DNA of 61,030 bases, from positions 1 to 61,030 of the IMG/VR virus record IMGVR_UViG_3300025849_000037; one strand, 5' to 3'. This document shows, one piece after another, positions 1-61,030 of the stretch. Each line of letters begins with the position of its first letter. The first letter of the stretch is position 1. Both the position numbers and the translations under genes were made by a program. Below the pieces are notes generated by a model. The model searched no databases. It was not told the origin of the DNA and worked only from the letters and a program-made list of their open reading frames with translations. This stretch comes from a virus.

Positions 1-169
1 ATATATATACACACACGCTACGGAATCGAAACGGAAATGGAATCCGAACCCCCCTACCCATGACTGCTGATGATTGGGTCAAATACTTTTAGCTTTTTGG
101 GTCTATGGTCGCAGACTCGCAGCCCCTCATTTAGTCACCCTTGATTTGAGACGTAGTAAAGACGGGGAC
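1..169. repeat. Left copy of imperfect terminal direct repeat
   Basis: Bases 1-169 match 60862-61030 without gaps. I count five substitutions, at positions 38, 56, 61, 91 and 145. This is either a phage terminal repeat or the overlap of a circular or permuted assembly. The five differences argue against a pure assembly duplicate of one molecule, but read error could cause them. Confidence 0.9.
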
Positions 170-669
170 TATACCACCCCACACAAATACAATTCTAGTA
201 TCTATCCTTCTACGGGGTATCCTATAGACTAGACTAGTCTGCTAATGGGTACACGTTGTTAGTGCCTATGGATAAAGGGCTTTGTGAATAACGTTCGTAC
301 ATATACCATTCTAGGCGATGGCTTCTAGGGGCTATTTGGGGCGCTGTAGCGTAACCATTCTACGGGGGCTGCAGGCTGATTAGGGCGCTCGTATTGGGAC
401 GTTTTTGGATTGGCCCAAGATGACCTTTAATGAAATCTGACTTTTGAAAAAATCGGAGCGCTGTGCGCTAGTAATGGTGGGGGTTAAGGGGGATGGCTGT
501 GAATAAGGTTTGGATAAAAGGGTAGGGTCGGGACAAGGGTAGCTGTATCCCTTGCTATCACTAGGATTGATTAAAGGGTAGGCTTTGACAAGTAATTCCT
601 AGGACATATCCAAACATTTTATACTCTTTTTTTCATGGTATGAATCACTCAATTGTGGTTATTAGTCTG

Positions 670-718
670 TAGGTATTTTTACTCATGCCGAAAAAACTTC
701 ATAGGTATTTTCACTCAT
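670..718 (+). repeat. Two 17-base direct repeats, TAGGTATTTT(T/C)ACTCAT
   Basis: Copies lie at 670-686 and 702-718, with starts 32 bases apart (three helical turns) and a single T/C difference. They sit just upstream of the putative promoter of the 758-1480 structured region. Regular spacing fits a repressor or replication-protein site on one DNA face; the function is inferred. Confidence 0.5.
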
Positions 719-719
719 T

Positions 720-752
720 TTGCATTTCGGGCAAAAAAACTCTGTATCCTAG
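720..752 (+). promoter_or_regulatory. Possible promoter of the structured leader region
   Basis: TTTTG ends at 722 and TATCCTAG lies at 745-752, 22 bases apart. This resembles the TTG/TAnnTTTG pattern of Bacteroidota, with a weakened -7 box. Transcription would begin near 758, at the start of the helix-rich non-coding region. Spacing and -7 box are both off consensus. Confidence 0.3.
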
Positions 753-757
753 GCTAG

Positions 758-1480
758 GCTTGGGCTAGAGGGCTCTCCTCGCGCGGGTATCAATAATAGC
801 CGAGAAAGGGGCATGTTGCAGGTATCGATAATGGTTGTACATTCGGCTTGTCGAACGGGATGAGATATGAGACTCTTGGCGGAGCACATAAGAAGTATCT
901 ACCCGACCATCGAGGCCGAAAGGCTGACAAGCGCCAAACACATTAACAGCGCAGCCGATGTTGAGCAAGCTAACCTAGAGGAACCAACACCCGAGGGATT
1001 TAATAGCTGCGAACGACCAACCACACGTCCTCTACTAGGTACGGATGGAACACTGAGAGAGCCGCACGGCTTTGCAGCCTGCAGACTCAGTAAGTACAGC
1101 CTACCGAAAGACGAAGAGCCGAACGGATAGAGCGCCTTGGCGCAGGATGCACAACGGAACACGATGAATAGAAAGCGAGCAGCAGCAATGCAGTGAGCAG
1201 TAGTAACCGCTAGTACCGATACCGCAAGAGTCCACAAGTAAGCCCTAGAAACAAGTAAGACGCTGTTGGTTGCTTTGCCCAAAGGATGATGCTGATTGTA
1301 TCGATTGAGCCCGTAGGATGCGCACCAAGGTAGCGCCCCAAAAGACTACGCAATCGAGTGACCCGTAAGCCATCAACCAAGTAGGCATTGACCCATTCCC
1401 GTGGGGCGCTGAGTAAAGTACATGTTACGCAGAGTATATGTACCGAGACTCACAGCAGGAGCGAGACCTGCCGCCCTACC
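758..1480 (+). ncRNA. Candidate large structured non-coding RNA
   Basis: About 720 bases are GC-rich, lack a convincing gene and hold many paired segments. AGCCGA 798-803 pairs with 843-848. GGCC-GAAA-GGCT forms a tetraloop near 914-925. A 10-pair helix joins 973-982 to 1028-1040 with a 3-base bulge. ACTGAG 1052-1057 pairs with 1086-1091. A three-stem nested hairpin spans 1301-1357. GTACAT 1418-1423 pairs with 1438-1443, and GCAGG 1455-1459 with 1467-1471. Size, GNRA loops and phage context recall the large ornate RNAs (GOLLD, ROOL), but I recognise no conserved core. Boundaries are approximate. An 87-codon frame at 867-1130 is open but unconvincing. Confidence 0.4.
1301..1357 (+). ncRNA. Nested three-stem hairpin inside the structured region
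   Basis: TCGATTG (1301-1307) pairs with CAATCGA (1351-1357), CGTAG (1312-1316) with CTACG (1346-1350), and GCGC (1320-1323) with GCGC (1333-1336). The stems are collinear with internal loops between them. Sixteen pairs in correct nested order within 57 bases is unlikely by chance and is the strongest local sign of RNA structure here. Confidence 0.6.
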
Positions 1481-1486
1481 TAACCC

Positions 1487-1509
1487 GAGCCAACCACGGC
1501 TCACAAATT
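1487..1509 (+). promoter_or_regulatory. Leader hairpin copy A (GAGCC-AACCAC-GGCTC, then ACAAATT)
   Basis: The stem GAGCC/GGCTC encloses the loop AACCAC and is followed by ACAAATT eight bases before the ATG at 1518. The loop and tail are identical to those before the genes at 1988 and 3167. The three-way junction found before the other copies is absent; the bases upstream belong to the larger structured region instead. Confidence 0.8.
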
Positions 1510-1517
1510 GAATCAAA

Positions 1518-1850
1518 ATGACCAACGCTGAAAAATTAATCGCAAGCCTAAGCCCCGTAAACACTAACCTAGATGGCGCACCAATCGTATGCTTAACGGC
1601 AGACCCGTACCTAGGTAAGTTTATGGTTAAGCAGCAGTTCAAACTAAGCCTAGGTAAGCCTACAACGCTGACCACATTGCACGACCCCGAAAGCGGTAGA
1701 CGAATCTTCACGGCACGTGATGAGGAAAGTCACGATGTTGCCGAGGGCGCTATGTCTAAGCTAGACTACGAATGCATGCGTAAATCGGAAGAGAACGCAA
1801 AACTAAGAACAGCATCGGTGGTTGCTCAATTGGGCTTCCTAGGTTGCTAA
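1518..1850 (+). CDS. Hypothetical early protein, 110 aa
   Basis: This is the first convincing gene of the left block. The start is chosen because the ATG lies just after the conserved leader hairpin and ACAAATT, at nearly the same distance as in the other leader-bearing genes. The product is soluble, with no membrane segment, Cys cluster or family motif that I recognise; the C-terminal third is charged and probably helical. Sharing a leader with the AAA+ ATPase gene suggests co-regulation and early expression. Function unknown. Confidence 0.7.
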   Translation: MTNAEKLIASLSPVNTNLDGAPIVCLTADPYLGKFMVKQQFKLSLGKPTTLTTLHDPESGRRIFTARDEESHDVAEGAMSKLDYECMRKSEENAKLRTASVVAQLGFLGC

Positions 1851-1888
1851 TTACCCGTGCTTCCCATAGCGAGGCGGCACGTTATTTA

Positions 1889-1979
1889 AGTGAGGGCAGC
1901 GGTAGACTGAAACAAGGTCTGCGCCTAGGTCGTGCTAGGACTGCTCACTATTAATCGAGTCAACCACGACTCACAAATT
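1889..1979 (+). promoter_or_regulatory. Structured leader copy B (three-way junction plus hairpin)
   Basis: P1 joins AGTGAG 1889-1894 to CTCACT 1944-1949. P2 is AGAC/GTCT (1904-1907, 1917-1920) with loop TGAAACAAG. P3 is CCTAG/CTAGG (1924-1928, 1935-1939) with loop GTCGTG. After the linker TATTAATC comes P4, GAGTC-AACCAC-GACTC (1957-1972), then ACAAATT. In P4 the change GCC/GGC to GTC/GAC relative to copies A and C keeps pairing. It lies directly upstream of the ATG at 1988. Confidence 0.85.
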
Positions 1980-1987
1980 CAATCAAG

Positions 1988-2218
1988 ATGGCTAAAGTCA
2001 CTAGAAGTACTGCAGGCGCTAAGTTCGTCAGCAGCAAAGAAAAATTCAATGGGGCTCAGTTCGCTGAGTTCAACGTGAACGTTAAAGTAAGCAAGGGACG
2101 TGCTGAGCGGTTAGCTATGAAGGCTAGACTAGCTGAGGCTAAGGCTGTCATGGCTTTGCCCGTCAGCGCAGGATTCGTTGAAGTTAAGTCTAACCTAAAT
2201 TTCGCATACGCTGTATGA
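1988..2218 (+). CDS. Small basic hypothetical protein, 76 aa
   Basis: A 76-residue Lys/Ala-rich protein preceded by structured leader copy B. The start is set by the leader: the ATG lies 8 bases after ACAAATT. The middle part (about residues 30-55) is a basic Ala-rich helix that could contact nucleic acid, but no fold is recognised. Its stop overlaps the next gene's start by 4 bases, opening a tight run of genes to 2968. Confidence 0.7.
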   Translation: MAKVTRSTAGAKFVSSKEKFNGAQFAEFNVNVKVSKGRAERLAMKARLAEAKAVMALPVSAGFVEVKSNLNFAYAV

Positions 2219-2463
2219 AGAACGCTATAAAAGAAGTCATGTTCGACCTATTGGTGAACGGCTCAGTATCGGAAATGATGAAGACCATGCAGCTAGGTAT
2301 GCAGCATGACGAATACAACATCCGCTTCGTAGCGCAGCTATGTGCAGATGAGGCAGATACTATCGAGGAAGAGGGCGCTATGGTCGCAGACTATCCTAGT
2401 CTAGTTCATAGATGCGAATTGTACGCTGACGTAGTAACATTAATCGTAGATAGCAAGTTATGA
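2215..2463 (+). CDS. Small acidic hypothetical protein, 82 aa
   Basis: The ATG overlaps the stop of the preceding gene (ATGA), so translation is probably coupled. The product is acidic, Met-rich at the N-terminus and probably all helical, with no recognised motif. It is one of several very small proteins in the early operon, a class that in phages often modifies host functions; that role is only inferred. Confidence 0.7.
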   Translation: MKNAIKEVMFDLLVNGSVSEMMKTMQLGMQHDEYNIRFVAQLCADEADTIEEEGAMVADYPSLVHRCELYADVVTLIVDSKL

Positions 2464-2651
2464 ATCTAGTGAAACTAACCATAGCTGAAAGGCTAGAGAA
2501 AGAGCAGCTACATGAGGCATACGACCTAAGTAGAGCGTGCGGTGAGTTTAACGTATCCGAGGATATTGCTGAACTGATGTACTGCCCATGCGATGAGTAC
2601 CAAGATTTTCGTGAATCAATAATTAAAGGCCTAAAAGGAGAAAAGTTATGA
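2460..2651 (+). CDS. Small hypothetical protein, 63 aa
   Basis: It overlaps the preceding gene by 4 bases and the following gene by 4 bases (ATGA junctions). It contains Cys-x16-Cys-Pro-Cys near residues 26-46 (a C-P-C-D-E stretch); too few Cys are present to propose a zinc site with confidence. It is otherwise charged and helical. Unknown function. Confidence 0.65.
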   Translation: MNLVKLTIAERLEKEQLHEAYDLSRACGEFNVSEDIAELMYCPCDEYQDFRESIIKGLKGEKL

Positions 2652-2968
2652 GAGATTTCGTAGTAGGTACGCTACTCATTAGTGGTGGTGTTTGGTTCAG
2701 TCTAGGCTTCGCTTACGCTGACCGAGGCATGCTGCAAGCAGCAGCGGTATTCGGATTGCTAACCGCAGTCTTCTTGGTATGTGAGTTCATATACAATCGC
2801 GTCAAGCCTGCACCGCAGGTAGACGTTAAATGGATAGAAGTTAAACTGCAGGCCGTGCGCCATGGCGATGAGTTCTTCATCAAGAACCTAGAAACGGGCA
2901 CGCTGCGCCCTAGCAGCCGTGACGAAGTTTCCGAGTTATGGAACAAAGGTCAAATCACAATTAAGTAA
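2648..2968 (+). CDS. Small membrane protein, two TM helices, 106 aa
   Basis: Two hydrophobic segments (about residues 4-26 and 30-49) are followed by a soluble tail of about 55 residues that is probably cytoplasmic. AAAGGAGAAAAG just before the start is one of the few Shine-Dalgarno-like sequences in the window. It ends the overlapping cluster 1988-2968. Early phage membrane proteins often act in superinfection exclusion or host takeover, but nothing specific shows this here. Confidence 0.7.
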   Translation: MRDFVVGTLLISGGVWFSLGFAYADRGMLQAAAVFGLLTAVFLVCEFIYNRVKPAPQVDVKWIEVKLQAVRHGDEFFIKNLETGTLRPSSRDEVSELWNKGQITIK

Positions 2969-2984
2969 TCTAAAACCCAACAAT

Positions 2985-3065
2985 ATGCTAGTAGCAACAT
3001 TAGTACTCACCTTAGTAGGTGCATCGTCTTCATTGGCTGTCGCAGGCCTCAAGTCTAACAAGTAA
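2985..3065 (+). CDS. Possible 26-aa hydrophobic peptide
   Basis: A short frame starts with ATG at 2985 and encodes a hydrophobic Leu/Val/Ala stretch ending in a basic tail (LKSNK). It would make a single-pass membrane peptide. It fills most of the gap before leader copy C. No independent evidence of translation; low confidence. Confidence 0.3.
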   Translation: MLVATLVLTLVGASSSLAVAGLKSNK

Positions 3066-3073
3066 AAAATCAA

Positions 3074-3159
3074 TCTCTATGGCTGACTGCAATAAGGTCA
3101 GCGCCTACATCGTGGTAGGGTAGAGACCTATTAACCGAGCCAACCACGGCTCACAAATT
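3074..3159 (+). promoter_or_regulatory. Structured leader copy C (three-way junction plus hairpin)
   Basis: P1 is TCTCTA 3074-3079 with TAGAGA 3121-3126. P2 is CTGAC 3083-3087 with GTCAG 3097-3101, loop TGCAATAAG. P3 is CCTAC 3104-3108 with GTAGG 3115-3119, loop ATCGTG. The linker CTATTAACC leads to P4, GAGCC-AACCAC-GGCTC (3137-3152), then ACAAATT. P1, P2 and P3 differ in sequence from copies B and D but keep pairing, while loops are conserved. Confidence 0.85.
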
Positions 3160-3166
3160 TAATTTT

Positions 3167-4528
3167 ATGTCACGTTTTGTAGCAGATGTGTGGGGTGTAG
3201 TAGCACTAGCACTAAATCAAGAAGATTCAAAGGTTCGCAACGTAGCGACCAAGTCTCAAATCCTATTCCGTACAGCAGGTATCAACCATGCAACCACGGG
3301 TAAGATGAGCACTAAGCAAGCCGTAGTGAAAATCAACGCATTAGTTCAAATGCATGTTGAGGCATTCAGCAATGGAAAATTGGGCGGGGAAGACTTAGAA
3401 TGTGTTCACGTTATCGTAGCGTACAAGTCCGATACCGATACACTCATGGTGTACGGGAACAGCGATGATACGCTAGGCGGTAAGCGCTTCGAGGAACTAG
3501 GCGAATACTCAAAATCTAGCGAGAAGAGATTCGGCAAATGGTACTTCAACATGGGGCAATTCCAAGATGCTGTTGCAGTCATGCTAGACCAATCATCAGC
3601 GCCCGAATTAATAGAGGCAGAAACCACAAAAACTGAAACCATGGGACAAACACCACAAGAATTGATGCTGCAGGCTATGAGCATGATGCAGCAAGGCGGC
3701 TCGATAGATGAGGCTGCTGTTGAGAAGATTGTAGACAAGCGTATCAAGGCTCAGTCTGCGACTAAGGTTGAAGTAGTGACAGCTACGGCAGTCAAGAAAG
3801 TAGACAAGGCTCACAAGAACTTTGCTGATGCTGTTGCGCTTGTAGGCCTAGGCAAGAATGTCACGCTGATTGGCGAGGCAGGGAGTGGTAAGTCTTACGG
3901 GGCTATCCAAATGGCTCGAGCGCTAGACCAAGAGTACGCTGTTGTATCATGTCACGGCAAGATGCAGTCGTTTGATTTGGTGGGCGCTATGTCTCCTACA
4001 ACGGGCGAATACATTAGCACTTCGCTACGTGATGCATACGAGAATGGTAAGGTGCTCATCCTCGATGAGTTTGACCGCTCTAACAACGAGACTACCATTG
4101 CGCTCAACGGAATCTTAGCAGGCGATTGCTACGGCTTTCCCGATGGTATGGTGCAGCGCCATGCAGACTTCAAGGTCATCGCATGTCAAAACACTTTCGG
4201 CACGGGTACATCTAAGGTGTACGGCTCAGCTAAGCCGCAGGATGGCTCAACGCTCACACGATTCACACGTGTTGTGTGGGACATCGACAGCAAGCTAGAG
4301 AAAGCTATATGTGGTGATACCCTTGCAACGAACGCTGTGCAGCGCATCCGCTCTAATGCTAAAGGCCTTGGATACGACCAAGTGCTTATCACACCGCGTC
4401 AAGCCATAGATGCTAACCAAATGGTACACAGCCTAGGTTGGTCAGTCAAGAAGGCTATCGAGTTCACTTGTCTCAACGGCCTAGCGGCTGATGTTCGCAA
4501 GAGATTATTGCAGGACGTTTCACTATAA
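3167..4528 (+). CDS. AAA+ ATPase, MoxR/CobS-like
   Basis: A 453-residue protein. Residues 1-150 form an unrecognised N-terminal domain, followed by a Met/Gln-rich linker. A P-loop ATPase domain follows: Walker A GEAGSGKS at 236-243, Walker B VLILDE at 296-301, sensor-1 CQNT near 340-343 and a basic LTRFTR at 363-368 as a candidate arginine finger. The pattern is that of the MoxR/CobS branch, whose members remodel partner complexes, often with a von Willebrand-type partner. The gene just downstream may be that partner. It carries leader copy C. The cellular target is unknown. Confidence 0.85.
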   Translation: MSRFVADVWGVVALALNQEDSKVRNVATKSQILFRTAGINHATTGKMSTKQAVVKINALVQMHVEAFSNGKLGGEDLECVHVIVAYKSDTDTLMVYGNSDDTLGGKRFEELGEYSKSSEKRFGKWYFNMGQFQDAVAVMLDQSSAPELIEAETTKTETMGQTPQELMLQAMSMMQQGGSIDEAAVEKIVDKRIKAQSATKVEVVTATAVKKVDKAHKNFADAVALVGLGKNVTLIGEAGSGKSYGAIQMARALDQEYAVVSCHGKMQSFDLVGAMSPTTGEYISTSLRDAYENGKVLILDEFDRSNNETTIALNGILAGDCYGFPDGMVQRHADFKVIACQNTFGTGTSKVYGSAKPQDGSTLTRFTRVVWDIDSKLEKAICGDTLATNAVQRIRSNAKGLGYDQVLITPRQAIDANQMVHSLGWSVKKAIEFTCLNGLAADVRKRLLQDVSL

Positions 4529-4535
4529 CGTTCTT

Positions 4536-4619
4536 AGTCTGCGGCTAACTGAAATAAGGTTAGCGCCTAGGTCATGCTAGGGCAGACTGCTATTAACGCC
4601 CCAACCACGGGCACAAATT
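4536..4619 (+). promoter_or_regulatory. Structured leader copy D (three-way junction plus hairpin)
   Basis: P1 is AGTCTGC 4536-4542 with GCAGACT 4582-4588 (7 pairs). P2 is CTAAC 4545-4549 with GTTAG 4559-4563, loop TGAAATAAG. P3 is CCTAG 4566-4570 with CTAGG 4577-4581, loop GTCATG. The linker CTATTAAC leads to P4, GCCC-CAACCAC-GGGC (4598-4612), then ACAAATT. It lies in the gap between the AAA+ ATPase gene and its downstream neighbour. Confidence 0.85.
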
Positions 4620-4620
4620 A

Positions 4621-5517
4621 ATGCTTATGAGATATGAAATAATTGAAGGCAAGCGCATGCTCACCAAGGTGCAGACTACATTCTTTGAGTTTGTAGAGGG
4701 CTCTAATCGTGAGGGAAACGTACACAATTCTTCGGACAGCGATGGCTCTAGTTCGTTTTACGGAAACATCAAGTCCTACCAAGAGATGTACGATGCGTGC
4801 TACAGCGGACTGAATGTCAAGAAGATGATGAAAGCTACCGCAGACTTAAAGAGTCTAGTCAACCATGAGGTTGAGACCCCACGCAAAGCGATAGTAGGTG
4901 AGGCATTCAACGCTGCGGCATTCGCAGCAGGGCATCCTTACCACTACTACAAGGATGCTGATGAGTACGGAAAGCCTAGAGTACACTTAACATACAGCAC
5001 CAACGCTGTTGCAGGTGTACGTTCCGAGCAGTTCATTCGCCATGGCGCTGCACTATGTGCAGTCGCTGATGAGATAGCTGAGCAGGTAGATGTAAAGATT
5101 AGTCTATACATCACTAACGTGGGTGTTCTTGGCGGCAATGGCTGTCAAATAGTGACAATCAAAGACTACAACGAGGTTATCGACATCGCTAGAGTAGCTG
5201 CAACAGCGCATCCTAGTTTCTTTCGTCGCATCGGATTCTCATGGTTCGAGAACGCTAGCAGACTGATAGACTCACGTTGTTCTTCGGGATATGGCGGCTC
5301 TATGACGGGTACTAGCAGAGGGGCAGTCATCAGCGATGAAGAGTTCAAAGAGTGGGTAGGTGCTGCTAACGATGAAATGTTGGTAGACTTTCCTGCGCCC
5401 GATGAAGACCAATTCACGGATGATGACTACACCGCTGAATGGATTGCGAGCGCTATGGAAGACATTAGCGACTCAGTAGAAAAAGATGTTAAACATTGTA
5501 AATTATTTGGACTATGA
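4621..5517 (+). CDS. Probable partner of the AAA+ ATPase, DUF7192-like
   Basis: A 298-residue soluble protein. Residues 1-75 are Ser-rich and acidic; 80-200 form a predicted alpha/beta core with a Gly-rich VGVLGGNG stretch. From memory it resembles phage proteins grouped as DUF7192, which often follow a CobS-like ATPase and look like degenerate von Willebrand/CobT-type partners. The leader ends right at the ATG at 4621; a second ATG at 4627 is equally plausible. Adjacency and the shared leader type suggest joint action and joint control. Biochemical role unknown. Confidence 0.6.
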   Translation: MLMRYEIIEGKRMLTKVQTTFFEFVEGSNREGNVHNSSDSDGSSSFYGNIKSYQEMYDACYSGLNVKKMMKATADLKSLVNHEVETPRKAIVGEAFNAAAFAAGHPYHYYKDADEYGKPRVHLTYSTNAVAGVRSEQFIRHGAALCAVADEIAEQVDVKISLYITNVGVLGGNGCQIVTIKDYNEVIDIARVAATAHPSFFRRIGFSWFENASRLIDSRCSSGYGGSMTGTSRGAVISDEEFKEWVGAANDEMLVDFPAPDEDQFTDDDYTAEWIASAMEDISDSVEKDVKHCKLFGL

Positions 5518-5756
5518 TAGACTTTCATATTCACAAGGTCGGCTACCGAGAACGTTTGGTAGCTGACATCGAAACGGGGCTCATTGGCCGCATCTGCGAC
5601 AAGAACTACAGCGGACTATACGAGGTATGGTTCGAGCGTGAGCCATACCAACAAGACTTCGCTATAGAGAACAGCGAAGAGTACCCACTAGAGACTCAGT
5701 CCGAGTTTCCTAATCGTAAATTCAAAAAAGCTAATCAGTTAATCTTAATCGACTAA
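5514..5756 (+). CDS. Hypothetical protein, 80 aa
   Basis: It overlaps the preceding gene by 4 bases (ATGA). The product is charged and predicted to be beta-rich, with many aromatic residues and a basic patch near the C-terminus (RKFKKA). No family is recognised. It is probably co-translated with the ATPase partner gene. Confidence 0.7.
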   Translation: MIDFHIHKVGYRERLVADIETGLIGRICDKNYSGLYEVWFEREPYQQDFAIENSEEYPLETQSEFPNRKFKKANQLILID

Positions 5757-5766
5757 AACCACTATT

Positions 5767-5970
5767 ATGAAAAATGCAATTTCTTACGACTTCGGGTCGT
5801 TAAACATCCAATCATTCTTTGATTCTGCTACGGGTGTAGCTAAGTCTGTCATCCGTTGGGATGGCGCTGCTATGGATACGCTGACTTACTCAGCTAACGA
5901 TGCAGACGATGCAGTAGACAAGGCTGTACGCTTTGCGACTGAGCGTGCTCAATTAGAATTGATAGGGTAA
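5767..5970 (+). CDS. Hypothetical protein, 67 aa
   Basis: A small soluble protein with a beta-rich first half and an Ala/Asp-rich helix in the second. The stop overlaps the next ATG by one base (TAATG), suggesting translational coupling. No recognised domain. Confidence 0.65.
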   Translation: MKNAISYDFGSLNIQSFFDSATGVAKSVIRWDGAAMDTLTYSANDADDAVDKAVRFATERAQLELIG

Positions 5971-6149
5971 TGAGTATTAATAGAGAAATGTTCTTAGCGT
6001 ACGAGGCAGTACGTGAGAGCGGTTACTACAACATGTTCGATAGACGAGCATTAGACCTAGCTAACGAGATGAATGACCTAAGCATGGACATCGGTCAATG
6101 GTCGTTCATTATCACTAACTATGACAAACTTAAAAAGACTTACCTATGA
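5970..6149 (+). CDS. DUF5049-like small protein, 59 aa
   Basis: ATG at 5970 shares its A with the previous stop (TAATG), and the stop overlaps the next start (ATGA at 6146). The sequence has the pattern of small phage proteins I associate with DUF5049: an acidic start, a Ser-Gly-Tyr-Tyr-Asn-Met-Phe-Asp stretch near residues 17-24, then helices ending in a Lys/Tyr-rich segment. The function of that family is unknown. Confidence 0.6.
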   Translation: MSINREMFLAYEAVRESGYYNMFDRRALDLANEMNDLSMDIGQWSFIITNYDKLKKTYL

Positions 6150-6364
6150 ATTTCCAAGTAAGAGTTCCCGTGATTATCACTAGGACATTGCGCACACATG
6201 TGACGATAGACCTAGACGATGAGCAGTTCGATAAGTTCATCACCGACCAAATCCTTATAACGAATCAAGACGAGTTAGAGGATTTATATTACAGCCAATT
6301 CAATGAGGAAGACTTCTTCGAAGAGAGTCTAATCTTTGAGGTTGAGGATGCTTACGAGCATTAA
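6146..6364 (+). CDS. Small acidic hypothetical protein, 72 aa
   Basis: It is coupled to the preceding gene by a 4-base overlap. The product is strongly acidic (long runs of Asp/Glu), beta-rich at the start and helical at the end. Highly acidic small early proteins are sometimes DNA mimics, but there is no direct sign of this. Its stop codon abuts the tRNA-like element that starts at 6364. Confidence 0.65.
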   Translation: MNFQVRVPVIITRTLRTHVTIDLDDEQFDKFITDQILITNQDELEDLYYSQFNEEDFFEESLIFEVEDAYEH

Positions 6365-6431
6365 GCGTGTATGGTACTCTTGTCCGAGCATGGCTCCAAG
6401 AGGTAGGGCGGTTCGATTCCGCCCCACGCTA
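6364..6431 (+). ncRNA. tRNA-like element lacking a D-arm
   Basis: AGCGTG (6364-6369) pairs with CACGCT (6425-6430). GGGCGG (6406-6411) pairs with CCGCCC (6419-6424) around a canonical TTCGATT T-loop. The acceptor and T stems are directly contiguous, as in tRNA. The middle arm is CTCTTG/CAAGAG (6377-6382, 6397-6402) enclosing 14 bases with an inner GAGC/GCTC. There is no room for a D-arm and no normal 7-base anticodon loop, so this is not a standard tRNA. It could be a decayed tRNA or a tRNA mimic. Confidence 0.55.
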
Positions 6432-6437
6432 CACAGC

Positions 6438-6457
6438 GAACGTTCACTATAACGTTC
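6438..6457 (+). promoter_or_regulatory. AACGTT-flanked copy of the TTCACTATAAC motif
   Basis: This is the most symmetrical copy of an 11-base motif seen four times on the plus strand. Here AACGTT flanks it on both sides. It lies between the tRNA-like element and the gene at 6538. It could be a phage-specific promoter or a protein-binding site; the core CACTATA is also the core of T7-type promoters, but no T7-type polymerase gene is seen. Confidence 0.4.
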
Positions 6458-6537
6458 CGCTCTCAATGACCTTGCAAGCATGTGGTTATGACGCGCAAGT
6501 AGAGAGCACCATATTTAAATTCATAAATACAATTATC

Positions 6538-6960
6538 ATGATTGAAACAAAAGAAGGATTGCTAGAGTATTGGACAGAACAATCTCTACCCCAAGGAACA
6601 GCAGAGAACATCCATTGGCTAAGACATAGCTGTGATGCTTTCTTCTTAGACAAGGGCTACCGCCCATTGAATTACCCACACAGCGATGCGTTTCAAACGT
6701 ATCACAACCCCAAGGGCAACAAGGCTGTTAGAGTAAATATAGCGAGGACATTCGATGACTCGTTGCTAGGCAATGAGAATTGGATTATAGTAGAGGCTAG
6801 AGGCAACACTTATGTAGCGCCCTACAATGCTGCTAGAGACATGGGTGTGATTACGAGTATTAGAGGCATGTACTTTACAGACTCGTCTAACTCAACCGCA
6901 GAAGACTTAATTAAATCAACTGAAATACTAATAGATAATAATTTAGCCTATGAAATTTGA
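6538..6960 (+). CDS. Hypothetical protein, 140 aa
   Basis: The frame is open from 6367, but the first 57 codons coincide with the tRNA-like element and repeat motif, so the ATG at 6538 is preferred. The product is soluble, mixed alpha/beta, with His, Trp and Tyr scattered in the first half and no recognised catalytic motif. It overlaps the next gene by 11 bases. Confidence 0.65.
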   Translation: MIETKEGLLEYWTEQSLPQGTAENIHWLRHSCDAFFLDKGYRPLNYPHSDAFQTYHNPKGNKAVRVNIARTFDDSLLGNENWIIVEARGNTYVAPYNAARDMGVITSIRGMYFTDSSNSTAEDLIKSTEILIDNNLAYEI

Positions 6961-7342
6961 TGACATCTTTAGCCCTCAAGAAAGTACCGAGGGAACAACA
7001 ATTACAGACTTCTTTGGGGTCGATACCGACAAGATGGTATCGTGGGTCAAGGACGTTGTAAAACTCAGCAGACAAGAAGACGTTCTAGATACCGACATCG
7101 TGATAGCGGCCATGGCTGTCACGGAGACTAAAGAGGAACTAGCTGTCTTGCAACACTTGGTGCTGAAGGCTACCATGAGTGAGATAATGTCTACCGCAGA
7201 TGAGTCTGCTAGACTACTAGATTGGACTCGTGAGGCACTTGAAAACATGAGTGAAGAGGCGCAGGCTCAGTACGCTGAGTTCATGGTCGGGAAACTCTTA
7301 GAGAACGGAGATATTAACTTCGAAGATTTTGATGACGAGTAG
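6950..7342 (+). CDS. Acidic helical hypothetical protein, 130 aa
   Basis: The product is predicted mostly helical and strongly acidic, ending in a run of Glu/Asp. No family recognised. It overlaps the upstream gene by 11 bases and closes this cluster; a palindrome-rich gap follows before the next gene. Confidence 0.65.
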   Translation: MKFDDIFSPQESTEGTTITDFFGVDTDKMVSWVKDVVKLSRQEDVLDTDIVIAAMAVTETKEELAVLQHLVLKATMSEIMSTADESARLLDWTREALENMSEEAQAQYAEFMVGKLLENGDINFEDFDDE

Positions 7343-7430
7343 TTACTTAGTAACTCACACGTGTACGTATACGCACTATGAATATATATATGTAATCTCT
7401 TCTCCCTTATAGGGGAGAAGAAGAGATTAC
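7343..7430 (+). other. Palindrome-rich gap with a long RNA hairpin
   Basis: GTTAC-TTA-GTAAC lies at 7345-7357, and ACACGTGT and GTACGTATAC follow. At 7392-7430 a long stem pairs GTAATCTCTTCTCCC with GGGAG...AAGAGATTAC, interrupted only by a 3-base AAG bulge, around a loop of about 5-6 bases. No U-run follows, so it is not a standard terminator; it could be a processing site or an mRNA end-stabiliser. Confidence 0.6.
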
Positions 7431-7457
7431 TCAAGATAATAACTTAAATTAATACCT

Positions 7458-7829
7458 ATGACAGACTTAATTGGATTGTATGGAATCGTGGTAGACCCTA
7501 TTGAGGGAGTATCAATTAGACACTTGCCGAATGGTCGTGCTAGTCTAAACGAATTGTATTCTATTATCGACTGCGACTATGTTGAGCTATCAGTTCTTAC
7601 TGATGAGCTAGACCTATTTGTAGACGAGGAAGGATTGGTTAACGGGGCTGCACAGCGTGTAGGCTGTTTCCAAGTTCAAGATGCAGATGGCGAGAGACTA
7701 GGGCAGGTCATGTATGCAGGACGTGGTGTAATACTACAGAATGCTGAGGATGACAGCGTAGGATTCACTAGGCAGAGAGCCACGGCAATAGTAGAATCTT
7801 TAACATTTCAAGGCATGGCCGTCTTGTAA
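7458..7829 (+). CDS. DUF3846-like protein, 123 aa
   Basis: Residues about 25-60 carry the pattern I associate with DUF3846: a region ending in VELSVL, then LFVDEEGLV and an asparagine-poor linker, followed near residues 80-100 by a Gly-rich hydrophobic strand (GQVMYAGRGVIL). The family is common in phages and plasmids with unknown function. A promoter for the recombination genes lies at its 3-prime end. Confidence 0.55.
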   Translation: MTDLIGLYGIVVDPIEGVSIRHLPNGRASLNELYSIIDCDYVELSVLTDELDLFVDEEGLVNGAAQRVGCFQVQDADGERLGQVMYAGRGVILQNAEDDSVGFTRQRATAIVESLTFQGMAVL

Positions 7830-7854
7830 ATCCTGCCGCCACTTTGTATATTAG
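7824..7854 (+). promoter_or_regulatory. Promoter for the recombination operon
   Basis: TTG at 7824-7826, exactly 20 bases, then TATATTAG at 7847-7854, close to the Bacteroidota consensus TTG-N19-20-TAnnTTTG. The ERF gene starts 23 bases downstream, after a CAA-rich leader typical of Bacteroidota translation starts. Confidence 0.7.
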
Positions 7855-7876
7855 TAGTAACCAACAACAACAACAT

Positions 7877-8473
7877 ATGAGTAAATTAAATTCAGCACTC
7901 ATCGCAGTGCAATCCCAACTGAAAGCGCCAAAGAATCAGCGCAACAACTTCGGCAAGTACAACTATCGTAGTGCCGAGGATATCCTAGAGGCTGTCAAGC
8001 CTTTACTATCTGCTAACGGACTATCAATGACAATCAGCGACTCAGTAGAGGAACTAGGCGGCATGGTCGTAATCACATCTTCGGTTGTAGTTACGGATGG
8101 TACGGATTCAGTAACAGCATCTGCACAAGCAGGGGTTGACCCGAATCGCAAAGGTATGGACATCGCTCAGTCTTTCGGCTCATCTAGTTCTTACGCTCGT
8201 AAGTACGCAATGAACGGCATGTTCCTAATCGACGATACCAAGGATGCTGACGCTACCAACACACATGGTAACAACTCAGCAATTAAATCCACACCTGCGC
8301 CTCGTGCTACATCAGCACCGAGTGCAGCAAAGGACAGCGATTGGTTCAGCAAGTCTATCGACTACATCAAGTCTGCTAGCGACAAAGGTCAAGCATACGA
8401 GATGGTAATCAGTAAGTACGGCACGTCTGCGTCCGAGAAGCAGATTGCAGCACTTCAAAAGTTCTTAGGTTAA
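7877..8473 (+). CDS. erf: ERF-family single-strand annealing protein
   Basis: A 198-residue protein. The first half has the ERF recombinase pattern: an N-terminal helix, NFGKYNYRSAEDIL near residues 23-36, and the family hallmark SFGSSSSYARKYAMNGMF around 98-115. It is followed by a low-complexity Ala/Pro/Ser linker and a C-terminal helical tail. ERF proteins anneal complementary single strands with a partner exonuclease, here the next gene. The start at 7877 is preferred over an in-frame ATG at 7844, which lies inside the promoter. Its stop overlaps the nuclease start. Confidence 0.9.
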   Translation: MSKLNSALIAVQSQLKAPKNQRNNFGKYNYRSAEDILEAVKPLLSANGLSMTISDSVEELGGMVVITSSVVVTDGTDSVTASAQAGVDPNRKGMDIAQSFGSSSSYARKYAMNGMFLIDDTKDADATNTHGNNSAIKSTPAPRATSAPSAAKDSDWFSKSIDYIKSASDKGQAYEMVISKYGTSASEKQIAALQKFLG

Positions 8474-9273
8474 TGCAGTTTGCATCTGCACTACAAGAGA
8501 AAACGGGGAAGGGGTACGTAAGTGCCTCTTCTCTTAAATATGCAGTACCTACTTCCAAAGACTTCGACATGATGGCTTGGGAACTGAACATGAAAGGTGA
8601 ACTCAAGAAGACGGGTAAGCACTTCACGTTTGGTGGTCTGTATGACATGCTCTTACTTGAGCCCGATAATGTTTGGGACAAGTATATCGTTCTAAAGGAC
8701 GAAGAGATTTGCGCTGAGATTGGCGGTAAGAACCCACGTGCTACGAAAAGGTACAAAGAGTGGGCAGCCGAGCAGCAAGGGGACAAGGAACTAATCTCAT
8801 GGGTAGAATACAATACAGCTAAGGTGATGGTCAAGAGACTACGCGACAGCGAGGTTGTAGACTACAGCACGGGTGAGGTTGTGAGTCTGTCTCAGTTCAT
8901 TCAAGGTGAGCCGCAGAAGGAGTTCAACTCTTGGATAGGAGATGTGCCCGTACGAGGCTTCCTAGACGTTCTAGGGGACGGATTCATTACTGATGTAAAG
9001 ACTACCCGTAGCATGAAGGCATTCAAGTACGATGTGTTCGATTTGAACTACGACTTGCAGGCTTACATCTACTGCGAGGTATTCAACATCAAAGACTTCT
9101 ATTGGTTGGCGCAAGTTAAGGACAAGCCTTATACATGTGCATTGATTAAAGCGTCCGAAGAAACTCTTGCGAGAGGCAAGGATAAGTTCGAGACTGCTGT
9201 TAGTAACATTGAGCAATGGTTAATTACAGAGCCCAAGGCAACTGAGACATTCGCTCTACAATACACTTTATAA
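8473..9273 (+). CDS. RecE-like PD-(D/E)XK exonuclease (DUF3799-type)
   Basis: A 266-residue protein. GGLYDMLLLEP (54-64) matches the N-terminal motif of phage RecE/YqaJ-like nucleases. Catalytic residues are visible as D165 in RGFLD, D174 and K176 in TDVKTT, followed by Q196 in LQAYIY. It would resect duplex ends to give single strands for the ERF annealing protein upstream, with which it overlaps by one base. Together they form the phage recombination pair. Family assignment is from motifs. Confidence 0.85.
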   Translation: MQFASALQEKTGKGYVSASSLKYAVPTSKDFDMMAWELNMKGELKKTGKHFTFGGLYDMLLLEPDNVWDKYIVLKDEEICAEIGGKNPRATKRYKEWAAEQQGDKELISWVEYNTAKVMVKRLRDSEVVDYSTGEVVSLSQFIQGEPQKEFNSWIGDVPVRGFLDVLGDGFITDVKTTRSMKAFKYDVFDLNYDLQAYIYCEVFNIKDFYWLAQVKDKPYTCALIKASEETLARGKDKFETAVSNIEQWLITEPKATETFALQYTL

Positions 9274-9641
9274 TGAACATGTACAGACTTCAATTAGCAA
9301 TGCGTTATATACGCAGATTATTCACGGGCACAAAAAGTTTTTCTAAGTCCGACTTGCAATTCATTGTTGAATCCGTTAATAGTATATACGGCATCGACTT
9401 ATCGTCACCACAACATGGACATAAGCAGGCTCAAGTTAAACAAGCGCTAGTAGCTTTCCTAGATGAGAGCGGTGAGTACAAGACAGACACAGAGATGACC
9501 AACGCACTAGTAAGTGCAGGTGTTGCATCAAGAGGCTTTAGCCGACGTAATGTCACTCACATGATTAATACTCTAGGAAAAGAGATTACAGACTTAAATG
9601 TCTATCGTGAGTTTAAGAAGAATGTTAATTCAGTACTTTAA
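9273..9641 (+). CDS. Hypothetical protein of the recombination operon, 122 aa
   Basis: It starts on the last base of the nuclease stop codon (TAATG). The product is basic and helical, with a possible DNA-binding character (R/K-rich start, two helix pairs around residues 70-100), but no family is recognised. Its place between the nuclease and the SSB-like gene suggests a role in recombination or replication; this is inferred from position only. Confidence 0.7.
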   Translation: MNMYRLQLAMRYIRRLFTGTKSFSKSDLQFIVESVNSIYGIDLSSPQHGHKQAQVKQALVAFLDESGEYKTDTEMTNALVSAGVASRGFSRRNVTHMINTLGKEITDLNVYREFKKNVNSVL

Positions 9642-9665
9642 TTTTAATTTAATAAATAATCAATT

Positions 9666-9980
9666 ATGAGTAACTATCAAAACAACAACCCACTAGTAGG
9701 ATTCGTTAATGCACCACGTGTAGAAATCCGTGTATCATTCACCGAGGCAGAGTTAAACGACATGCGTCAGTACTTAACGGGTAAAGACACTAAGCGTGTT
9801 TACTTGACAATCAAAACGGGCGAGAAGAAAGACAAGAGCGGTACATACCAAATCGCATCAGTCTATGACCCTAGCGCTAACCAACAAGGTTCGCAAGCGT
9901 CTCAGTCTTACGCTCAAAAGCAAGGCGCTCCTGCACCTAGCCAAGCTAACGCAACGGCAGGTGGAGATTTACCATTCTAA
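9666..9980 (+). CDS. Small single-strand-binding-like protein with DLPF tail
   Basis: A 104-residue protein. Residues 15-65 are beta-strand-rich with conserved-looking aromatic and basic positions; 66-98 are a Gln/Ala/Ser/Pro-rich linker; the end is GGDLPF. The layout of compact domain, disordered linker and acidic tip ending in Pro-Phe is the hallmark of single-strand binding proteins, whose tip recruits partners. The core is shorter than a normal OB-fold SSB, so this is an inference from architecture and from the recombination operon. Confidence 0.6.
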   Translation: MSNYQNNNPLVGFVNAPRVEIRVSFTEAELNDMRQYLTGKDTKRVYLTIKTGEKKDKSGTYQIASVYDPSANQQGSQASQSYAQKQGAPAPSQANATAGGDLPF

Positions 9981-10013
9981 ATTAGGATATCTTAATTTAA
10001 TGTATTACATTTG

Positions 10014-10044
10014 TGCCCCTGCTAGAAATAGTGGGGGCATTTTT
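10014..10044 (+). terminator. Intrinsic terminator after the SSB-like gene
   Basis: An 11-pair stem joins TGCCCCTGCTA (10014-10024) to TAGTGGGGGCA (10029-10039) with two G-U pairs and a GAAA tetraloop, followed by five T. It ends the recombination operon. TACATTTG at 10006-10013, just before it, resembles a -7 box but has no TTG at the right distance. Confidence 0.9.
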
Positions 10045-10046
10045 AC

Positions 10047-10125
10047 GGGGGTGTATGGTGGGTGATACCTAAAACAATTGTGTAAGTCTTTGGGTGTTGC
10101 GGAAGTTCGACTCTTCCCTCCCTCA
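10047..10125 (+). ncRNA. tRNA-like element 2 (T-arm and acceptor only)
   Basis: GGAAG-TTCGACT-CTTCC (10101-10117) is a textbook T-arm. CTCCCTC (10118-10124) can pair with GGGGGTG (10047-10053) with one G-U and one mismatch. TA follows as at tRNA positions 8-9, then a possible 3-pair D-stem (GGT/ACC). The middle 30 bases form no anticodon arm. The segment GTGTATGGT after the 5-prime acceptor strand is shared with the element at 6364. Probably a degenerate tRNA or mimic. Confidence 0.4.
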
Positions 10126-10145
10126 CTAATTTAATTAAACAACAT

Positions 10146-10742
10146 ATGAAAAATCTAATCTTAGGTGCTGCTGCGGCAGCCCTGCTCGCTTGTGAGCCAA
10201 TAGAAATCAATACTACTGACGCAATCTGTTTACGCTACGAGGCATGGACTAACAACGTCGAGGTAGCATCGGGCGAAATCAACGCTATTACACTCAGTCA
10301 AAAGAATAGTCTAGTAGACAGCATTGGTGTTCACTATAACGCTGATTCTGTTTGGGCTGAAACATTCTTCTGCATCGAGGAACAAGGCTTACCTACTGAG
10401 GGTGAGGTTTGGTACAGCGTCACACTCAAGGATGTTCAGTATTCGGGATGGGCAGGCGGTTGGGATGGCGACACGTGCATCGAAGACCTTTGCTTATTCG
10501 CATTCGACAATGGAGTTATGACTACGTTAGATACGGGGATGTATATTATAGACTTCCCAATCCTAGGTAACCAATGGACGGGGAACATTCAGTTCGCAAT
10601 TCAAAACAACATCGACTCTCTTGTCATCGGCGGCGAGGCTTGGGGATACGATAAGATTGGCGGTAAACACACGCTCAACAGACTCACAGACTACCACGGC
10701 ATGGGTAGTCAAGTAACAACTCTAATCCTTACAGAACTATGA
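10146..10742 (+). CDS. Putative phage-encoded lipoprotein, 198 aa
   Basis: The N-terminus (MKNLILGAAAAALLAC) is a lipoprotein signal with a lipobox ending in Cys16, so the mature protein should be lipid-anchored outside the cytoplasm. The rest is acidic, rich in Trp and Tyr, with several Cys (around 77 and 110-117) and a predicted beta-rich fold. Phage lipoproteins commonly block superinfection or change the host surface; that role is inferred. It lies between a terminator and the transcription/replication genes and overlaps the next gene by 4 bases. Confidence 0.7.
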   Translation: MKNLILGAAAAALLACEPIEINTTDAICLRYEAWTNNVEVASGEINAITLSQKNSLVDSIGVHYNADSVWAETFFCIEEQGLPTEGEVWYSVTLKDVQYSGWAGGWDGDTCIEDLCLFAFDNGVMTTLDTGMYIIDFPILGNQWTGNIQFAIQNNIDSLVIGGEAWGYDKIGGKHTLNRLTDYHGMGSQVTTLILTEL

Positions 10743-11089
10743 TAACAGATAAAGCACTTACACAAGTCCTTGCTATGCATTTGTATAGCGAGGGTATGGG
10801 CGAGGTTTCCGACATTACGGAGACTACGTTTTGGATTGAGGGGCAGCGCAAGAACAAGGTTGAGGTTCACTCGGCTATGCTTGGAAACAAGATTGACTTC
10901 AGCGCCTGCTGCTTATGTTGCGACTTCGTTCTGCTCAGTCTGTTAGACAAGACGGGCGACAATGTGATTCTGTTGCCTACTGATAAACTCAAGGCCGTTA
11001 TGACAGACAACAACGTATCTCTAGTAGATATGGCTGAGTTCATAATCTATCGTTGGGCTGTAGAGTTCCTACCTGCTAGTGTCGCTTAA
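10739..11089 (+). CDS. Hypothetical protein, 116 aa, Cys cluster
   Basis: It is coupled to the lipoprotein gene by a 4-base overlap. The middle holds CCLCCDF (about residues 57-63), an unusual Cys cluster, between helical segments. No family is recognised, and too few ligands are visible to claim a metal site. It overlaps the next gene by 11 bases. Confidence 0.65.
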   Translation: MITDKALTQVLAMHLYSEGMGEVSDITETTFWIEGQRKNKVEVHSAMLGNKIDFSACCLCCDFVLLSLLDKTGDNVILLPTDKLKAVMTDNNVSLVDMAEFIIYRWAVEFLPASVA

Positions 11090-11303
11090 CCTAGAGGCTG
11101 CTACAGACTTGTTAATCTTTAAGGCTCTCATACATTCCGAGACGCAAAAAGATGCAGCCAAGGCACTAGGTATGACACCAAGGAATCTACAACTAATCAA
11201 GAAGAAAAAACCTTTAATATGGACAAGCGCACAATATACTCGTACGTTATTGAAGTCAAATACAAAAAGGGTAAAGCATTCGTCAACAAGCAAATGTCAA
11301 TAG
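11079..11303 (+). CDS. Small Fis-type helix-turn-helix protein, 74 aa
   Basis: A GTG start at 11079 overlaps the upstream gene. Residues about 16-45 read as a helix-turn-helix: ETQKDAAKALGMTPRNLQLI, followed by a Lys run. This is the C-terminal helix-turn-helix pattern of Fis/NtrC-type proteins, without their other domains. It overlaps the next gene by 85 bases in another frame, so one of the two may be shorter than drawn. It lies just upstream of a sigma-like gene. Confidence 0.5.
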   Translation: MSLNLEAATDLLIFKALIHSETQKDAAKALGMTPRNLQLIKKKKPLIWTSAQYTRTLLKSNTKRVKHSSTSKCQ

Positions 11304-11494
11304 TCTCGGTGGCTAAGACAGCCATGGAGATGAACAACATACCACGAGTAGTACGGGCTCTTCAAGCGGAGATATTCGGACATAAGTCTGCGGCCTACAA
11401 GAGTAACGCTAAGAACTTATGGGTCACTAAGATAATATCTAGTATAGAGGTCGGTAAATCTTTTTACTACACGGACGAAAATTATAAATTATGA
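11219..11494 (+). CDS. Hypothetical basic protein, 91 aa
   Basis: The product is basic and predicted alpha/beta, with the first 30 residues beta-rich and a helix near residues 35-60. It overlaps the next gene's ATG by 4 bases, a junction style seen throughout this operon, which supports the frame. Its 5-prime end overlaps the helix-turn-helix gene by 85 bases. No recognised family. Confidence 0.55.
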   Translation: MDKRTIYSYVIEVKYKKGKAFVNKQMSIVSVAKTAMEMNNIPRVVRALQAEIFGHKSAAYKSNAKNLWVTKIISSIEVGKSFYYTDENYKL

Positions 11495-12204
11495 TTCTAA
11501 CTAAGAATAGAATGGTGGAGTTCTTTCCATCGGACAATCGCTACCTGCATTACGTTGCTCGAAAGAACGGTCTGTTCTTCATCAACGATGACGATGTGGA
11601 GTCTGCGAGGTTCTTTGCTATCGAGGCTGTTATGCGGCTAGTCAGTAAGGAAGTAGAGTACGAGGACGAGAAGCACTTGCAGAGCGTAGTGCAGATGAAT
11701 GTCCTGCGTGCTATCTATCGCATGATAGAATGGAATAGCGCTAAGAAAAACTCACAAGACATACGCAGCGAGTCTGAGTTCATCGGAAGTGATGATGACG
11801 GATTCTCTACGTATATCGAGTTAGCTGAGTCGGATGACAAACCATACGACAACACAATGGCTATCATCGAGGAGTACGCTCAAGAGGTGCTAGACGATAT
11901 CGGCTATGCCGTTTACAAAATGACTTTATCCGACGTTGCAAGAAAGGATATGGCTGAGACATTGGGTATATCGCCCGAAGCTATTCGCCAAAGACAAAAG
12001 AGCAACGTTAAAAAACTAAAACTAAAATACGACAGAGATGAGAATGACAAAGAAAGTTTTCGAGAGAATCGTAGAAAGATACGTGACAGAATACGACGTA
12101 AACCCATTGCAGAAAACAAGGCAACGGAACGTGCTAGTGCCGAGGCAAACGCTTTTCTACATACTCAATACGAAATTCCATATTCACTTCCAAACATTGA
12201 GTGA
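11491..12204 (+). CDS. Sigma-factor-like protein
   Basis: A 237-residue protein. Residues 35-90 are helical, with aromatic and basic residues in a pattern compatible with sigma region 2 (weak). Residues 145-180 match sigma region 4: LSDVARKDMAETLGISPEAIRQRQKSNVKKLK, a helix-turn-helix that reads -33/-35 elements. The last 57 residues are basic and overlap the next gene by 167 bases. It could redirect host RNA polymerase to phage promoters. The region 4 match is good; a full sigma function is inferred. Confidence 0.65.
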   Translation: MILTKNRMVEFFPSDNRYLHYVARKNGLFFINDDDVESARFFAIEAVMRLVSKEVEYEDEKHLQSVVQMNVLRAIYRMIEWNSAKKNSQDIRSESEFIGSDDDGFSTYIELAESDDKPYDNTMAIIEEYAQEVLDDIGYAVYKMTLSDVARKDMAETLGISPEAIRQRQKSNVKKLKLKYDRDENDKESFRENRRKIRDRIRRKPIAENKATERASAEANAFLHTQYEIPYSLPNIE

Positions 12205-12478
12205 TTGGACGGGTTGGGATAGAAGCATTGGCTACCACAGCGTTGAGCAGGTCAACAACGGGCTAGATATTAAGTCTGCAGAGTACACCGATGAGATTAA
12301 CAAGTGGGCATTAGTCTTCACTGCCTTAGACGGAATCATCAAGGTCAAGGCTCAAATCAAAGAGGATGAGGCTGTCAGTGCTGAGGCTAGTATAATTAAG
12401 TTTCTAACCAAGTTTGACACAACCACATCACTTGATATATTATATAACGTAGTAAACACATTGCGCAATGACAGATAA
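12038..12478 (+). CDS. Stand-alone DnaA domain IV-like DNA-binding protein
   Basis: A 146-residue protein. Residues about 28-75 resemble the DnaA C-terminal DNA-binding domain: LVPRQTLFYIL, then LSDWTGWDRSIGYHSVEQVN, parallel to the DnaA signature in which a basic helix-turn-helix ends with D-H-S-T-V-x-H. There is no AAA+ domain. Such a protein could mark a phage origin next to the primase-helicase gene, or recognise DnaA boxes in the host. The 167-base overlap with the sigma-like gene is long but both frames carry their domains. A second ATG lies at 12044. Confidence 0.6.
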   Translation: MRMTKKVFERIVERYVTEYDVNPLQKTRQRNVLVPRQTLFYILNTKFHIHFQTLSDWTGWDRSIGYHSVEQVNNGLDIKSAEYTDEINKWALVFTALDGIIKVKAQIKEDEAVSAEASIIKFLTKFDTTTSLDILYNVVNTLRNDR

Positions 12479-12944
12479 AGAAAGAAAAGCAACCAAGATA
12501 TTTCAAGGTGTGCTCATGTACTTTCCAAATGCTTTGTCCGAGGTTGCACGATGCAGCGCTCGCAGTAACGCACAGCACAACGGAGAGGATGCACCACTCT
12601 ATTGGGACATGGACAAGTCTAAGGATGAGTTAGGCAGTCTAACGCGTCACCTAGTAGACTTAGCTTCGGGAGAGGAATACGATGAGGACGGCACGCTAAA
12701 CATTGCAAAGATTGCATGGCGAGCCCTTGGCGCACTAGAGCGTCACCTAACGGGCGATGAGTCCTTTGAGAATGAAAACTTTTATAAAGAATTAAAACAA
12801 CCACAACATGGCGAAGAAAGAACCGAGAGTAACGATGTTTCAGTCAGTGTTCAAGACGGACAAGCCGTATCATATAACCCTTACGACTGCGCTACAACGC
12901 ATAGCGGAGGGGTCATCCAAGGATACGATTCAAGCCGTACGTGA
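12468..12944 (+). CDS. DUF5664-like dATP/dGTP pyrophosphohydrolase
   Basis: A 158-residue protein. Residues 15-90 fit the DUF5664 all-helical pattern: FPNALSEVARCSA, WDMDKSKDELGSLTRHL, then GTLNIAKIAWRALGALERHL, with acidic residues placed as in MazG-type metal-binding pyrophosphatases. Members hydrolyse dNTPs to dNMPs and are common in phages. The last 45 residues overlap the primase gene in another frame and look unstructured. It probably tunes the nucleotide pool for replication. Confidence 0.65.
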   Translation: MTDKERKATKIFQGVLMYFPNALSEVARCSARSNAQHNGEDAPLYWDMDKSKDELGSLTRHLVDLASGEEYDEDGTLNIAKIAWRALGALERHLTGDESFENENFYKELKQPQHGEERTESNDVSVSVQDGQAVSYNPYDCATTHSGGVIQGYDSSRT

Positions 12945-14640
12945 TGGAGACAAGAAAGCTAAGACTCAGCTACCCGTAGTATTATTTTCGGGAGAGTTTA
13001 CTGCTCGTGAAGATGACCAACTCATCTCTCACAGCGGACTGATTGTCCTAGACTTCGACCACATTGATGTAGAGGCTTACAAGAACATCCTCTGTACTGA
13101 TGACCACATCCTAGCTTGTTGGATATCGCCTAGTGGTGATGGCCTAAAAGCTTTAGTTCGTATCAGCAACCCCGAGCGCCACAGAGACCACTTCCGTGCG
13201 CTCATCGCTTACTTCGACAAGCAGTACAACTTGGAACTCGACCAATCGGGTGCTAACGAGTCTCGTGCATGTTTCGAATCTTATGACGAGCACATATGCA
13301 TCAAGGAAGACGCAACTACCTTTGGCGGTATGCTTTCCGATGAGGGTGCTAAGCGTAACGAGAATGCGCCTCTACTAGAGGGGAACTTTACAGACTACCA
13401 AAAACTCAACGTTGCAGCACGTATGATTCGTACTGCTCAAGACGGGGAGAAGCATGCGACATTGCTCAAGGCAGCTATCCTTTGTGGTGGTTACATTGGC
13501 GCAGGACGTATGGAAGAGTCCGAGGTTCTTAGAGTATTAGAGCGTGAGATTGAGAAGCACGACGTAGACTCATTGGATACGGCACGTAATACTATCCGTG
13601 ATGGTATCGAGCAGGGTAAGCTGTTGCCTATCCGTGAGGTCATGGATGTGGAGAACGAAATCAAGCGGGACGAGTTAATCGAGACTACAGACATGTCGTT
13701 TGTATCTAGTGATGACGAGGACATGGCTTGGATTAACGCTCTTGCAGAAGGCAAGCTAGAACTAGGACTCACTACGGGTAACGCTAGACTAGACGAGCAC
13801 TTCTTATACAAGAAAGAGTTCTTCATCTTCAATGGTCACTCAAACGTAGGTAAGACTACGATGGCTTTGTACATGATGGTAAACGCTTCCATGCGTCATG
13901 ATTGGAAGTGGCTAATCTATTCCGCAGAGAATAAGACAGCATCTATCAAGGCTAAGCTAATGTCTTTCGCAGGCAACAAGCCGTTGAACAAGATGTCTTA
14001 CCATGAGCGTAAGTTCTTGTACGAGTGGGTCAACAAACACTTCGTAGTAGTTAGCAACAAGCAAGTCTACACGTACTACGACTTGATTATCTTTGCTGAG
14101 AAGATGATAAAGAATGGCGGCATAGACGCTTTCTTCATTGACCCTTACAACTCGTTGAAGATTGACTTGAGTGGCCGTAGCCAAATCGGTGTTCACCAAT
14201 ACCACTACGAGGCAGCTAGTGAGTTCCTAACGTTTGCTAACAAGCATAACATTGCGTTATGGCTAAACACTCACGCTGTTACAGAGGCCCAAAGACGCAA
14301 AGGTTCGGACGGATTACCCGTTGCGCCTTTCGCTGAGGATACTGAAGGCGGTGGTCTTTTCGTGAATCGCGCAGATGCGTTCGCTACATTTCACAGAAAA
14401 ATTCAGCATCCCGAGCCTGCAATGCGTAGAACAATGGAGTTCCACGTTCGTAAGGTTCGTGAAGTAGAGACGGGTGGTAAGCCTACGGGTTTCCTAGAGC
14501 CGTTGTGTTTCGAACTCAATAGTTCTATGACAGCGTTCTCTATCGGTGGAAAGCCTTTGTTTGATGACTTGTTCACTATGCAGCAAGGTACACAGACTGA
14601 GGCTGTTATCCCTCAAGGTGACTTGCAGAACGTATTCTAA
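12808..14640 (+). CDS. Primase-helicase fusion
   Basis: A 610-residue protein. Residues 10-170 resemble the BT4734-like N-terminal primase-associated domain of Bacteroidota elements: VLFSGEF, LIVLDFDHI (D82, D84) and ISPSGDGLKALVRI. Residues 190-280 are helical, as in primase C-terminal domains. Residues 325-580 are a RecA-like ATPase: Walker A NGHSNVGKTT at 342-351, Walker B AFFIDPYN at 441-448, and LWLNTH at 484-489. It would unwind and prime at the fork. The start may be M10 (12835). It overlaps the upstream gene by at least 110 bases. Confidence 0.85.
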   Translation: MAKKEPRVTMFQSVFKTDKPYHITLTTALQRIAEGSSKDTIQAVRDGDKKAKTQLPVVLFSGEFTAREDDQLISHSGLIVLDFDHIDVEAYKNILCTDDHILACWISPSGDGLKALVRISNPERHRDHFRALIAYFDKQYNLELDQSGANESRACFESYDEHICIKEDATTFGGMLSDEGAKRNENAPLLEGNFTDYQKLNVAARMIRTAQDGEKHATLLKAAILCGGYIGAGRMEESEVLRVLEREIEKHDVDSLDTARNTIRDGIEQGKLLPIREVMDVENEIKRDELIETTDMSFVSSDDEDMAWINALAEGKLELGLTTGNARLDEHFLYKKEFFIFNGHSNVGKTTMALYMMVNASMRHDWKWLIYSAENKTASIKAKLMSFAGNKPLNKMSYHERKFLYEWVNKHFVVVSNKQVYTYYDLIIFAEKMIKNGGIDAFFIDPYNSLKIDLSGRSQIGVHQYHYEAASEFLTFANKHNIALWLNTHAVTEAQRRKGSDGLPVAPFAEDTEGGGLFVNRADAFATFHRKIQHPEPAMRRTMEFHVRKVREVETGGKPTGFLEPLCFELNSSMTAFSIGGKPLFDDLFTMQQGTQTEAVIPQGDLQNVF

Positions 14641-14653
14641 TCTTGTATATTTA
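14623..14653 (+). promoter_or_regulatory. Promoter at the end of the primase-helicase gene
   Basis: TTG at 14623-14625, exactly 20 bases, then TATATTTA at 14646-14653. It sits over the stop codon of the primase-helicase gene and drives the nuclease gene five bases downstream, leaving almost no untranslated leader. Confidence 0.65.
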
Positions 14654-14657
14654 GATT

Positions 14658-15137
14658 ATGAGAAAGTTCACAAGAAAAAAGAAGACGGGTGCGGTTAAGT
14701 CTAAGAAGAAAGTCATAGACGGAATCACATTCGCTTCGAGCCTTGAAGCCTACTGCTACACTAAGCTAAAGGAAAATAATATAGACTTTGAATACGAGGG
14801 CGAATCATTCGTGGTTCTACCCTCGTTCAAGTATCTAGGACGTTACCTTGCATCTTCGCCTAAGAAGAAAGAGTTAACAGACAAGACGGGTAAGGCTGTT
14901 CGTGCTATCACGTATACCCCCGACTTCGTCAGCCATGATAACAAGTTTATAATAGAGACCAAGGGCTTTGTACCTAGCAATCACTCGTTTCCACTTCGTT
15001 GGAAATTGTTCCTAGCATACCTAAATGATAACGGCATGCAGGATTACCAAGTATTCTTACCTAAAAATCAAGGTCAAGTAGATGACCTAATCAAAATCCT
15101 AACAGAAGATGGAAGACAATCCGATTTATTTGAATAA
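14658..15137 (+). CDS. PD-(D/E)XK endonuclease, DUF1064/T7 endonuclease I-like
   Basis: A 159-residue protein with a basic N-terminus. The nuclease motifs are E30 in FASSLEAY, D89 in YTPDF, and E100-T-K102 in FIIETKG, followed by a basic LRWKLFLAYL helix. This is the arrangement of phage DUF1064 and T7 endonuclease I-type resolvases, which cut branched DNA. It has its own promoter and follows the primase-helicase, fitting a role in resolving replication or recombination intermediates. Confidence 0.75.
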   Translation: MRKFTRKKKTGAVKSKKKVIDGITFASSLEAYCYTKLKENNIDFEYEGESFVVLPSFKYLGRYLASSPKKKELTDKTGKAVRAITYTPDFVSHDNKFIIETKGFVPSNHSFPLRWKLFLAYLNDNGMQDYQVFLPKNQGQVDDLIKILTEDGRQSDLFE

Positions 15138-15330
15138 GCAAGAGGTGTTCGAGTTCCAAAAGAAAACGATATCTCGTATTGCAGACTATGTGTACGACCT
15201 AGAAGACACTCTTGCTGAATTGGGCACAGACTTAGCAGCAACCAAGAAGGAAGCCGCATGGCTTCGTAAGGCAATCGAGGTAGAACTCGAAGGTATTGTA
15301 GCAATTGTAGAAGAGTTTCACGGATTGTAA
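15109..15330 (+). CDS. Small coiled-coil hypothetical protein, 73 aa
   Basis: It overlaps the endonuclease gene by 29 bases. The product is almost entirely one acidic helix with heptad-like spacing (residues 10-65), so a coiled-coil dimer is likely. No function recognised. Confidence 0.65.
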   Translation: MEDNPIYLNKQEVFEFQKKTISRIADYVYDLEDTLAELGTDLAATKKEAAWLRKAIEVELEGIVAIVEEFHGL

Positions 15331-15509
15331 TGGAGACAATACTTAAAATACTAACGGGTGTGTGGCTGTTTATGGCCTACACCTATATGGCTACGTACTA
15401 CACAGCCTTGATGAGAGAAGATAATAGAACTGACGCGCAGCAAAACCTTGTACATATTGTGGTTTTGTCGTGGTTCTTTATCTCAATATATTGGTTGATT
15501 AAATTTTAG
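15330..15509 (+). CDS. Small membrane protein, 59 aa, two TM helices
   Basis: ATG at 15330 shares a base with the previous stop (TAATG). Two hydrophobic aromatic-rich segments (about residues 5-27 and 41-57) flank a short charged loop, giving a hairpin membrane protein. Unknown function; could be an accessory membrane or exclusion protein. Confidence 0.6.
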   Translation: METILKILTGVWLFMAYTYMATYYTALMREDNRTDAQQNLVHIVVLSWFFISIYWLIKF

Positions 15510-15514
15510 AAACT

Positions 15515-15952
15515 ATGGCTAAGCGATTCGAAAGACCCGAGGATATTGCCCGTGAAATAAAAGCGGTCAACCTATTTATATCGGGTAGAGGAGACTTGTC
15601 TCACAACAAACTCAGTCCGCACGAGATTGACTTCAGTATCCGAAAGGATGGAGCAGACGTTGCGTACATCGAGGTAAAGGGAGTGAAGAAAGTTAAGTCT
15701 GTCTTCGATGAGCATGTACCCGTAGTAGCAATAAAGAAACTAACATCATTGCAGAAGTACGTCAACGAAAAGAAGTGCCCTAACGTTTATATAGCGTGGG
15801 CATACAGCGACGGCATCAAGTACGCTAAGGTTACAGACTTGAAAGGCAGCATCCGTTGGGGTGGGCAGTTCAAGCCTCGTGCAGGCTCTGTCAACGACCA
15901 CGAACTCATGTTCGAGGATGAGGGCACAGCATTTACAATCAAAACTTACTAA
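15515..15952 (+). CDS. PD-(D/E)XK-like nuclease, 145 aa
   Basis: The catalytic pattern is visible as E14, D39 in HEIDFSI and E53-V-K55 in YIEVKG, with basic residues in the following helix. This is the core of restriction-endonuclease-fold enzymes and Holliday junction resolvases. The small size and replication context suggest a structure-specific nuclease, distinct from the DUF1064-like enzyme upstream; the substrate is unknown. Confidence 0.65.
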   Translation: MAKRFERPEDIAREIKAVNLFISGRGDLSHNKLSPHEIDFSIRKDGADVAYIEVKGVKKVKSVFDEHVPVVAIKKLTSLQKYVNEKKCPNVYIAWAYSDGIKYAKVTDLKGSIRWGGQFKPRAGSVNDHELMFEDEGTAFTIKTY

Positions 15953-15979
15953 TCTAATCCTATCTTAATTTAATCTATT

Positions 15980-16714
15980 ATGAAAAAGTCTAAACAATCA
16001 CGTCCACGTTTGAGCGGTGCTAAGAAGACTAACTTTGAATACTTCAACAGCGGAGACAACAGAGTCTTAGTTATTGGAGATATCCACGCACCATTCGACT
16101 TAGACGGCTATCTAGACCATTGTAAAGAAACTTATGAGCGCTACAATTGTAACAAGGTTGTGTTCATTGGCGATGTCATTGACAACCACTACTCTTCATA
16201 CCACGAGACTGATGCTAACGGCATGGGCGGTGGCGACGAACTAAAGTTCGCTATCAAGAGACTTGCGCCTTACTACAAGGCATTCCCCGAAGCTGTTGTG
16301 TTGTGGGGTAACCACGATAGACTAATCATGCGTAAAGCACAGACTAGCGGTCTTCCTGCTGAATGGCTACGCGACATCTCAGAAGTATTGCAGACACCTA
16401 AGTGGGAGTTCATGATGGACTACTACCTTGATGGAGTGCGCTACACTCACGGAGACGGCTCGGGTAAAGCTAAGACTGCTTGTGTTCGTGATATGCAGTC
16501 TACGGTAACGGGACACTACCACACGGATTTCTATGTAAACTACCACGTCGGTGCTAACACTCGTGTGTTCGGTATGGCTGTTGGTTGTGGTATTGATGAC
16601 AAGTCTTACGCTATGGGCTACGCTAAAGGCGGTAAGAAGTCTGCTATCGGTTGTGGTGTTGTTCTTGACGGGACTACAGCAATCGCAGTTCCAATGAGAC
16701 TAGGCGGTAAGTAA
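15980..16714 (+). CDS. Calcineurin-like metallophosphoesterase
   Basis: A 244-residue protein with all hallmark metal motifs in order: GDIH 33-36, GDVID 65-69, GNHD 110-113, H157 in THGDG, and GHYH 178-181. The two-metal centre hydrolyses phosphomono- or diesters. Phage members include DNA ligase-end processing, nucleotidase and SbcD-like enzymes. The length fits the stand-alone family without extra domains. The substrate cannot be told from the sequence. Its stop shares a base with the next ATG. Confidence 0.85.
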   Translation: MKKSKQSRPRLSGAKKTNFEYFNSGDNRVLVIGDIHAPFDLDGYLDHCKETYERYNCNKVVFIGDVIDNHYSSYHETDANGMGGGDELKFAIKRLAPYYKAFPEAVVLWGNHDRLIMRKAQTSGLPAEWLRDISEVLQTPKWEFMMDYYLDGVRYTHGDGSGKAKTACVRDMQSTVTGHYHTDFYVNYHVGANTRVFGMAVGCGIDDKSYAMGYAKGGKKSAIGCGVVLDGTTAIAVPMRLGGK

Positions 16715-16812
16715 TGCTTATCTTAATTTATTACTCAGTAGTAGCAGCCGTGGGTGTTCTCATGGGCGCTACGCTGTGGTACATAGAAAAGTATTGGAAA
16801 CATGATAGCTGA
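16714..16812 (+). CDS. Single-pass membrane peptide, 32 aa
   Basis: ATG at 16714 shares its A with the previous stop. The peptide has one hydrophobic helix (about residues 2-24) and a short charged tail. It overlaps another tiny membrane ORF by 11 bases. Very short, so confidence is moderate, but the coupled start and clean membrane profile support it. Confidence 0.45.
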   Translation: MLILIYYSVVAAVGVLMGATLWYIEKYWKHDS

Positions 16813-16885
16813 TTTTATCATAGGTGCGGTAGTCGTAGGACTATGGAACGCATACCTAATATGGAAAATGAAAAGAGGTAAATAA
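16802..16885 (+). CDS. Single-pass membrane peptide, 27 aa
   Basis: It overlaps the preceding 32-residue frame. One hydrophobic helix (residues 3-21) is followed by a basic tail (KMKRGK) that fits the positive-inside rule. Possibly a partner of the upstream membrane peptide. Confidence 0.4.
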   Translation: MIADFIIGAVVVGLWNAYLIWKMKRGK

Positions 16886-16970
16886 GCACCACTAACAAGA
16901 GTTCAAGCATATAAAGATGGGAAATTCCATCAAATCATATGCATAAACACAACCTTTAACACCAAAGAGA

Positions 16971-17276
16971 ATGTACAAAGTATCAATTGAAAACCTACAT
17001 GACGCATATCTAAAGGGGTATGCCGATGCACTAAACAAAAAAGCCAACATGGAAAACGGCTTGGAAGTTTACGATTGGCTGTCGGGCACAAAGCGTGTCG
17101 ACACGTCAGTCGAAGGAGTCGAGACTGCAGACAACCTGCAATCATGGCAGACTGAAATCATCAACAAAGAGATTGAGGATTTTTACAACGAGGACACAGA
17201 GGAAAGACTAATCATTCCTCGTGACCCATTTGGAGAGCATTTTACAATTAACCCTAATTCAGCAGAAGAAAAATGA
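16971..17276 (+). CDS. Hypothetical protein, 101 aa
   Basis: The product is acidic and soluble. The first 35 residues form a predicted helix with aromatic residues; the second half is low in hydrophobics. No family recognised. It overlaps the next gene by 4 bases, which supports the frame. Confidence 0.65.
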   Translation: MYKVSIENLHDAYLKGYADALNKKANMENGLEVYDWLSGTKRVDTSVEGVETADNLQSWQTEIINKEIEDFYNEDTEERLIIPRDPFGEHFTINPNSAEEK

Positions 17277-17614
17277 AAGCATTCGCAGAAAAAGCAACAC
17301 TGATGGCCGACGGAGACGGCATCAAACTCTATGAAGTCATTTGGTATGACGGACACGGAAAGAAGCATCTAGACACAGCTAGAGGACACAACATGAAGTC
17401 AGCGCTAGACACTATTCTTAAACAGAAGAAAGCCGACACCATTAAGTCTGTCCCCGAGTGGGTTTGGATTTTACTCTACATGGTATTTTCGGGCACTTTT
17501 GCGGCCTCTGTACTCTATGGCGGAGTCAACATATTATCAGCCTTATTGGGCGGCATAGCAATAGCCTTAGTGGGTTATATGTTTATCAATAAGTACTTCC
17601 GATATACAGAATAA
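17273..17614 (+). CDS. Membrane protein with soluble head, 113 aa
   Basis: Residues 1-58 are soluble and basic; two hydrophobic helices follow (about 62-82 and 86-106) with a short basic end. No recognised family. It ends just before a strong -7 box and a hairpin. Confidence 0.65.
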   Translation: MKAFAEKATLMADGDGIKLYEVIWYDGHGKKHLDTARGHNMKSALDTILKQKKADTIKSVPEWVWILLYMVFSGTFAASVLYGGVNILSALLGGIAIALVGYMFINKYFRYTE

Positions 17615-17627
17615 TTTCGTATATTTG
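17597..17627 (+). promoter_or_regulatory. Promoter with consensus -7 box
   Basis: TATATTTG at 17620-17627 matches the Bacteroidota -7 consensus. At the right distance (20 bases) stands TTC instead of TTG (17597-17599). The transcript would begin near 17633 and carry a GAAA-capped hairpin before the next gene. Confidence 0.55.
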
Positions 17628-17647
17628 AAGGCTCTTGAGATTAACTA

Positions 17648-17675
17648 GGGGGATGCGAAAGCGTCCCCTTTGTTG
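17648..17675 (+). terminator. GAAA-capped hairpin in the leader of the next gene
   Basis: GGGGATGC (17649-17656) pairs with GCGTCCCC (17661-17668) around GAAA, followed by TTTGTTG. It could terminate upstream transcription or act as an attenuator, since it lies 20 bases after a promoter and before the start at 17703. The T-run is interrupted, so termination may be partial. Confidence 0.6.
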
Positions 17676-17702
17676 TCTCTATGTTTAACTAAATCACTTA
17701 TT

Positions 17703-17936
17703 ATGGGAAAATTCGTAATAGACCCCAATCGCTACGTTAAGCGCAATACCAAGAAAATACAACATAGACTAATTAGAACTTGGACATCATTAACCACAAG
17801 GGACGGAAACCTTTACATGATAGATGATAAGATGTACCAAGTAAGCAAAGGAAGATATACGTACATAGGTAAAGTATGTGACATGTATGAAGGGGATTAC
17901 ACGAGTATTCCTGCAGTAGAAATCATTAAAGACTAA
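17703..17936 (+). CDS. Small basic hypothetical protein, 77 aa
   Basis: The start at 17703 is chosen because upstream in-frame codons run into the hairpin. The product is basic and beta-rich with many Tyr and Arg residues, resembling small nucleic-acid-binding or structural proteins, but no family is recognised. Confidence 0.6.
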   Translation: MGKFVIDPNRYVKRNTKKIQHRLIRTWTSLTTRDGNLYMIDDKMYQVSKGRYTYIGKVCDMYEGDYTSIPAVEIIKD

Positions 17937-17944
17937 AAGAAAAT

Positions 17945-18067
17945 ATGGGAGAATTTGAAATGGACGGAGACTTTGCGGACTTCGTTAACGACCTAACAGA
18001 AGACAAAGCAAACGAGAATGCAGTATGCGGCCTAGACGGGTCTGATTGCGATAGCTGTGGCTCTTAA
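17945..18067 (+). CDS. Tiny acidic Cys-bearing protein, 40 aa
   Basis: A very acidic peptide (many Asp/Glu) ends in C-x6-C-x2-C within GLDGSDCDSCGS. It ends exactly where the next gene, which also carries Cys pairs, begins. The two could form a metal-binding pair; this is speculative. Confidence 0.5.
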   Translation: MGEFEMDGDFADFVNDLTEDKANENAVCGLDGSDCDSCGS

Positions 18068-18286
18068 ATGTGTATGCAATGTAAAGGGATGTGCGAGTCT
18101 TGTAAGGCTGAGTACATCAACACACGACTCCAAAGATGCGCTAGTCTGTTTGCGAACTTGGGAATTGACTCAACCCCTGCTGAAAGGGAGTACGCTTACG
18201 CTAAAGAAAAACTTTTGCTTGAACAAATTCGTAAGGTAGACTTGGAAAAAGGTAACCGACTTCTTAATATAGAAGTAGACGAATAA
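18068..18286 (+). CDS. Small Cys-rich protein, 72 aa
   Basis: ATG follows the previous stop without a gap. The N-terminus has CMQCKGMCESC, a dense run of four Cys that could bind zinc; the rest is a charged helix with a long predicted coiled stretch (residues 38-65). No recognised family. Confidence 0.6.
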   Translation: MCMQCKGMCESCKAEYINTRLQRCASLFANLGIDSTPAEREYAYAKEKLLLEQIRKVDLEKGNRLLNIEVDE

Positions 18287-18297
18287 ACAATTTAATT

Positions 18298-18507
18298 ATG
18301 CCTAATTATATTCATAAAGAAACGGGAGAACTTAAACGTTTCCCATCAGTAAGAATCTCTTGGGACTCAGAAACGGGCGAGAAGTCTGAAGTCTGTCTAG
18401 ACACCAACGAGAACATCTTAGAAAATTACATAGCTGAAGAAGCGGCAGGAGACTACTCGTCTATCAAAATGAAGAAAGCGTTCGGTGACGGACGTGGTGT
18501 ACGATAG
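18298..18507 (+). CDS. Hypothetical protein, 69 aa
   Basis: The last gene of the left block. A small soluble protein with a beta-rich start and a basic C-terminus. The stop is followed at once by a copy of the TTCACTATAAC motif and a structured non-coding segment. Unknown function. Confidence 0.6.
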   Translation: MPNYIHKETGELKRFPSVRISWDSETGEKSEVCLDTNENILENYIAEEAAGDYSSIKMKKAFGDGRGVR

Positions 18508-18628
18508 TGTTCACTATAACTATGTCGCAGCTATAGAGGCTGTGCGAGTTCATGACTCGGGCATAGTTCAAGAGACGATTACAAGTCTATAAATTGTAAC
18601 AGCACCCACGGGAATGGGATAATAGAAA
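18508..18628 (+). ncRNA. Structured RNA: three-stem cloverleaf-like fold plus hairpin
   Basis: AACTATG (18518-18524) pairs perfectly with CATAGTT (18562-18568). Inside are GCAGC-TATAGAG-GCTGT (18527-18543) and CGAG-TTCATGA-CTCG (18545-18559). The layout matches acceptor, anticodon and T arms of a tRNA without a D-arm, but the middle loop lacks the invariant T before the anticodon. A TTACAA/TTGTAA hairpin follows near 18580-18598, then a strong terminator. This could be a small RNA made at the end of the left operon. Confidence 0.5.
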
Positions 18629-18656
18629 GGGGGCTTAATTGCCCCCATTTCTTTTT
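18629..18656. terminator. Terminator at the convergent gene junction
   Basis: GGGGGC-TTAATT-GCCCCC (18629-18646) is followed by ATTTCTTTTT on the plus strand. It ends the left operon. On the minus strand the same stem is followed by TTTCTATT, so it may also stop the virion operon coming from the right. Confidence 0.85.
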
Positions 18657-19059
18657 ACTCTTCTTTCTTCTTCCAAACTCTCATAGCTTTCTCGATACCA
18701 CGACTACCAATGTAGAATGTGATGAATGCTGTGTAGGTTGTTTCGATTAAAGGGAGATACGCTTTGTTGATTGTGAACGTTCCGATGTTACCATCTGTAA
18801 GGATGATTAGCAGAATCATGATAGTCCATATCATAAACCCTAATGGGCGTACAGACTTGGCTAGCCAATTATCGCTACCCATGTCAGCTTCTAAACGCTT
18901 GGTTAATTCTTTTTCATACTCAACCTCAGCGTTTGCAATTTCTTCTTCAGTGAGTTTGTACTCGTCGATTAGTTCAGCGACCTTTCCTAGGTTGCCGCTA
19001 GCGACTGCATCTTTTGCTCCCCCTGCGAGGAGTCTTAGTAAACTTCCTAACTTATTCAT
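18655..19059 (-). CDS. Putative holin, 3TM-type superfamily
   Basis: A 134-residue protein. Residues 1-60 are a charged helix; then comes MGSDNWLAKSVRPLGFMIW, a stretch typical of small phage holin-like proteins (3TM holins of gene-transfer-agent type), followed by hydrophobic helices near 72-90 and 100-122 with SRGIEKAMRVWKKKEE at the end. Such proteins open the inner membrane for the endolysin. It is the last gene of the virion operon, 5 bases after the giant protein. Holin function is inferred from family pattern. Confidence 0.6.
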   Translation of the reverse strand: MNKLGSLLRLLAGGAKDAVASGNLGKVAELIDEYKLTEEEIANAEVEYEKELTKRLEADMGSDNWLAKSVRPLGFMIWTIMILLIILTDGNIGTFTINKAYLPLIETTYTAFITFYIGSRGIEKAMRVWKKKEE

Positions 19060-19064
19060 TGTTT

Positions 19065-22000
19065 CTATTTATTTAATATCATTACTATCTTAACTAGTGC
19101 GTTCTCACCATCCTTTAGAGCGTAGTATTTAAGGAAGTCTGCTTTGAACGCTTTGGCCTCTTGTGGAGTCATTGTATTCATTATGACCTTAGCAGCCATT
19201 GCAGCATCACGAGCATCGGGTGCTTTAACGTGGATGTCACGTATCGTGTTGATGTACTTGTTACTAGGTAGTTTGTCAGCTTCAACAGACTTGACTACTT
19301 TATCGCCCATGATAGAGTTAACAGTACCCTCAACCGCTAATGGATTATCCTTAACCTTAGACTTGACCTTATCAATCATTAAGTCTGTTCCTTTCTGCTC
19401 GTTGATAATCATTCTACCGATAGCTTCGTTTTCGTTAGTGATACCACGCTTACCTATTTGACGCTCACGCATCTTAATAGCCGCTACGGATTCCTTAGCG
19501 AAGTACCCCGTGAATCCACCCGTTACCATGAGTACTAATTTAGAACCCTCTAGTTTAGCCATCTTCCTAGCGTCAGCCGTAGACAAGAACTTCTTAGTTC
19601 CGAACGTTGTGACGTAGTAAGGATTCTTCTCTAAGGTCAAAGACCTTACGTTACTCATAGCTAGAACCAACTCAACGCCAACGTCTCCGTATACACCACC
19701 TGCCTTCAGCATAGTGATAAACGACATATCTCCACGTCCTTGCCCGTTGAACTTAGGCATACCATTAACTCTCTCCCATGCTTGGAAATTCTCATACCAA
19801 CTTCTATCCTCAAAGTTATTCTTCTTAGATTCGTCTGTAGCCATGAAGTCTAGCATGTTGTAGGCTGTTGTAGCCCACGCTTCCATTGCCCCTACAGGCA
19901 TAATTAACGGGTTCATATCGCTTAGCATACCTTTCTTGAACAAGCCCCAACGGAACTCTTTATCGAACCAAGAATCCTCTTCTTCCTCTTCACCACCGCC
20001 GATAGCACGAGCTAGAGACATGATTAAAGGAGCTATAACAAACTGACTCATTCCGTGGAACGCTGCAACTTCTAAAGCAGTACCACCAATAGAACGCAAA
20101 CCCTCTACAGTAGTTCCTTTCTTTCCTACTTTTTGGAAGTCTAACATAAGGTTCAACTTCTTGTTAATGAGGAAGTTAGCGAACGGCATAACCAACATCT
20201 GCATAACAGAGGCAATCTGCCCCGAGTTCAAATTACGGAACTCAGACTTGTCGCGACTAGTAGATATGTTTTGGTCTTTTGTAACCATGAGACTAGCGTA
20301 GTCTGCAGCGGCTGCATCGAAGTTTTTATTCCAATCTAACCAAGTCTCTTCAGTTACATTGCCTGTAAATCCATTCTCTTTTCTTTGGTATTGCTCGAAG
20401 TACATCAACCATGATGCAGTAGCTACAACTTGGTCAGTCTTTCTAAGACCGAACGTAGAGATATCAAAGCCCTTCTTGCGTACTTTAGCCCATTTACCAT
20501 TCTCTGTAACTGCGTTACCCTTAACTGTGGCGCTTACAGTCTCTTTGATGTAGTCTCTCTGACCGATGTCAGACTTGCTTAGTATAGCCTTAACTCCTTT
20601 AGGGTATTTACCCGTTAGAGTCTGTAGTACATATCCAATCAAAGAAAGTGGGTTACCACCCTCTAAAACGGTATTCATGATAGCACCCGACTGCTTAGCA
20701 ATCTGTGTAACGGCTGTACCGAAATAGTATAAGACGGTAAGATTGTTCAACTCTTTTGTTACTTTCTTGAGAGTCTGTCCCAACAACTCGTCTTGTTGCT
20801 CAGCGGCCACAGCATTCTCAGTAAGGAATAACATAACCTTCTTACGCACCTTTTGACGCTGCTCGGGCTGCAATACAGTAGCTTTAAACTCTTCGTTGGC
20901 CTCAGATGTCATAGTAGATATCTTAGCAACTGCAGGAGCTGTACGAGCCTTCACTTCGTTCTGTCTGTATGACTTAGATAATCCGTCTAGGAAGTTAAGG
21001 TCTAGATATCTAGTCTTGCTACCCATCGCCTCATCGTTACGCTCATACGTAGATGACGCTTGCTCTGTAGCCTTAGACATTCCATAGCTTCTAAATGCAG
21101 CTTGTACGTTCTCTATATTCTCTTGTAGAGCGTTTATATTATCGTTATTAGAACCAACAGAACGGAACTTAATAGGAAGGTAGTTATTCTCTTCTTTGAA
21201 GTTCATTCCTAGGAACTCTTCAGCATAGGTCTTTGTTCTGATGCCCTGTACTCCGAATGAGCTACGCATAGCCTCAACAAACTGAGCTTCCTTAGTCCCT
21301 TCGAAGGATTCCATAATCTCGTCGTAGTTCTTCTTTTTGTTGTTGCTAGTGTATAGAACCTCGTCAAATGCCGCTCTAATATCTTGGCGTTGACTCTCTG
21401 TAAATCGCTTATCACTAACCAATGACAACTCTAGACTAGCTACTACCTGAGCTAAATGCTGTGTTGTGTTCTTACCTTCAGGAACTTGAGAGAGCACAGA
21501 TAGAATCTGCATCTTGATTTGACTAGTTAATGAAGTTACACCGAGCTCTTTAGCTACCTCTATCATGTTCTCATCAAACACGTTAGATATACTATCTGCT
21601 TGACTTACAGCGGAGCGCAACTCAGAGAATCCAATTACCTCTAGGAATTGTGCTGTCTTTGCTTCACTAGCTAGGAATAGTCTACGGAAGTAAGATGGAG
21701 TGTTTTCGAAACGTCCGAATACCCCTTTACCTGCTCCCTCTTTCTCTCTAGACTTCATGTTCAATGCAGCCAATCTAGGGTTGTTATCGTTCTTAGCAAC
21801 CGCAACAGCAGCCAATGCCTGCATACCTAACGCTCTACCATTAACAGCAAAGTCATACATAGCAAACTCTAAACGCTTGAGTTCTAGTGGTGTTAGCTTC
21901 TGCATACGCGACTTAACAATCTCTGCAGCGACAGCATCCTCTGTGTTAGTAGGAACGCCGAATATCTGAGCCAAAGCCTCGTTAGACTCTAGTAGTCTGC

Positions 22001-25000
22001 GGAAGTTCAGGTAGGTTGGAAGTATAGCCTGATTGATGATAGTCTGCTTCTGTGCATTTAACTTTTCTGCCTTCTCTTCACTGTATAACTGAGACGCAAC
22101 TTCGAAGTCGTTGATGTCATTAAGGTCAAGACCCATTTCATCAGCAATAGCTTTAAGTTTCTTTTGTACACCTTTAAGGTCTTTCTCTGCAATCTTTTGC
22201 ATTAGTCCTTCGTACTCTGTAACCCAATCTGTCTCGTTCTCAAATGCTAAGTCTGTTGCTTGCTCTACTAAGGCTTTCTCCTGTAGTGCAACTTCCTCAG
22301 TTTTAAGGTTTTCGAATATCTCATTGAAGAACAATTTAGCACGACGGATATCAACGTATCCTAAGCCTTCAACTTCAACGTATGGTTGACCTAGTTTGCT
22401 TCCTCTGACGGATACAGACTTGGTACTGATGTTAAGGTCTTTTATAGCACTTTCTAGGAGTATCAACGACTCAGCAGACAACATAGCAGGGTTAAGGCTA
22501 GTCATGTCTAGAATCTGTTCTGCATAACTAATTAATGGGCTTCTAGATGTAGCTTTTAATTTAGTTAATCTATCTCTTAGTTTCTTTTGTTCTTTCTCTA
22601 CTTTTCTTAATCTGTTAGTATACTCATCTAATCCTTGAGAAGTTAATTGTTTATCTATAATTTTAACTACTTTATCTATAACAGAATTGAGTAATTCATA
22701 TCTAGCATCAGTATCTAAAACACCACGACCTTTTGCTCTAGAAACTTTCTTAGCAATACGAATTAATGTTTGAACTTGAGATGCTTTGATATCAACTCCT
22801 GCCTCTTTGATGAGATTCATCATTTCACGAAGGATAACATCCCCCGTTTTCTTTTCTTGTTTTAGAATAGCTGCAGCCTTCTTACGGAAGTCCTTAGCTT
22901 TAGCACTCTCAGCTTTGCGCTCTGCTTTACGCTTAGCAGCCAACTGAGCACTACGCTCTTTAGTTCCTTCACTCCAACCTTTCTTAGCACCCTTAGCGAA
23001 CTGAGAAGACTTAGCATAAACCAAGTTAGCATCAGCACGGCTCATGCCTTTAGCACGCAAGCTAGCGATGATGTCAGCCTTCTTCTCTCCCATTAGGATA
23101 CGTTGAGCAGTCTCGTCGACGATAGTAGCTTGGTGGAAGATAGCAGCCTTACGCTTTGTCTCGGGGTTAACAGACTCTGCCATTGCCTCAAAGGAAACTC
23201 CTTCGTTACGAGCAGCTCTTTCTAGAACCAACCCTACAGGAAGTACAGTGTTTATGAATTTTTTCTTACCATCCTTAAACTCTACCTCTTTTGCCTTGCC
23301 TTCCTCGACTAACTCTGCAGCAGCCTTATTCAAAGCGTCTTGACGGCCATCCATAGTCTGTCCCGCGATAAGAGATTCTAAAAGTACATCTCCATCGTAT
23401 GAAGTACCTGCATCAGATACAACTCTTTTTAATGACTTGTCTCCTGCTTTTTCAACAGAAACATAACCACTCTTAAGTGTAGAGATACCACTAATACCAA
23501 ACTCTTCTATATCTTTCTTGGTTGGTGCTTTAATTCTGTTTGCGAATGTAAAGTTACCTTGTCTTCTAGCTTCAACAGCAGCTTTCGCTATTAGTGTTTT
23601 CTTAGCATTTTGACGCTCTTTGCTGTCTTTTTCTAGGGTCTGCATCTCTGCAACCTCTTCCTTGTTTAAGAGACCTTCAGCCAAAGCCATTTCAACTTTA
23701 GATTCTCCCGACAGTTCTTTTTCACTAGTCGTAGATGCCGCTAAGTCTGCTACTTGATATATGTTATCTTTTCTATTAGCAATACCTAATGCTTTACCCT
23801 TGATGTCTGTAGAGTATGTAGAGTGCTTACCGTCTTGAGTAAGTACCTTTCCATCTTCACCTCTCTCAAACTCGTAGAAAGCGTAGATATCACCCGTGTT
23901 AAATCCGTTTTCAGTTAGGTATCCATCACGCATATCGTTTTGGTAGTCGTCCGCAGACTTCATACCTGCATTAGACATGAAGCTAGCCATCTCTCCACTA
24001 GGTTCTAAGAACATATTGAGACCACTCATTCTGTCTCCTTTAGAATCTGCTAGGTACGCTTCAAGGGTTTCGTGCTTTGCAACCTCAGTCATGAAGCTAC
24101 CACGGCCTTCTTTCTTGTCTTCTTTAGACTCCTTGTAAATTGCAACAGGTTTCTTTCCGTTTTCTGCTAGCGCATTGTAGAAAAACTTAACTGCTTGTAA
24201 TGGGTCTGTGAATCCTTCCGCAGGAACTTCTATGCTGAACGGGTTTCCACGCATAGGGTACTCAACAGACTTACCTTTATTTCTGTTAAGTGCTTCCATC
24301 AACTCGGTGTAGACGACTTGCGACGTACCTTTGTAGAATCTGTGTCCCGTCTTAGGGTGACCCGATACGATAGCAACTATGTCTGCATCTTTGACTAGAC
24401 CTTGTACCTCGTTGTTGTTTTTGTTTGTTGCCCATACTACACCATTGTCAGTATTAGATGAGTCTTGAGAGAAAGATATACCACCCTCTAACTCAATCTC
24501 AGTTCCGTCTAATGTCTTGTAAGTACCACGAGCCGATTGGTCACCCATCCAAAACAAAATCTTTGGAGCACGACCACCGTTTTCTTTCTTGAAGTTCTCA
24601 ACAACCTCAGCAAGGTTAGTAAAGTTTGTTTCACCGTTGATAAACGAACCTGCAAACTTCTTACCTTTAGCTACCTTTATGGTTGCTTCCTTTGCTGCAT
24701 TTAGCTTGTTTACCTCTTCCTCGTTCATTTGAAGGAAGTTATCAGTAGATACGGGGTTGTTTCCAAACGCTCCTTTAGACTCAGTCAACGCTTCTCCTAA
24801 TTGGAAGTCTGTAGTTACATTAGATACGTAGGTAGCAAACTCCTTGAAGCTAGGGCTAGCCTTTACGGGAATACCTGCAGCGTTCAACGACTTAGCCAAA
24901 GAACCCATAGCGGCACGTACAATTGAAGTACCTGCTCCCTCTTGGCTTATTGCACCTGTTGCGATATCAGCATTCATTTCAGCGAATACCTCTTCAACAG

Positions 25001-27566
25001 CTAAGTCTACGCCACCCTTCTTGAAGTTAGCGTTATATATGTTTCTGTACTTTGTAGCAGTCTCTAAGTCCATACCACGGAATGCAGCATCTACAAAACG
25101 CTTAGCATAACTAGGGTCAACCTCACGTAGTATAGCGTGGAATCCTTCGTGGTATGCAGTGTTGTTCTGAGCTATACTAGCCATGATGTGAACCGTACCG
25201 TCAGCAGCCTTGTAGAATCCGTTAGAACCTGCTATCTCTAGCTTGTCTACACCTGCCGCTTCTGCAGCCTCATCAAGGTTTCTGTGAATCATTACCTTTT
25301 GACCTTTGCTAGCTAATGCTTTAGCAACGTTCTTGATACCTTTCATTAACGGGGTATCGGGTAATTTTGTTTCTTCGTTTACCTCAATACTACCATCTAG
25401 TCCATTCATGAACTTAGTGTTGGTAGTTCTTTGAGTTTTGATATCGTTTATAGTAGACTCATACTTAGACTCAATGCTTTGTATAATTCCGTATTGAGCT
25501 TTAGCCTCTGCTCTTAGCTCTGCGCGTTGCTCTTTTGTTAACTTTAACTTACCACGCAACTTACCTAAAACGTTAGACAGCTTTTGGTTAGCTTCTATTG
25601 TGTTTTTAGCATCTTCGTCAGAGTATTGGTCATAAGCCATTTCCTGCTCTTCATTAAGAGTCTGTTGTAACTTCTCTAGTGACTTAAGCTTACTCTTAAT
25701 AACAGCACGCTTTGCGGTGTCGCTAGTGTTTCTTAACTCGTTAGCTAATGCCTGCTTGTTGCTTCTGATTTTAATCATCTCACTACGGATACCACCATAG
25801 CCTAAAGCGGATACACCTGCCGTAAGCAAGCTAGTCCCCTTGAATGCAGAACCTGAGATACGAGCGCCTGCACCCATACCAAAACCTAGTATAGCTGCGT
25901 CGATTACCTCGTACATGTTCATCTCCTCGTCGTTGATGGCGGCATGCACTATACCCGAACCTACGGTAGCTATGATTTCTTCTAAGCCTTCCTCAGCTCC
26001 GTCCTTTAGTATTCCCTTACCCGTCGCTGTAGCAAACTTCTTCATCTCCTTAGAGAGTAGACCCTTACCGAACAACTGCTGTTTTAGTTCTTTTTTACTT
26101 AAACCTTTGACTGCGCCAACACCCGACAATGCTTTAACATCGCTAGCAAATATCCTTTCAGACAATGTCTCTACTGCAGCATCGCCTAAAGCCATCATGA
26201 ACGCTTTACCATCGTCTACTTGACCATATGTATCAGCCCATGTACGTCCAAAGGTAGTTCCCCCCATAAATGCAGAAGATGCCCAAAGAGACGCTGAGGC
26301 ACTTGCTCCTAATCCACCTGTGGCATAAGCAATAGCAACTTGAGACAGCAACTGTGGTACAGTCTGTGCGGCCTGCACTGCAAATACAGCACCTGCGGCT
26401 TTAAGATTACCTTCTTCTAGGTTTGCAGCAATACCCTTTGATATCTCCTCTTCTGTTAAACCATACTCATTGTATGATGCATTTGTTCTAAATGTGTTTT
26501 GATATATGTCATCTTGAGCGCCTTCTCTGTCGTATAATGCTTGTACAGAGTTACTTATATCCATGATACCCGTAGCCATATCGTGTACGGCTAAACCCAC
26601 TATACTACGACCTTCCACCTTAGCGTTCTCTCTAGCTTGGTCAGCCAACTCTTTAGCAGCCACAGCATCCATATCCATCATAGTCAAACCTAAGTTCTTC
26701 TCATTGAATACAGCAATACCATTCTCGTCTACCTCTATTAACCCACCCTTAGATGGTGCGGCAGGCATTTCAAATTCATTTTCTGTTTGTGTTGCTTTAG
26801 TGTTGTCAAGCATTGCGTCATCATACGCAGCATTGACTTTGATTGCTTCTTGACCACGAATAATAGCGCGAACTTCGTCCTCGGTCTTAGCATTTCTAAT
26901 AAGTTCTTCTGTGTTTTTATCCGCAACTCTCTCTAGAGTCTTGAGAAATGGGGATGGCTGTTCGCTACGTTTTAGTTCGTTGAATATAAGATTCTCGCTA
27001 GTTCGCTCTTCACCTGTTATCAAAGCTGATAATGCGCTTCTTCCGACTTCACCTCTCGGTGTTTCAGTCTGAGCGTCTCTAAACTCTTCGTCCTTACCGC
27101 CCAATAAGCCTGCCCACCAACCTACGGCTTCTTCTTCTTTTTGGTGCATCTCACCTAGAGCAACACCTAAAGCGTTAGTCTCACGACCTTTGTTTACACT
27201 TATCTCTCCTTTTTCTACTTGGTCTGTTTTATCTTCTGCTTCAGCACCTTCGTTAATTTCGCCAATACCTTGCTGAAACGCAACAGGTTGAACGTCAAGA
27301 GATTGTAAGTCCGAGTCTGAATCGTCCCAAGACAATTCCGTAGAACCGACTTCGTTTTTTTTTTCAACGTCAACACCTACTAGTGTATTAAAGTCTTCTA
27401 GACTCCCGTTGTATCCTGTATTTGTAAATAGATTGTGTGCATCAGAACGAGCCTCTTCGTTCTCTGACAAGAGTGTTTTATAGTCTTCCAAGCTACCATT
27501 GTAGCCTGTTTCTTTAAATAACTTATACGAGTCCTGTAGAGCTTCTTCGTTCATAATGTCTATCAT
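19065..27566 (-). CDS. Giant polyvalent virion protein with zinc-protease motif, 2833 aa
   Basis: The largest gene (8.5 kb). Residues 7-36 and 37-66 are a 30-residue tandem repeat around TGYNGSLEDY/F. Ala/Gly-rich hydrophobic stretches follow near 390-450 and 540-570. At 806-810 is HEGFH in AYHEGFHAIL, the HExxH zinc-ligand motif of metalloproteases. Long charged, probably coiled-coil regions occupy about 1500-1750. The design matches phage large polyvalent proteins, which are injected with DNA and carry several enzymes. Its place after the muzzle-like and cargo genes fits an ejected protein. A second start lies at 27554. Other enzymatic domains are not recognised. Confidence 0.75.
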   Translation of the reverse strand: MIDIMNEEALQDSYKLFKETGYNGSLEDYKTLLSENEEARSDAHNLFTNTGYNGSLEDFNTLVGVDVEKKNEVGSTELSWDDSDSDLQSLDVQPVAFQQGIGEINEGAEAEDKTDQVEKGEISVNKGRETNALGVALGEMHQKEEEAVGWWAGLLGGKDEEFRDAQTETPRGEVGRSALSALITGEERTSENLIFNELKRSEQPSPFLKTLERVADKNTEELIRNAKTEDEVRAIIRGQEAIKVNAAYDDAMLDNTKATQTENEFEMPAAPSKGGLIEVDENGIAVFNEKNLGLTMMDMDAVAAKELADQARENAKVEGRSIVGLAVHDMATGIMDISNSVQALYDREGAQDDIYQNTFRTNASYNEYGLTEEEISKGIAANLEEGNLKAAGAVFAVQAAQTVPQLLSQVAIAYATGGLGASASASLWASSAFMGGTTFGRTWADTYGQVDDGKAFMMALGDAAVETLSERIFASDVKALSGVGAVKGLSKKELKQQLFGKGLLSKEMKKFATATGKGILKDGAEEGLEEIIATVGSGIVHAAINDEEMNMYEVIDAAILGFGMGAGARISGSAFKGTSLLTAGVSALGYGGIRSEMIKIRSNKQALANELRNTSDTAKRAVIKSKLKSLEKLQQTLNEEQEMAYDQYSDEDAKNTIEANQKLSNVLGKLRGKLKLTKEQRAELRAEAKAQYGIIQSIESKYESTINDIKTQRTTNTKFMNGLDGSIEVNEETKLPDTPLMKGIKNVAKALASKGQKVMIHRNLDEAAEAAGVDKLEIAGSNGFYKAADGTVHIMASIAQNNTAYHEGFHAILREVDPSYAKRFVDAAFRGMDLETATKYRNIYNANFKKGGVDLAVEEVFAEMNADIATGAISQEGAGTSIVRAAMGSLAKSLNAAGIPVKASPSFKEFATYVSNVTTDFQLGEALTESKGAFGNNPVSTDNFLQMNEEEVNKLNAAKEATIKVAKGKKFAGSFINGETNFTNLAEVVENFKKENGGRAPKILFWMGDQSARGTYKTLDGTEIELEGGISFSQDSSNTDNGVVWATNKNNNEVQGLVKDADIVAIVSGHPKTGHRFYKGTSQVVYTELMEALNRNKGKSVEYPMRGNPFSIEVPAEGFTDPLQAVKFFYNALAENGKKPVAIYKESKEDKKEGRGSFMTEVAKHETLEAYLADSKGDRMSGLNMFLEPSGEMASFMSNAGMKSADDYQNDMRDGYLTENGFNTGDIYAFYEFERGEDGKVLTQDGKHSTYSTDIKGKALGIANRKDNIYQVADLAASTTSEKELSGESKVEMALAEGLLNKEEVAEMQTLEKDSKERQNAKKTLIAKAAVEARRQGNFTFANRIKAPTKKDIEEFGISGISTLKSGYVSVEKAGDKSLKRVVSDAGTSYDGDVLLESLIAGQTMDGRQDALNKAAAELVEEGKAKEVEFKDGKKKFINTVLPVGLVLERAARNEGVSFEAMAESVNPETKRKAAIFHQATIVDETAQRILMGEKKADIIASLRAKGMSRADANLVYAKSSQFAKGAKKGWSEGTKERSAQLAAKRKAERKAESAKAKDFRKKAAAILKQEKKTGDVILREMMNLIKEAGVDIKASQVQTLIRIAKKVSRAKGRGVLDTDARYELLNSVIDKVVKIIDKQLTSQGLDEYTNRLRKVEKEQKKLRDRLTKLKATSRSPLISYAEQILDMTSLNPAMLSAESLILLESAIKDLNISTKSVSVRGSKLGQPYVEVEGLGYVDIRRAKLFFNEIFENLKTEEVALQEKALVEQATDLAFENETDWVTEYEGLMQKIAEKDLKGVQKKLKAIADEMGLDLNDINDFEVASQLYSEEKAEKLNAQKQTIINQAILPTYLNFRRLLESNEALAQIFGVPTNTEDAVAAEIVKSRMQKLTPLELKRLEFAMYDFAVNGRALGMQALAAVAVAKNDNNPRLAALNMKSREKEGAGKGVFGRFENTPSYFRRLFLASEAKTAQFLEVIGFSELRSAVSQADSISNVFDENMIEVAKELGVTSLTSQIKMQILSVLSQVPEGKNTTQHLAQVVASLELSLVSDKRFTESQRQDIRAAFDEVLYTSNNKKKNYDEIMESFEGTKEAQFVEAMRSSFGVQGIRTKTYAEEFLGMNFKEENNYLPIKFRSVGSNNDNINALQENIENVQAAFRSYGMSKATEQASSTYERNDEAMGSKTRYLDLNFLDGLSKSYRQNEVKARTAPAVAKISTMTSEANEEFKATVLQPEQRQKVRKKVMLFLTENAVAAEQQDELLGQTLKKVTKELNNLTVLYYFGTAVTQIAKQSGAIMNTVLEGGNPLSLIGYVLQTLTGKYPKGVKAILSKSDIGQRDYIKETVSATVKGNAVTENGKWAKVRKKGFDISTFGLRKTDQVVATASWLMYFEQYQRKENGFTGNVTEETWLDWNKNFDAAAADYASLMVTKDQNISTSRDKSEFRNLNSGQIASVMQMLVMPFANFLINKKLNLMLDFQKVGKKGTTVEGLRSIGGTALEVAAFHGMSQFVIAPLIMSLARAIGGGEEEEEDSWFDKEFRWGLFKKGMLSDMNPLIMPVGAMEAWATTAYNMLDFMATDESKKNNFEDRSWYENFQAWERVNGMPKFNGQGRGDMSFITMLKAGGVYGDVGVELVLAMSNVRSLTLEKNPYYVTTFGTKKFLSTADARKMAKLEGSKLVLMVTGGFTGYFAKESVAAIKMRERQIGKRGITNENEAIGRMIINEQKGTDLMIDKVKSKVKDNPLAVEGTVNSIMGDKVVKSVEADKLPSNKYINTIRDIHVKAPDARDAAMAAKVIMNTMTPQEAKAFKADFLKYYALKDGENALVKIVMILNK

Positions 27567-27582
27567 TGATTATATGATAGTG

Positions 27583-27613
27583 CAAATATACAAAAAAACT
27601 ATGACTTTTACAA
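27583..27613 (-). promoter_or_regulatory. Promoter of the giant polyvalent gene
   Basis: On the minus strand TTG (27613-27611), 20 bases, then TATATTTG (27590-27583): a perfect fit to the Bacteroidota consensus. It starts 17 bases upstream of the giant gene, giving it transcription independent of the upstream virion genes. Confidence 0.8.
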
Positions 27614-27620
27614 GGTTATC

Positions 27621-29135
27621 TTAGTTGTATTTAGAGCCTACACCACCGCCTTCAGAGCCTTCTTCAGCAGCTTCTTCAGTGTTACCTTCTGATGAGATGT
27701 CCACTAAATTAGCCTCTCTAAGAGATGCTGTTTTCATTATCTTCAAGTCTCCGCTAGGTATACGAGAGTATCCGCCTTTTATCTCGGTTAGAGTAGCGTC
27801 AGTCTTCCGTAGCAAGGCAGAAATAGCGGCATCGCTAGCACCTGCAGTTTCCATTTCTCTAACTTTAGTCATGATATCCGCGCTAGGCTTGTACTCCACT
27901 GCAAAGTATGTAACTTTATTACCTTGCTTCTGAGCTATTACACCACCTGTTACGATGCGTTGTTCTCCGCTACCGCTAGAGTATGATTTCATCTTTGGAG
28001 CGGAAGCGTATCCAACTTGTTGATTAGCAAGATTAGGAACAGACCCCTTGATTTTTACGTTACCCAAGACTCCCGTCAAGGATGTACCACTGTTTAATGC
28101 TAAGTCGTCTAGAGCACTTCCACCGTCGTTTCCGCCACCCTTTACAGATAAGTCCTTGCTAGACTTAGACTGCTTACCTTTTGTAGCACGTGGGTCTACA
28201 GCTTCAGTGTATACTCTTTGACCGTATTGGTCTAGTTCGTTTTCTAGGTTGAATGCCTGAACAGCTCTACGTCTTGCAAATGGGTCGTTTGCAAACTCAG
28301 GAGCTTCCTGTAGGTCTTCTATGCTTCTGTACTTAGAACGTATTTCGTTTCCGTACTCGCGCAATTGAGTAAATGCTTGAACATCACCATCAGTTAAATC
28401 TTCCTTACCGAACATATCGCCCATAAACTGAGCTTCAATAGCTAGTCTAAACTCCTTGTTAGACTCCATCTGAGTTCCGTAGGTCTGAGCTATAAGCTCT
28501 GCCTTTAAATCCTCATCTACGTCAGCTAGGCTATATCCTTTGCTTGTTCCGTCAGCGTTGGTTACACTTCTTCCTGAAGACTCTAGCGCACCACGTAATA
28601 CTTTTTCTGCATCAACCGCCGCAAACTGAGCCACAGACTTTTCTGTATCATACATTACGGGAGCTTGATATAGTATACCCTGACCTACTTGACCTTGATT
28701 AGCACTAGTCATAGCTGTGCTTTGTCTGTGTTGATTTAAGTGGTCTGTATAGAGGGTTGAGTTACGTGCATACTCAGGAGTTTCACGCAGCGCTCCGTAC
28801 GCCTCTGTCTCTTGTGTTAGTGCAGCTTTCGATGTTGCAGCCAACTGAGACACAACAGCCATAGCGTTCTTAGCTCTTTGAGCATCCTCGGGATTCATAG
28901 TCTTCTGAGCTGTTGCAGATAAATCCATAGCTCTTTCCAACTCTTGGTTGATGTACGGAGAGTCTACGTCGCGGATACCCGAGGCATCAACAGCGTCATA
29001 TAGACTAGCGTTCTGCTTTACAAACTCTTGCTTCTTTGCGTACTGACGTGCGTCATAAGCCAAGCCTGCCTGCCCTAGATTACTAAAGTCAAACACTTGA
29101 TTGCCCTGTCCTAAACCTGCTGTACCGTTAGCCAT
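27621..29135 (-). CDS. Putative internal virion/ejection protein, 504 aa
   Basis: A helical, Gln/Ala-rich protein with low hydrophobicity over residues 25-330, then a Gly/Ser-rich linker (about 335-385) and a compact beta-rich C-terminal part (about 385-470), ending in an acidic Gly tail. Such helical Gln/Ala-rich proteins beside the tail genes are typical of ejected core proteins of podoviruses. Its ATG overlaps the stop of the upstream 260-residue gene by one base. No enzyme motif seen. Confidence 0.5.
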   Translation of the reverse strand: MANGTAGLGQGNQVFDFSNLGQAGLAYDARQYAKKQEFVKQNASLYDAVDASGIRDVDSPYINQELERAMDLSATAQKTMNPEDAQRAKNAMAVVSQLAATSKAALTQETEAYGALRETPEYARNSTLYTDHLNQHRQSTAMTSANQGQVGQGILYQAPVMYDTEKSVAQFAAVDAEKVLRGALESSGRSVTNADGTSKGYSLADVDEDLKAELIAQTYGTQMESNKEFRLAIEAQFMGDMFGKEDLTDGDVQAFTQLREYGNEIRSKYRSIEDLQEAPEFANDPFARRRAVQAFNLENELDQYGQRVYTEAVDPRATKGKQSKSSKDLSVKGGGNDGGSALDDLALNSGTSLTGVLGNVKIKGSVPNLANQQVGYASAPKMKSYSSGSGEQRIVTGGVIAQKQGNKVTYFAVEYKPSADIMTKVREMETAGASDAAISALLRKTDATLTEIKGGYSRIPSGDLKIMKTASLREANLVDISSEGNTEEAAEEGSEGGGVGSKYN

Positions 29136-29917
29136 TATTTAAATCTTTTTTGACTAAGTAAATTACGGAAATACTTAGACTCTTTTTTTATAGCAGCAGC
29201 TTGCTTTGGGTTAATGATATATTCACTACCTGTAGCTTCCCCTACTACTTTGCCTTGCTTATTAGTCATTGTTATAGGGTTAGAGCCGTGAGAGAACTCT
29301 CCATCTAGCTTACCACTATTGTCAACCTTACCGCCTTGTTCTTTTTTAAACATTCCCTTCTCAAACTCGAGACCTGCCTGCATAGCTCCGCCCGCTGTAG
29401 AACCTACCCCGCCTGCAATGTTTCCTAGTGCAGCTTGCTTAGCAGCATCAGCCGCTCCATACTGCATACGGAATCTATTCTCTTTCATTTGTTGGTTCTG
29501 AGCCTGTGCGTTACCTAGAACCTGTAGTCCTTGCATCTCACGTTGACGCTGTGCGTCTTGAGCCTGTAGCTCTGACGTGTTAGCAGCAGTAACCTGTGAT
29601 TGTAGCCCGCCTAATAAGGCACGGCCACCCGCCTTGCCTAAAGCATCAGTGGAAGTGGCTAGACGACGATTGATAGCCTCAGTCTGTTGGCGTAAAGCAG
29701 ATTGGTCTAACGCCTTTGCAGCGTACTGCTCGTAAGCAGAAGGGAGACCTAACTTAGGTGCTCCTGCTAAGAGTTCGTCCATTTGTGCATTTGCTTTTCT
29801 TAGTTGCTGTGCACCATAGATTGCTTGGCCTACACCTGCGATAGCTTGAACACCACCACCGATAACGCCACCAATAGCGAATCTCTTTACCTTACCGTCT
29901 TTTCCTCTTAACTTCAT
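29135..29917 (-). CDS. Putative ejection protein with N-terminal Gly-rich segment, 260 aa
   Basis: Residues 1-35 contain RFAIGGVIGGGVQAIAGVGQAIYGA, a Gly/Ala hydrophobic stretch that could enter membranes, followed by a long Gln/Ala-rich helix (40-160) and a C-terminal basic end near KRFK. Small amphipathic proteins of this kind lie next to the tail stabilisation gene in crAss-like and related phages and are thought to be packaged cargo. The assignment rests on composition and position. Confidence 0.5.
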   Translation of the reverse strand: MKLRGKDGKVKRFAIGGVIGGGVQAIAGVGQAIYGAQQLRKANAQMDELLAGAPKLGLPSAYEQYAAKALDQSALRQQTEAINRRLATSTDALGKAGGRALLGGLQSQVTAANTSELQAQDAQRQREMQGLQVLGNAQAQNQQMKENRFRMQYGAADAAKQAALGNIAGGVGSTAGGAMQAGLEFEKGMFKKEQGGKVDNSGKLDGEFSHGSNPITMTNKQGKVVGEATGSEYIINPKQAAAIKKESKYFRNLLSQKRFK

Positions 29918-29925
29918 ACTAAATG

Positions 29926-29933
29926 CAAATATA
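29926..29933 (-). promoter_or_regulatory. Consensus -7 box before the 260-aa gene
   Basis: TATATTTG on the minus strand, 9 bases upstream of the start at 29917. No TTG stands at the expected 19-21 bases. It overlaps the 3-prime region of the upstream large gene. Confidence 0.5.
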
Positions 29934-29937
29934 CGAA

Positions 29938-32900
29938 TTATTGTTGACTATTGTTGTGTAACCCACTCTCAGAAGTGTGTGCCGATAAAGCAAAAAGCTC
30001 TAGGGCGCTTGTTGTATCGAATACAACTTTAACCTCAGCATAAGCACCTCTTAATGGGTCTCCATCAACAGCCTCTCCTTTCACAGCTAAGACATCCCCC
30101 GCTGTTACAGCTCCACCGTTCGTGACTGTGAGAACTCTTGCACTACTTACAGAGTCAACAGTTACTCCTGCTAAGCTTGTAAGAGTACCGCCTACTAGTT
30201 TATATACATCACCACCCATTCTAAATGGTAGTCTGTTTACTTTGTTTACAAATGTGATACTTGGGTCAGTCTCAGAAGCTACCTCGCCTAGCGAGATAAA
30301 CTGAGAAGTACCCTCTTCTCTTGGAACGGAAGAATAGTATACACCCTCTTTAAGAGCAAAAGCCCCTGCAGGTATAGCAACCTCTTGGTCAATAGTAGAT
30401 AGTGCCGCAGAAGGGCTCTGAGTAGCGTCTACGCCAATGCTATTGAATACCTTTCTAGAAGTCGGAGCTTGGTTGAATACGCCCTTGATGTATGCCTCAC
30501 CCTGAGTCCCAAAAAAGTTACTATATAGTGCGTTGGTGTCGGCCTCGTATACAAGATTGCCTCTAATCTGCAAGAATCTATTACCTAGAGTTCCGTAGAA
30601 GTCACTAGTGTAGTCTGCAAAAGAAGTAAACTTACCTAGACCCTCAGAGTATACTATTGATTTTTCGTAAGCGTTATCGCTGTCTGTCAAAGAGAATATA
30701 ATTTCTCCGTTTCTTTTATCTTGCCCTATCTTAACCGAGTAGCTAGCAGCAGCCAACATGTCGTCGCTACGTCCTTCAACCCAAGAAGAAACACCTTCGT
30801 CAGACAGAACTTTAATTCCACCCGCTCCTAAAGATATTATCTTACCTCTAACAGCATCAACAGCATAGACAGTTCCGTTAGACTTTAAGAAAGCCTCTCT
30901 GTCTTCGTTGATTCCTGCCTCAATTGGATAGTGTTGTTGCAGACCTAAGACTTCGCTAGTCTGTGTTACAAATCCACTACCTGAACCCGTAGATAGAATG
31001 TTTCTGCCAACGGGTATTCTAGACACCTTGTCAGACTGAAGTAACGTGATACTGTCAGACAAGTCAACAAGGCCGAATATCCCACCGTAGCTTAATTCGT
31101 AGTCTTGGAAGTTTGCTAGACTAGCATTAAACGAAGAGAAGAATAATTGAGCAGCATCTGCGGCCTGCGGCTCTGAATACGTCAAACTAGAAATTCTTTG
31201 GTGCTCTCTTTCATTAGGAAGCACAGCATAAGGCTTTCCTCCTAGCTTTCCTTTAGTTGCATCGTCTCCATCAAAGTATTGACTAGACTCAACGCTATAT
31301 GTTTCTTCTGCAAATTCTTCGCTTGTGCTGCTAACAGCAAACTTTAACGCTCTTTTCTTGTACCAAGCATTACCCTCTGTTAGGTTTTGTATTTGTCCTA
31401 ACGCTCCAAAGACTCCGCTTATATCGTACTTCCCTTCAATAGCGTAGTATACCTTAACATCTGACTCTTTAGACGGAGAGTATATCTCAACTATCACATC
31501 CTTGCCCCAATCTGAGTTTGATGCAAATACATCCGTGTAGGTAAATCCTGCTGCGGAAAGGTTTGCCTCTAATACAAGGAACTGACCATTGTGTATTTTT
31601 TCTTCGTATTGAGCTGTCCCTAACTCAAAGCTGTCAGCTTCTATAGTCTCTACGCCCTTTACCTCAAACTCAAAGTCTGACGGATATTGTCTAGACTCTA
31701 ATTCTTCGTAAGAGATAATTCTTAATCTATCTCCTTCAGTATAACTATACTGTAAATCGCTAGCACTTCCATAAGAGTTTTCAGCCCCTTGAAGAGCTCT
31801 TAGTGATACGTATATTGTGTCTCCAATAGACTCGTCTACCTTTGTAGCACTCTTGACAAATGCTGAAGGTACTGAGTATTGAACATAGTCGGCTATGTTA
31901 TTACCACCGCTGTAGACATAAAAGTATCTCGTAAAGTCAGTGTCTAAGTTAGATGCAGAAAGAGTAACGTCAATAGATGCACTTCCCTTGTTAACTCTCT
32001 CAGATTTTCTATCAACGTCTACAGAGCCTAATTCATAAACGCCCGAGGTTCTTCCTAAGCCGTCTTCAAACACAACACCTATAGAGTGGCTTTCACCGCT
32101 TTTAAAAGTTCTGTTCTGAGCAGAGCCCGCTCCTACCGAGCTAAAGTTTTCAGCCAATTGTACCAAAGCGAATCTATCCCCTGCGGTTGTTCCGTATACA
32201 CCGCTTAAAGATGTAACGTAATCCCTGTAAGAGGTAATCAAGAGCCCATCGCTAAGAATAGCTCTAGTGCCCGATACAGCAAATGAGGTGGGTCTTATAG
32301 ATAAGTCTACACCTGTTGCTGTTGCTACTGCGGTAATTGAAAATGATACAGAACCATTATCAAACTGTGCTGACCATAGACCCCAAGTATTCGGTGATAT
32401 TCCATTATCGTAGGCTGACGAACCACCACTTATATCAAGTGAGAAAGTCTGTCCGTCTAGTGCTGCTGCTAGATTAGTATTGTAATCAGAGTACGTAGGC
32501 GCAGAGATAGAATTAGAACTAGAAAAATTCTTATTAGTTATATATAAATTTCTATTGTAAACGGCGGAGGGTGAGTTGCTTGCATCATTATCAGAAGCAA
32601 CAAAAGTTTTCTTTACTGTAGTTCCATCAGACTTAAAGAAAGTAATACCTCTTTGAGTATTTTCTCTAACTGCCAAGTATCCAAAAATAAAGTCTATAGT
32701 CGTAGATATAGACGAACCACCTACAAGGGTTTGAACTGCAGATGTATCTATATTTAGACCTATATTTTCTTCCTGTACTGCAGAGCTGCCTGAGCGAACT
32801 ACAGTTACCTCTAATTCATCATTTAGCCCCTCTTCTGCGTAATTAACAGAAAGCGTGGCGCTTACAGTAGCTTTATCAAAACCTTCTTTGTAGTTGGCGT

Positions 32901-33876
32901 AGAATAGTCTGTTTGCAGCTATAACCTGAGCCTTTGCGGACTTAGGCACATTATCTGTAGTCTTGTTGTATTCAGAGTCAGAAACAGCAGGGTAAGACTT
33001 GTCATTATAGAAGTCTATACCACTAATCAATTCAGAAGGCTCAAACTCACCTATGTAGTACATTGTGTTATCTTCGGGCTTCTTGTAGAAGATTCTAACA
33101 AAAGGAATTGTAGTCCCAAGTCCTAGCCCCAAAGTACCAAAGGGAGTTCCTAGGCTTATTTTATTGTCTTGACGCTTGTAGTGTAAAGATGTTGATAGGT
33201 AGTCTAGAGTATTCAATCCTGCAATTGGCGTGCTGTACTCCCCGATAGCAGAAACCTCTCCATCTCTGTATACCCACTGCATAGCGAACTGAAACGCCTT
33301 GCCGTAAAGCTCGTTACTTTTCTTAGATGAGTCTGTAGATATAGACACGACAGGTGCAAACGGCGCTACCTTCATGACTTGTGCTTCATTTTGAGAAGCA
33401 GGGTAAGTCCCTAGCAACGCAACATCGTGGTCTACATTAACTTTTTGCGGCTCATCAGTACCGTTTGTGAAGTACAAGTGTAGGCTTCCATCAACTAACA
33501 TACCATCAATGTGCAATGCATCAGTTGTTGTTAGTATAATTTTTGTAGACTCGATAATTCTAGTAAATGAGTTACTGCCTTGCTCTAATTCGTGAACTGT
33601 ATTGTAACCTAAACTGTTATGTACAAATACAAAAAACCTATTAGTAGCCTCGTGCTCATAACAACCAACAATAGTGTTAGTGCCAAGCACATTAGAAGGA
33701 ACAAGGCCTGTACCTGTAAGGTTGGTATTACCCTTGATGTTTTTCACAACACCTTGGTTTCCACCTTCATCGGCAGATACACGTACGTTAAGAGCGTCTA
33801 TCATCTCTTGAGCCGCAATTATACGACTATCGTTATCTAAGTTAAGATAGCGAGGTGTAAGGGTATTGATGCCCAT
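29938..33876 (-). CDS. Tail stabilisation / muzzle-like protein, 1312 aa
   Basis: The first 50 residues (NTLTPRYLNLDNDSRIIAAQEMIDALNVRVS...EGGNQGVVKNIKGN) match, from memory, the start of the tail stabilisation (muzzle) protein of crAss-like and other Bacteroidota podoviruses. The rest is beta-rich, with alternating Ser/Thr/Asp and aromatic residues and repeated YF/VY strand patterns. It should form the distal part of the short tail. Upstream are two ring candidates and the capsid gene, downstream the cargo genes, the same order as in that group. Confidence 0.65.
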   Translation of the reverse strand: MGINTLTPRYLNLDNDSRIIAAQEMIDALNVRVSADEGGNQGVVKNIKGNTNLTGTGLVPSNVLGTNTIVGCYEHEATNRFFVFVHNSLGYNTVHELEQGSNSFTRIIESTKIILTTTDALHIDGMLVDGSLHLYFTNGTDEPQKVNVDHDVALLGTYPASQNEAQVMKVAPFAPVVSISTDSSKKSNELYGKAFQFAMQWVYRDGEVSAIGEYSTPIAGLNTLDYLSTSLHYKRQDNKISLGTPFGTLGLGLGTTIPFVRIFYKKPEDNTMYYIGEFEPSELISGIDFYNDKSYPAVSDSEYNKTTDNVPKSAKAQVIAANRLFYANYKEGFDKATVSATLSVNYAEEGLNDELEVTVVRSGSSAVQEENIGLNIDTSAVQTLVGGSSISTTIDFIFGYLAVRENTQRGITFFKSDGTTVKKTFVASDNDASNSPSAVYNRNLYITNKNFSSSNSISAPTYSDYNTNLAAALDGQTFSLDISGGSSAYDNGISPNTWGLWSAQFDNGSVSFSITAVATATGVDLSIRPTSFAVSGTRAILSDGLLITSYRDYVTSLSGVYGTTAGDRFALVQLAENFSSVGAGSAQNRTFKSGESHSIGVVFEDGLGRTSGVYELGSVDVDRKSERVNKGSASIDVTLSASNLDTDFTRYFYVYSGGNNIADYVQYSVPSAFVKSATKVDESIGDTIYVSLRALQGAENSYGSASDLQYSYTEGDRLRIISYEELESRQYPSDFEFEVKGVETIEADSFELGTAQYEEKIHNGQFLVLEANLSAAGFTYTDVFASNSDWGKDVIVEIYSPSKESDVKVYYAIEGKYDISGVFGALGQIQNLTEGNAWYKKRALKFAVSSTSEEFAEETYSVESSQYFDGDDATKGKLGGKPYAVLPNEREHQRISSLTYSEPQAADAAQLFFSSFNASLANFQDYELSYGGIFGLVDLSDSITLLQSDKVSRIPVGRNILSTGSGSGFVTQTSEVLGLQQHYPIEAGINEDREAFLKSNGTVYAVDAVRGKIISLGAGGIKVLSDEGVSSWVEGRSDDMLAAASYSVKIGQDKRNGEIIFSLTDSDNAYEKSIVYSEGLGKFTSFADYTSDFYGTLGNRFLQIRGNLVYEADTNALYSNFFGTQGEAYIKGVFNQAPTSRKVFNSIGVDATQSPSAALSTIDQEVAIPAGAFALKEGVYYSSVPREEGTSQFISLGEVASETDPSITFVNKVNRLPFRMGGDVYKLVGGTLTSLAGVTVDSVSSARVLTVTNGGAVTAGDVLAVKGEAVDGDPLRGAYAEVKVVFDTTSALELFALSAHTSESGLHNNSQQ

Positions 33877-33881
33877 AGGTG

Positions 33882-34685
33882 TTAGTATTTAGGAGATTGG
33901 CGGAAGTTCTTGCGAATTACGTTCAGAGCTTCTTCTTTGCTGAACGAGTTCATGCGAGCTTTCGCTATTCTAAGTTCGTTGTAATAGTTCTGACGTGCAA
34001 TCTGCTTCTCGCCCATAGGGACGTTAGACTTACGCTGTACTAGCTTGTAATAGATGTACTGACGTAACGCTTCCTCAGCGTATAGATGAACGCTAGGGTT
34101 AGAGCTACGAGCCTCGTCAGCAATGTATTCGATAACTAAATCAGTTACATCTACCTCGGAGTTAAGCTCGATTCTATTTTGCTCATAATTCATACGGAAG
34201 TATCCTACTCCCTTTCCACCACCTGCTCCGTAGTTACGGCCTTCAGATGACTCGTATAAATACGTACGGTCTCTGTAGTTGTCTAGGTTATTAGTTCCTG
34301 TGACGGTAGTCTTAGTAGAGTCTACTCTGTCATTTACTCCATCTGCGTCTGAGTCTATGGGGCTATTAAAAGCATCCAATAAGTACTCTCTAGAGATGTT
34401 TATATTTTTGTTTTCTTTTAATACTGATATAGCTCCACTCGGGCCTGCGATTCCAACTCTTAAAAAGTCTACGAAATCATCGGGTAGTGCAACAGTGTTG
34501 TTGTCTGAAACAGGTAGTGATAAACTTTTTACTCGTTTCATTACATCGAAGCCCATCTCACGGATACCGCGAAGAGCTAATTGGTGTACGTGATAGTCTG
34601 CTACGTTTGAAACATAGTCATCTTCTGACAGAGTCAAAAGAAAGTCATTAACTACCTCGCTAACTGATACAGTATTACGTGCCAT
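33882..34685 (-). CDS. Putative head-tail ring protein, 267 aa
   Basis: A helical protein of tail-tubular/adaptor size. An N-terminal helical region (1-60), a strand-rich middle with Asp-rich loops (SDADGVNDRVDS, a calcium-like Asp cluster near 110-125) and a basic C-terminal helix (220-267) fit ring proteins between portal and tail. Its stop lies 5 bases before the muzzle-like gene, and it overlaps the upstream gene by one base. Assignment from position and size. Confidence 0.5.
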   Translation of the reverse strand: MARNTVSVSEVVNDFLLTLSEDDYVSNVADYHVHQLALRGIREMGFDVMKRVKSLSLPVSDNNTVALPDDFVDFLRVGIAGPSGAISVLKENKNINISREYLLDAFNSPIDSDADGVNDRVDSTKTTVTGTNNLDNYRDRTYLYESSEGRNYGAGGGKGVGYFRMNYEQNRIELNSEVDVTDLVIEYIADEARSSNPSVHLYAEEALRQYIYYKLVQRKSNVPMGEKQIARQNYYNELRIAKARMNSFSKEEALNVIRKNFRQSPKY

Positions 34686-35431
34686 TATCTAAGGTTTTTT
34701 TGTTGTTCACCTGTAGCGTACGAATAAACATCCGCTTGACGCATGTTAATTCCAATCATCTTAGCTATCTCCACAACGAGGTCAGCAACATAATGGTCAG
34801 GTAATTCAAAGTCTATTGTTGTCGATACATCCCAAGACTCTACACCATTAGAATCAACAGTGTATCCGAACTTAGGTAAAGCTGCAGTTTTAACACCTGC
34901 CGCTGTAAGGCCTTCAGGCTGCTTGTAATAGCGTAACTTTACTTTACGTATGGTCGTAGGGAATACTTGGATATCGCTTGATACAAGAGCTACAGGAGTC
35001 TCCTCTGTGGGTACTGACAATGTAGACTGAAGTATCATGTCTATTTTTTCCTCATCGTATACTACTTGGATTCTGTTACTAGTAGTTTGGTCTAAGAACC
35101 AATCTCCAAATGTAGTAAGGGATATAATACGTGCTAGGTCATCAGGCTTAGCAAAAGTACCCAAAGCATTAGAAGGGCTACTTAACGTTTCTGTTTTAGA
35201 GAATACAGACAAGTCTTCTTGAAGTTGCTTTACTCTATTTTTATCACGCCCTGCAGTAACGTTACGCTGAGCGAAACGCTTATTATCTTGAAACTCTGCG
35301 AATAATGAGTTGTAGACCTTAGTCTGTGCAACGCTTGCGAAAGAGTTGAACTGAGCAGGTGTAATCATACCACGCTCGTCCTTATTCGTTAAATCCTTGA
35401 TTATGTTATATACCTCGTAAACTGAAGCCAT
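34685..35431 (-). CDS. Putative head-tail ring protein, 248 aa
   Basis: The ATG at 35431 is preferred over an upstream in-frame start because the promoter lies at 35453-35460. The protein is mixed alpha/beta with an N-terminal helical part (1-70), and resembles in size the tail tubular proteins of podoviruses. It is coupled to the next ring candidate by a one-base overlap. Functional assignment is by gene order. Confidence 0.5.
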   Translation of the reverse strand: MASVYEVYNIIKDLTNKDERGMITPAQFNSFASVAQTKVYNSLFAEFQDNKRFAQRNVTAGRDKNRVKQLQEDLSVFSKTETLSSPSNALGTFAKPDDLARIISLTTFGDWFLDQTTSNRIQVVYDEEKIDMILQSTLSVPTEETPVALVSSDIQVFPTTIRKVKLRYYKQPEGLTAAGVKTAALPKFGYTVDSNGVESWDVSTTIDFELPDHYVADLVVEIAKMIGINMRQADVYSYATGEQQKNLR

Positions 35432-35452
35432 CTTGCATATATTATTATACTG

Positions 35453-35484
35453 CAAATATACGAAAAAAAAGAAGAGCCGCACAA
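35453..35484 (-). promoter_or_regulatory. Promoter of the ring protein genes
   Basis: On the minus strand TTG (35484-35482), 21 bases, then TATATTTG (35460-35453). It is immediately downstream of, and partly within, the terminator of the preceding gene, so one gene ends and the next begins within 40 bases. Confidence 0.7.
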
Positions 35485-35497
35485 TGTGCAGCCCTCC
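35465..35497 (-). terminator. Terminator after the histone-tailed virion gene
   Basis: An imperfect hairpin around GTGC-ATT-GTGC... (35474-35496, minus strand) is followed by a run of eight T with one interruption. It overlaps the promoter of the downstream ring genes. Confidence 0.65.
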
Positions 35498-35522
35498 GTA
35501 TATAATCGTATGTCAAATAGTC

Positions 35523-36335
35523 CTATAGACTGTCAATTTGACGTTGTAATTCATCGCGTACCGCATTTCCACGGTCAGTCATTAAGAAGCGAGTAAACAC
35601 TTCTACTGAGTTTTGACCCATAGGTGTAGGACAGATTAGAGCGTTATTGTCTCCCCAATACATTCCGTCAGCCTTAGCTACTAAGATTTGGAAATCAATA
35701 GCAGTCAATACGTCAGCCTTAATCTGTACAACAGGGCTGTCATATAACTCCATAAAATTCTTAGGGTTTCCTTTAGCGAACTTCAATAACTCTTTCTTAA
35801 TCTCCATAGAACTCATAGTCCCGTCAATACCGTAAGACAATACCATAGGCATTAGCTCATCAATAGCTGCAGAGCGAATCAAGCTAATAGCATCGTGTAC
35901 TAAGAACTCGTTTTCCACATCGTCTTCTGCTGTTGATTTGTTGTTAACCTCGTTAAATACACGTCCGCCATTTGCTACGTTGTCAGGATGTGCCCTTAGG
36001 TAAGCTAACAACTCGGGTTGATTCACGGCAACTACCAAGTTTTTATCACGAAAGACAATAGTCTCACGACGTGCTGTTTTGCTTTGCTCATCTACAAAGA
36101 TAGAGCGCTCTCCACGCGCGTAACGAATCTCACGGTTGAATCCCTGCTCTTCGTCAAATACGAGGATAGACTTCTGACGAATCTTGTAATAGATACCGCC
36201 ACCTTTAGTGATAGTAAAGACTGTTGGTTTTGGCGCTGCTTTTTTCGCGGGGCGCTTAGATGCCGCTTTTTTTGTTGCTGCAGGAGCTGCAGGCTTTTTC
36301 TTTGCACTTGTAGTGCGTTTAACTGTATCAGCCAT
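35523..36335 (-). CDS. Virion protein with histone-like Lys/Ala-rich tail, 270 aa
   Basis: Residues 1-40 are almost only Lys, Ala, Pro and Arg (AKKKPAAPAATKKAASKRP...), like histone H1 tails, followed from about 45 by a folded beta-rich domain and a helical C-terminal half. It directly follows the capsid gene with its own promoter and terminator, which suggests high expression. The tail could bind packaged DNA or the capsid interior. In related phages this position holds a head-tail connector; either role is possible. Confidence 0.55.
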   Translation of the reverse strand: MADTVKRTTSAKKKPAAPAATKKAASKRPAKKAAPKPTVFTITKGGGIYYKIRQKSILVFDEEQGFNREIRYARGERSIFVDEQSKTARRETIVFRDKNLVVAVNQPELLAYLRAHPDNVANGGRVFNEVNNKSTAEDDVENEFLVHDAISLIRSAAIDELMPMVLSYGIDGTMSSMEIKKELLKFAKGNPKNFMELYDSPVVQIKADVLTAIDFQILVAKADGMYWGDNNALICPTPMGQNSVEVFTRFLMTDRGNAVRDELQRQIDSL

Positions 36336-36361
36336 AATTTAAAATAAATATAATTAAAGTA

Positions 36362-36369
36362 CAAATATA
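36362..36369 (-). promoter_or_regulatory. -7 box before the histone-tailed virion gene
   Basis: TATATTTG on the minus strand, about 27 bases upstream of the start at 36335, directly after the capsid terminator. No TTG at 20 bases. Confidence 0.5.
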
Positions 36370-36382
36370 CAAAATGTTTTAT

Positions 36383-36413
36383 AAAAAAGAAAGCCCCATC
36401 CGAAGATGAGGCT
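36383..36413 (-). terminator. Terminator after the capsid gene, UUCG loop
   Basis: On the minus strand a 9-pair stem, AGCCTCATC with GATGGGGCT, closes a UUCG tetraloop and is followed by TTCTTTTTT. UUCG loops make very stable hairpins, so this is a strong stop. Confidence 0.9.
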
Positions 36414-36436
36414 CTCAATTCAATATATGTTAAGAA

Positions 36437-37741
36437 TTACTTCTTCAACAATACGTGACGGTTAGCGGCACGAGTGATAAGGTTACACTCAGAACGGTAG
36501 TTGAACTGAACGCTATCCTCAGTTGCGTTAGACGCACCTAAGATAGAACCTGTCATCCAATGCTCCATTTCACGAGAGTATCCGTTAGTAGCCTTGTAGT
36601 TGATTTCAAGAGCAGGAGCTTTGTCACCTGTCTTAGCGTCAGCTACTTTAGCCATAGGAATCATAACACCTGCGAAGTCAGCACCACTCAATAGAGTTGG
36701 GTCGTTCAACAGTTTGAAGTCATGCTTGTGGAAAGTATATCCACCACGTCCGAATGTACGGAATCCTAATTCTACAGCCATGTCCTTGTCATTGTTAAAT
36801 GCACCGAACTGTCCTGCGACACCACTAGTTGCAGCACTTAAAGAAGCACCACCACCTGCAATCATATCGTCAAGAGCCAAGTCAGTAGCACGGTCAACGT
36901 ACATAGCGTACTCAGCAGCACCACCTTGCTTGTCCAACTCAACGATGATAGCATCAACGTCAGCAAGAGAAGCGAAATCAGCATCAGTACCTGAAGCAAC
37001 GATTCCACGGTCTTCGATAGCAGCGAAGTAACCTTCAGAACCGCTAACACCTGTAACAGCAGAAGTTTTCTCGCCTAACAATAACATCATCTCACGCTTG
37101 TCCATGAAACGCTGACGTGTATCAGCTTCACCTTTCATGTACCAACGGTAGTCACCGTTACCCAAGTTAATCCAACCGATGTTGGTAGCTTGAGAACCAC
37201 TTACTTTGTAAGCCTCTTTCATAATCATGAACGGGTTTGTGCGCTTAACAACGTTAGCTTCGAAACCACCATTTGGTTGGTCAGAACCTTGAGCGTACAA
37301 GTTACCGATAACAGATAAAGAAACAGCACCATTAGCCAAGACAGCAGCACCATCAAGAGCTACCAAAGTGATAACCAATGCAGTGATGTCAGATACAAAG
37401 AAACGGTCAGAACCGCTTAGTACTACGTCGTTCTCACGAACTACGATAGCAGCAGCGTTAGCAGCAGTTACCTCTAGTCCGTTAGCAGCAGTACCAACTT
37501 GCAATTGATGTAGACGTGCTTCTTCCCAATATGTTACTTCGTCAGCAACAGCTTGAGCTTTTACAGCACCTACCATAGAAAGGAATCCTGTGATACCTTG
37601 CTTTCCATAAGTCTTGATTAAAGCCTCACGGTTGTCTTCTTTGTTTACCTCGTTGATGTAAGAACCGAGGTCAACGTACTTGGACATATCCAAGTTTTTA
37701 ATAAGAGCGGGGTTAAAGTCGCTCGGAGAATTAAAAGCCAT
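36437..37741 (-). CDS. Major capsid protein
   Basis: A 434-residue protein with the composition of an HK97-fold capsid protein: an N-terminal helical arm (1-90), a long Ala/Val-rich beta-containing middle and Gly-rich loops (about 270-330), and a C-terminal strand region ending in a basic HVLLKK. It follows an acidic scaffold gene by 27 bases and is followed by a very strong terminator, as expected for the most abundant virion protein. No sequence motif is unique to capsids; size, order and composition support the call. Confidence 0.75.
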   Translation of the reverse strand: MAFNSPSDFNPALIKNLDMSKYVDLGSYINEVNKEDNREALIKTYGKQGITGFLSMVGAVKAQAVADEVTYWEEARLHQLQVGTAANGLEVTAANAAAIVVRENDVVLSGSDRFFVSDITALVITLVALDGAAVLANGAVSLSVIGNLYAQGSDQPNGGFEANVVKRTNPFMIMKEAYKVSGSQATNIGWINLGNGDYRWYMKGEADTRQRFMDKREMMLLLGEKTSAVTGVSGSEGYFAAIEDRGIVASGTDADFASLADVDAIIVELDKQGGAAEYAMYVDRATDLALDDMIAGGGASLSAATSGVAGQFGAFNNDKDMAVELGFRTFGRGGYTFHKHDFKLLNDPTLLSGADFAGVMIPMAKVADAKTGDKAPALEINYKATNGYSREMEHWMTGSILGASNATEDSVQFNYRSECNLITRAANRHVLLKK

Positions 37742-37767
37742 TTTGTTTTAGTTTTAGCTAGTTAACA

Positions 37768-39012
37768 TTAAAATTTCATTCGCAGAGTATCGTCGCCACC
37801 CTGCAAGGCGTTTAAAATCTGTTGTCTCACTTTATCCTCAGATGAAGCTGAGCTTGGTGCACTTGAGCTAGATGGATTAACATCACTCGGGTTCACTGCC
37901 TGTTTTACCACATTCGAAGTGCCTTGGCTCAAACCTTGTTTGAATGCAGCATCTACAATGTTCTCGATATTGTCGAGTATAGTACGGTGAACGTTTAATT
38001 TCTCAAAGTCCCAATCTCCTGCCTCACTAATGTATTGGTCGAAGTACTCGTCCATCTTAGCATTACTTTGTTTCAACTCCGCCTTGTACGTGTCTGATAT
38101 ACCGAAAGCAAATGATTGGTCTTTACCTACATTAAATTCTAGTGCTTCCATGTCATCAGCTACAGTACTCATAGCGGAAATCCACTCAGAGGTTATAGGT
38201 GATTCAATCTCTTCTTGAACAGGAGCTTGTGCAGGTTCTTCTTTAGCTACGGGAGCTAAGTAATTAGAACGTACAGACTCTAGCTCTTTCCGAGCATTCT
38301 GCGCATCCATCTTCAACTGTAGAGAACCCAATCGGGTATCTTGCTCTGTGTTTAAATCTGTATCTAACTTATACTTATTTTCAAGCAACAAGTCAGCGTC
38401 TTCATTAGACAAGTCAGGGTATTGACGTTGTAAGTTGTTTCTCATCACGCTCACGTCATCCATTTCAGATGGGTTGAGGCTTTGATAAGCGAACCACTCT
38501 TCAACACTACGACCCGTCTCAGCGACGAAGTCAGCAATAACCTTGACAGCAGGGTCAAGTTCTACAGGTGCAGGTGTCTGCTCTGTATTTAGTCTCTCTA
38601 ACAATTGCTCCTTGTCCATGCCTTCTAAGCCGAGCATTTCGCCCACTGCTTGTACTAACATAACCTCGTACTCCTCGTCAGAGATGTTATCTTCTTCCGT
38701 AGTTTCTTCTTCAGCTAAGATTGCATCAACCTCTGCATCCAATTCAGGATTCTCAACAGACTCTGTTTGCTCTTCAGCTACAGGCTCTTCTGCTGTCTCC
38801 TCTACTTCCGTAGATTGTGTTTCATCATTGTTAAGAACTTCAGTCTGTTCAACAGCTTCCTCAGTAGGTTGCTCTTCGGTAGACTCTACCACTTCTTCTG
38901 TTGCTTCCTCTATTGGTGATTCAGTAGGCTCTTCGTTCAGTGCTTCACTCGGTGGAGTGTTGCTCAAATTGATTCCTAGTGATTCAGCCAAGTTTTCAAA
39001 TTCGTTAGCCAT
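37768..39012 (-). CDS. Scaffold protein, acidic
   Basis: A 414-residue protein with an extremely acidic first third (long Glu/Thr/Val/Asp repeats, about residues 20-125), then a helical, coiled-coil-prone middle and a Ser/Pro-rich C-terminal linker ending in a short amphipathic helix, LNALQGGDDTLRMKF. Acidic helical proteins with a C-terminal capsid-binding helix just upstream of the capsid gene are typical scaffolds. A protease domain is not seen. Confidence 0.7.
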   Translation of the reverse strand: MANEFENLAESLGINLSNTPPSEALNEEPTESPIEEATEEVVESTEEQPTEEAVEQTEVLNNDETQSTEVEETAEEPVAEEQTESVENPELDAEVDAILAEEETTEEDNISDEEYEVMLVQAVGEMLGLEGMDKEQLLERLNTEQTPAPVELDPAVKVIADFVAETGRSVEEWFAYQSLNPSEMDDVSVMRNNLQRQYPDLSNEDADLLLENKYKLDTDLNTEQDTRLGSLQLKMDAQNARKELESVRSNYLAPVAKEEPAQAPVQEEIESPITSEWISAMSTVADDMEALEFNVGKDQSFAFGISDTYKAELKQSNAKMDEYFDQYISEAGDWDFEKLNVHRTILDNIENIVDAAFKQGLSQGTSNVVKQAVNPSDVNPSSSSAPSSASSEDKVRQQILNALQGGDDTLRMKF

Positions 39013-39036
39013 AGTAAATTGAATTGTTTATATCTG

Positions 39037-39044
39037 CAAAGATA
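39037..39044 (-). promoter_or_regulatory. -7 box for the scaffold and capsid genes
   Basis: TATCTTTG on the minus strand, 25 bases before the start of the scaffold gene. The nearest upstream TTG is 23 bases away, slightly long. Divergent from the plus-strand promoter at 39106. Confidence 0.5.
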
Positions 39045-39105
39045 GTAATTATTATTTAATAAATATACAAGACCTACTTGCATAATACAAGATGTTTCCT
39101 TATAT

Positions 39106-39113
39106 TATATTTG
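39106..39113 (+). promoter_or_regulatory. -7 box for the lysis cassette
   Basis: TATATTTG lies 23 bases before the ATG at 39137. A TTG stands at 39078-39080, 25 bases upstream, longer than optimal. Together with the minus-strand box at 39037-39044 it makes a divergent promoter region. Confidence 0.5.
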
Positions 39114-39136
39114 TTACTAATCTATAATTATATACT

Positions 39137-39493
39137 ATGTTACGTTTATTAAGTGTTATTACATTTCTAATCTGTATTTGTTTTATTGAGAGTAAAGGTG
39201 ATATAAAGAATAGTGTATCGTTAAACGATGCGTACGTGTCTAATGTAGACACTATAGGTGCTACATCTTTTGGAAGAGTAGGTAAATGCATATTAATAAC
39301 AACTGTCCTTAATTCAACACTAGATGAGTTTAATCTAATAGGGGATTTAATAACAGGAGCTAACCACACTGAGAGAATAAGAATAGGCAACAGAGAGATA
39401 GTAATGTTCTTCAACCCTACTAGGGATACCACATTAATAAGAGAAGTTAATCTAGGTTCAAATGAAACCTATAAAGTATTTGTAAGACAATGA
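39137..39493 (+). CDS. Secreted protein of the lysis cassette, 118 aa
   Basis: The N-terminus, MLRLLSVITFLICICFIESKG, is a signal peptide or membrane anchor; Cys14 and Cys16 do not form a clean lipobox. The mature part (about 100 residues) is predicted beta-rich with Asn/Thr repeats, including a pattern like an immunoglobulin strand set. It is the first gene of a plus-strand island ending in the amidase, so a role in lysis (spanin-like or regulator) is possible. No family recognised. Confidence 0.6.
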   Translation: MLRLLSVITFLICICFIESKGDIKNSVSLNDAYVSNVDTIGATSFGRVGKCILITTVLNSTLDEFNLIGDLITGANHTERIRIGNREIVMFFNPTRDTTLIREVNLGSNETYKVFVRQ

Positions 39494-39615
39494 GAAACGT
39501 CACACTAAAAGAGGACAGTGCTAAGAAAAAGCGTAAAGGAGTTCACGCAAAGTCAAAGAACTCTAAAAGTAAAAAAAGCAGAAACTATGTCAAGCGAAGC
39601 AGAGGACAGGGATAA
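39490..39615 (+). CDS. Conserved 41-aa basic phage peptide
   Basis: A 41-residue peptide of mostly Lys, Arg, Ser and Gly, with AKKKRKGVHAK and NYVKRSRGQG. I recall near-identical short basic peptides in many Bacteroidota phages, which supports this tiny frame as real. The start overlaps the previous stop (ATGA) and the end overlaps the following gene in another frame. Basic enough to bind nucleic acid; unknown role. Confidence 0.6.
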   Translation: MRNVTLKEDSAKKKRKGVHAKSKNSKSKKSRNYVKRSRGQG

Positions 39616-39745
39616 AATCCTAGCAGAAAGATACTCCACTATGAGCAACGCAAGACTTGAAGGCGAGACATTCGAGGAGTACAAAGAACGCAGGAGAGCA
39701 ACAAACTATGCAATCCGCCAACACCTAAAAGGTAACAGAATATGA
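39587..39745 (+). CDS. Small charged hypothetical protein, 52 aa
   Basis: The ATG at 39587 is preferred because the upstream part of the frame overlaps the basic peptide gene. The product is highly charged and helical. It overlaps the amidase start by 4 bases, which supports coupling. Confidence 0.55.
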   Translation: MSSEAEDRDKILAERYSTMSNARLEGETFEEYKERRRATNYAIRQHLKGNRI

Positions 39746-40155
39746 GACCAATAAGAAAAGTAGTACTACATACGACTTACACTCCCGAGGGACGTGAACA
39801 TGATGTAGAGGACATTAGAGCTTGGCATAAAGCAAAAGGGTGGTCAGACATCGGATATCATTACTTGATTAAGATTGACGGAACTATCGAAGCGGGCCGA
39901 CCACTAGATAAGATTGGAGCTCACGCAAAAGGACACAATCAAGGTAGCATCGGAGTAGTCTACGTAGGTGGAATGGATGCAGACCACAGAATACCAAAAG
40001 ACACTAGGACTTCCAATCAGATGCAAGCCATGCAGAAACTAATAGCGTCTCTAGATGTTGTGTTCGGTGGGATTGAAGTAATAGGACACAATGAGGTAAG
40101 CAGTAAGTCTTGTCCTTGTTTTGATGTTGGGAAAGAGTTCCCACGTTATCGTTAA
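39742..40155 (+). CDS. N-acetylmuramoyl-L-alanine amidase (T7-lysozyme-like endolysin)
   Basis: A 137-residue protein that fits Amidase_2/T7 lysozyme almost end to end: VVLHTT with the zinc ligand H10, HYLI near 40-43, and GHNEVSSKSCPCFD with H116, K122 and C124, matching the T7 ligand set. It cleaves the amide bond between muramic acid and L-alanine. There is no signal peptide, so release needs a holin; candidates are at 18655-19059 and near 59252-60383. It is the last gene of the plus-strand island. Confidence 0.9.
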   Translation: MRPIRKVVLHTTYTPEGREHDVEDIRAWHKAKGWSDIGYHYLIKIDGTIEAGRPLDKIGAHAKGHNQGSIGVVYVGGMDADHRIPKDTRTSNQMQAMQKLIASLDVVFGGIEVIGHNEVSSKSCPCFDVGKEFPRYR

Positions 40156-40161
40156 TGAAAG

Positions 40162-40188
40162 AGCCCCGCGTAATGCAGGGCTTTTTTT
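40162..40188 (+). terminator. Terminator after the amidase gene
   Basis: AGCCC-C-GC and GC-A-GGGCT (40162-40182) pair around GTAAT with one mismatch, followed by seven T. It lies between converging genes and stops the plus-strand lysis transcript. Confidence 0.9.
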
Positions 40189-40426
40189 ATCTTCTAAATC
40201 TTCTTGCAATGGCTGCTACGAGCTTGGGTTGTTTGACATGCTGTTTGCCTTTCTTATTTCCCTTTGCTTTCGCTGCGTTTGTAGCAGCTCTCTGAGCAGG
40301 CGTAAGAGCATTCCAAGCCGCCTCGGGTAGATACCTACGCTTACCATTAGACTTCTTACCACTAGAGGTTCTCCACTTTTGTGCAGTCCACTTATTTAGA
40401 CTCTTTTGTGATTTACTTAGACTCAT
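40187..40426 (-). CDS. Small basic phage protein with WTxQKWRTSSGK motif, 79 aa
   Basis: The start at 40426 (MSLSKSQKSL) overlaps the next upstream gene's stop by 4 bases. The protein carries KWTAQKWRTSSGKKS and RYLPEAAWNALTPAQRAATNAAK, a pattern shared by many small phage proteins of unknown role. It is strongly basic, possibly a DNA-condensing or virion-internal protein. Confidence 0.65.
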   Translation of the reverse strand: MSLSKSQKSLNKWTAQKWRTSSGKKSNGKRRYLPEAAWNALTPAQRAATNAAKAKGNKKGKQHVKQPKLVAAIARRFRR

Positions 40427-41328
40427 CGGTATCCTCCTCCGTTTTTCTTGTATAGCTTTGCGAGGAGTTGCGCCTTGCGAGCTGACCATTGTCCTGCTCT
40501 TCCGCCCTTAGTCCCTGCTTTGATGCGATTGAACAAACGCTTACGCATAGTAGGCTTAGTATAATTACCTGCTGAATTAACAGTACTCTTAGCTTTCCCA
40601 CCTTTATTATATCTAACTATTAAGTCTTCTCTGTTGTCAGGCTTGACGTTAGGCATTTTCCCGCCCTCTTGAAACTTGGCATACATGTGGGTTTTGCCCT
40701 CTTTGTCTTTCGTGAACTTGTATTCAGCTTTAGGGTGCTTACCATGATGTTGAGCTTTTTTAGCTGCTATTGCATTGGCGCTTTCTGAAGCCGCTATTTC
40801 TTGATATCCTTCAAGGCCGTCAACCTTCCCACCTTTATTAAATTTCCTCTTAGCTTTCCCTATTACTTCTTTAGCTTCTATACCCTCTCCTATTGCCTCT
40901 GCAGCTTTCGGTGCAATTCTAGAAAATAGACTAGGTGCTGATTTCATTAAGTTAAAAGCACTTTTTCCTAGCCCTATTACTTTAGCACCACCAACCATAG
41001 GGGCGTTACCCCCTATAGGTTCTATTCTCACTCTACGCATTGATGGGTGTTGTTTCTTTTCCCATTCTGACGCTGTAGTCCCTGTTTTTAAGGTGTATTT
41101 TATTTTCTCCTTAGCGGTGGGTAGTTTGCTAGGAAGAGCAGCAGTAACTGTTGTTTCAGGTATCTGATGCCCTTTCTTTGTAGGCTCGTCTAGCTTACCA
41201 CCTTTGTCGTAGCTAGGGGCTTTGTGTCCATAGCCTTGCTTCTTTAAACGTAAGTGGTCAGCCATAGTCTTAGCCATGACAGACTCCTTACCCTTATACA
41301 TCATATGTGCCTTGAACTTCTTAGCCAT
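40423..41328 (-). CDS. Basic virion-associated protein with DUF5872-like C-terminus, 301 aa
   Basis: The C-terminal 45 residues, NYTKPTMRKRLFNRIKAGTK...GQWSARKAQLLAKLYKKNGGGYR, match a small domain widespread in phages and large viruses that I associate with DUF5872. The first 40 residues carry MAKKFKAHMMYKGKESVMA. The middle has KGGK motifs in linker sequence and a hydrophobic helix near 115-140. It is one of a set of small basic late proteins. No enzymatic motif seen. Confidence 0.65.
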   Translation of the reverse strand: MAKKFKAHMMYKGKESVMAKTMADHLRLKKQGYGHKAPSYDKGGKLDEPTKKGHQIPETTVTAALPSKLPTAKEKIKYTLKTGTTASEWEKKQHPSMRRVRIEPIGGNAPMVGGAKVIGLGKSAFNLMKSAPSLFSRIAPKAAEAIGEGIEAKEVIGKAKRKFNKGGKVDGLEGYQEIAASESANAIAAKKAQHHGKHPKAEYKFTKDKEGKTHMYAKFQEGGKMPNVKPDNREDLIVRYNKGGKAKSTVNSAGNYTKPTMRKRLFNRIKAGTKGGRAGQWSARKAQLLAKLYKKNGGGYR

Positions 41329-41582
41329 TACTTCTTAGCTCTGTTAGTAGACTTCTTAACAACACGTAGGTTGCTAGGAGAGTTGTTCATTGGATTACCG
41401 TCAATGTGGTCTACATCCATACCATCGTTAGGCTTTACACGTCCACCCTTTTGGAGTTTACGACGAGCACGCATACGACTAGCTATCTTAGCGAGATTCA
41501 ATCCGTTGTACGCTTTATCGTACTTCTTCTTCTTATCTCTCGCTTTTTTATTAGCTCTATAAAATAATGTAGAACGACCCAT
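41328..41582 (-). CDS. Small HNH-like basic protein, 84 aa
   Basis: The end carries DVDHIDGNPMNNSPSNLRVV, which fits the HNH nuclease core (DH, then N and N) of homing endonucleases. The N-terminal 50 residues are Lys/Arg-rich. Too short for a full homing enzyme, so either a truncated HNH or a phage HNH-fold DNA-binding protein used in packaging. It overlaps the upstream and abuts the downstream gene. Confidence 0.6.
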   Translation of the reverse strand: MGRSTLFYRANKKARDKKKKYDKAYNGLNLAKIASRMRARRKLQKGGRVKPNDGMDVDHIDGNPMNNSPSNLRVVKKSTNRAKK

Positions 41583-41584
41583 TG

Positions 41585-41959
41585 TTATGCTTTGTAGACT
41601 TCGCCTTTCTTGTTCATTGCAACGCTTGAGTCTCCTGCAGCCTTACCGCGCTTGCTGTCGCGTAGAATACGTAGTTGATTCTTTAGAGCCTTGCCTTTTT
41701 CACCTTTAAGTTCTTCAGGGCTTAGAGCTCTTAGTTGCTTAAGTACAGACTCAATCTTAACGTTAGCTTCTTTAGCTCCCTCAGTTCTATCCTTGCCTTC
41801 CGCAGCTTGGTTTCGTGGAGAGGCTTTATCTAAACCTTCAGAGCGAGTCAATGTAATTTTAGTATCTCCCTCAGCAGTCTTACCTGCTTTTTGAGTTACC
41901 TTGTCTTTTAGCTTACCGCCAATTCTGTACTTTAATGACGTTTTCTTCTTTAGCTTCAT
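41585..41959 (-). CDS. Basic hypothetical protein, 124 aa
   Basis: A Lys- and Gly-rich protein with several KGEKGK-type stretches and a short helix near 70-90. Probably disordered in part. It sits two bases from its neighbours among the small basic virion-associated genes. Unknown role. Confidence 0.6.
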   Translation of the reverse strand: MKLKKKTSLKYRIGGKLKDKVTQKAGKTAEGDTKITLTRSEGLDKASPRNQAAEGKDRTEGAKEANVKIESVLKQLRALSPEELKGEKGKALKNQLRILRDSKRGKAAGDSSVAMNKKGEVYKA

Positions 41960-41960
41960 T

Positions 41961-42296
41961 TTACTTTCTTTTTAGTATTTCGTTTACTGTTTTTAATTCG
42001 AAGTTAGTTTTCTCTAACTCAGTTAGCTTAGCTTGCATAGAAGTATTTTCAGAACGAAGAGTAGCTACCTCCATCTTGAGGTCAACATATATATCTCTTA
42101 ATTCTTCCAAATCCTTTAGTAAGCTGTCTTGTTGTGTGCGTAGTAATTGTATAGTCTCGTCTTTAGCTACTAGAGCTCCGTTAGCACCTGTATCAGATTT
42201 AGCCTTATAGACCTTCCAATAGTAGTCAAACGCCTTTGTGGACGTTATGCCAACAACCAAAGCTGTTACGGCTGAGAATACAGAATCAATTACCAT
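41961..42296 (-). CDS. Membrane-anchored coiled-coil protein, 111 aa
   Basis: An N-terminal hydrophobic helix (about residues 4-22) is followed by a long heptad-patterned coiled coil (45-110). The shape, an inner-membrane anchor with a periplasmic helix, recalls i-spanins, but no partner lipoprotein overlaps it. It could equally be a small virion protein. Overlaps the upstream gene by 7 bases. Confidence 0.55.
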   Translation of the reverse strand: MVIDSVFSAVTALVVGITSTKAFDYYWKVYKAKSDTGANGALVAKDETIQLLRTQQDSLLKDLEELRDIYVDLKMEVATLRSENTSMQAKLTELEKTNFELKTVNEILKRK

Positions 42297-42580
42297 TTTA
42301 CTTTATTTGCCCAATAAGCCGCAGAGAGCTTACCTTTCTTTATATTTCTTTGGTGACGAGCTTTAAATGAAGCACGTTTCTTTTTCATTTTGTCAGACTC
42401 ACCTGCTTTAGGCTTACCTGCCGTGGACGCACCTTGCTCTCCAAAACGGATTAGCCTTACCGTAGTTCCTTCTTTAGCCAAAACAATGTGAGACTTTTTA
42501 GGGTGCTGAGGTGTGCGCTTAGGCTTATTGACTCCCGCGAGTCTATGTTTCTTGAGTAAATTCTTTATGCGGTTATCCAT
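42290..42580 (-). CDS. Small conserved basic phage protein, 96 aa
   Basis: The start at 42580 (MDNRIKNLL) is chosen because the in-frame upstream codons run into the -7 box at 42586-42593. The sequence RLIRFGEQGASTAGKP...RASFKARHQRNIKKGKLSAAYWANKVKW matches a pattern of short phage proteins I have seen repeatedly near capsid genes. Basic; probably virion-associated. Function unknown. Confidence 0.65.
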   Translation of the reverse strand: MDNRIKNLLKKHRLAGVNKPKRTPQHPKKSHIVLAKEGTTVRLIRFGEQGASTAGKPKAGESDKMKKKRASFKARHQRNIKKGKLSAAYWANKVKW

Positions 42581-42585
42581 AGATG

Positions 42586-42593
42586 CAAAGATA
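42586..42593 (-). promoter_or_regulatory. -7 box of the small basic protein operon
   Basis: TATCTTTG on the minus strand, 6 bases before the chosen start at 42580, right after a terminator. No TTG at 20 bases. Confidence 0.5.
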
Positions 42594-42610
42594 CACAAAA
42601 ATACTATATA

Positions 42611-42636
42611 AAAGAAAAGGAGAGCCGAAGCCCCCC
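42611..42636 (-). terminator. Terminator with UUCG loop
   Basis: On the minus strand GGGGGGC-TTCG-GCTCTCC (42636-42619) forms a 7-pair stem with two G-U pairs, followed by TTTTCTTT. It stops transcription coming from the gene at 42693-42953. Confidence 0.85.
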
Positions 42637-42692
42637 TTTATGATTCGTGTGGAAAACCACAACCATAACAACATATAAAAACCTACACGAAT

Positions 42693-42953
42693 CTATTCCT
42701 CAGTAGATGGTTCAACGAACTCGCCTGTCTGTATATTAATGTTAACGTCTCCGTACTTATCCATCATAGCACTCTGAAGGCTAGATAACTCCCCTTCAAA
42801 ACCCTGTAATGCTGTCCAAGCCTGATTAACAGACTCTTCTACGCGTTGACGATTCTTGCTAGCTGCTACGAAATTACTTTCTGCCGCTCGCATTTCAGAC
42901 AATGCACCTTGCAATGTCTCTAGCTCTTTCTTTGTTAGTTTTTTTGCACTCAT
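42693..42953 (-). CDS. Small coiled-coil virion-region protein, 86 aa
   Basis: A single predicted coiled-coil helix spans residues 5-68 with an acidic end. It has its own consensus promoter and terminator. Possibly a fibre chaperone or small structural protein; no family recognised. Confidence 0.6.
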   Translation of the reverse strand: MSAKKLTKKELETLQGALSEMRAAESNFVAASKNRQRVEESVNQAWTALQGFEGELSSLQSAMMDKYGDVNINIQTGEFVEPSTEE

Positions 42954-42980
42954 GATAAAATGAAATAAAATGTTATGATA

Positions 42981-43011
42981 CTAATATACCGAAGGTATAT
43001 ATAAAAAACAA
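42981..43011 (-). promoter_or_regulatory. Promoter of the coiled-coil gene
   Basis: On the minus strand TTG (43011-43009), exactly 20 bases, then TATATTAG (42988-42981). The same -7 variant with the same 20-base spacing occurs before the ERF gene and at 59777-59807. Confidence 0.7.
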
Positions 43012-43012
43012 G

Positions 43013-43990
43013 TTAGTAGCTTATCGCTCTACCATTATCTTCCCCTAAACTCCAAGTAGTATTGAAGTCTGTTCCACTTACTGCTGTAGGTGGGTCATTT
43101 TCAGCATCGAATACAAACATTACATTGTCATCAAGAGCCACGTCCGCAGGCGGTGCACTAAAGCCCGAGTTATACAATGAAGTTATTTCAGACTGACTAA
43201 GCATCTTGTTGTGAAAAATAGCTAAATTGTCATATCTAGTCTCTCTTGACGCTCCTGTGTTGACTACGTTTCTGTTTATAAAAACATCCTCTATATTGAA
43301 TGCCGTTATGGTATTGGTAAGGTTAGTCAACTTGTTAGGCATTTTAGCTCCATTCCAATAGCAGTCAAATGCTGCTGAGCCTGAAGAAGCTGAAAAATCG
43401 AAGGTCAGCACAATGTGAGCATGCCCCCCTGAGTTAACGTTACCTACATTAGTTCCGTGCCATTTACCTGTCCCTGTTCCTGTTTGCGTAGTGTTACTCT
43501 GTAAGTTCCAATGCGTTCCTCTAGAGTTCGTGCTGTTGCTCCTGTGTCTCGCAACTAACCTGTTTAGACCAAAGTCATATAATAAAAAGAATCTATCAAC
43601 CGAAGAACCGCTTGAAAGCTCAAATAGTGTTACATTAGTGTCTGAATTAGCCCATTCGGGTCTAACCCAAAAAGAAACACAAATGTCGTTACTTGCTGAA
43701 AACTGCGTTCCTGACGCTCTATCAAACCTTATTCCTTCGCCCGAATTTAAGAATTCCCAATAACTAACGTTTTGGTTTCCTGTAGAAGCGTTATGGTCAT
43801 AACCAAACCACTCGCTTATAGATGCAGGGGCGCTTCCGTCAGGATAGTCTGACGAAGGGTTATTTGTATTTATAGTAAATAAATTTCCGACTTCCAATTC
43901 CCCCAATGAGGCATTAGCCAAAGTGGTAGACAGACCTGCCTCACTTAGTATATCACTAATCTTTATTTGTCCTGATGATGGTAAAGCCAT
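43013..43990 (-). CDS. Tail fibre or appendage with LamG-like domain, 325 aa
   Basis: The N-terminus, MALPSSGQIKISDILSEAGLS, is a common start of phage fibre and appendage proteins. Residues about 90-300 read as a concanavalin/LamG-type beta-sandwich (WEFLNSGEGIRFDRASG..., DICVSFWVRP, HIVLTFDFSA, LAIFHNKMLSQSEITSLYNSG). It is probably carbohydrate binding. It overlaps the next upstream fibre gene by one base, so the two are coupled. Confidence 0.65.
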   Translation of the reverse strand: MALPSSGQIKISDILSEAGLSTTLANASLGELEVGNLFTINTNNPSSDYPDGSAPASISEWFGYDHNASTGNQNVSYWEFLNSGEGIRFDRASGTQFSASNDICVSFWVRPEWANSDTNVTLFELSSGSSVDRFFLLYDFGLNRLVARHRSNSTNSRGTHWNLQSNTTQTGTGTGKWHGTNVGNVNSGGHAHIVLTFDFSASSGSAAFDCYWNGAKMPNKLTNLTNTITAFNIEDVFINRNVVNTGASRETRYDNLAIFHNKMLSQSEITSLYNSGFSAPPADVALDDNVMFVFDAENDPPTAVSGTDFNTTWSLGEDNGRAISY

Positions 43991-45750
43991 TACAGTCTGT
44001 TTTCAATATCGATAATACGCTCTTCTAATTGAGCTATAATATCTTGCTGTTCTTTGTTCGATTCTATAAGTAGTGCTACTAATTTTTCGTAGTCTACAGT
44101 TTTGTAAGACGCAGAGGAGTCATCTAGTCCTTCAACCAATGGTAATTGGTGCTCTCTAACAATGCTAGGGATTACCTCTTCTACCTCTTGTGCGATTAAA
44201 CCTATCTCACGCTGCCCCTTACGGCCTCCTTTTTTCCAAGTGTATTCCACACCTCTTAGTTGAGAAACCTTCTCAGAAGCGCTCTCAATGGTCTCTACGT
44301 CCTCTTTTAATCTAGCATCAGATATAGTAGTAGAAAACGCAACAACGTCTTGAGCTGCATGAATGTTACCATTAGTGTCTATTCTAAATGCCTCACTGCC
44401 TGATACGAAAAACTTTAATACGTTAGCCGCAGACATGTCTATATAGTTGTCTGAGTTAAAGCCTATGTAATCTACATCTGTTCTAAGGTCTGTAGACACG
44501 CTGAATGTAGTGCCTGTTATATCTAGACCCGCTCCGTTGCTGTATGTTGTATTTGCGTAATTAGGAATGTTTAGAACACCACCACCACTTAGCGAGGCCG
44601 CGCCTGAAGTACCCGTAGTAGTAAGACTAGTAACTAATCCACCGCCACCACCACTCGAAACCGTAGTCCAAGAAGCTGTACCTGAGCCATCTGTCGTAAG
44701 AACTTGACCGTTAGTACCTGTGCTTTCAGGGATACTCATAACTCGAGTTCCACCACTAGAAAATGCTGTAACACCTGCAGAGGCTAGGAACATACCTGTA
44801 TCTCCGTCATCTAGGTATCGGAAGTTAGGCTCACTAGCGTTGTTTGTCCCGCCGATAGCTATAGACTCAGCGTTTATTCTAGCTGCATGCGTTTCAAAAG
44901 TGTTAGTAGAGTTACCCATCGCTGTACCATCACCGAAGTAAAACATAAACGGTTGGTCAGAACTAGTTTGAGAAAATCTAAAATGATGGTCTCCGTAGTT
45001 GGTAATCTGAAGTCTGTGTCTATTAGTAGCGCCTTGAACAGACTCAATTCTAAACGTCTCATCGGTAGTAGAGTCCAAGCCTGCAACACCTTTGATTCGT
45101 ATTGTTGAATCATCGTTATCGTTACGGAATATAATCCCCGCCTCTTGGCCTGCGGTGTTTGCAGCGTTTCTGACAGCCATATAAGCATTGCTTTGGTCTA
45201 CCTTCACGCTAAAGAACTCGTCAGCATCATTTAATATAGCTGAGCGCGGTGAGCCGTTTCCGTCTGCAGTCATGTGTATGAAATACTTAGGGGATACACC
45301 ACCTGTGTTTCTGTCTGCCCATTGGTCATTAGCTAGCGACAATTGAGAACCATCAGACATTAGTCTGTAGTTAACGCTATTCAATGTGTTAGACTCGTTT
45401 GCCCAACCTATTGTGTCCGCTGAATCGTAGTTTGCTAAAACGTTTAGCAACGCAGCGCCTGTGTCTTTTAAATATCCTTGACTGCTGTGAGTCTCCGCAG
45501 TAAGATACCTACCATCAATATCTACCGTTACAGTAGTTTGGTTGTCTATTGTAAATGAAATAACACCCGTAGTGGTATTAAACGTAGCAGCACTTACGAA
45601 ATCGTTTGTGTCTGTCGTTCCCGCAGGTAAATCAACCCACGATACATCTCCTGACCCGTTCGTTTGTAGAATCTGATTAGAAGACCCATCGGCCAAAGGA
45701 AGTGTAAAGTTAGGACTAGACCCAACCTCTATATTGTTTAGAAATTTCAT
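43990..45750 (-). CDS. Tail fibre with C-terminal S74 chaperone, 586 aa
   Basis: The first six residues, MKFLNN, also start the next fibre upstream. Residues 50-80 repeat the FNTTTGVISFTIDNQTTVTVDIDGRYL pattern seen three times in that neighbour. The last 110 residues (SDARLKEDVETIESASEKVSQLRGVEYTWKK...IGLIAQEVEEVIPSIV) are a Peptidase_S74 chaperone domain, which helps fibres trimerise and then cuts itself off. A coiled coil closes the protein. Probably a receptor-binding fibre. Confidence 0.8.
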   Translation of the reverse strand: MKFLNNIEVGSSPNFTLPLADGSSNQILQTNGSGDVSWVDLPAGTTDTNDFVSAATFNTTTGVISFTIDNQTTVTVDIDGRYLTAETHSSQGYLKDTGAALLNVLANYDSADTIGWANESNTLNSVNYRLMSDGSQLSLANDQWADRNTGGVSPKYFIHMTADGNGSPRSAILNDADEFFSVKVDQSNAYMAVRNAANTAGQEAGIIFRNDNDDSTIRIKGVAGLDSTTDETFRIESVQGATNRHRLQITNYGDHHFRFSQTSSDQPFMFYFGDGTAMGNSTNTFETHAARINAESIAIGGTNNASEPNFRYLDDGDTGMFLASAGVTAFSSGGTRVMSIPESTGTNGQVLTTDGSGTASWTTVSSGGGGGLVTSLTTTGTSGAASLSGGGVLNIPNYANTTYSNGAGLDITGTTFSVSTDLRTDVDYIGFNSDNYIDMSAANVLKFFVSGSEAFRIDTNGNIHAAQDVVAFSTTISDARLKEDVETIESASEKVSQLRGVEYTWKKGGRKGQREIGLIAQEVEEVIPSIVREHQLPLVEGLDDSSASYKTVDYEKLVALLIESNKEQQDIIAQLEERIIDIENRL

Positions 45751-45767
45751 ATGCAGTAATTATACTG

Positions 45768-45798
45768 CAAATATACAAAAAAAAAGAGGGATGCACAA
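45768..45798 (-). promoter_or_regulatory. Promoter of the S74 fibre genes
   Basis: On the minus strand TTG (45798-45796), 20 bases, then TATATTTG (45775-45768), a perfect fit. It lies 18 bases upstream of the start at 45750 and overlaps the preceding terminator. Confidence 0.8.
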
Positions 45799-45810
45799 GC
45801 ACCCCCCTCT
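45777..45810 (-). terminator. Terminator after the 697-aa fibre gene
   Basis: On the minus strand GGGTGC-TTGT-GCATCCC forms the core of a hairpin (45810-45786) and is followed by a long T-run with one C. The promoter of the next gene is embedded in its trailing part. Confidence 0.8.
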
Positions 45811-45835
45811 CTAGTATTAGACTATGTAGTCTGTA

Positions 45836-47929
45836 TTATATCGCTTGGATAAGAATACGGATATCATTTGATGCAGGAGCAGCGCCGAAGTCAACTGTGA
45901 CAACACTAGTGCTAGTTCTTACAACGTCAGCATAAACAGTGTCCCCTGAAGAAACATCGAATAACTGAACGATAACATCAGTAGTTCCTAAGCTGTGCGT
46001 TACTGCAATAGATGTGCTAGTTCCGTCACCAATAGATGCCTTGAACTTTCTATCGTCTACAAAAGTCTTAAGACCTGCAGGAGTAACAACTACTGAGTCT
46101 GAAGTTCCCGTAGAAGCCTCAGTAGTTGTAGCCAATTCAACACCGCCAACTGCAGACTCAGTAGCGTCAGGAAGAACATAGTTGTTTGCATCCGTAGCAC
46201 CCGTGTAACCTAAGTCAGCAAGAGTAAGAGTACGCTTAGTGACAGCAGTAGTGTGACCCAAAGTGTCAACGGTAACGCTGTCAATAACTGATGCACCCGT
46301 ACCTGTAACTGAAATAGCAGTTTGAGTTGGGTGAGCATAGTTGTTAGCAGTCGTAGAAACAGTGAATGTACCACCTACGTTAGCAACAGAAATTAGACCT
46401 GTTCCTTGAAGGGTTACTGTGTCTGCGTCAGCAATAGTTGAAGCGGTAGTTCCGTCAGTAATAACGAAATCATCCATCGTTCCGTTACCTGTACCTGCGC
46501 CAATATCAGAAAGAACTTGAGCACCTGTACGGTATTCTACTGTTCCGTCAGAAGCAGTAACAAGGAATCTGTCGTAGTCAGTGCTTGAAGCATTAACAGT
46601 ACCAATAATAGCTTGACCTGTAGTGGTTACACTAGCGAAAGCAGCATCTTTAGCAGCGATGTCTGTATATGAAGCGATTGTAACATCACCATCATCAGCA
46701 ATCTCTGCAGTTTTGATAAACGACCAAACGTCGTTAGTCTCTTCCCAAATTAAACCAACGTTATCGTCAGACCCACGCTCAACAAGGAAACCTGCATCCT
46801 CAGAAGCAGAACCTGTAGCGCCATGGTTAAGTATAAACAAGCTGTCCTCTACACGAACCTCTTCAGCAAGAGTTACGATGTGTGCACCCGAAACAGTTAA
46901 GTCACCATTTACTGTAAGGTCACCAACGGTAACAGCATTAGTAGTAGTAGCTCCACGACCTGTAACATCGTCTAAGGTATCAGTCTCTACGTAGGTAGTT
47001 AAGTAACGTCCGTCTAAGTCTACAGTGATATCACTCTGACTGCCTACGCTCAATGTTAACTCACCGTTAGCTGAGCTGAATGTAGCTCCGTCTACAAAAT
47101 CGTTGTCATTGTCATTAGCTGTTGTAATAGTAATTGTATCACTAGCAGCAGTTGTTGTAATAGTAGCTCCACCTGCTCCTACGAAAGTAAGAGTATCAGT
47201 AGCGCTGTCAGCAACAACGTCATCTTCACCTGAAACAGAGATAGTTTTGAAACCGTCAGCCTCAGACGTTAAGTAACGTCCATCCAAATCAACTACAGCT
47301 CCTGCGTTACCTACTCCACTAAGGGTAAGCTCACCGTTGCTAGAATTGAAAGAACCACTGTTAATGTAGTCGATATCATTGTCGTTGGCAGAAGTAATAG
47401 TAATATCGTCACCACTAGGAGTGATTGTAACGTTAGTACCTGCAACAAGTTTTACATCATCTGTAACTGCGTCTGAGTCAGTCAATCGGATGATTGCGTC
47501 ATTACCGCTATCTACAGCAGATATGCTGTAAGTAGTGTCTGAGTTAACAACACTTTCCGTAGAGGTTGTAATAGCTGTTACGTGTCCATATGTATCGAAA
47601 GTAATTCCGTCTACGTAAGTACGAGCTGCTGCTGATAAATCACTAACACTCGATGTGTCAGCGTGTGCGATTGTAGGAGCTGTGGACGTTCCCCCCACTA
47701 CTATAGAAGAGTCTCCTGCTGTAACAGATAACACGGCTGTTGAGCCTGTTGCTAGTCTGTCCCAACCTGTAGAACTGTCTGTGTTGATGAATACTGCATC
47801 AACCGTAGTAGAGTAAACGATTTGCCCCTCAGTACCTGACAAGTTACCGTCAGGGTTACCCGCATAGTTCTGAATTACAGCATTCTGTAGCTCATTACTC
47901 TGAAGGTCTAAGTTGTTTAGAAATTTCAT
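45836..47929 (-). CDS. Repetitive tail fibre, 697 aa
   Basis: It starts at 47929 with MKFLNN, as in the downstream fibre; an ATG two codons upstream is less likely. Residues 180-330 contain three repeats of FxSxNGELTLSxGxxxxxxVDLDGRYLT. The rest is Thr/Ser/Val/Asp-rich beta repeat, typical of long trimeric fibres; around 340-440 is a stretch VNGDLTVSGAHIVTLAEEVRVEDSLFILNHG common to fibre shafts. No chaperone domain is seen at the end, so it probably relies on another protein for assembly. Confidence 0.75.
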   Translation of the reverse strand: MKFLNNLDLQSNELQNAVIQNYAGNPDGNLSGTEGQIVYSTTVDAVFINTDSSTGWDRLATGSTAVLSVTAGDSSIVVGGTSTAPTIAHADTSSVSDLSAAARTYVDGITFDTYGHVTAITTSTESVVNSDTTYSISAVDSGNDAIIRLTDSDAVTDDVKLVAGTNVTITPSGDDITITSANDNDIDYINSGSFNSSNGELTLSGVGNAGAVVDLDGRYLTSEADGFKTISVSGEDDVVADSATDTLTFVGAGGATITTTAASDTITITTANDNDNDFVDGATFSSANGELTLSVGSQSDITVDLDGRYLTTYVETDTLDDVTGRGATTTNAVTVGDLTVNGDLTVSGAHIVTLAEEVRVEDSLFILNHGATGSASEDAGFLVERGSDDNVGLIWEETNDVWSFIKTAEIADDGDVTIASYTDIAAKDAAFASVTTTGQAIIGTVNASSTDYDRFLVTASDGTVEYRTGAQVLSDIGAGTGNGTMDDFVITDGTTASTIADADTVTLQGTGLISVANVGGTFTVSTTANNYAHPTQTAISVTGTGASVIDSVTVDTLGHTTAVTKRTLTLADLGYTGATDANNYVLPDATESAVGGVELATTTEASTGTSDSVVVTPAGLKTFVDDRKFKASIGDGTSTSIAVTHSLGTTDVIVQLFDVSSGDTVYADVVRTSTSVVTVDFGAAPASNDIRILIQAI

Positions 47930-47960
47930 TTGCAAATGTTTTAATAATTAATTACATCTG

Positions 47961-47968
47961 CAAAGATA
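47961..47968 (-). promoter_or_regulatory. -7 box before the 697-aa fibre gene
   Basis: TATCTTTG on the minus strand, 32 bases before the start at 47929, within the gap to the upstream gene. No TTG at 20 bases. Confidence 0.5.
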
Positions 47969-47975
47969 GGGAAAA

Positions 47976-48290
47976 TTAGTTGAAGTGAGCCTGCCCTGAG
48001 AATTGAGCAGTAACTATTAATTTTACTGTATTGTTATCCATGTAAACCACTTCAGGGTATACAACCTGATTGAAGGAGTCGACAACTGACACAGCGGGTT
48101 TTTTAGCTAAGTTGTGAATCAAGGTAATCTCATGCTCATTACCAACAGCAGTCCATCCGTTTACATTTATAGAAACGGTTTTAGTTTTATCAGACGCAGC
48201 GGCGATACCTGAAATAGAGCCACGCTCTACTACGGTTACACTATTCTTAGCTGTTAGCTGTGTTGATACTGAAATTCTGTTGGTTGACAT
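47976..48290 (-). CDS. Small fibre-region protein, 104 aa
   Basis: A beta-rich protein with Val/Thr/Asn composition and the stretch WTAVGNEHEITLIHNLAKKPAVSVVDSFNQVVYP, which recalls the C-terminal knob or attachment segment seen in fibre genes (the neighbouring fibre ends with a similar VTHSLGTTDVIVQLFD). Probably a structural fibre accessory. Confidence 0.6.
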   Translation of the reverse strand: MSTNRISVSTQLTAKNSVTVVERGSISGIAAASDKTKTVSINVNGWTAVGNEHEITLIHNLAKKPAVSVVDSFNQVVYPEVVYMDNNTVKLIVTAQFSGQAHFN

Positions 48291-48291
48291 T

Positions 48292-48663
48292 TTATGAAAG
48301 TGTTACGTCGTCTATAATAGTAAATAATCCGTAGAACCAAGTTGTACGTACGGCATTACCATCAGTAACCTGAATATCATATACAAAAGTACCCGATTGA
48401 ACAGCAGCCATATCTGCAAAAGACTTAGAAGCTGTTAATGTTCCCTCAGCAGTACCCACAAAGTCAGCGTTCAAAAACTCTAGTATTGGAGTTCCTGTAT
48501 CGTCATCGGTTTCTCGAACGTCCATTTCGAAATCAGTGAACGTAGTGAAATCCACAAGAGCACCGTCTGCATCCTTTACATTAAATAAAAGTTGAAACGA
48601 ATCTCCCTTGCGACAAGTGATGTCTAGTCTTTGGGCTATGTCTAAGTTAGCTTGTGTTGCCAT
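48292..48663 (-). CDS. Small fibre-region protein, 123 aa
   Basis: The ATG at 48663 (MATQANLD) is preferred since upstream codons lie in the -7 box at 48668-48675. The content, CRKGDSFQLLFNVKDADGALVDFT, resembles small beta-sandwich baseplate or fibre-adaptor proteins. It sits just before the 902-residue fibre terminator and one base from the next gene. Confidence 0.6.
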   Translation of the reverse strand: MATQANLDIAQRLDITCRKGDSFQLLFNVKDADGALVDFTTFTDFEMDVRETDDDTGTPILEFLNADFVGTAEGTLTASKSFADMAAVQSGTFVYDIQVTDGNAVRTTWFYGLFTIIDDVTLS

Positions 48664-48667
48664 AATG

Positions 48668-48675
48668 CAAAGATA
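48668..48675 (-). promoter_or_regulatory. -7 box before the small fibre proteins
   Basis: TATCTTTG on the minus strand, 5 bases before the chosen start at 48663, directly following the terminator at 48684-48713. Confidence 0.5.
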
Positions 48676-48683
48676 CAAATAAA

Positions 48684-48713
48684 AAAGTTAAGAGAGGGGC
48701 GCAAACCCCTCCC
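48684..48713 (-). terminator. Terminator after the 902-aa fibre gene
   Basis: On the minus strand GGGAGGGG pairs with CCCCTCTC around TTTGCG (48713-48692), followed by TTAACTTTTTT. Confidence 0.8.
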
Positions 48714-48719
48714 TGTATG

Positions 48720-51428
48720 TTAAGTTAATCCGCTTATATTTACAGTCTCAATATCGTTAGCCTGCATACTATTAAACTCCACCTCAGTGGTGTTTTGGTC
48801 TTCAGGGCCTGCTTGATTCCGAATACCGTTAGGGTAAGCGTCATAAGTACCTTCTCCCATTAACCATACTTGAGTAGCGCGATAGCAGCTTTCTGTACCG
48901 ATAGCAAAGCCTGTAAAGTCTGCTGACGAGGTATTAGTCCTAAATGCTTCGCCAACTTTGTAATCATCCAACCAAGAAACAGGGTCGGTTATCATAGTTT
49001 CAATCTCAGCATCAGTAGGCATAGGTTGATTAACTCTTAATGTAGTTACTACCATAGCAGCTACTTTGCCTTGGAAGCTTCTGTTAGAAGTTCTACCGCC
49101 AATAGTTAATGAACCTGTAACAGCTCTATCCATTCTCGCTCCCGTTGAAGTCCAAGCGGACGCTACAGATAGGTTAGAACTGAGAGTCCAACTACCTGCA
49201 CTATTCATAATCCTGATATCAAACATTGCGGCGAGGGCCGACGCTGTAGCGTTTGTGCCACTTTGTCTAGTTCCATTGTTGGCTATATAAACACCATACC
49301 AATCATTATGCCCAAGGGCAGTTGAGGAAATTGTACATTCGTTGTACCCACTTCCTTCACGTCCCCAACCGAAGTATAGTCGCTTATTAGAGTCTAATCT
49401 TAAATAGATATTGTCATCTCCTGTACCTGCTCCTTCTCCACTATTCCAAATGTGTTGGTTTGACGAAACATTGTCTATATCGAATACTATTGCAGTAGCC
49501 CAAGGTCTAACACTACTACCATTAGCAGTGTAGCCCGCCGTACTAGGTGCAGCAATGTTCGTAGCATAGCCATTCATATGCAAAGGGCTTACTGTGTAGT
49601 AATTAGCCCTTTGTATTAAGTATTCGCTACCACCACTGAAGTCTATAGCCTTAGTCCAAGCTGTTGAGTTAGTTGAAGCAGGGGCATCTTCGTTGGTTAT
49701 GGTAAGCTCTAATGAACCTACACTACTACCATAAGAGTTTGCTTTAGTTACGGTAATGCTGTATAAGTCGCTAGGGTTAGCTACATTGTCTCCTGTTACT
49801 TCAGGAGCTGTACCTTGCAAATACCCTGAGACAGAGTTATAAGCCAATCCCGTAGGTATGTTGCTTAGTGCGTAAGTATTGGCATCACCCGCAGGTTTAA
49901 TCTGAAGGTTAATGTTATCACCCTCAGTAACCGTTACAGATTGACTGAACTGACTAGGTATGTAGTTAGCGTCAGCACCTGTTTGTATCTCGTTCCAAGC
50001 AATGCCTGCAGGTGATGTAGGTGCGCTTGAAGCGGCGTGAGTCATATACGTGTTAGGCATATACCAAGTCTGAACGGTTGGCTGCTCGTCGATAAAGGTA
50101 TGCGTGTGCGCTGCGCCTGCTCCGTCCGCTGCTGTTCCGTATAGTTCGTCAATAGACTCTGCGTCTGCCTCTGCACTAAATAACGGGTAGTAGAACTCAC
50201 CGTCAGGAGACTCTACGTAATACCAAGTAATAGCCGCACCTAATACAGCTTCGTTTACCGTCATGTTTTTGATACCGTTAAGTTGGTTGGCCAAAGGCAT
50301 GATAGCAAAAAATCTTAGGTCTGTATCAGCAGCAACAACGTTTTCACTACGACATATAACCTCAAAAACATTTGGAGAGGTTTCGTGAGCTATATACACT
50401 CTACCGTCGTTATCGCGACCTAGTCTGAACTTAGTCTTAGTCTGAGGGCTGTTAGAGAATCCCGCTTCATTAATCTTACCTGCACCGTTAGTAGCGTCAG
50501 CAAAAGTGAACGGAGTCGGGTATAGTCTCAGGTATAGCAACCCTTTTACAGCACTACCTGCAACATCAACATCCAAGTCAGCAACATCGTAAGTAGTCTC
50601 ATCAAATAGTCCTATGTAAACACCACGAGAATTAGTCCAATCTCCGCTGTCTTGCTCGAACTCAAAGTATTCTCCGTTTTCAGAAATTGTCTCGTTAGAG
50701 TATAGTCCATTGCTAGTATCGAAGTTACCCGCTTCAGCGGTTGATGTAAACCCTAGAGTTGAGCCTGAGCCTGTCTCTGTGATTCTGTCTCCGTAAACAG
50801 TAAATGTAGTAGAGCCGCTTGTGGTAGTTACAGTAGTCTGTGTGTTACCCGTGTTAGAGCCAACGGTAGTTCCACCTAGAACCTCGTTGAGTCTGTCTAC
50901 AGCAGCGCCAATAGTGTTGAAACCTGTTACCGCTCCGTCGAGAACGCTAACATTGTAATATCTTAAATGCGTGTAAATATCTTTGTTACCACGAACCGTA
51001 GATATCTTGATAGTACCATCAGCTTGACTAGAAGCCTGAAGAGAATTAACAGCGAAAATATCACCATTGCTAAACAATACAGTAGTATCGGTAGCGTCTC
51101 TTTGAGCGTCTAAAAGGTCGGTCTGACTAAATATAAAAGTACCTGTGTTGCTCAGTACGTTTGCATTAGCCGTGATGTATTCAACACAATCCGAAGGAGA
51201 TACAAAATCGTTTCCATCCTTGTCTTGAAAATCTGTATAAGGCAGGTTAAAGAACTCATAGATGGTTACTCCCTCTTCTACAGTTCTAATTTTATTTATT
51301 ACGTTTACATTATTCGAGTTATCCTCGTTTATCTCGCCTTCTAGACAAGAGTTCCAATATACAGGGTTTGTAGACCCTACGAATGTAATACAGTTACCTG
51401 CGTCGTTTCTTGTTACTTTAATAGCCAT
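48720..51428 (-). CDS. Large receptor-binding appendage, 902 aa
   Basis: A multidomain protein. An N-terminal region of about 200 residues is followed by beta-rich segments. Residues about 485-575 read as a putative Ig domain (VTEGDNINLQI, ALSNIPTGLAYNSVSGYLQGTAP, YSITVTKANSYGSS). A lectin-like half follows (about 590-860) with WATAIVFDID, YLRLDSNKRLYFGWG and AMVVTTLRVNQPMPTDAEIETM, similar to LamG/concanavalin folds. It probably binds surface polysaccharide. It overlaps the upstream gene by one base. Confidence 0.7.
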   Translation of the reverse strand: MAIKVTRNDAGNCITFVGSTNPVYWNSCLEGEINEDNSNNVNVINKIRTVEEGVTIYEFFNLPYTDFQDKDGNDFVSPSDCVEYITANANVLSNTGTFIFSQTDLLDAQRDATDTTVLFSNGDIFAVNSLQASSQADGTIKISTVRGNKDIYTHLRYYNVSVLDGAVTGFNTIGAAVDRLNEVLGGTTVGSNTGNTQTTVTTTSGSTTFTVYGDRITETGSGSTLGFTSTAEAGNFDTSNGLYSNETISENGEYFEFEQDSGDWTNSRGVYIGLFDETTYDVADLDVDVAGSAVKGLLYLRLYPTPFTFADATNGAGKINEAGFSNSPQTKTKFRLGRDNDGRVYIAHETSPNVFEVICRSENVVAADTDLRFFAIMPLANQLNGIKNMTVNEAVLGAAITWYYVESPDGEFYYPLFSAEADAESIDELYGTAADGAGAAHTHTFIDEQPTVQTWYMPNTYMTHAASSAPTSPAGIAWNEIQTGADANYIPSQFSQSVTVTEGDNINLQIKPAGDANTYALSNIPTGLAYNSVSGYLQGTAPEVTGDNVANPSDLYSITVTKANSYGSSVGSLELTITNEDAPASTNSTAWTKAIDFSGGSEYLIQRANYYTVSPLHMNGYATNIAAPSTAGYTANGSSVRPWATAIVFDIDNVSSNQHIWNSGEGAGTGDDNIYLRLDSNKRLYFGWGREGSGYNECTISSTALGHNDWYGVYIANNGTRQSGTNATASALAAMFDIRIMNSAGSWTLSSNLSVASAWTSTGARMDRAVTGSLTIGGRTSNRSFQGKVAAMVVTTLRVNQPMPTDAEIETMITDPVSWLDDYKVGEAFRTNTSSADFTGFAIGTESCYRATQVWLMGEGTYDAYPNGIRNQAGPEDQNTTEVEFNSMQANDIETVNISGLT

Positions 51429-52231
51429 TACTTAGTTATTGTTACTAACATTGTTAGTGGTTGGATAATTACAGGATTGTCTGATTTGATACACGGTAAA
51501 GCAATTGCGTTTACGTCTTCGTTACTAGCTAGATAAGCTGAAGAGGTTACACGTTGAAGTCTTTTTACTCCAACTGTTCCTTGACCGAAGAATGTTGTAG
51601 CTCCTTGTAGAAAGAACTCAAATGTAATAGCATCAGTGTTATCTCTTGTAGCCCACCATAATCCTGTGTCTACAGTTGTATTTTGAACTTGTGGTATGAT
51701 ATTGTAGTCAAAGCGAACTTGAACTAAGTCACCCACCTTGAGTCCATCTAGCTTGATAGAGCCCGTGTCTGACGCATTGCTGCCTGTCATAGTAGAGCCG
51801 CTCCAATCTGACAAGTCGTAGCTAATCAGCGTTGTAGTCTTACCCGCAGGCAAGTGGTCGCCACCAAACATGCCGAATCCTTGGAAGTTTGTATTAGGCG
51901 TAGGGTCACTCCAATAAGGGCTATCAACAGCCTCGTGTACGGTAGTGCTTAACGGAAACCTACGATAGTTCCCTGCATCTACGTCTGCCTGAGTGTAGTT
52001 AACACCCGTGTTGCCTGAGTGTCCGAAAACACCTGAGCTTATTTCTGTCTTGTCTGCAAATCCGCCCGTGAACTCGTATCCCGATGCGTTTACTACTATC
52101 TCTAAGTCAGCCTTCTTGGTAGTACCTGAAGCCGCTTGGGTAGTGTCAGTTGTGTCTACAACAGGAAGGAATAAACCCGTCCCGTCTACATTACCCACAT
52201 TGGATAACTGTGATATCTTAGTATTACTCAT
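51428..52231 (-). CDS. Tail fibre/appendage protein, 267 aa
   Basis: The start, MSNTKISQLSNVGNVDGTGLFLPVVD, is a recurrent N-terminal motif of fibre proteins that attach to the tail. The rest is beta-rich with Asp/Thr/Ser repeats and a Trp-rich stretch near 100-190. It overlaps the genes on both sides by one base, so it is translated with the appendage operon. Confidence 0.65.
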   Translation of the reverse strand: MSNTKISQLSNVGNVDGTGLFLPVVDTTDTTQAASGTTKKADLEIVVNASGYEFTGGFADKTEISSGVFGHSGNTGVNYTQADVDAGNYRRFPLSTTVHEAVDSPYWSDPTPNTNFQGFGMFGGDHLPAGKTTTLISYDLSDWSGSTMTGSNASDTGSIKLDGLKVGDLVQVRFDYNIIPQVQNTTVDTGLWWATRDNTDAITFEFFLQGATTFFGQGTVGVKRLQRVTSSAYLASNEDVNAIALPCIKSDNPVIIQPLTMLVTITK

Positions 52232-52371
52232 TATAGGTTTTCTCTTATTAGGTTATTTCCATCTTCTCTAGCTATAGGTGTCCCATCCTCTTCCGTTATA
52301 AAAGAGACAAAAAGACTCCCACCTTGCTCTTTGGTGAGGTTGGTTAATATGTTGGGCAGTCCTAAAGGCAT
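52231..52371 (-). CDS. Very small appendage-operon protein, 46 aa
   Basis: The ATG at 52371 overlaps the stop of the upstream gene. The ending, FITEEDGTPIAREDGNNLIREN, carries the short EDG-type motif often found where fibre genes begin. Likely structural; too short for more. Confidence 0.6.
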   Translation of the reverse strand: MPLGLPNILTNLTKEQGGSLFVSFITEEDGTPIAREDGNNLIRENL

Positions 52372-52643
52372 TATCGAATGTATGCTATTACAGTTCCTGT
52401 TCCTACCGAAATTGTTTGAAAGTCTCCATAAACTACCATTCCTTGAGCCAAGTCTACTCCGCCTAAAGCGTCGCCTGTCTGCGTAGTCGTAGTTACGTTG
52501 GTAGCTACTGATAAGCAGTAAACGCATACATACTCCTCGCCTGCGGGTTGGGAAAATGTATTATCTACTACTCTGAATCCTTGCTGCCCAAAAGCTGCGT
52601 TTTGGAAGTCACCTGTAGAGGTGAAGTTTGTCTTTCTTGCCAT
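52371..52643 (-). CDS. Small virion-region protein, 90 aa
   Basis: A beta-rich Thr/Gly/Val protein beginning MARKTNFTSTGDFQNAAFGQQGF, with a Cys pair (CVYC) near the middle. It lies between the portal gene and the appendage genes. Possibly a small head or tail structural component. No recognised family. Confidence 0.6.
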   Translation of the reverse strand: MARKTNFTSTGDFQNAAFGQQGFRVVDNTFSQPAGEEYVCVYCLSVATNVTTTTQTGDALGGVDLAQGMVVYGDFQTISVGTGTVIAYIR

Positions 52644-52659
52644 TTTGTATTAAGGTTTA

Positions 52660-55083
52660 TTATTTCATCATTGAATCAAGGAAGCTGTCTTCTTCGTTTT
52701 CAGGTAGCTCACCTCTTTCTCCTTTACGTTGAGAGATTAGCTTAGATTGCTCTGCAGACTGCTTTTTAACGCGAGCGTCTTTACGGTCTTCCTGAGCTTC
52801 TAAAACAGTTTTCTTCATTTCTGCACTTGCTCCCGCTACATCTTTAGCGTTAGCTCCTTTGAGTTTCTCTAGTTCTAATTTGAACTGATATTCCATTTGC
52901 ATGCGTTGCATTTCCAACTGAGCCTTCATTTGCTCTGCCTGCATATCTAGCTGAGCCTGAGCTTGAGCCGTTTGCATATCAGCTTGTGCTTTAGCCTGTG
53001 ATGCCTGAGCTGCTGACTGTCCTTGCATTTGTGCATTCTGTTGAGCTTGCTGCTGTTGGCGCTTAATACGCTTGCCTCTACGTACGATGAGTAGACGCTC
53101 TGCTTGGTCAACATCCTTCAAACGACGGATAGCGATAGCATCTTCTATGTCGATTTCTTTCTGAGCCAAAGCCTGTTGAATGTTTTGCTCTAGGTATACT
53201 TTATCGCCTTCGTCCATTTCTGTGCTTACAGTTACGCCGAAGTTAAACATAGGTAGATTCTCAAACTCTTTAAGAGTGTTCATAGCGTGCTTACCTACTG
53301 CCTTCTTGTACGTGCCGAATAAAACAGACTCCTTTGGTAGAATCTGCAGACATTTAATAACGTCCTCACATACTCTTTTGTATAGAACTAAAGATGCGTG
53401 AGTAATGTCATACAAAGCATTGTTTGCTGATGCTATCTGCTGCTGACGTACACCCACTAAATCGTTAGACTTAGCTGTAGAGCCATCAACGGCCTCGTTA
53501 ACACCTGTGGCATCGCGAATCATACGTAAGTAGTGGTTGTATAAACCAATCAATTCGTTTACGTTACGTATAGTATTGTTTATCTCTCTGATAGGTGGAT
53601 TTGCGAATCCTCCTTCAGGGTTTTTAGAGCGGTAATACATCACACCTGTCTGCTCGTAGATATCTTGGATATCCAACGGAGATAACTCGCCACCTGCGCC
53701 AAGCTGTACATTGTCCAATCCCTCGATATCAATCATAATACCATCAGGCTTTGCCTTAGCGATAGACTGCTGAATCTTTAAGTGTGTAATCTGTAATTGG
53801 TCAGCAAAACCGATAATGCTAGTCACCATAGACTTAGGAGTCATGCGACGTAGATTCGTAGCTACAATAGAGTAAGACAGAGTAGTTCTGCTTAGGTCAT
53901 GTATGTTACGGGGTTGGTTGTGCTTTTTACCGTAGTTAAGTAGTACGTCAGAGCCATCTATATACATTCCACCGTATAGACACATGTTTTTCATATGTAC
54001 AGGGTTTCTATCATATACAGACTGAGTAGGCATTTTGTACTCTTCACCTTTGAAGTAGAAGCCCATGTTTCCATACTTGGACATCTTCTCTTCGTATATC
54101 ATTTCGTCTAGACCGATATACTCAAAGTCTAATACGTTTACTGTGTATTCGTCATATCCGTAAGACTGACGACCTGTGCGTTGGTCATAGTAATTTCTAG
54201 CTACCTTAGAGCTGTCGTTACCGAACTTATTCTTTACTCCTTGTCCTATTTTTTCCCACTGCTCTTCAGACACGCTGTTACCTGCGATTCTTTTGAGCTC
54301 CATGATTGTCATAATGCGAATCTCACCTGCGTATACCAAGTCCTTTAAGAACGGGTCTTCAGAGTAAGAGTGAATTAAGTGACTAGGGTCAACATAACGC
54401 TCAGTAATACCATGGTTAGGGTCGTTCTCACGTTTAACCGCAGCCATACCACAGACTACTAAATCCTCTACAGCTCTACGGAACGTACTATCATTAAAGT
54501 CATTCCACTCTAGGGTTAAGTTACATGCAACCTGAGCAGCGATTTCTGCAGCAATCTTGATGTTTGTGTCCATGAATATCTCTGCCTCTTCCTGTGTGTC
54601 AGGTAGGTTGTCGATATCATCAGTAACTTGAGCTCCAAGGTCGCGCATCTCTGTCAAAAACTCTTTGTTCTCGATAGCAGCTTTTACACGAGCTTTTTTG
54701 TTCTCCTTCTCACCGCGTGAGATAGGGTCAATAGCCTCTAAGTTAGGATATGGTTTTTGAGATAGTATTTTGTTTACTACAATCTTTACGAATTTAGGAA
54801 CAATAGGTACAGGAGTCCAATCTAGGTTAAGTAGCGTTCCGCCACCACCGACACCGTCAAGACTGTTAAGTATTTGCTTGTATATTTGAGTAGACTGAGT
54901 TCCTTGAGCGTAATCTCTAGCTCTTTCAAACTCCTTCATTCTTTTCTGATACAAAGATGATGTTGACTCTGTGCCTCCCCATTGACCGAGGATAGCTTTT
55001 GCGTAAGCCTTACCGTACCCTTGAGATAACTTCTCAGTGGATTTAGCAGTAGGGTCAGGGAAATTTCCGTAATTCTTCTTCAT
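52660..55083 (-). CDS. Portal protein
   Basis: An 807-residue protein of the size of crAss-like and Bacteroidota podovirus portals. Residues 1-130 are mainly helical, then comes a mixed wing/stem region (NPNHGITERYVDPSHLIHSYSEDP...). From about 640 to 750 lies a long Gln/Ala/Met coiled coil, QAQAQLDMQAEQMKAQLEMQRMQMEYQ, like the barrel helices of long portals. It directly follows the terminase gene, as in most tailed phages. The call rests on size, architecture and order. Confidence 0.8.
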   Translation of the reverse strand: MKKNYGNFPDPTAKSTEKLSQGYGKAYAKAILGQWGGTESTSSLYQKRMKEFERARDYAQGTQSTQIYKQILNSLDGVGGGGTLLNLDWTPVPIVPKFVKIVVNKILSQKPYPNLEAIDPISRGEKENKKARVKAAIENKEFLTEMRDLGAQVTDDIDNLPDTQEEAEIFMDTNIKIAAEIAAQVACNLTLEWNDFNDSTFRRAVEDLVVCGMAAVKRENDPNHGITERYVDPSHLIHSYSEDPFLKDLVYAGEIRIMTIMELKRIAGNSVSEEQWEKIGQGVKNKFGNDSSKVARNYYDQRTGRQSYGYDEYTVNVLDFEYIGLDEMIYEEKMSKYGNMGFYFKGEEYKMPTQSVYDRNPVHMKNMCLYGGMYIDGSDVLLNYGKKHNQPRNIHDLSRTTLSYSIVATNLRRMTPKSMVTSIIGFADQLQITHLKIQQSIAKAKPDGIMIDIEGLDNVQLGAGGELSPLDIQDIYEQTGVMYYRSKNPEGGFANPPIREINNTIRNVNELIGLYNHYLRMIRDATGVNEAVDGSTAKSNDLVGVRQQQIASANNALYDITHASLVLYKRVCEDVIKCLQILPKESVLFGTYKKAVGKHAMNTLKEFENLPMFNFGVTVSTEMDEGDKVYLEQNIQQALAQKEIDIEDAIAIRRLKDVDQAERLLIVRRGKRIKRQQQQAQQNAQMQGQSAAQASQAKAQADMQTAQAQAQLDMQAEQMKAQLEMQRMQMEYQFKLELEKLKGANAKDVAGASAEMKKTVLEAQEDRKDARVKKQSAEQSKLISQRKGERGELPENEEDSFLDSMMK

Positions 55084-55116
55084 CGTAGTGCGTTTCGCTC
55101 TTGATTAACTATTGTG

Positions 55117-55124
55117 CAAAGATA
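55117..55124 (-). promoter_or_regulatory. -7 box before the portal gene
   Basis: TATCTTTG on the minus strand, 34 bases upstream of the portal start, just past the terminase stop. No TTG at 20 bases. Confidence 0.5.
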
Positions 55125-55135
55125 AGAAAAAATCC

Positions 55136-57259
55136 CTAAGCGTTCGGGTTGTACCGTCTGAAGAATGTCTTGTTAGTGAAGTCCGCTTGTTTCTGTACCT
55201 TCGGCTTAATTTGAGCAGCTAGTAAACAGAGTCCGCTTGATATAGTTAAATCATACTTGGTACGATTGTCTATACGAAAGCCTATCCAATCTTCTAGCGT
55301 ATCCTGTAGATACATTCTACCCATCTGTCCTGTGTCTATGTTCTCTCCTACGTAGTTATGTATATAAGACTCTATAGCCATGGCATGCGCCTGTATAACC
55401 TCTGCTGAGGTAGACGGTATACCTTTAGTCTTAGACTTGGATGCTCCGCCACCTAAATGTGCAGGGCGGTCAAGCAGATACTCTAAATACCCACGCTCCT
55501 CAAAATAACGAGCTATACCGTATTTGTTGTTCTCGATTAGGATTGGGTATCCAAAGTATACTGCCGCCATTAATACATCTTCATAGAATATCTTAGCCAT
55601 GGGTGGACGTGAACAATACTCTGCTACGAATACGTTGCTAATACCATTCATGTTAAACTTGTTATAGAAGTGACAAGCCCCCTTCGAGCCTCTACCATCT
55701 GTGGTAGCGTCAAGGTCATAGCTATCGACTCCCCCTACACCTAGGTTTCCGTGGGGCGCTTGATAGTGTCCGTTTCTGTGCTTAGACCTAACGTTACGAT
55801 TATCCTGCTTCGGCTGCCATGATAGAGTCCATCTACCTTCGGGTGACGGTTCAAACACAACCTCTGAGTCCATGTCCCCGTTTTTCCAATGGAAGTTACC
55901 CTTTACTACAGGGCTAGGGTACATCATATCGTTATATTCTTTCTGCTCGTATATCTTACCTAGATTGAACAGACTACTTTCTACCGAGTCACGAAATGCT
56001 TCCTGTGTAGAGAATGGGAACTGACGAGTAACCTCGTTCAATTCGTTTGCATCATTCTTGAGTGCTTTCCTTTCGTTGTTGAGGTAAGTCCTTGCGCCAT
56101 AGTCGATTAGCTCACCGTCGGAAGTTTCAGCAACTGTTTCAGGGTCGTCAATAATGGGGTTTCCGAACTTGTCGAAGAATCCTTCAAGCGCTTCGTAAGC
56201 GGGGATGAATATACGGTAGAGCATAGACCGTGTACGGCCATTTGCATTTCTTTGCGACGGGTCTGAGTCATTCCAAAGGTCTTTATATTGAGAGCCACCT
56301 TTAGCCATAGGGTTTACCGTAGAGCCTACCAAAGCAGTACCTACAATCTTACGACCTACAATTAAACAGGTTCTGTTAATACGCCATGCTTCACGGATGT
56401 CCGCAGGCTTTTCCCACTTACCCGCCTCATCGAGAAACAGGTAGTATAGGCGCTCACCATCATAGGCGTTGTTCACTGTGTTTTTCCAATTTATTACGGT
56501 ATTCAGTGCTTCACCGACTTGAGCTGTCTTATTGTTTTTAGTAATCTTTTTCGCAGGCTCACGGAAAGCAAGCTCAACACGAGGGTTAGTAGAACCATCT
56601 TGAATAGGTTTAAAGAAGAACGGGAAGTGTCTATACATAGATACCACCTTTTTCATAAAGACGTTGTCACGTGCATCAGAACCTGTCTTAGACATAATGC
56701 CTAGAACCTTATCTTTTACAAGAGTGCCCTCCGCTAACAGAGTAGCTACCGCCATGTTTGTATATCCTGAACGTCTACACTTGGTAAACAACTGACCTAC
56801 ACAACGTGGGTCAACTTTACAGGCTTCTGCGTGAATAAATAGTTTGCGTTGAAATGCGAGGTAGTCCCCGTAGAATGAACCATCAATCTTCACCCACTGA
56901 AGCATGAAGTAATGTGTTCCTGTTATATAAGTTTTTTGACCATCAATGTAAAGCCAAACCCCTTCAGACCTACGCTTAAACTCTTGCTCGATATATGAAC
57001 GATAGGTCTTTCGAAAGTTACTCGGCTGTTCCGCCCACTCATCCATAGAACGTATCCCCTTGAGCGCTTCAGGCAGGGCTTGACGTTTCCAATACTGCTC
57101 ACTCCTATCATCAGAGGAAAACAACGTCGCATCCTCAGAGGGTTCAACAGGAAGTTGTATAAACAAACCCTCCAATTCGATGATTTCACCCATCGTATCG
57201 TTAGGGCATATGTTGATAACATGCTCCTCATATCCTTCTATTCTTTTTAGGCCTGCCAT
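55136..57259 (-). CDS. terL: Terminase large subunit
   Basis: A 707-residue packaging motor. The ATPase has a deviant Walker A, LFTKCRRSGYTNMA (158-171), and a clear Walker B with catalytic Glu, YYLFLDEAG (272-280); AFREPAKKITKN (231-242) precedes it. The nuclease half has D512 in GGVDSYDLD, a strand-acidic VFVAEY near 543-548 and LIENN near 574-578, the three acids of the RNase-H-like site. Length and layout fit the large terminases of crAss-like phages. The small subunit is not recognised; the 95-residue upstream gene is a candidate. Confidence 0.9.
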   Translation of the reverse strand: MAGLKRIEGYEEHVINICPNDTMGEIIELEGLFIQLPVEPSEDATLFSSDDRSEQYWKRQALPEALKGIRSMDEWAEQPSNFRKTYRSYIEQEFKRRSEGVWLYIDGQKTYITGTHYFMLQWVKIDGSFYGDYLAFQRKLFIHAEACKVDPRCVGQLFTKCRRSGYTNMAVATLLAEGTLVKDKVLGIMSKTGSDARDNVFMKKVVSMYRHFPFFFKPIQDGSTNPRVELAFREPAKKITKNNKTAQVGEALNTVINWKNTVNNAYDGERLYYLFLDEAGKWEKPADIREAWRINRTCLIVGRKIVGTALVGSTVNPMAKGGSQYKDLWNDSDPSQRNANGRTRSMLYRIFIPAYEALEGFFDKFGNPIIDDPETVAETSDGELIDYGARTYLNNERKALKNDANELNEVTRQFPFSTQEAFRDSVESSLFNLGKIYEQKEYNDMMYPSPVVKGNFHWKNGDMDSEVVFEPSPEGRWTLSWQPKQDNRNVRSKHRNGHYQAPHGNLGVGGVDSYDLDATTDGRGSKGACHFYNKFNMNGISNVFVAEYCSRPPMAKIFYEDVLMAAVYFGYPILIENNKYGIARYFEERGYLEYLLDRPAHLGGGASKSKTKGIPSTSAEVIQAHAMAIESYIHNYVGENIDTGQMGRMYLQDTLEDWIGFRIDNRTKYDLTISSGLCLLAAQIKPKVQKQADFTNKTFFRRYNPNA

Positions 57260-57276
57260 ACTTAGTGTACAACGTA

Positions 57277-57284
57277 CAAATATA
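57277..57284 (-). promoter_or_regulatory. -7 box before the terminase gene
   Basis: TATATTTG on the minus strand, 17 bases before the start at 57259. The next TTG is 28 bases further up, too far for the standard pattern. Confidence 0.5.
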
Positions 57285-57319
57285 CGTTTAATATATTAAT
57301 TAAATGTTTAAACAAAAAA

Positions 57320-57607
57320 CTACTTACTGAATCTTTCAGCGAATCCACCACCAAAGTCTTTTTCTTCGTCTATAGTGCCTGTTTCTCTTGCGTTCTTTAT
57401 CATTTGTTCTATATCCTGCCTAACCACTAACAGCTCCTTAGCGTCCATTGCTGTCTGCTTTATTGATGCTAGTTCGGCTTTACGAGCAGAGCCCGTGACC
57501 TCTTGGTCAACAGGCTTCTCGATTTCTTCTATCATATTGCTGATTGCCTTCTCGGTAGCCCTTAGTAGGTTTTCCGCTGCAGTCAACGTAAAATTAGTAT
57601 CAGACAT
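57320..57607 (-). CDS. Possible terminase small subunit or helical partner, 95 aa
   Basis: The ATG at 57607 (MSDTNF) is preferred since it lies just after the -7 box at 57614-57621. The protein is all helical, charged, with a coiled-coil-prone middle and an acidic Gly end (EKDFGGGFAERFSK). Its place immediately before the large terminase gene is where small subunits lie, but no DNA-binding motif is visible. Call is positional. Confidence 0.4.
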   Translation of the reverse strand: MSDTNFTLTAAENLLRATEKAISNMIEEIEKPVDQEVTGSARKAELASIKQTAMDAKELLVVRQDIEQMIKNARETGTIDEEKDFGGGFAERFSK

Positions 57608-58187
57608 AAGCTGCAAATATATAAGCAGGTTTCATACGGAATACTTGAGAACCATCGGGCAGAGTTATTCTGTAGTCGGCATTCTTACCGTACATTACAA
57701 CATCTCCAACCTCTAGTCCTAACTCCTCTGTACCTGCACTAGGGTATAATACGGCTGCCTCTTGCTTAGCCTCAACTAGCTCAGTCCCTAAGAACAAGCC
57801 ACCTTCGCTAACAATGTCAACCTCTTTATCTTCTGTAGCTTCTAAAATAACCCAATCACCTAGAACGGTAACAGAGTCATCCTCGTGTATAACCATGTAA
57901 GCCTGACCGTTAATCTCGGTAGGATGCCAAGCCACTAAGTAGTGGTCTTCTCCAATTCCGTATTTCTCGGGTTGTTGGTTCACGTGGTGATGGAAGACTA
58001 AAGTATCCCCAACCTTAACTGACTCGGGTAAATCAGCTTTGGCGGGAATCGCTTTAATCGTACCATAAGATACACGCCCCTTGAAGTCATCCCAACGGGT
58101 GTCTTTTATAAGTTCAATCCCTGCTACCTCAACGGTATCTCCGAACAACTTAGGGACGTGCACTATGAAATCGTATAATGGTCTCAT
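57600..58187 (-). CDS. GroES-like co-chaperonin with two GroES-type halves
   Basis: A 195-residue protein. The first half (about 20-100) has GTIKAIPAKADLPESVKVGDTLVFHHH, a match to the GroES beta-barrel pattern of G-V-V-x-A-G-G plus K-V-G-D-x-V-x-F. The second half (about 135-195) repeats LELVEAKQEAAV..., LGLEVGDVVMYGKNADY and ends like GroES subunits. A tandem barrel in a phage protein could cap host GroEL with altered symmetry to fold capsid proteins. It overlaps the next gene's start by 8 bases. Confidence 0.65.
   Translation of the reverse strand: MRPLYDFIVHVPKLFGDTVEVAGIELIKDTRWDDFKGRVSYGTIKAIPAKADLPESVKVGDTLVFHHHVNQQPEKYGIGEDHYLVAWHPTEINGQAYMVIHEDDSVTVLGDWVILEATEDKEVDIVSEGGLFLGTELVEAKQEAAVLYPSAGTEELGLEVGDVVMYGKNADYRITLPDGSQVFRMKPAYIFAAYV
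57614..57621 (-). promoter_or_regulatory. -7 box before the terminase-partner gene
   Basis: TATATTTG on the minus strand, 6 bases before the start at 57607, inside the 3-prime part of the GroES-like gene. Confidence 0.5.
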
Positions 58188-58429
58188 TATCCTAGGTCTA
58201 TATCGTATTCAACAATAACAGGCATATTTTCAATAGCCTTCCATAGGATTACTCCATCTTCGTTCTCTACATATATAAGGTAACGTGAGCGTCCGTAGAG
58301 CTGCTCTGCGCGACCATCTACTGCAATAGCATGGATAGTTCCGCCACCGTATACTGATTGTCCTACAACAAAGGCGAACCCATTCTTTGGGTCACGTCCT
58401 GATATGATTTTTCTAATTGGCTGCTCCAT
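58187..58429 (-). CDS. Hypothetical protein, 80 aa
   Basis: A beta-rich protein with GGGTIHAI and a YLIYVENEDG strand pair, overlapping both neighbours. Its size and fold type suggest a small adaptor, but no family is recognised. It lies in the operon that leads into the terminase. Confidence 0.6.
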   Translation of the reverse strand: MEQPIRKIISGRDPKNGFAFVVGQSVYGGGTIHAIAVDGRAEQLYGRSRYLIYVENEDGVILWKAIENMPVIVEYDIDLG

Positions 58430-58766
58430 CGTCTTCTGTGTTTTTGTTGATGAAGTTCATCCAATCCTCTGAAGTCCAATCCTCCGTGTCACGCAGGTCG
58501 GTAGGTAGAGACGGTGAGTCCATCTGTTGGTAGTACTGTACAGCGATAGAAAGAACCTCATCGAGTTCCTCTTCGTCTGCTACTACATAATCTAATACTG
58601 TTTTAAGTTTTGCTTCGCTATCTTCCCCTTCAGTGTAGATACCACCGATGAAACAGGAGACCCATTGATTTTCGAGCTCGTACTTCTGTACAAGGGCTTT
58701 GATGCCCTCTAGCTTTTCAGCTACCTCGTCGAAAAACTCTTGCGGAGCTTCTTGATAATTGCTCAT
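58413..58766 (-). CDS. Acidic hypothetical protein, 117 aa
   Basis: The first gene of the minus-strand packaging operon. It is strongly acidic and helical (many Glu/Asp), with Trp-Thr-Ser-Glu-Asp-Trp near the end. It is transcribed from the promoter facing the gene at 58827. Function unknown. Confidence 0.6.
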   Translation of the reverse strand: MSNYQEAPQEFFDEVAEKLEGIKALVQKYELENQWVSCFIGGIYTEGEDSEAKLKTVLDYVVADEEELDEVLSIAVQYYQQMDSPSLPTDLRDTEDWTSEDWMNFINKNTEDDGAAN

Positions 58767-58782
58767 TATTTCTGTATATTTA
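58752..58782 (+). promoter_or_regulatory. Promoter of the plus-strand regulator gene
   Basis: TTG at 58752-58754, exactly 20 bases, then TATATTTA at 58775-58782. It points right towards the DNA-binding protein gene at 58827 and lies partly inside the start of the opposing gene. Confidence 0.7.
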
Positions 58783-58790
58783 ATTTATAT

Positions 58791-58804
58791 TGGGTTTATA
58801 CCCA
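58791..58804. promoter_or_regulatory. Operator-like palindrome between opposing promoters
   Basis: TGGGT-TTAT-ACCCA is a 14-base inverted repeat lying exactly between the plus-strand promoter (58752-58782) and the minus-strand promoter (58810-58840), where both transcripts should begin. This is the position of an operator for a small regulator. Confidence 0.65.
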
Positions 58805-58809
58805 TAGTA

Positions 58810-58840
58810 CAAATATACAAAATTAAATGCCGAAGAGCAA
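58810..58840 (-). promoter_or_regulatory. Promoter of the packaging operon
   Basis: On the minus strand TTG (58840-58838), 20 bases, then TATATTTG (58817-58810), a perfect fit. Its TTG lies inside the coding start of the plus-strand regulator, so the two promoters face each other. Confidence 0.75.
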
Positions 58841-59255
58841 GCTACATAAGAAGAAGCTAAACCGTGAGTTTCTACCATTACAGGACAAGTATGTAAAGCG
58901 TAACTACTTGAAGTATTACAACCTGTCTATCAGGGATATGGTAAAGTACACAGACTTATCTAGAGCTGAATTGGAGTTCTTGATGTTTGCTTATGACCTA
59001 GAGTTTTTTGAGATTACTTGGATAGCAGAAGCGTACGGACAGAGTCGTAAGAAGCTATACGAGCGTATCGTGCTTCCTCTTAAGAAGAAAGGCTACCTTC
59101 AGGAATATCTCGGTGTAGGCAAGAACAGTGAGGACGTTGATGTACATTTCAACATAAGGCGTAACGCTCAGAAACTGTCCGTAAGTCATAAAGGTCGCCA
59201 TAATGTTCAGCGTACCTATCGTAAGATAGAGGGAGAAGAGGAGATTAGGTATTAA
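58827..59255 (+). CDS. Putative regulator with helix-turn-helix, 142 aa
   Basis: A basic protein on the plus strand opposite the packaging operon. Residues 35-100 look like a winged helix: LSIRDMVKYTDLSRAELEFLM, ITWIAEAYGQSRKKLYERIVLPLKKKGYLQEYL, where the last segment is recognition helix, wing and strand. The C-terminal 40 residues are basic and unordered. Its gene faces an operator-like palindrome and an opposing promoter, so it may switch the packaging operon and control itself. No family is assigned. Confidence 0.6.
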   Translation: MPKSKLHKKKLNREFLPLQDKYVKRNYLKYYNLSIRDMVKYTDLSRAELEFLMFAYDLEFFEITWIAEAYGQSRKKLYERIVLPLKKKGYLQEYLGVGKNSEDVDVHFNIRRNAQKLSVSHKGRHNVQRTYRKIEGEEEIRY

Positions 59256-59537
59256 GAGAAATACTTGTTGAACTTCCTTATTGCCCAATTTCTGTGCCTT
59301 TGCTGAGGGTAGTTTGCCACTTTCCTTAAGTCCCTTGCTAGTTCCCTCTTTGGTGGTGGTATGAATAAAATATACTCCAAGCAGAACAAACAAAACCGTA
59401 GTTTTGATGCGAAGACGTGCTGCATTAAGATTTGTTTCCAAATTCTTAAGCCATTTCCATTGAGAAACCGTGCTTTCATACCCGAGTAATAATATAATCA
59501 CAAAGGTAGCAATTATTTTATTTAGCTTGTGAACCAT
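59252..59537 (-). CDS. Two-TM membrane protein, possibly frameshifted
   Basis: From the ATG at 59537 the frame gives a TM helix (about residues 7-24), a short coiled segment and a second TM helix (about 48-64), then runs on to 59055 antisense to the regulator gene. In the next frame, IPPPKRELARDLRKVANYPQQRHRNWAIRKFNKYFS forms a natural basic tail that stops at 59252, four bases into the regulator gene's end. The length 59252-59537 is not a multiple of three, so a frameshift near 59370 (real, programmed or sequencing error) would join them. Holin-like shape. Confidence 0.45.
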
Positions 59538-59773
59538 CTCTGCAGCATTAATACAGGGTAAGCAGGGTAATAAGTAACAGCCATCACAGCTAGCCTCCAT
59601 CCTGCCGACTTGTTGTCAAACACTTTAGCGTCTTTCGCCTGTTCCTTTGTAAGGTTGAAGCTTTCGATTTCCTCTTCCGTTAGTTCTCGGAAGCAATCGT
59701 TTGCTATTGTCTTCGCTGTATAATTGTATAAGGCCGCTGCCCCAAATGGTATCGCTAGTATCGTATATATCAT
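59522..59773 (-). CDS. Small membrane protein, 83 aa
   Basis: An N-terminal hydrophobic segment (1-20), a charged middle and a hydrophobic Tyr/Pro segment near the end (65-80). It overlaps the next two-TM gene by 16 bases. With its own promoter, it may belong to a set of small membrane proteins at the genome end (lysis or exclusion). Unknown family. Confidence 0.6.
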   Translation of the reverse strand: MIYTILAIPFGAAALYNYTAKTIANDCFRELTEEEIESFNLTKEQAKDAKVFDNKSAGWRLAVMAVTYYPAYPVLMLQRWFTS

Positions 59774-59776
59774 ACT

Positions 59777-59807
59777 CTAATATACAGAAAAACCCCTGCT
59801 CACACAA
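59777..59807 (-). promoter_or_regulatory. Promoter of the small membrane genes
   Basis: On the minus strand TTG (59807-59805), exactly 20 bases, then TATATTAG (59784-59777), 4 bases before the start at 59773. It overlaps a terminator hairpin at 59791-59812. Confidence 0.7.
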
Positions 59808-59812
59808 GGGTT
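59785..59812 (-). terminator. Terminator-like hairpin between membrane genes
   Basis: On the minus strand AACCC and GGGTT (59812-59791) pair around a 12-base loop and are followed by TTTCTG. The stem is short and the -33 box of the next promoter lies inside its loop. Confidence 0.55.
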
Positions 59813-59904
59813 CTTCGTAGATACTTATCACCTCCTTTCCTTTAAACGCGTTAGCGTTCCGAAATTTTACAATTCCGAACTATAGTAAAGATAAGGTATA
59901 TGTA

Positions 59905-60066
59905 TTAAAAGCTATCCACAAAGGCTGATACTACAGACAGAGCTACTGCTGCAAACACCCCAAAGAATAACGCTGTAGGCAGGTTAGCGCTAACTAGTCC
60001 TGCTGTTACGGCTGAACAGGCGATGCCTTGACCGTACTTTCCTAAAAACTTTTTCATATATTCCAT
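59905..60066 (-). CDS. Two-TM holin-like protein, 53 aa
   Basis: The start at 60066 (MEYMKKFLGKYG) is chosen because upstream codons lie in the -7 region and terminator. Two Ala/Val/Phe-rich helices (about 12-30 and 31-51) form a helical hairpin, a class II holin-like shape. It is a candidate holin for the amidase at 39742, though far from it. No family recognised. Confidence 0.55.
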   Translation of the reverse strand: MEYMKKFLGKYGQGIACSAVTAGLVSANLPTALFFGVFAAVALSVVSAFVDSF

Positions 60067-60072
60067 GGTGTA

Positions 60073-60080
60073 AAGATACA
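60073..60080 (-). promoter_or_regulatory. -7-like box before the two-TM gene
   Basis: TATCTTTA on the minus strand close to the start at 60066. It differs from consensus in the last base and lacks a TTG at 20 bases; weak. Confidence 0.3.
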
Positions 60081-60120
60081 AAAAAAAAGAACCCATCACG
60101 ACGGGGGAAGTAATGGGCTC
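60081..60120 (-). terminator. Terminator before the two-TM gene
   Basis: On the minus strand GAGCCCAT pairs with ATGGGTTC (60120-60089) around a 16-base loop, followed by a run of eight T. It separates the gene at 60177 from the one at 59905. Confidence 0.8.
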
Positions 60121-60176
60121 TAACATCGGCGGCATTAGTCAAGGTAGCGAATTTCTGCCCGCGCTGATGTATACTG

Positions 60177-60383
60177 TTATAATAATCTCTCTAGTATAAG
60201 GATAAGACCCTCAACAGCAGCTATAAGCATAACGATATACTTAGAGTAGTCCGCGCTCTTCGCCTTATCCCCTTTTTTATAACCCTGAAGCTCTGCTTCC
60301 GATTTTATCAAAGCGGTTTCAAGCTCTAGGATGCGCTTACCATTTAGTAGCTCCTCTATCTTTTTATCTTCCTTCTTACCCAT
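60177..60383 (-). CDS. Tail-anchored helical membrane protein, 68 aa
   Basis: A charged coiled-coil helix (5-40) is followed by a C-terminal hydrophobic segment (49-68), so it is probably anchored by its tail. It has a -7 box (60388-60395, TATCTTTG) just upstream and a strong terminator downstream. Unknown role. Confidence 0.6.
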   Translation of the reverse strand: MGKKEDKKIEELLNGKRILELETALIKSEAELQGYKKGDKAKSADYSKYIVMLIAAVEGLILILERLL

Positions 60384-60387
60384 GGTA

Positions 60388-60395
60388 CAAAGATA
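60388..60395 (-). promoter_or_regulatory. -7 box before the tail-anchored protein
   Basis: TATCTTTG on the minus strand, 5 bases before the start at 60383. No TTG at 20 bases. Confidence 0.5.
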
Positions 60396-60861
60396 AGCAA
60401 TTAATACGAGTATACACGGGCCTCATAGAGGAAACCTATCACCCTAATAGATAAATACAATGAAGATAATTAGTAAAACAGCCTTCTATTTAAAAAATAT
60501 ACCGTACCTTTGCCTCAGTATCACATTCGAGAGTGTGAATCACTTGTCTTTCTCACTCTTGTCTTCTTGTGTTGTATCTCATACAAACACACTAATCTTC
60601 ACAAATGTTTAGGGCTAGTTATATTCGTGCACGCACTTGCGTAATCACCTCGTTGATAACAGCCTCTAATAGCACCTTATAAGAAGTGCTTTCTAACGTC
60701 CTATCGGACTGTCCCCCTTATCTACATATTACCATCTCTAGAAAGACGCTCTAACGCGCTCTCATGACACGTCACCCGTCTATTGCAAAATGGAAAAAAG
60801 GTATCGTACCTCTAATAGTGTCTTTTTAAAAAAGTTGTGAGAAATAAATATGGTGGGGATT
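60396..60861. other. Right non-coding region
   Basis: No gene is seen. A plus-strand TACCTTTG box at 60505-60512 is followed by TCACATT-CGAG-AGTGTGA, a 7-pair hairpin near 60520-60537, then pyrimidine-rich sequence with several CTCACT/CTCTA stretches up to the TA run before the terminal repeat. If the genome circularises or the end repeats, a transcript from here could run into the left early region. Confidence 0.5.
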
Positions 60862-61030
60862 ATATATATACACACACGCTACGGAATCGAAACGGAAACG
60901 GAATCCGAACCCCCCTCCCCACGACTGCTGATGATTGGGTCAAATACTTTTGGCTTTTTGGGTCTATGGTCGCAGACTCGCAGCCCCTCATTTAGTCACC
61001 CTTGAATTGAGACGTAGTAAAGACGGGGAC
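60862..61030. repeat. Right copy of imperfect terminal direct repeat
   Basis: This is the partner of bases 1-169, about 97 percent identical and in the same orientation. It is preceded by a TA dinucleotide run shared by both ends. The window stops exactly where the alignment stops, so the true repeat could be longer. Confidence 0.9.

What the first reader, a model, noticed from the sequence alone, without database searches (positions are those of the whole stretch)
1487..4619. A repeated structured RNA leader before three (four) early genes, with compensatory changes
Copies at 1889-1979, 3074-3159 and 4536-4619 share the order P1, P2 (loop TGMAAYAAG), GCG, P3 (loop with TCRTG), CTATTAAY linker, P4 (loop AACCAC), ACAAATT, then ATG within about 20 bases. 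Stems differ but keep pairing: P1 AGTGAG/CTCACT, TCTCTA/TAGAGA, AGTCTGC/GCAGACT; P2 AGAC/GTCT, CTGAC/GTCAG, CTAAC/GTTAG; P3 CCTAG or CCTAC with partner; P4 GAGYC/GRCTC or GCCC/GGGC. Copy A has P4 only. Conserved loops with covarying stems are the signature of a real RNA. I do not recognise it as hammerhead, twister or a known riboswitch. It sits at the ribosome-loading zone, so translation control or protein recognition is the simplest idea.
Basis: partly seen in the sequence, partly recalled or inferred. Interest (0 to 1): 0.9.

Follow-up and report, generated by a model that had tools for sequence, protein, structure and literature searches.

The report
tRNA-like dividers in phage early mRNA
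A marine bacterial virus places a small, precisely built RNA fold that resembles the top half of a tRNA before each separately started early gene, probably so that the host's tRNA-trimming enzymes cut one long message into pieces.

Summary
Three copies (1894-1946, 3074-3126, 4536-4588) form a fixed 53-nt three-way junction, followed by a linker, hairpin P4 and ATG. Across six related phage contigs, 98% of cells pair and 13 of 18 pairs show compensatory changes. A model built from the window copies alone finds all relatives' copies (E 1e-14 to 1e-20) and none elsewhere. Rfam has no match. Two corrections: P1 of copy B is GGGCAGC/ACTGCTC, and copy A also has a P1/P3-like domain.

The geometry is that of a tRNA top half: P1 is 7 bp, P3 is 5 bp and abuts it directly, giving a 12-bp stack, then one base and usually CTA. 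At the same gene borders, related phages carry other folds with the same geometry. Some are acceptor-plus-T-arm minihelices with a canonical TTCGANT loop. Best explanation: interchangeable tRNA mimics that punctuate the polycistronic early mRNA for RNase P and/or RNase Z, with P4 capping the new 5' end. Structure and interchangeability are shown; cleavage is inferred. I found no earlier report of such punctuation in phages in the open-access library. The 53-nt fold is a new RNA class.

The parts
1402..1478 (+). Copy A top-half-like domain: P1A 1402-1408/1472-1478 (7 bp), P3A 1455-1459/1467-1471 (5 bp, 7-nt loop AGCGAGA) directly abutting; 3' end of a longer conserved noncoding region
   Evidence: 100% cells paired, 5 of 12 pairs with compensatory changes in 6 contigs
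1479..1509 (+). Base C, linker CTAACCC, hairpin P4-A (GAGCC 1487-1491 / GGCTC 1498-1502, loop AACCAC), ACAAATT; ATG at 1518
1894..1946 (+). Copy B, type I three-way junction: P1 7 bp, G, P2 6 bp (loop TGAAACAAG), G, P3 5 bp (loop GTCGTG)
   Evidence: 75 bits
1947..1979 (+). Base A, linker CTATTAATC, P4-B (GAGTC 1957-1961 / GACTC 1968-1972), ACAAATT; ATG 1988
3074..3126 (+). Copy C, type I three-way junction, before the AAA_5 ATPase gene
   Evidence: 70.1 bits
3127..3159 (+). Base C, linker CTATTAACC, P4-C (GAGCC 3137-3141 / GGCTC 3148-3152), ACAAATT; ATG 3167
4514..4533 (+). Upstream hairpin P0 (loop CACTAT) that overlaps the stop codon of the ATPase gene, 2 nt before copy D
   Evidence: similar hairpin at this border in L003 and L004; role inferred
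4536..4588 (+). Copy D, type I three-way junction, before the DUF7192 gene
   Evidence: 73.9 bits
4589..4619 (+). Base G, linker CTATTAAC, P4-D (GCCC 4598-4601 / GGGC 4609-4612), ACAAATT; ATG 4621
6364..6430 (+). Element E, type II: acceptor-like AGCGTG(T)/(C)CACGCT, TATGGTA, extra hairpin, canonical T-arm GGCGG-TTCGATT-CCGCC
   Evidence: similar elements in L004, L005, L006
10047..10124 (+). Element F, type II: GGGGGTG/CTCCCTC acceptor-like helix (6 of 7 pairs), T-arm GGAAG-TTCGACT-CTTCC, then A CTAATTTAATT and ATG 10146

Best explanation
The leaders are mRNA-embedded mimics of the tRNA top half, used as punctuation in a phage early polycistronic mRNA. Shown: each separately started early gene studied here is preceded by a module made of a 12-bp stack (7-bp P1 plus an abutting 5-bp hairpin), one base, usually CTA, a linker, usually hairpin P4, an unpaired ACAAATT-type leader and ATG. 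Shown: the insert can be a 53-nt three-way junction (type I), a related junction with the T-loop-like sequence in P3 (type I'), a canonical acceptor/T-arm minihelix (type II) or the end of a long conserved noncoding region (copy A), and these replace one another at orthologous gene borders. Inferred: the host's RNase P cuts at the 5' end of P1 and/or RNase Z cuts after the base that follows P1, which separates the cistrons. Inferred: hairpin P4, about 7-10 nt from the new 5' end, protects the downstream mRNA; a hairpin sometimes seen upstream protects the other product. Inferred: in type I the T-loop-like UGNRA loop of P2 packs against the P3 loop and builds an elbow with swapped roles.
For: Covariation of type I and blind recovery in relatives. 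P1 = 7 bp, P3 = 5 bp with no base between in all type I copies and also in copy A. Canonical TTCGANT T-arms with an abutting acceptor-like helix at the same borders in L005 and L006; all but one of the hits at that threshold are on the gene strand, with 0-1 per shuffled control. Orthology of genes B, C and D confirmed: before the ATPase gene the fold is type I (window, L001), I' (L003, L004, L005) or II (L006); before the DUF7192 gene it is I (window, L003, L004) or II (L005, L006). After the single base, CTA follows in 22 of 28 modules (after correcting six coordinates by one or more bases). In the window the modules lie at real gaps, not at overlapping ATGA junctions. Unrelated phage contigs carry type II minihelices, 19 of 26 with an ATG gene within 90 nt downstream. 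Literature: acceptor + T stem-loop is enough for RNase P, and the 12-bp T/acceptor length is its measuring device (PMC11143913); t-elements mark cleavage sites in plant mitochondria (PMC8003010).
Against: No cleavage data exist. In type I the loop on the stacked 5-bp arm is RUCRUG, not a T-loop; the T-loop-like sequence is on the other arm, so tRNA mimicry of type I rests on geometry and position. A blind search for any 7+5-bp stack is not selective in single sequences (shuffles reach similar scores). Some type II acceptor helices have only 5-6 pairs. The wider type II set is a mixture: 44% have at least 6 acceptor pairs against 20% expected. Two copies (L004 B, L005 B) lack P4.
Confidence: 0.55

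Rival explanations
1. Translation-control leader: the junction and P4 regulate ribosome loading on the next gene, perhaps bound by a phage or host protein that recognises the ACCAC loop.
For: P4 has a near-invariant ACCAC loop with a covarying stem in front of ATG; modules precede separately started genes.
Against: Does not explain replacement of the junction by canonical T-arm minihelices or the conserved 7+5-bp geometry. The start-codon region itself is unpaired.
Confidence: 0.2
2. Antitermination RNA of the HK022 put kind: nascent early RNA loads onto RNA polymerase so that it reads through terminators.
For: Early operon, repeated modules, terminator-like hairpins in some gaps (e.g. 10014-10042).
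Against: Modules recur at internal gene borders and are swapped for tRNA-like minihelices; no model of put RNA was available to test, and the paper search gave nothing.
Confidence: 0.07
3. tRNA-binding or tRNA-sensing RNA: the UGNRA loop of P2 and the P3 loop form an interdigitated T-loop pair that docks on a tRNA elbow, as in T-boxes or RNase P.
For: P2 loop UGNRAYAAG fits a pentanucleotide T-loop (alignment; the UGNRA consensus is from own knowledge); interdigitated T-loops recognise tRNA elbows (PMC4919913).
Against: Only one loop fits a T-loop; no anticodon-reading or 3'-end-reading part; type II at the same borders is itself tRNA-like rather than tRNA-binding.
Confidence: 0.08
4. Decaying tRNA genes left between phage genes without function.
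For: Type II arms resemble tRNA T-arms; a T-arm half matched tRNA-Arg genes of Streptomyces phages.
Against: Strong compensatory change in type I and type II, fixed 53-nt size, fixed linker and P4, conserved position at gene borders across phages whose proteins are about 60% identical.
Confidence: 0.03
5. The three-way junction is itself a small self-cleaving ribozyme.
For: Small three-way junction at mRNA borders where a cut would make sense.
Against: Junctions hold only one G each (plus one bulge in some); no Rfam ribozyme match; the invariant bases sit mostly in hairpin loops.
Confidence: 0.04

Closest known systems
t-elements of plant mitochondria and the tRNA punctuation model (PMC8003010 and references in it)
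   Same: tRNA-like folds between genes of a polycistronic RNA mark where tRNA-processing nucleases cut mRNA ends.
   Different: Here in a dsDNA phage; several interchangeable folds, one with no canonical T-arm; fixed downstream linker and P4 hairpin. Cleavage not shown.
Minimal RNase P substrates (acceptor stem + T stem-loop; PMC11143913)
   Same: Type II elements are natural versions: 6-7-bp acceptor, 5-bp T stem, TTCGANT loop, 12-bp stack.
   Different: They sit inside phage mRNA, carry a TATGGTA remnant and mostly end in N-CTA instead of N-CCA.
P1/P7 phage C4 antisense RNA and the his polycistronic mRNA, natural non-tRNA RNase P substrates (cited in PMC11143913; details from own knowledge)
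   Same: Phage or polycistronic RNA trimmed by host RNase P.
   Different: Single cases of other structure; not a repeated module at many gene borders.
tmRNA tRNA-like domain
   Same: Acceptor/T-arm without an anticodon arm; weak Rfam match of the T-arm only.
   Different: No tag reading frame and no tmRNA core; scores far below gathering.
GOLLD and ROOL large phage RNAs (PMC12286853)
   Same: Large noncoding phage RNA, often beside tRNAs; the region before copy A is about 650-850 nt and ends in a tRNA-like domain.
   Different: No Rfam match even at E up to 10.

Membership tests
Canonical tRNA | 7-bp acceptor stacked directly on 5-bp T stem | tested here: met
   Type I P1 7 bp + P3 5 bp abutting; copy A 7 + 5; type II 6-7 + 5
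Canonical tRNA | T-loop TTCRANY on the stacked arm | tested here: not met
   Type I loop is RUCRUG, copy A AGCGARA; met only in type II
Canonical tRNA | Anticodon arm and detection by a tRNA finder | tested here: not met
   ARAGORN: none in window, one tRNA-Tyr call in L006 only
t-element / RNase P-RNase Z punctuation | tRNA-like fold at borders of a polycistronic mRNA, on the mRNA strand | tested here: met
   that the genes share one mRNA is inferred from their spacing
t-element / RNase P-RNase Z punctuation | Cleavage at the acceptor ends | not testable with these tools
   No transcript data
Rfam families (hammerhead, twister, riboswitches, tmRNA, GOLLD, ROOL and others) | Covariance-model match | tested here: not met
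   No gathering hit in the window; none on the elements up to E 10 except a T-arm fragment at 0.48; relatives likewise
Interdigitated T-loop tRNA binder (T-box, RNase P S-domain) | Two paired pentanucleotide T-loops | tested here: inconclusive
   One UGNRA loop present in all copies; P3 loop UCRUG not a standard T-loop
HK022 put antitermination RNA | put RNA fold and antitermination | not tested
   No model on hand; paper search empty

The most novel reading that the evidence does not exclude
A phage lineage punctuates its early mRNA with interchangeable tRNA top-half mimics. One is a new 53-nt fold that rebuilds the acceptor/T-arm stack with the T-loop moved to the neighbouring arm. Minimal acceptor/T-arm versions of the same device are scattered through unrelated phages and missed by tRNA finders.
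Probability: 0.45. Interest if true: 0.88.

Novelty: new variant of a known kind. Interest (0 to 1): 0.76.

Why it matters
If right, phages use the host's tRNA-trimming enzymes as scissors for mRNA, in the way mitochondria use tRNA punctuation. The same enzymatic readout would be served by several unrelated folds, which gives a natural test of what RNase P and RNase Z really need. It would also explain a class of intergenic phage sequence that annotation programs leave blank, and it provides a new RNA fold of fixed size for structural work. The central prediction is a simple in vitro cleavage assay.

Tried and rejected
Type I pattern in 84,980 bacterial and archaeal genomes: 15 hits, none with the full set of three stems, about half in one conserved coding sequence. 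A wider type I pattern in IMG/VR found only the same relatives. ATPase searches with one protein and with an alignment found the same five contigs. No DNA match in the cultured-phage collection. A pseudoknot P2 loop AATA with linker TATT was dropped because copy B has AACA. Pairing of the P4 loop AACCAC with the GTGGTT loop downstream of element E is possible, but both are nearly invariant so it cannot be tested. A loop-blind 7+5-bp scan is not selective. RNAalifold on the region before copy A gave z -7 for 730-1484 but only -2.2 for 730-1395 with a stricter shuffle, so only its 3' domain is firmly structured. Four type II elements searched in cultured phages gave nothing but a tRNA-Arg half. 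Literature searches found no report of phage mRNA punctuation by tRNA mimics; the library is open-access only.
Full report
WHAT WAS CHECKED. The window is a 61,030-base virus record. Early genes read rightward to about 18.5 kb and structural genes leftward after it. Its primase-helicase is closest to Maribacter phage Panino (34% over 91%), then Cellulophaga and Flavobacterium phages, so a flavobacterial host is likely (inference). The claimed copies are real. Each is exactly 53 nt: P1 (7 bp), G, P2 (6 bp, 9-nt loop UGNRAYAAG), G, P3 (5 bp, loop RUCRUG), and the 3' strand of P1 follows P3 with no base between. Some relatives have one extra base in P2 (54 nt).

IS IT MORE THAN CHANCE. On the three window copies alone 98.1% of cells pair and 8 of 18 pairs changed on both sides. 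A protein search with the ATPase gene after copy C found five contigs, one near-identical and four at 59-63%. Adding their copies, 13 of 18 pairs have compensatory changes, 0 of 500 shuffles reach the score, and slid partners fall to 29-38% paired. Model R2 from the window copies alone finds eight copies in the relatives at E 1e-14 to 1e-20 and none in Panino or Cellulophaga phage phi12:1. Model R1, built from all copies, finds three in the window, none in Panino and no real hit in over 1 Mb of other held contigs. G-U pairs occur, and all copies lie on the mRNA strand, so this is RNA. Rfam has nothing.

CORRECTIONS. The register shared by all copies is GGGCAGC with ACTGCTC, whose last pair is C-A in the window and T-A in L001. 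Copy A is not P4 alone. It ends a conserved noncoding region, and its last part has a 7-bp helix (1402-1408/1472-1478) with a 5-bp hairpin abutting it, 100% paired with compensatory changes in six contigs.

WHAT IT IS. The same gene borders in relatives carry different folds (orthology of genes B, C and D). Before the 76-aa gene B: type I in window, L001, L004, L005 and L006; in L003 the copy-A domain leads directly into the gene. Before the ATPase gene C: type I in window and L001; a variant (I') in L003, L004 and L005 (GGGTAG, small hairpin CGGC-TWTAG-GTCG, stem-loop GCAGT-TTCAAGGG-ACTGC, CTACCC); in L006 an acceptor-like helix around a canonical T-arm CGGGG-TTCGATT-CCCCG. Before the DUF7192 gene D: type I in window, L003 and L004; T-arm type in L005 and L006. 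Two further window gaps hold T-arm elements (6364-6430, 10047-10124). The shared features are the 7+5-bp stack, one base, then CTA in 22 of 28 modules (six module ends that were misplaced in that printout were corrected by eye), a TAAYC or similar linker and usually P4. P4 occurs 19 times with stems GACCC/GGGTC, GAGCC/GGCTC, GAGTC/GACTC and GCCC/GGGC around (N)ACCAC, once ACCCAC.

WHY tRNA MIMICRY. Seven plus five base pairs stacked end to end is the acceptor/T-arm half of tRNA. In bacteria a hairpin of acceptor, T stem and T loop is cut by RNase P at the normal site, and the 12-bp length is its measuring device (PMC11143913). Type II elements are that minimal substrate. Type I and copy A keep the length but not the T-loop on the stacked arm; type I has a T-loop-like UGNRA sequence on the neighbouring arm. 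RNase P RNA pairs its GGU with the base after P1 and the next two bases (the RCC of RCCA); CTA would allow a G-U pair in place of one G-C (inference).

WIDER OCCURRENCE. It is a mixture. With perfect T-arms, 40% (44% for short spacers) have at least six acceptor pairs against 20% when partners are shuffled, and 14-15% have seven against 3%. A selected set of 16 shows dense compensatory change in the six outer acceptor pairs and the T stem (selection was partly on pairing, so this is supportive only). Of 26 better elements, 19 have an ATG gene within 90 nt downstream and 19 an open frame ending just upstream. About a third have a hairpin starting 1-4 nt after the acceptor end, comparable to P4 here.

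MECHANISM. Shown: structure, geometry, position and interchangeability. Inferred: RNase P and/or RNase Z cut at the two ends of P1, separate the early cistrons and leave P4 near the new 5' end of the next mRNA. In the window the modules lie in true intergenic gaps and are absent where genes overlap as ATGA, as expected if each module starts a new translated unit. Confidence 0.55, because no transcript ends are known and type I lacks the canonical T-loop position.

COMPARISON AND NOVELTY. It works like plant-mitochondrial t-elements (PMC8003010) but is not a member by sequence, and cleavage is untested. It is not a tRNA (no anticodon arm, no canonical T-loop in type I). The 53-nt junction is a new RNA class seen only in these phages. 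I found no published case of phage mRNA punctuation by tRNA mimics in the open-access library. I grade it a new variant of a known kind.

Noticed in passing
window about 730-1395: Conserved noncoding region of roughly 650-850 nt before the first early gene, present in all relatives, ending in the copy-A domain. No Rfam match. RNAalifold z -7 with the 3' domain, -2.2 without it: a candidate large phage RNA.
   Followed up: partly
window 6431-6515: After tRNA-like element E: hairpin with loop CACTAT and changing stems (GAACGTT, AATCGTT, GAATGTT), then a second conserved hairpin with CCTCAGCGACC ... GTGGTTAT ... AGAGGG in L004-L006.
   Followed up: partly
window 10014-10043: Terminator-like hairpin GCCCCTGCTAGAAATAGTGGGGGC-ATTTTT immediately upstream of element F; a similar pair lies at L004 about 11660-11732.
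   Followed up: no
window 7343-7457: Intergenic gap with a long hairpin (AATCTCTTCTCCC-TTATA-GGGGAGAAGAAGAGATT) and no tRNA-like element.
   Followed up: no
L152 4941-5031 (Maribacter phage Panino PP540027.1): Unannotated perfect 7-bp acceptor-like helix and T-arm (GTAGG-TTCGAGT-CCTAC) with a 60-nt insert in the gap before the gene at 5054: a candidate in a cultured phage.
   Followed up: partly
L045 (three copies) and L109 (two copies): Unrelated phage contigs with repeated acceptor/T-arm minihelices, most of them followed by a small hairpin.
   Followed up: partly
window 3167-5517: Genes after copies C and D are an AAA_5 ATPase and a DUF7192 protein, kept together in all relatives that extend this far; function unknown.
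   Followed up: no
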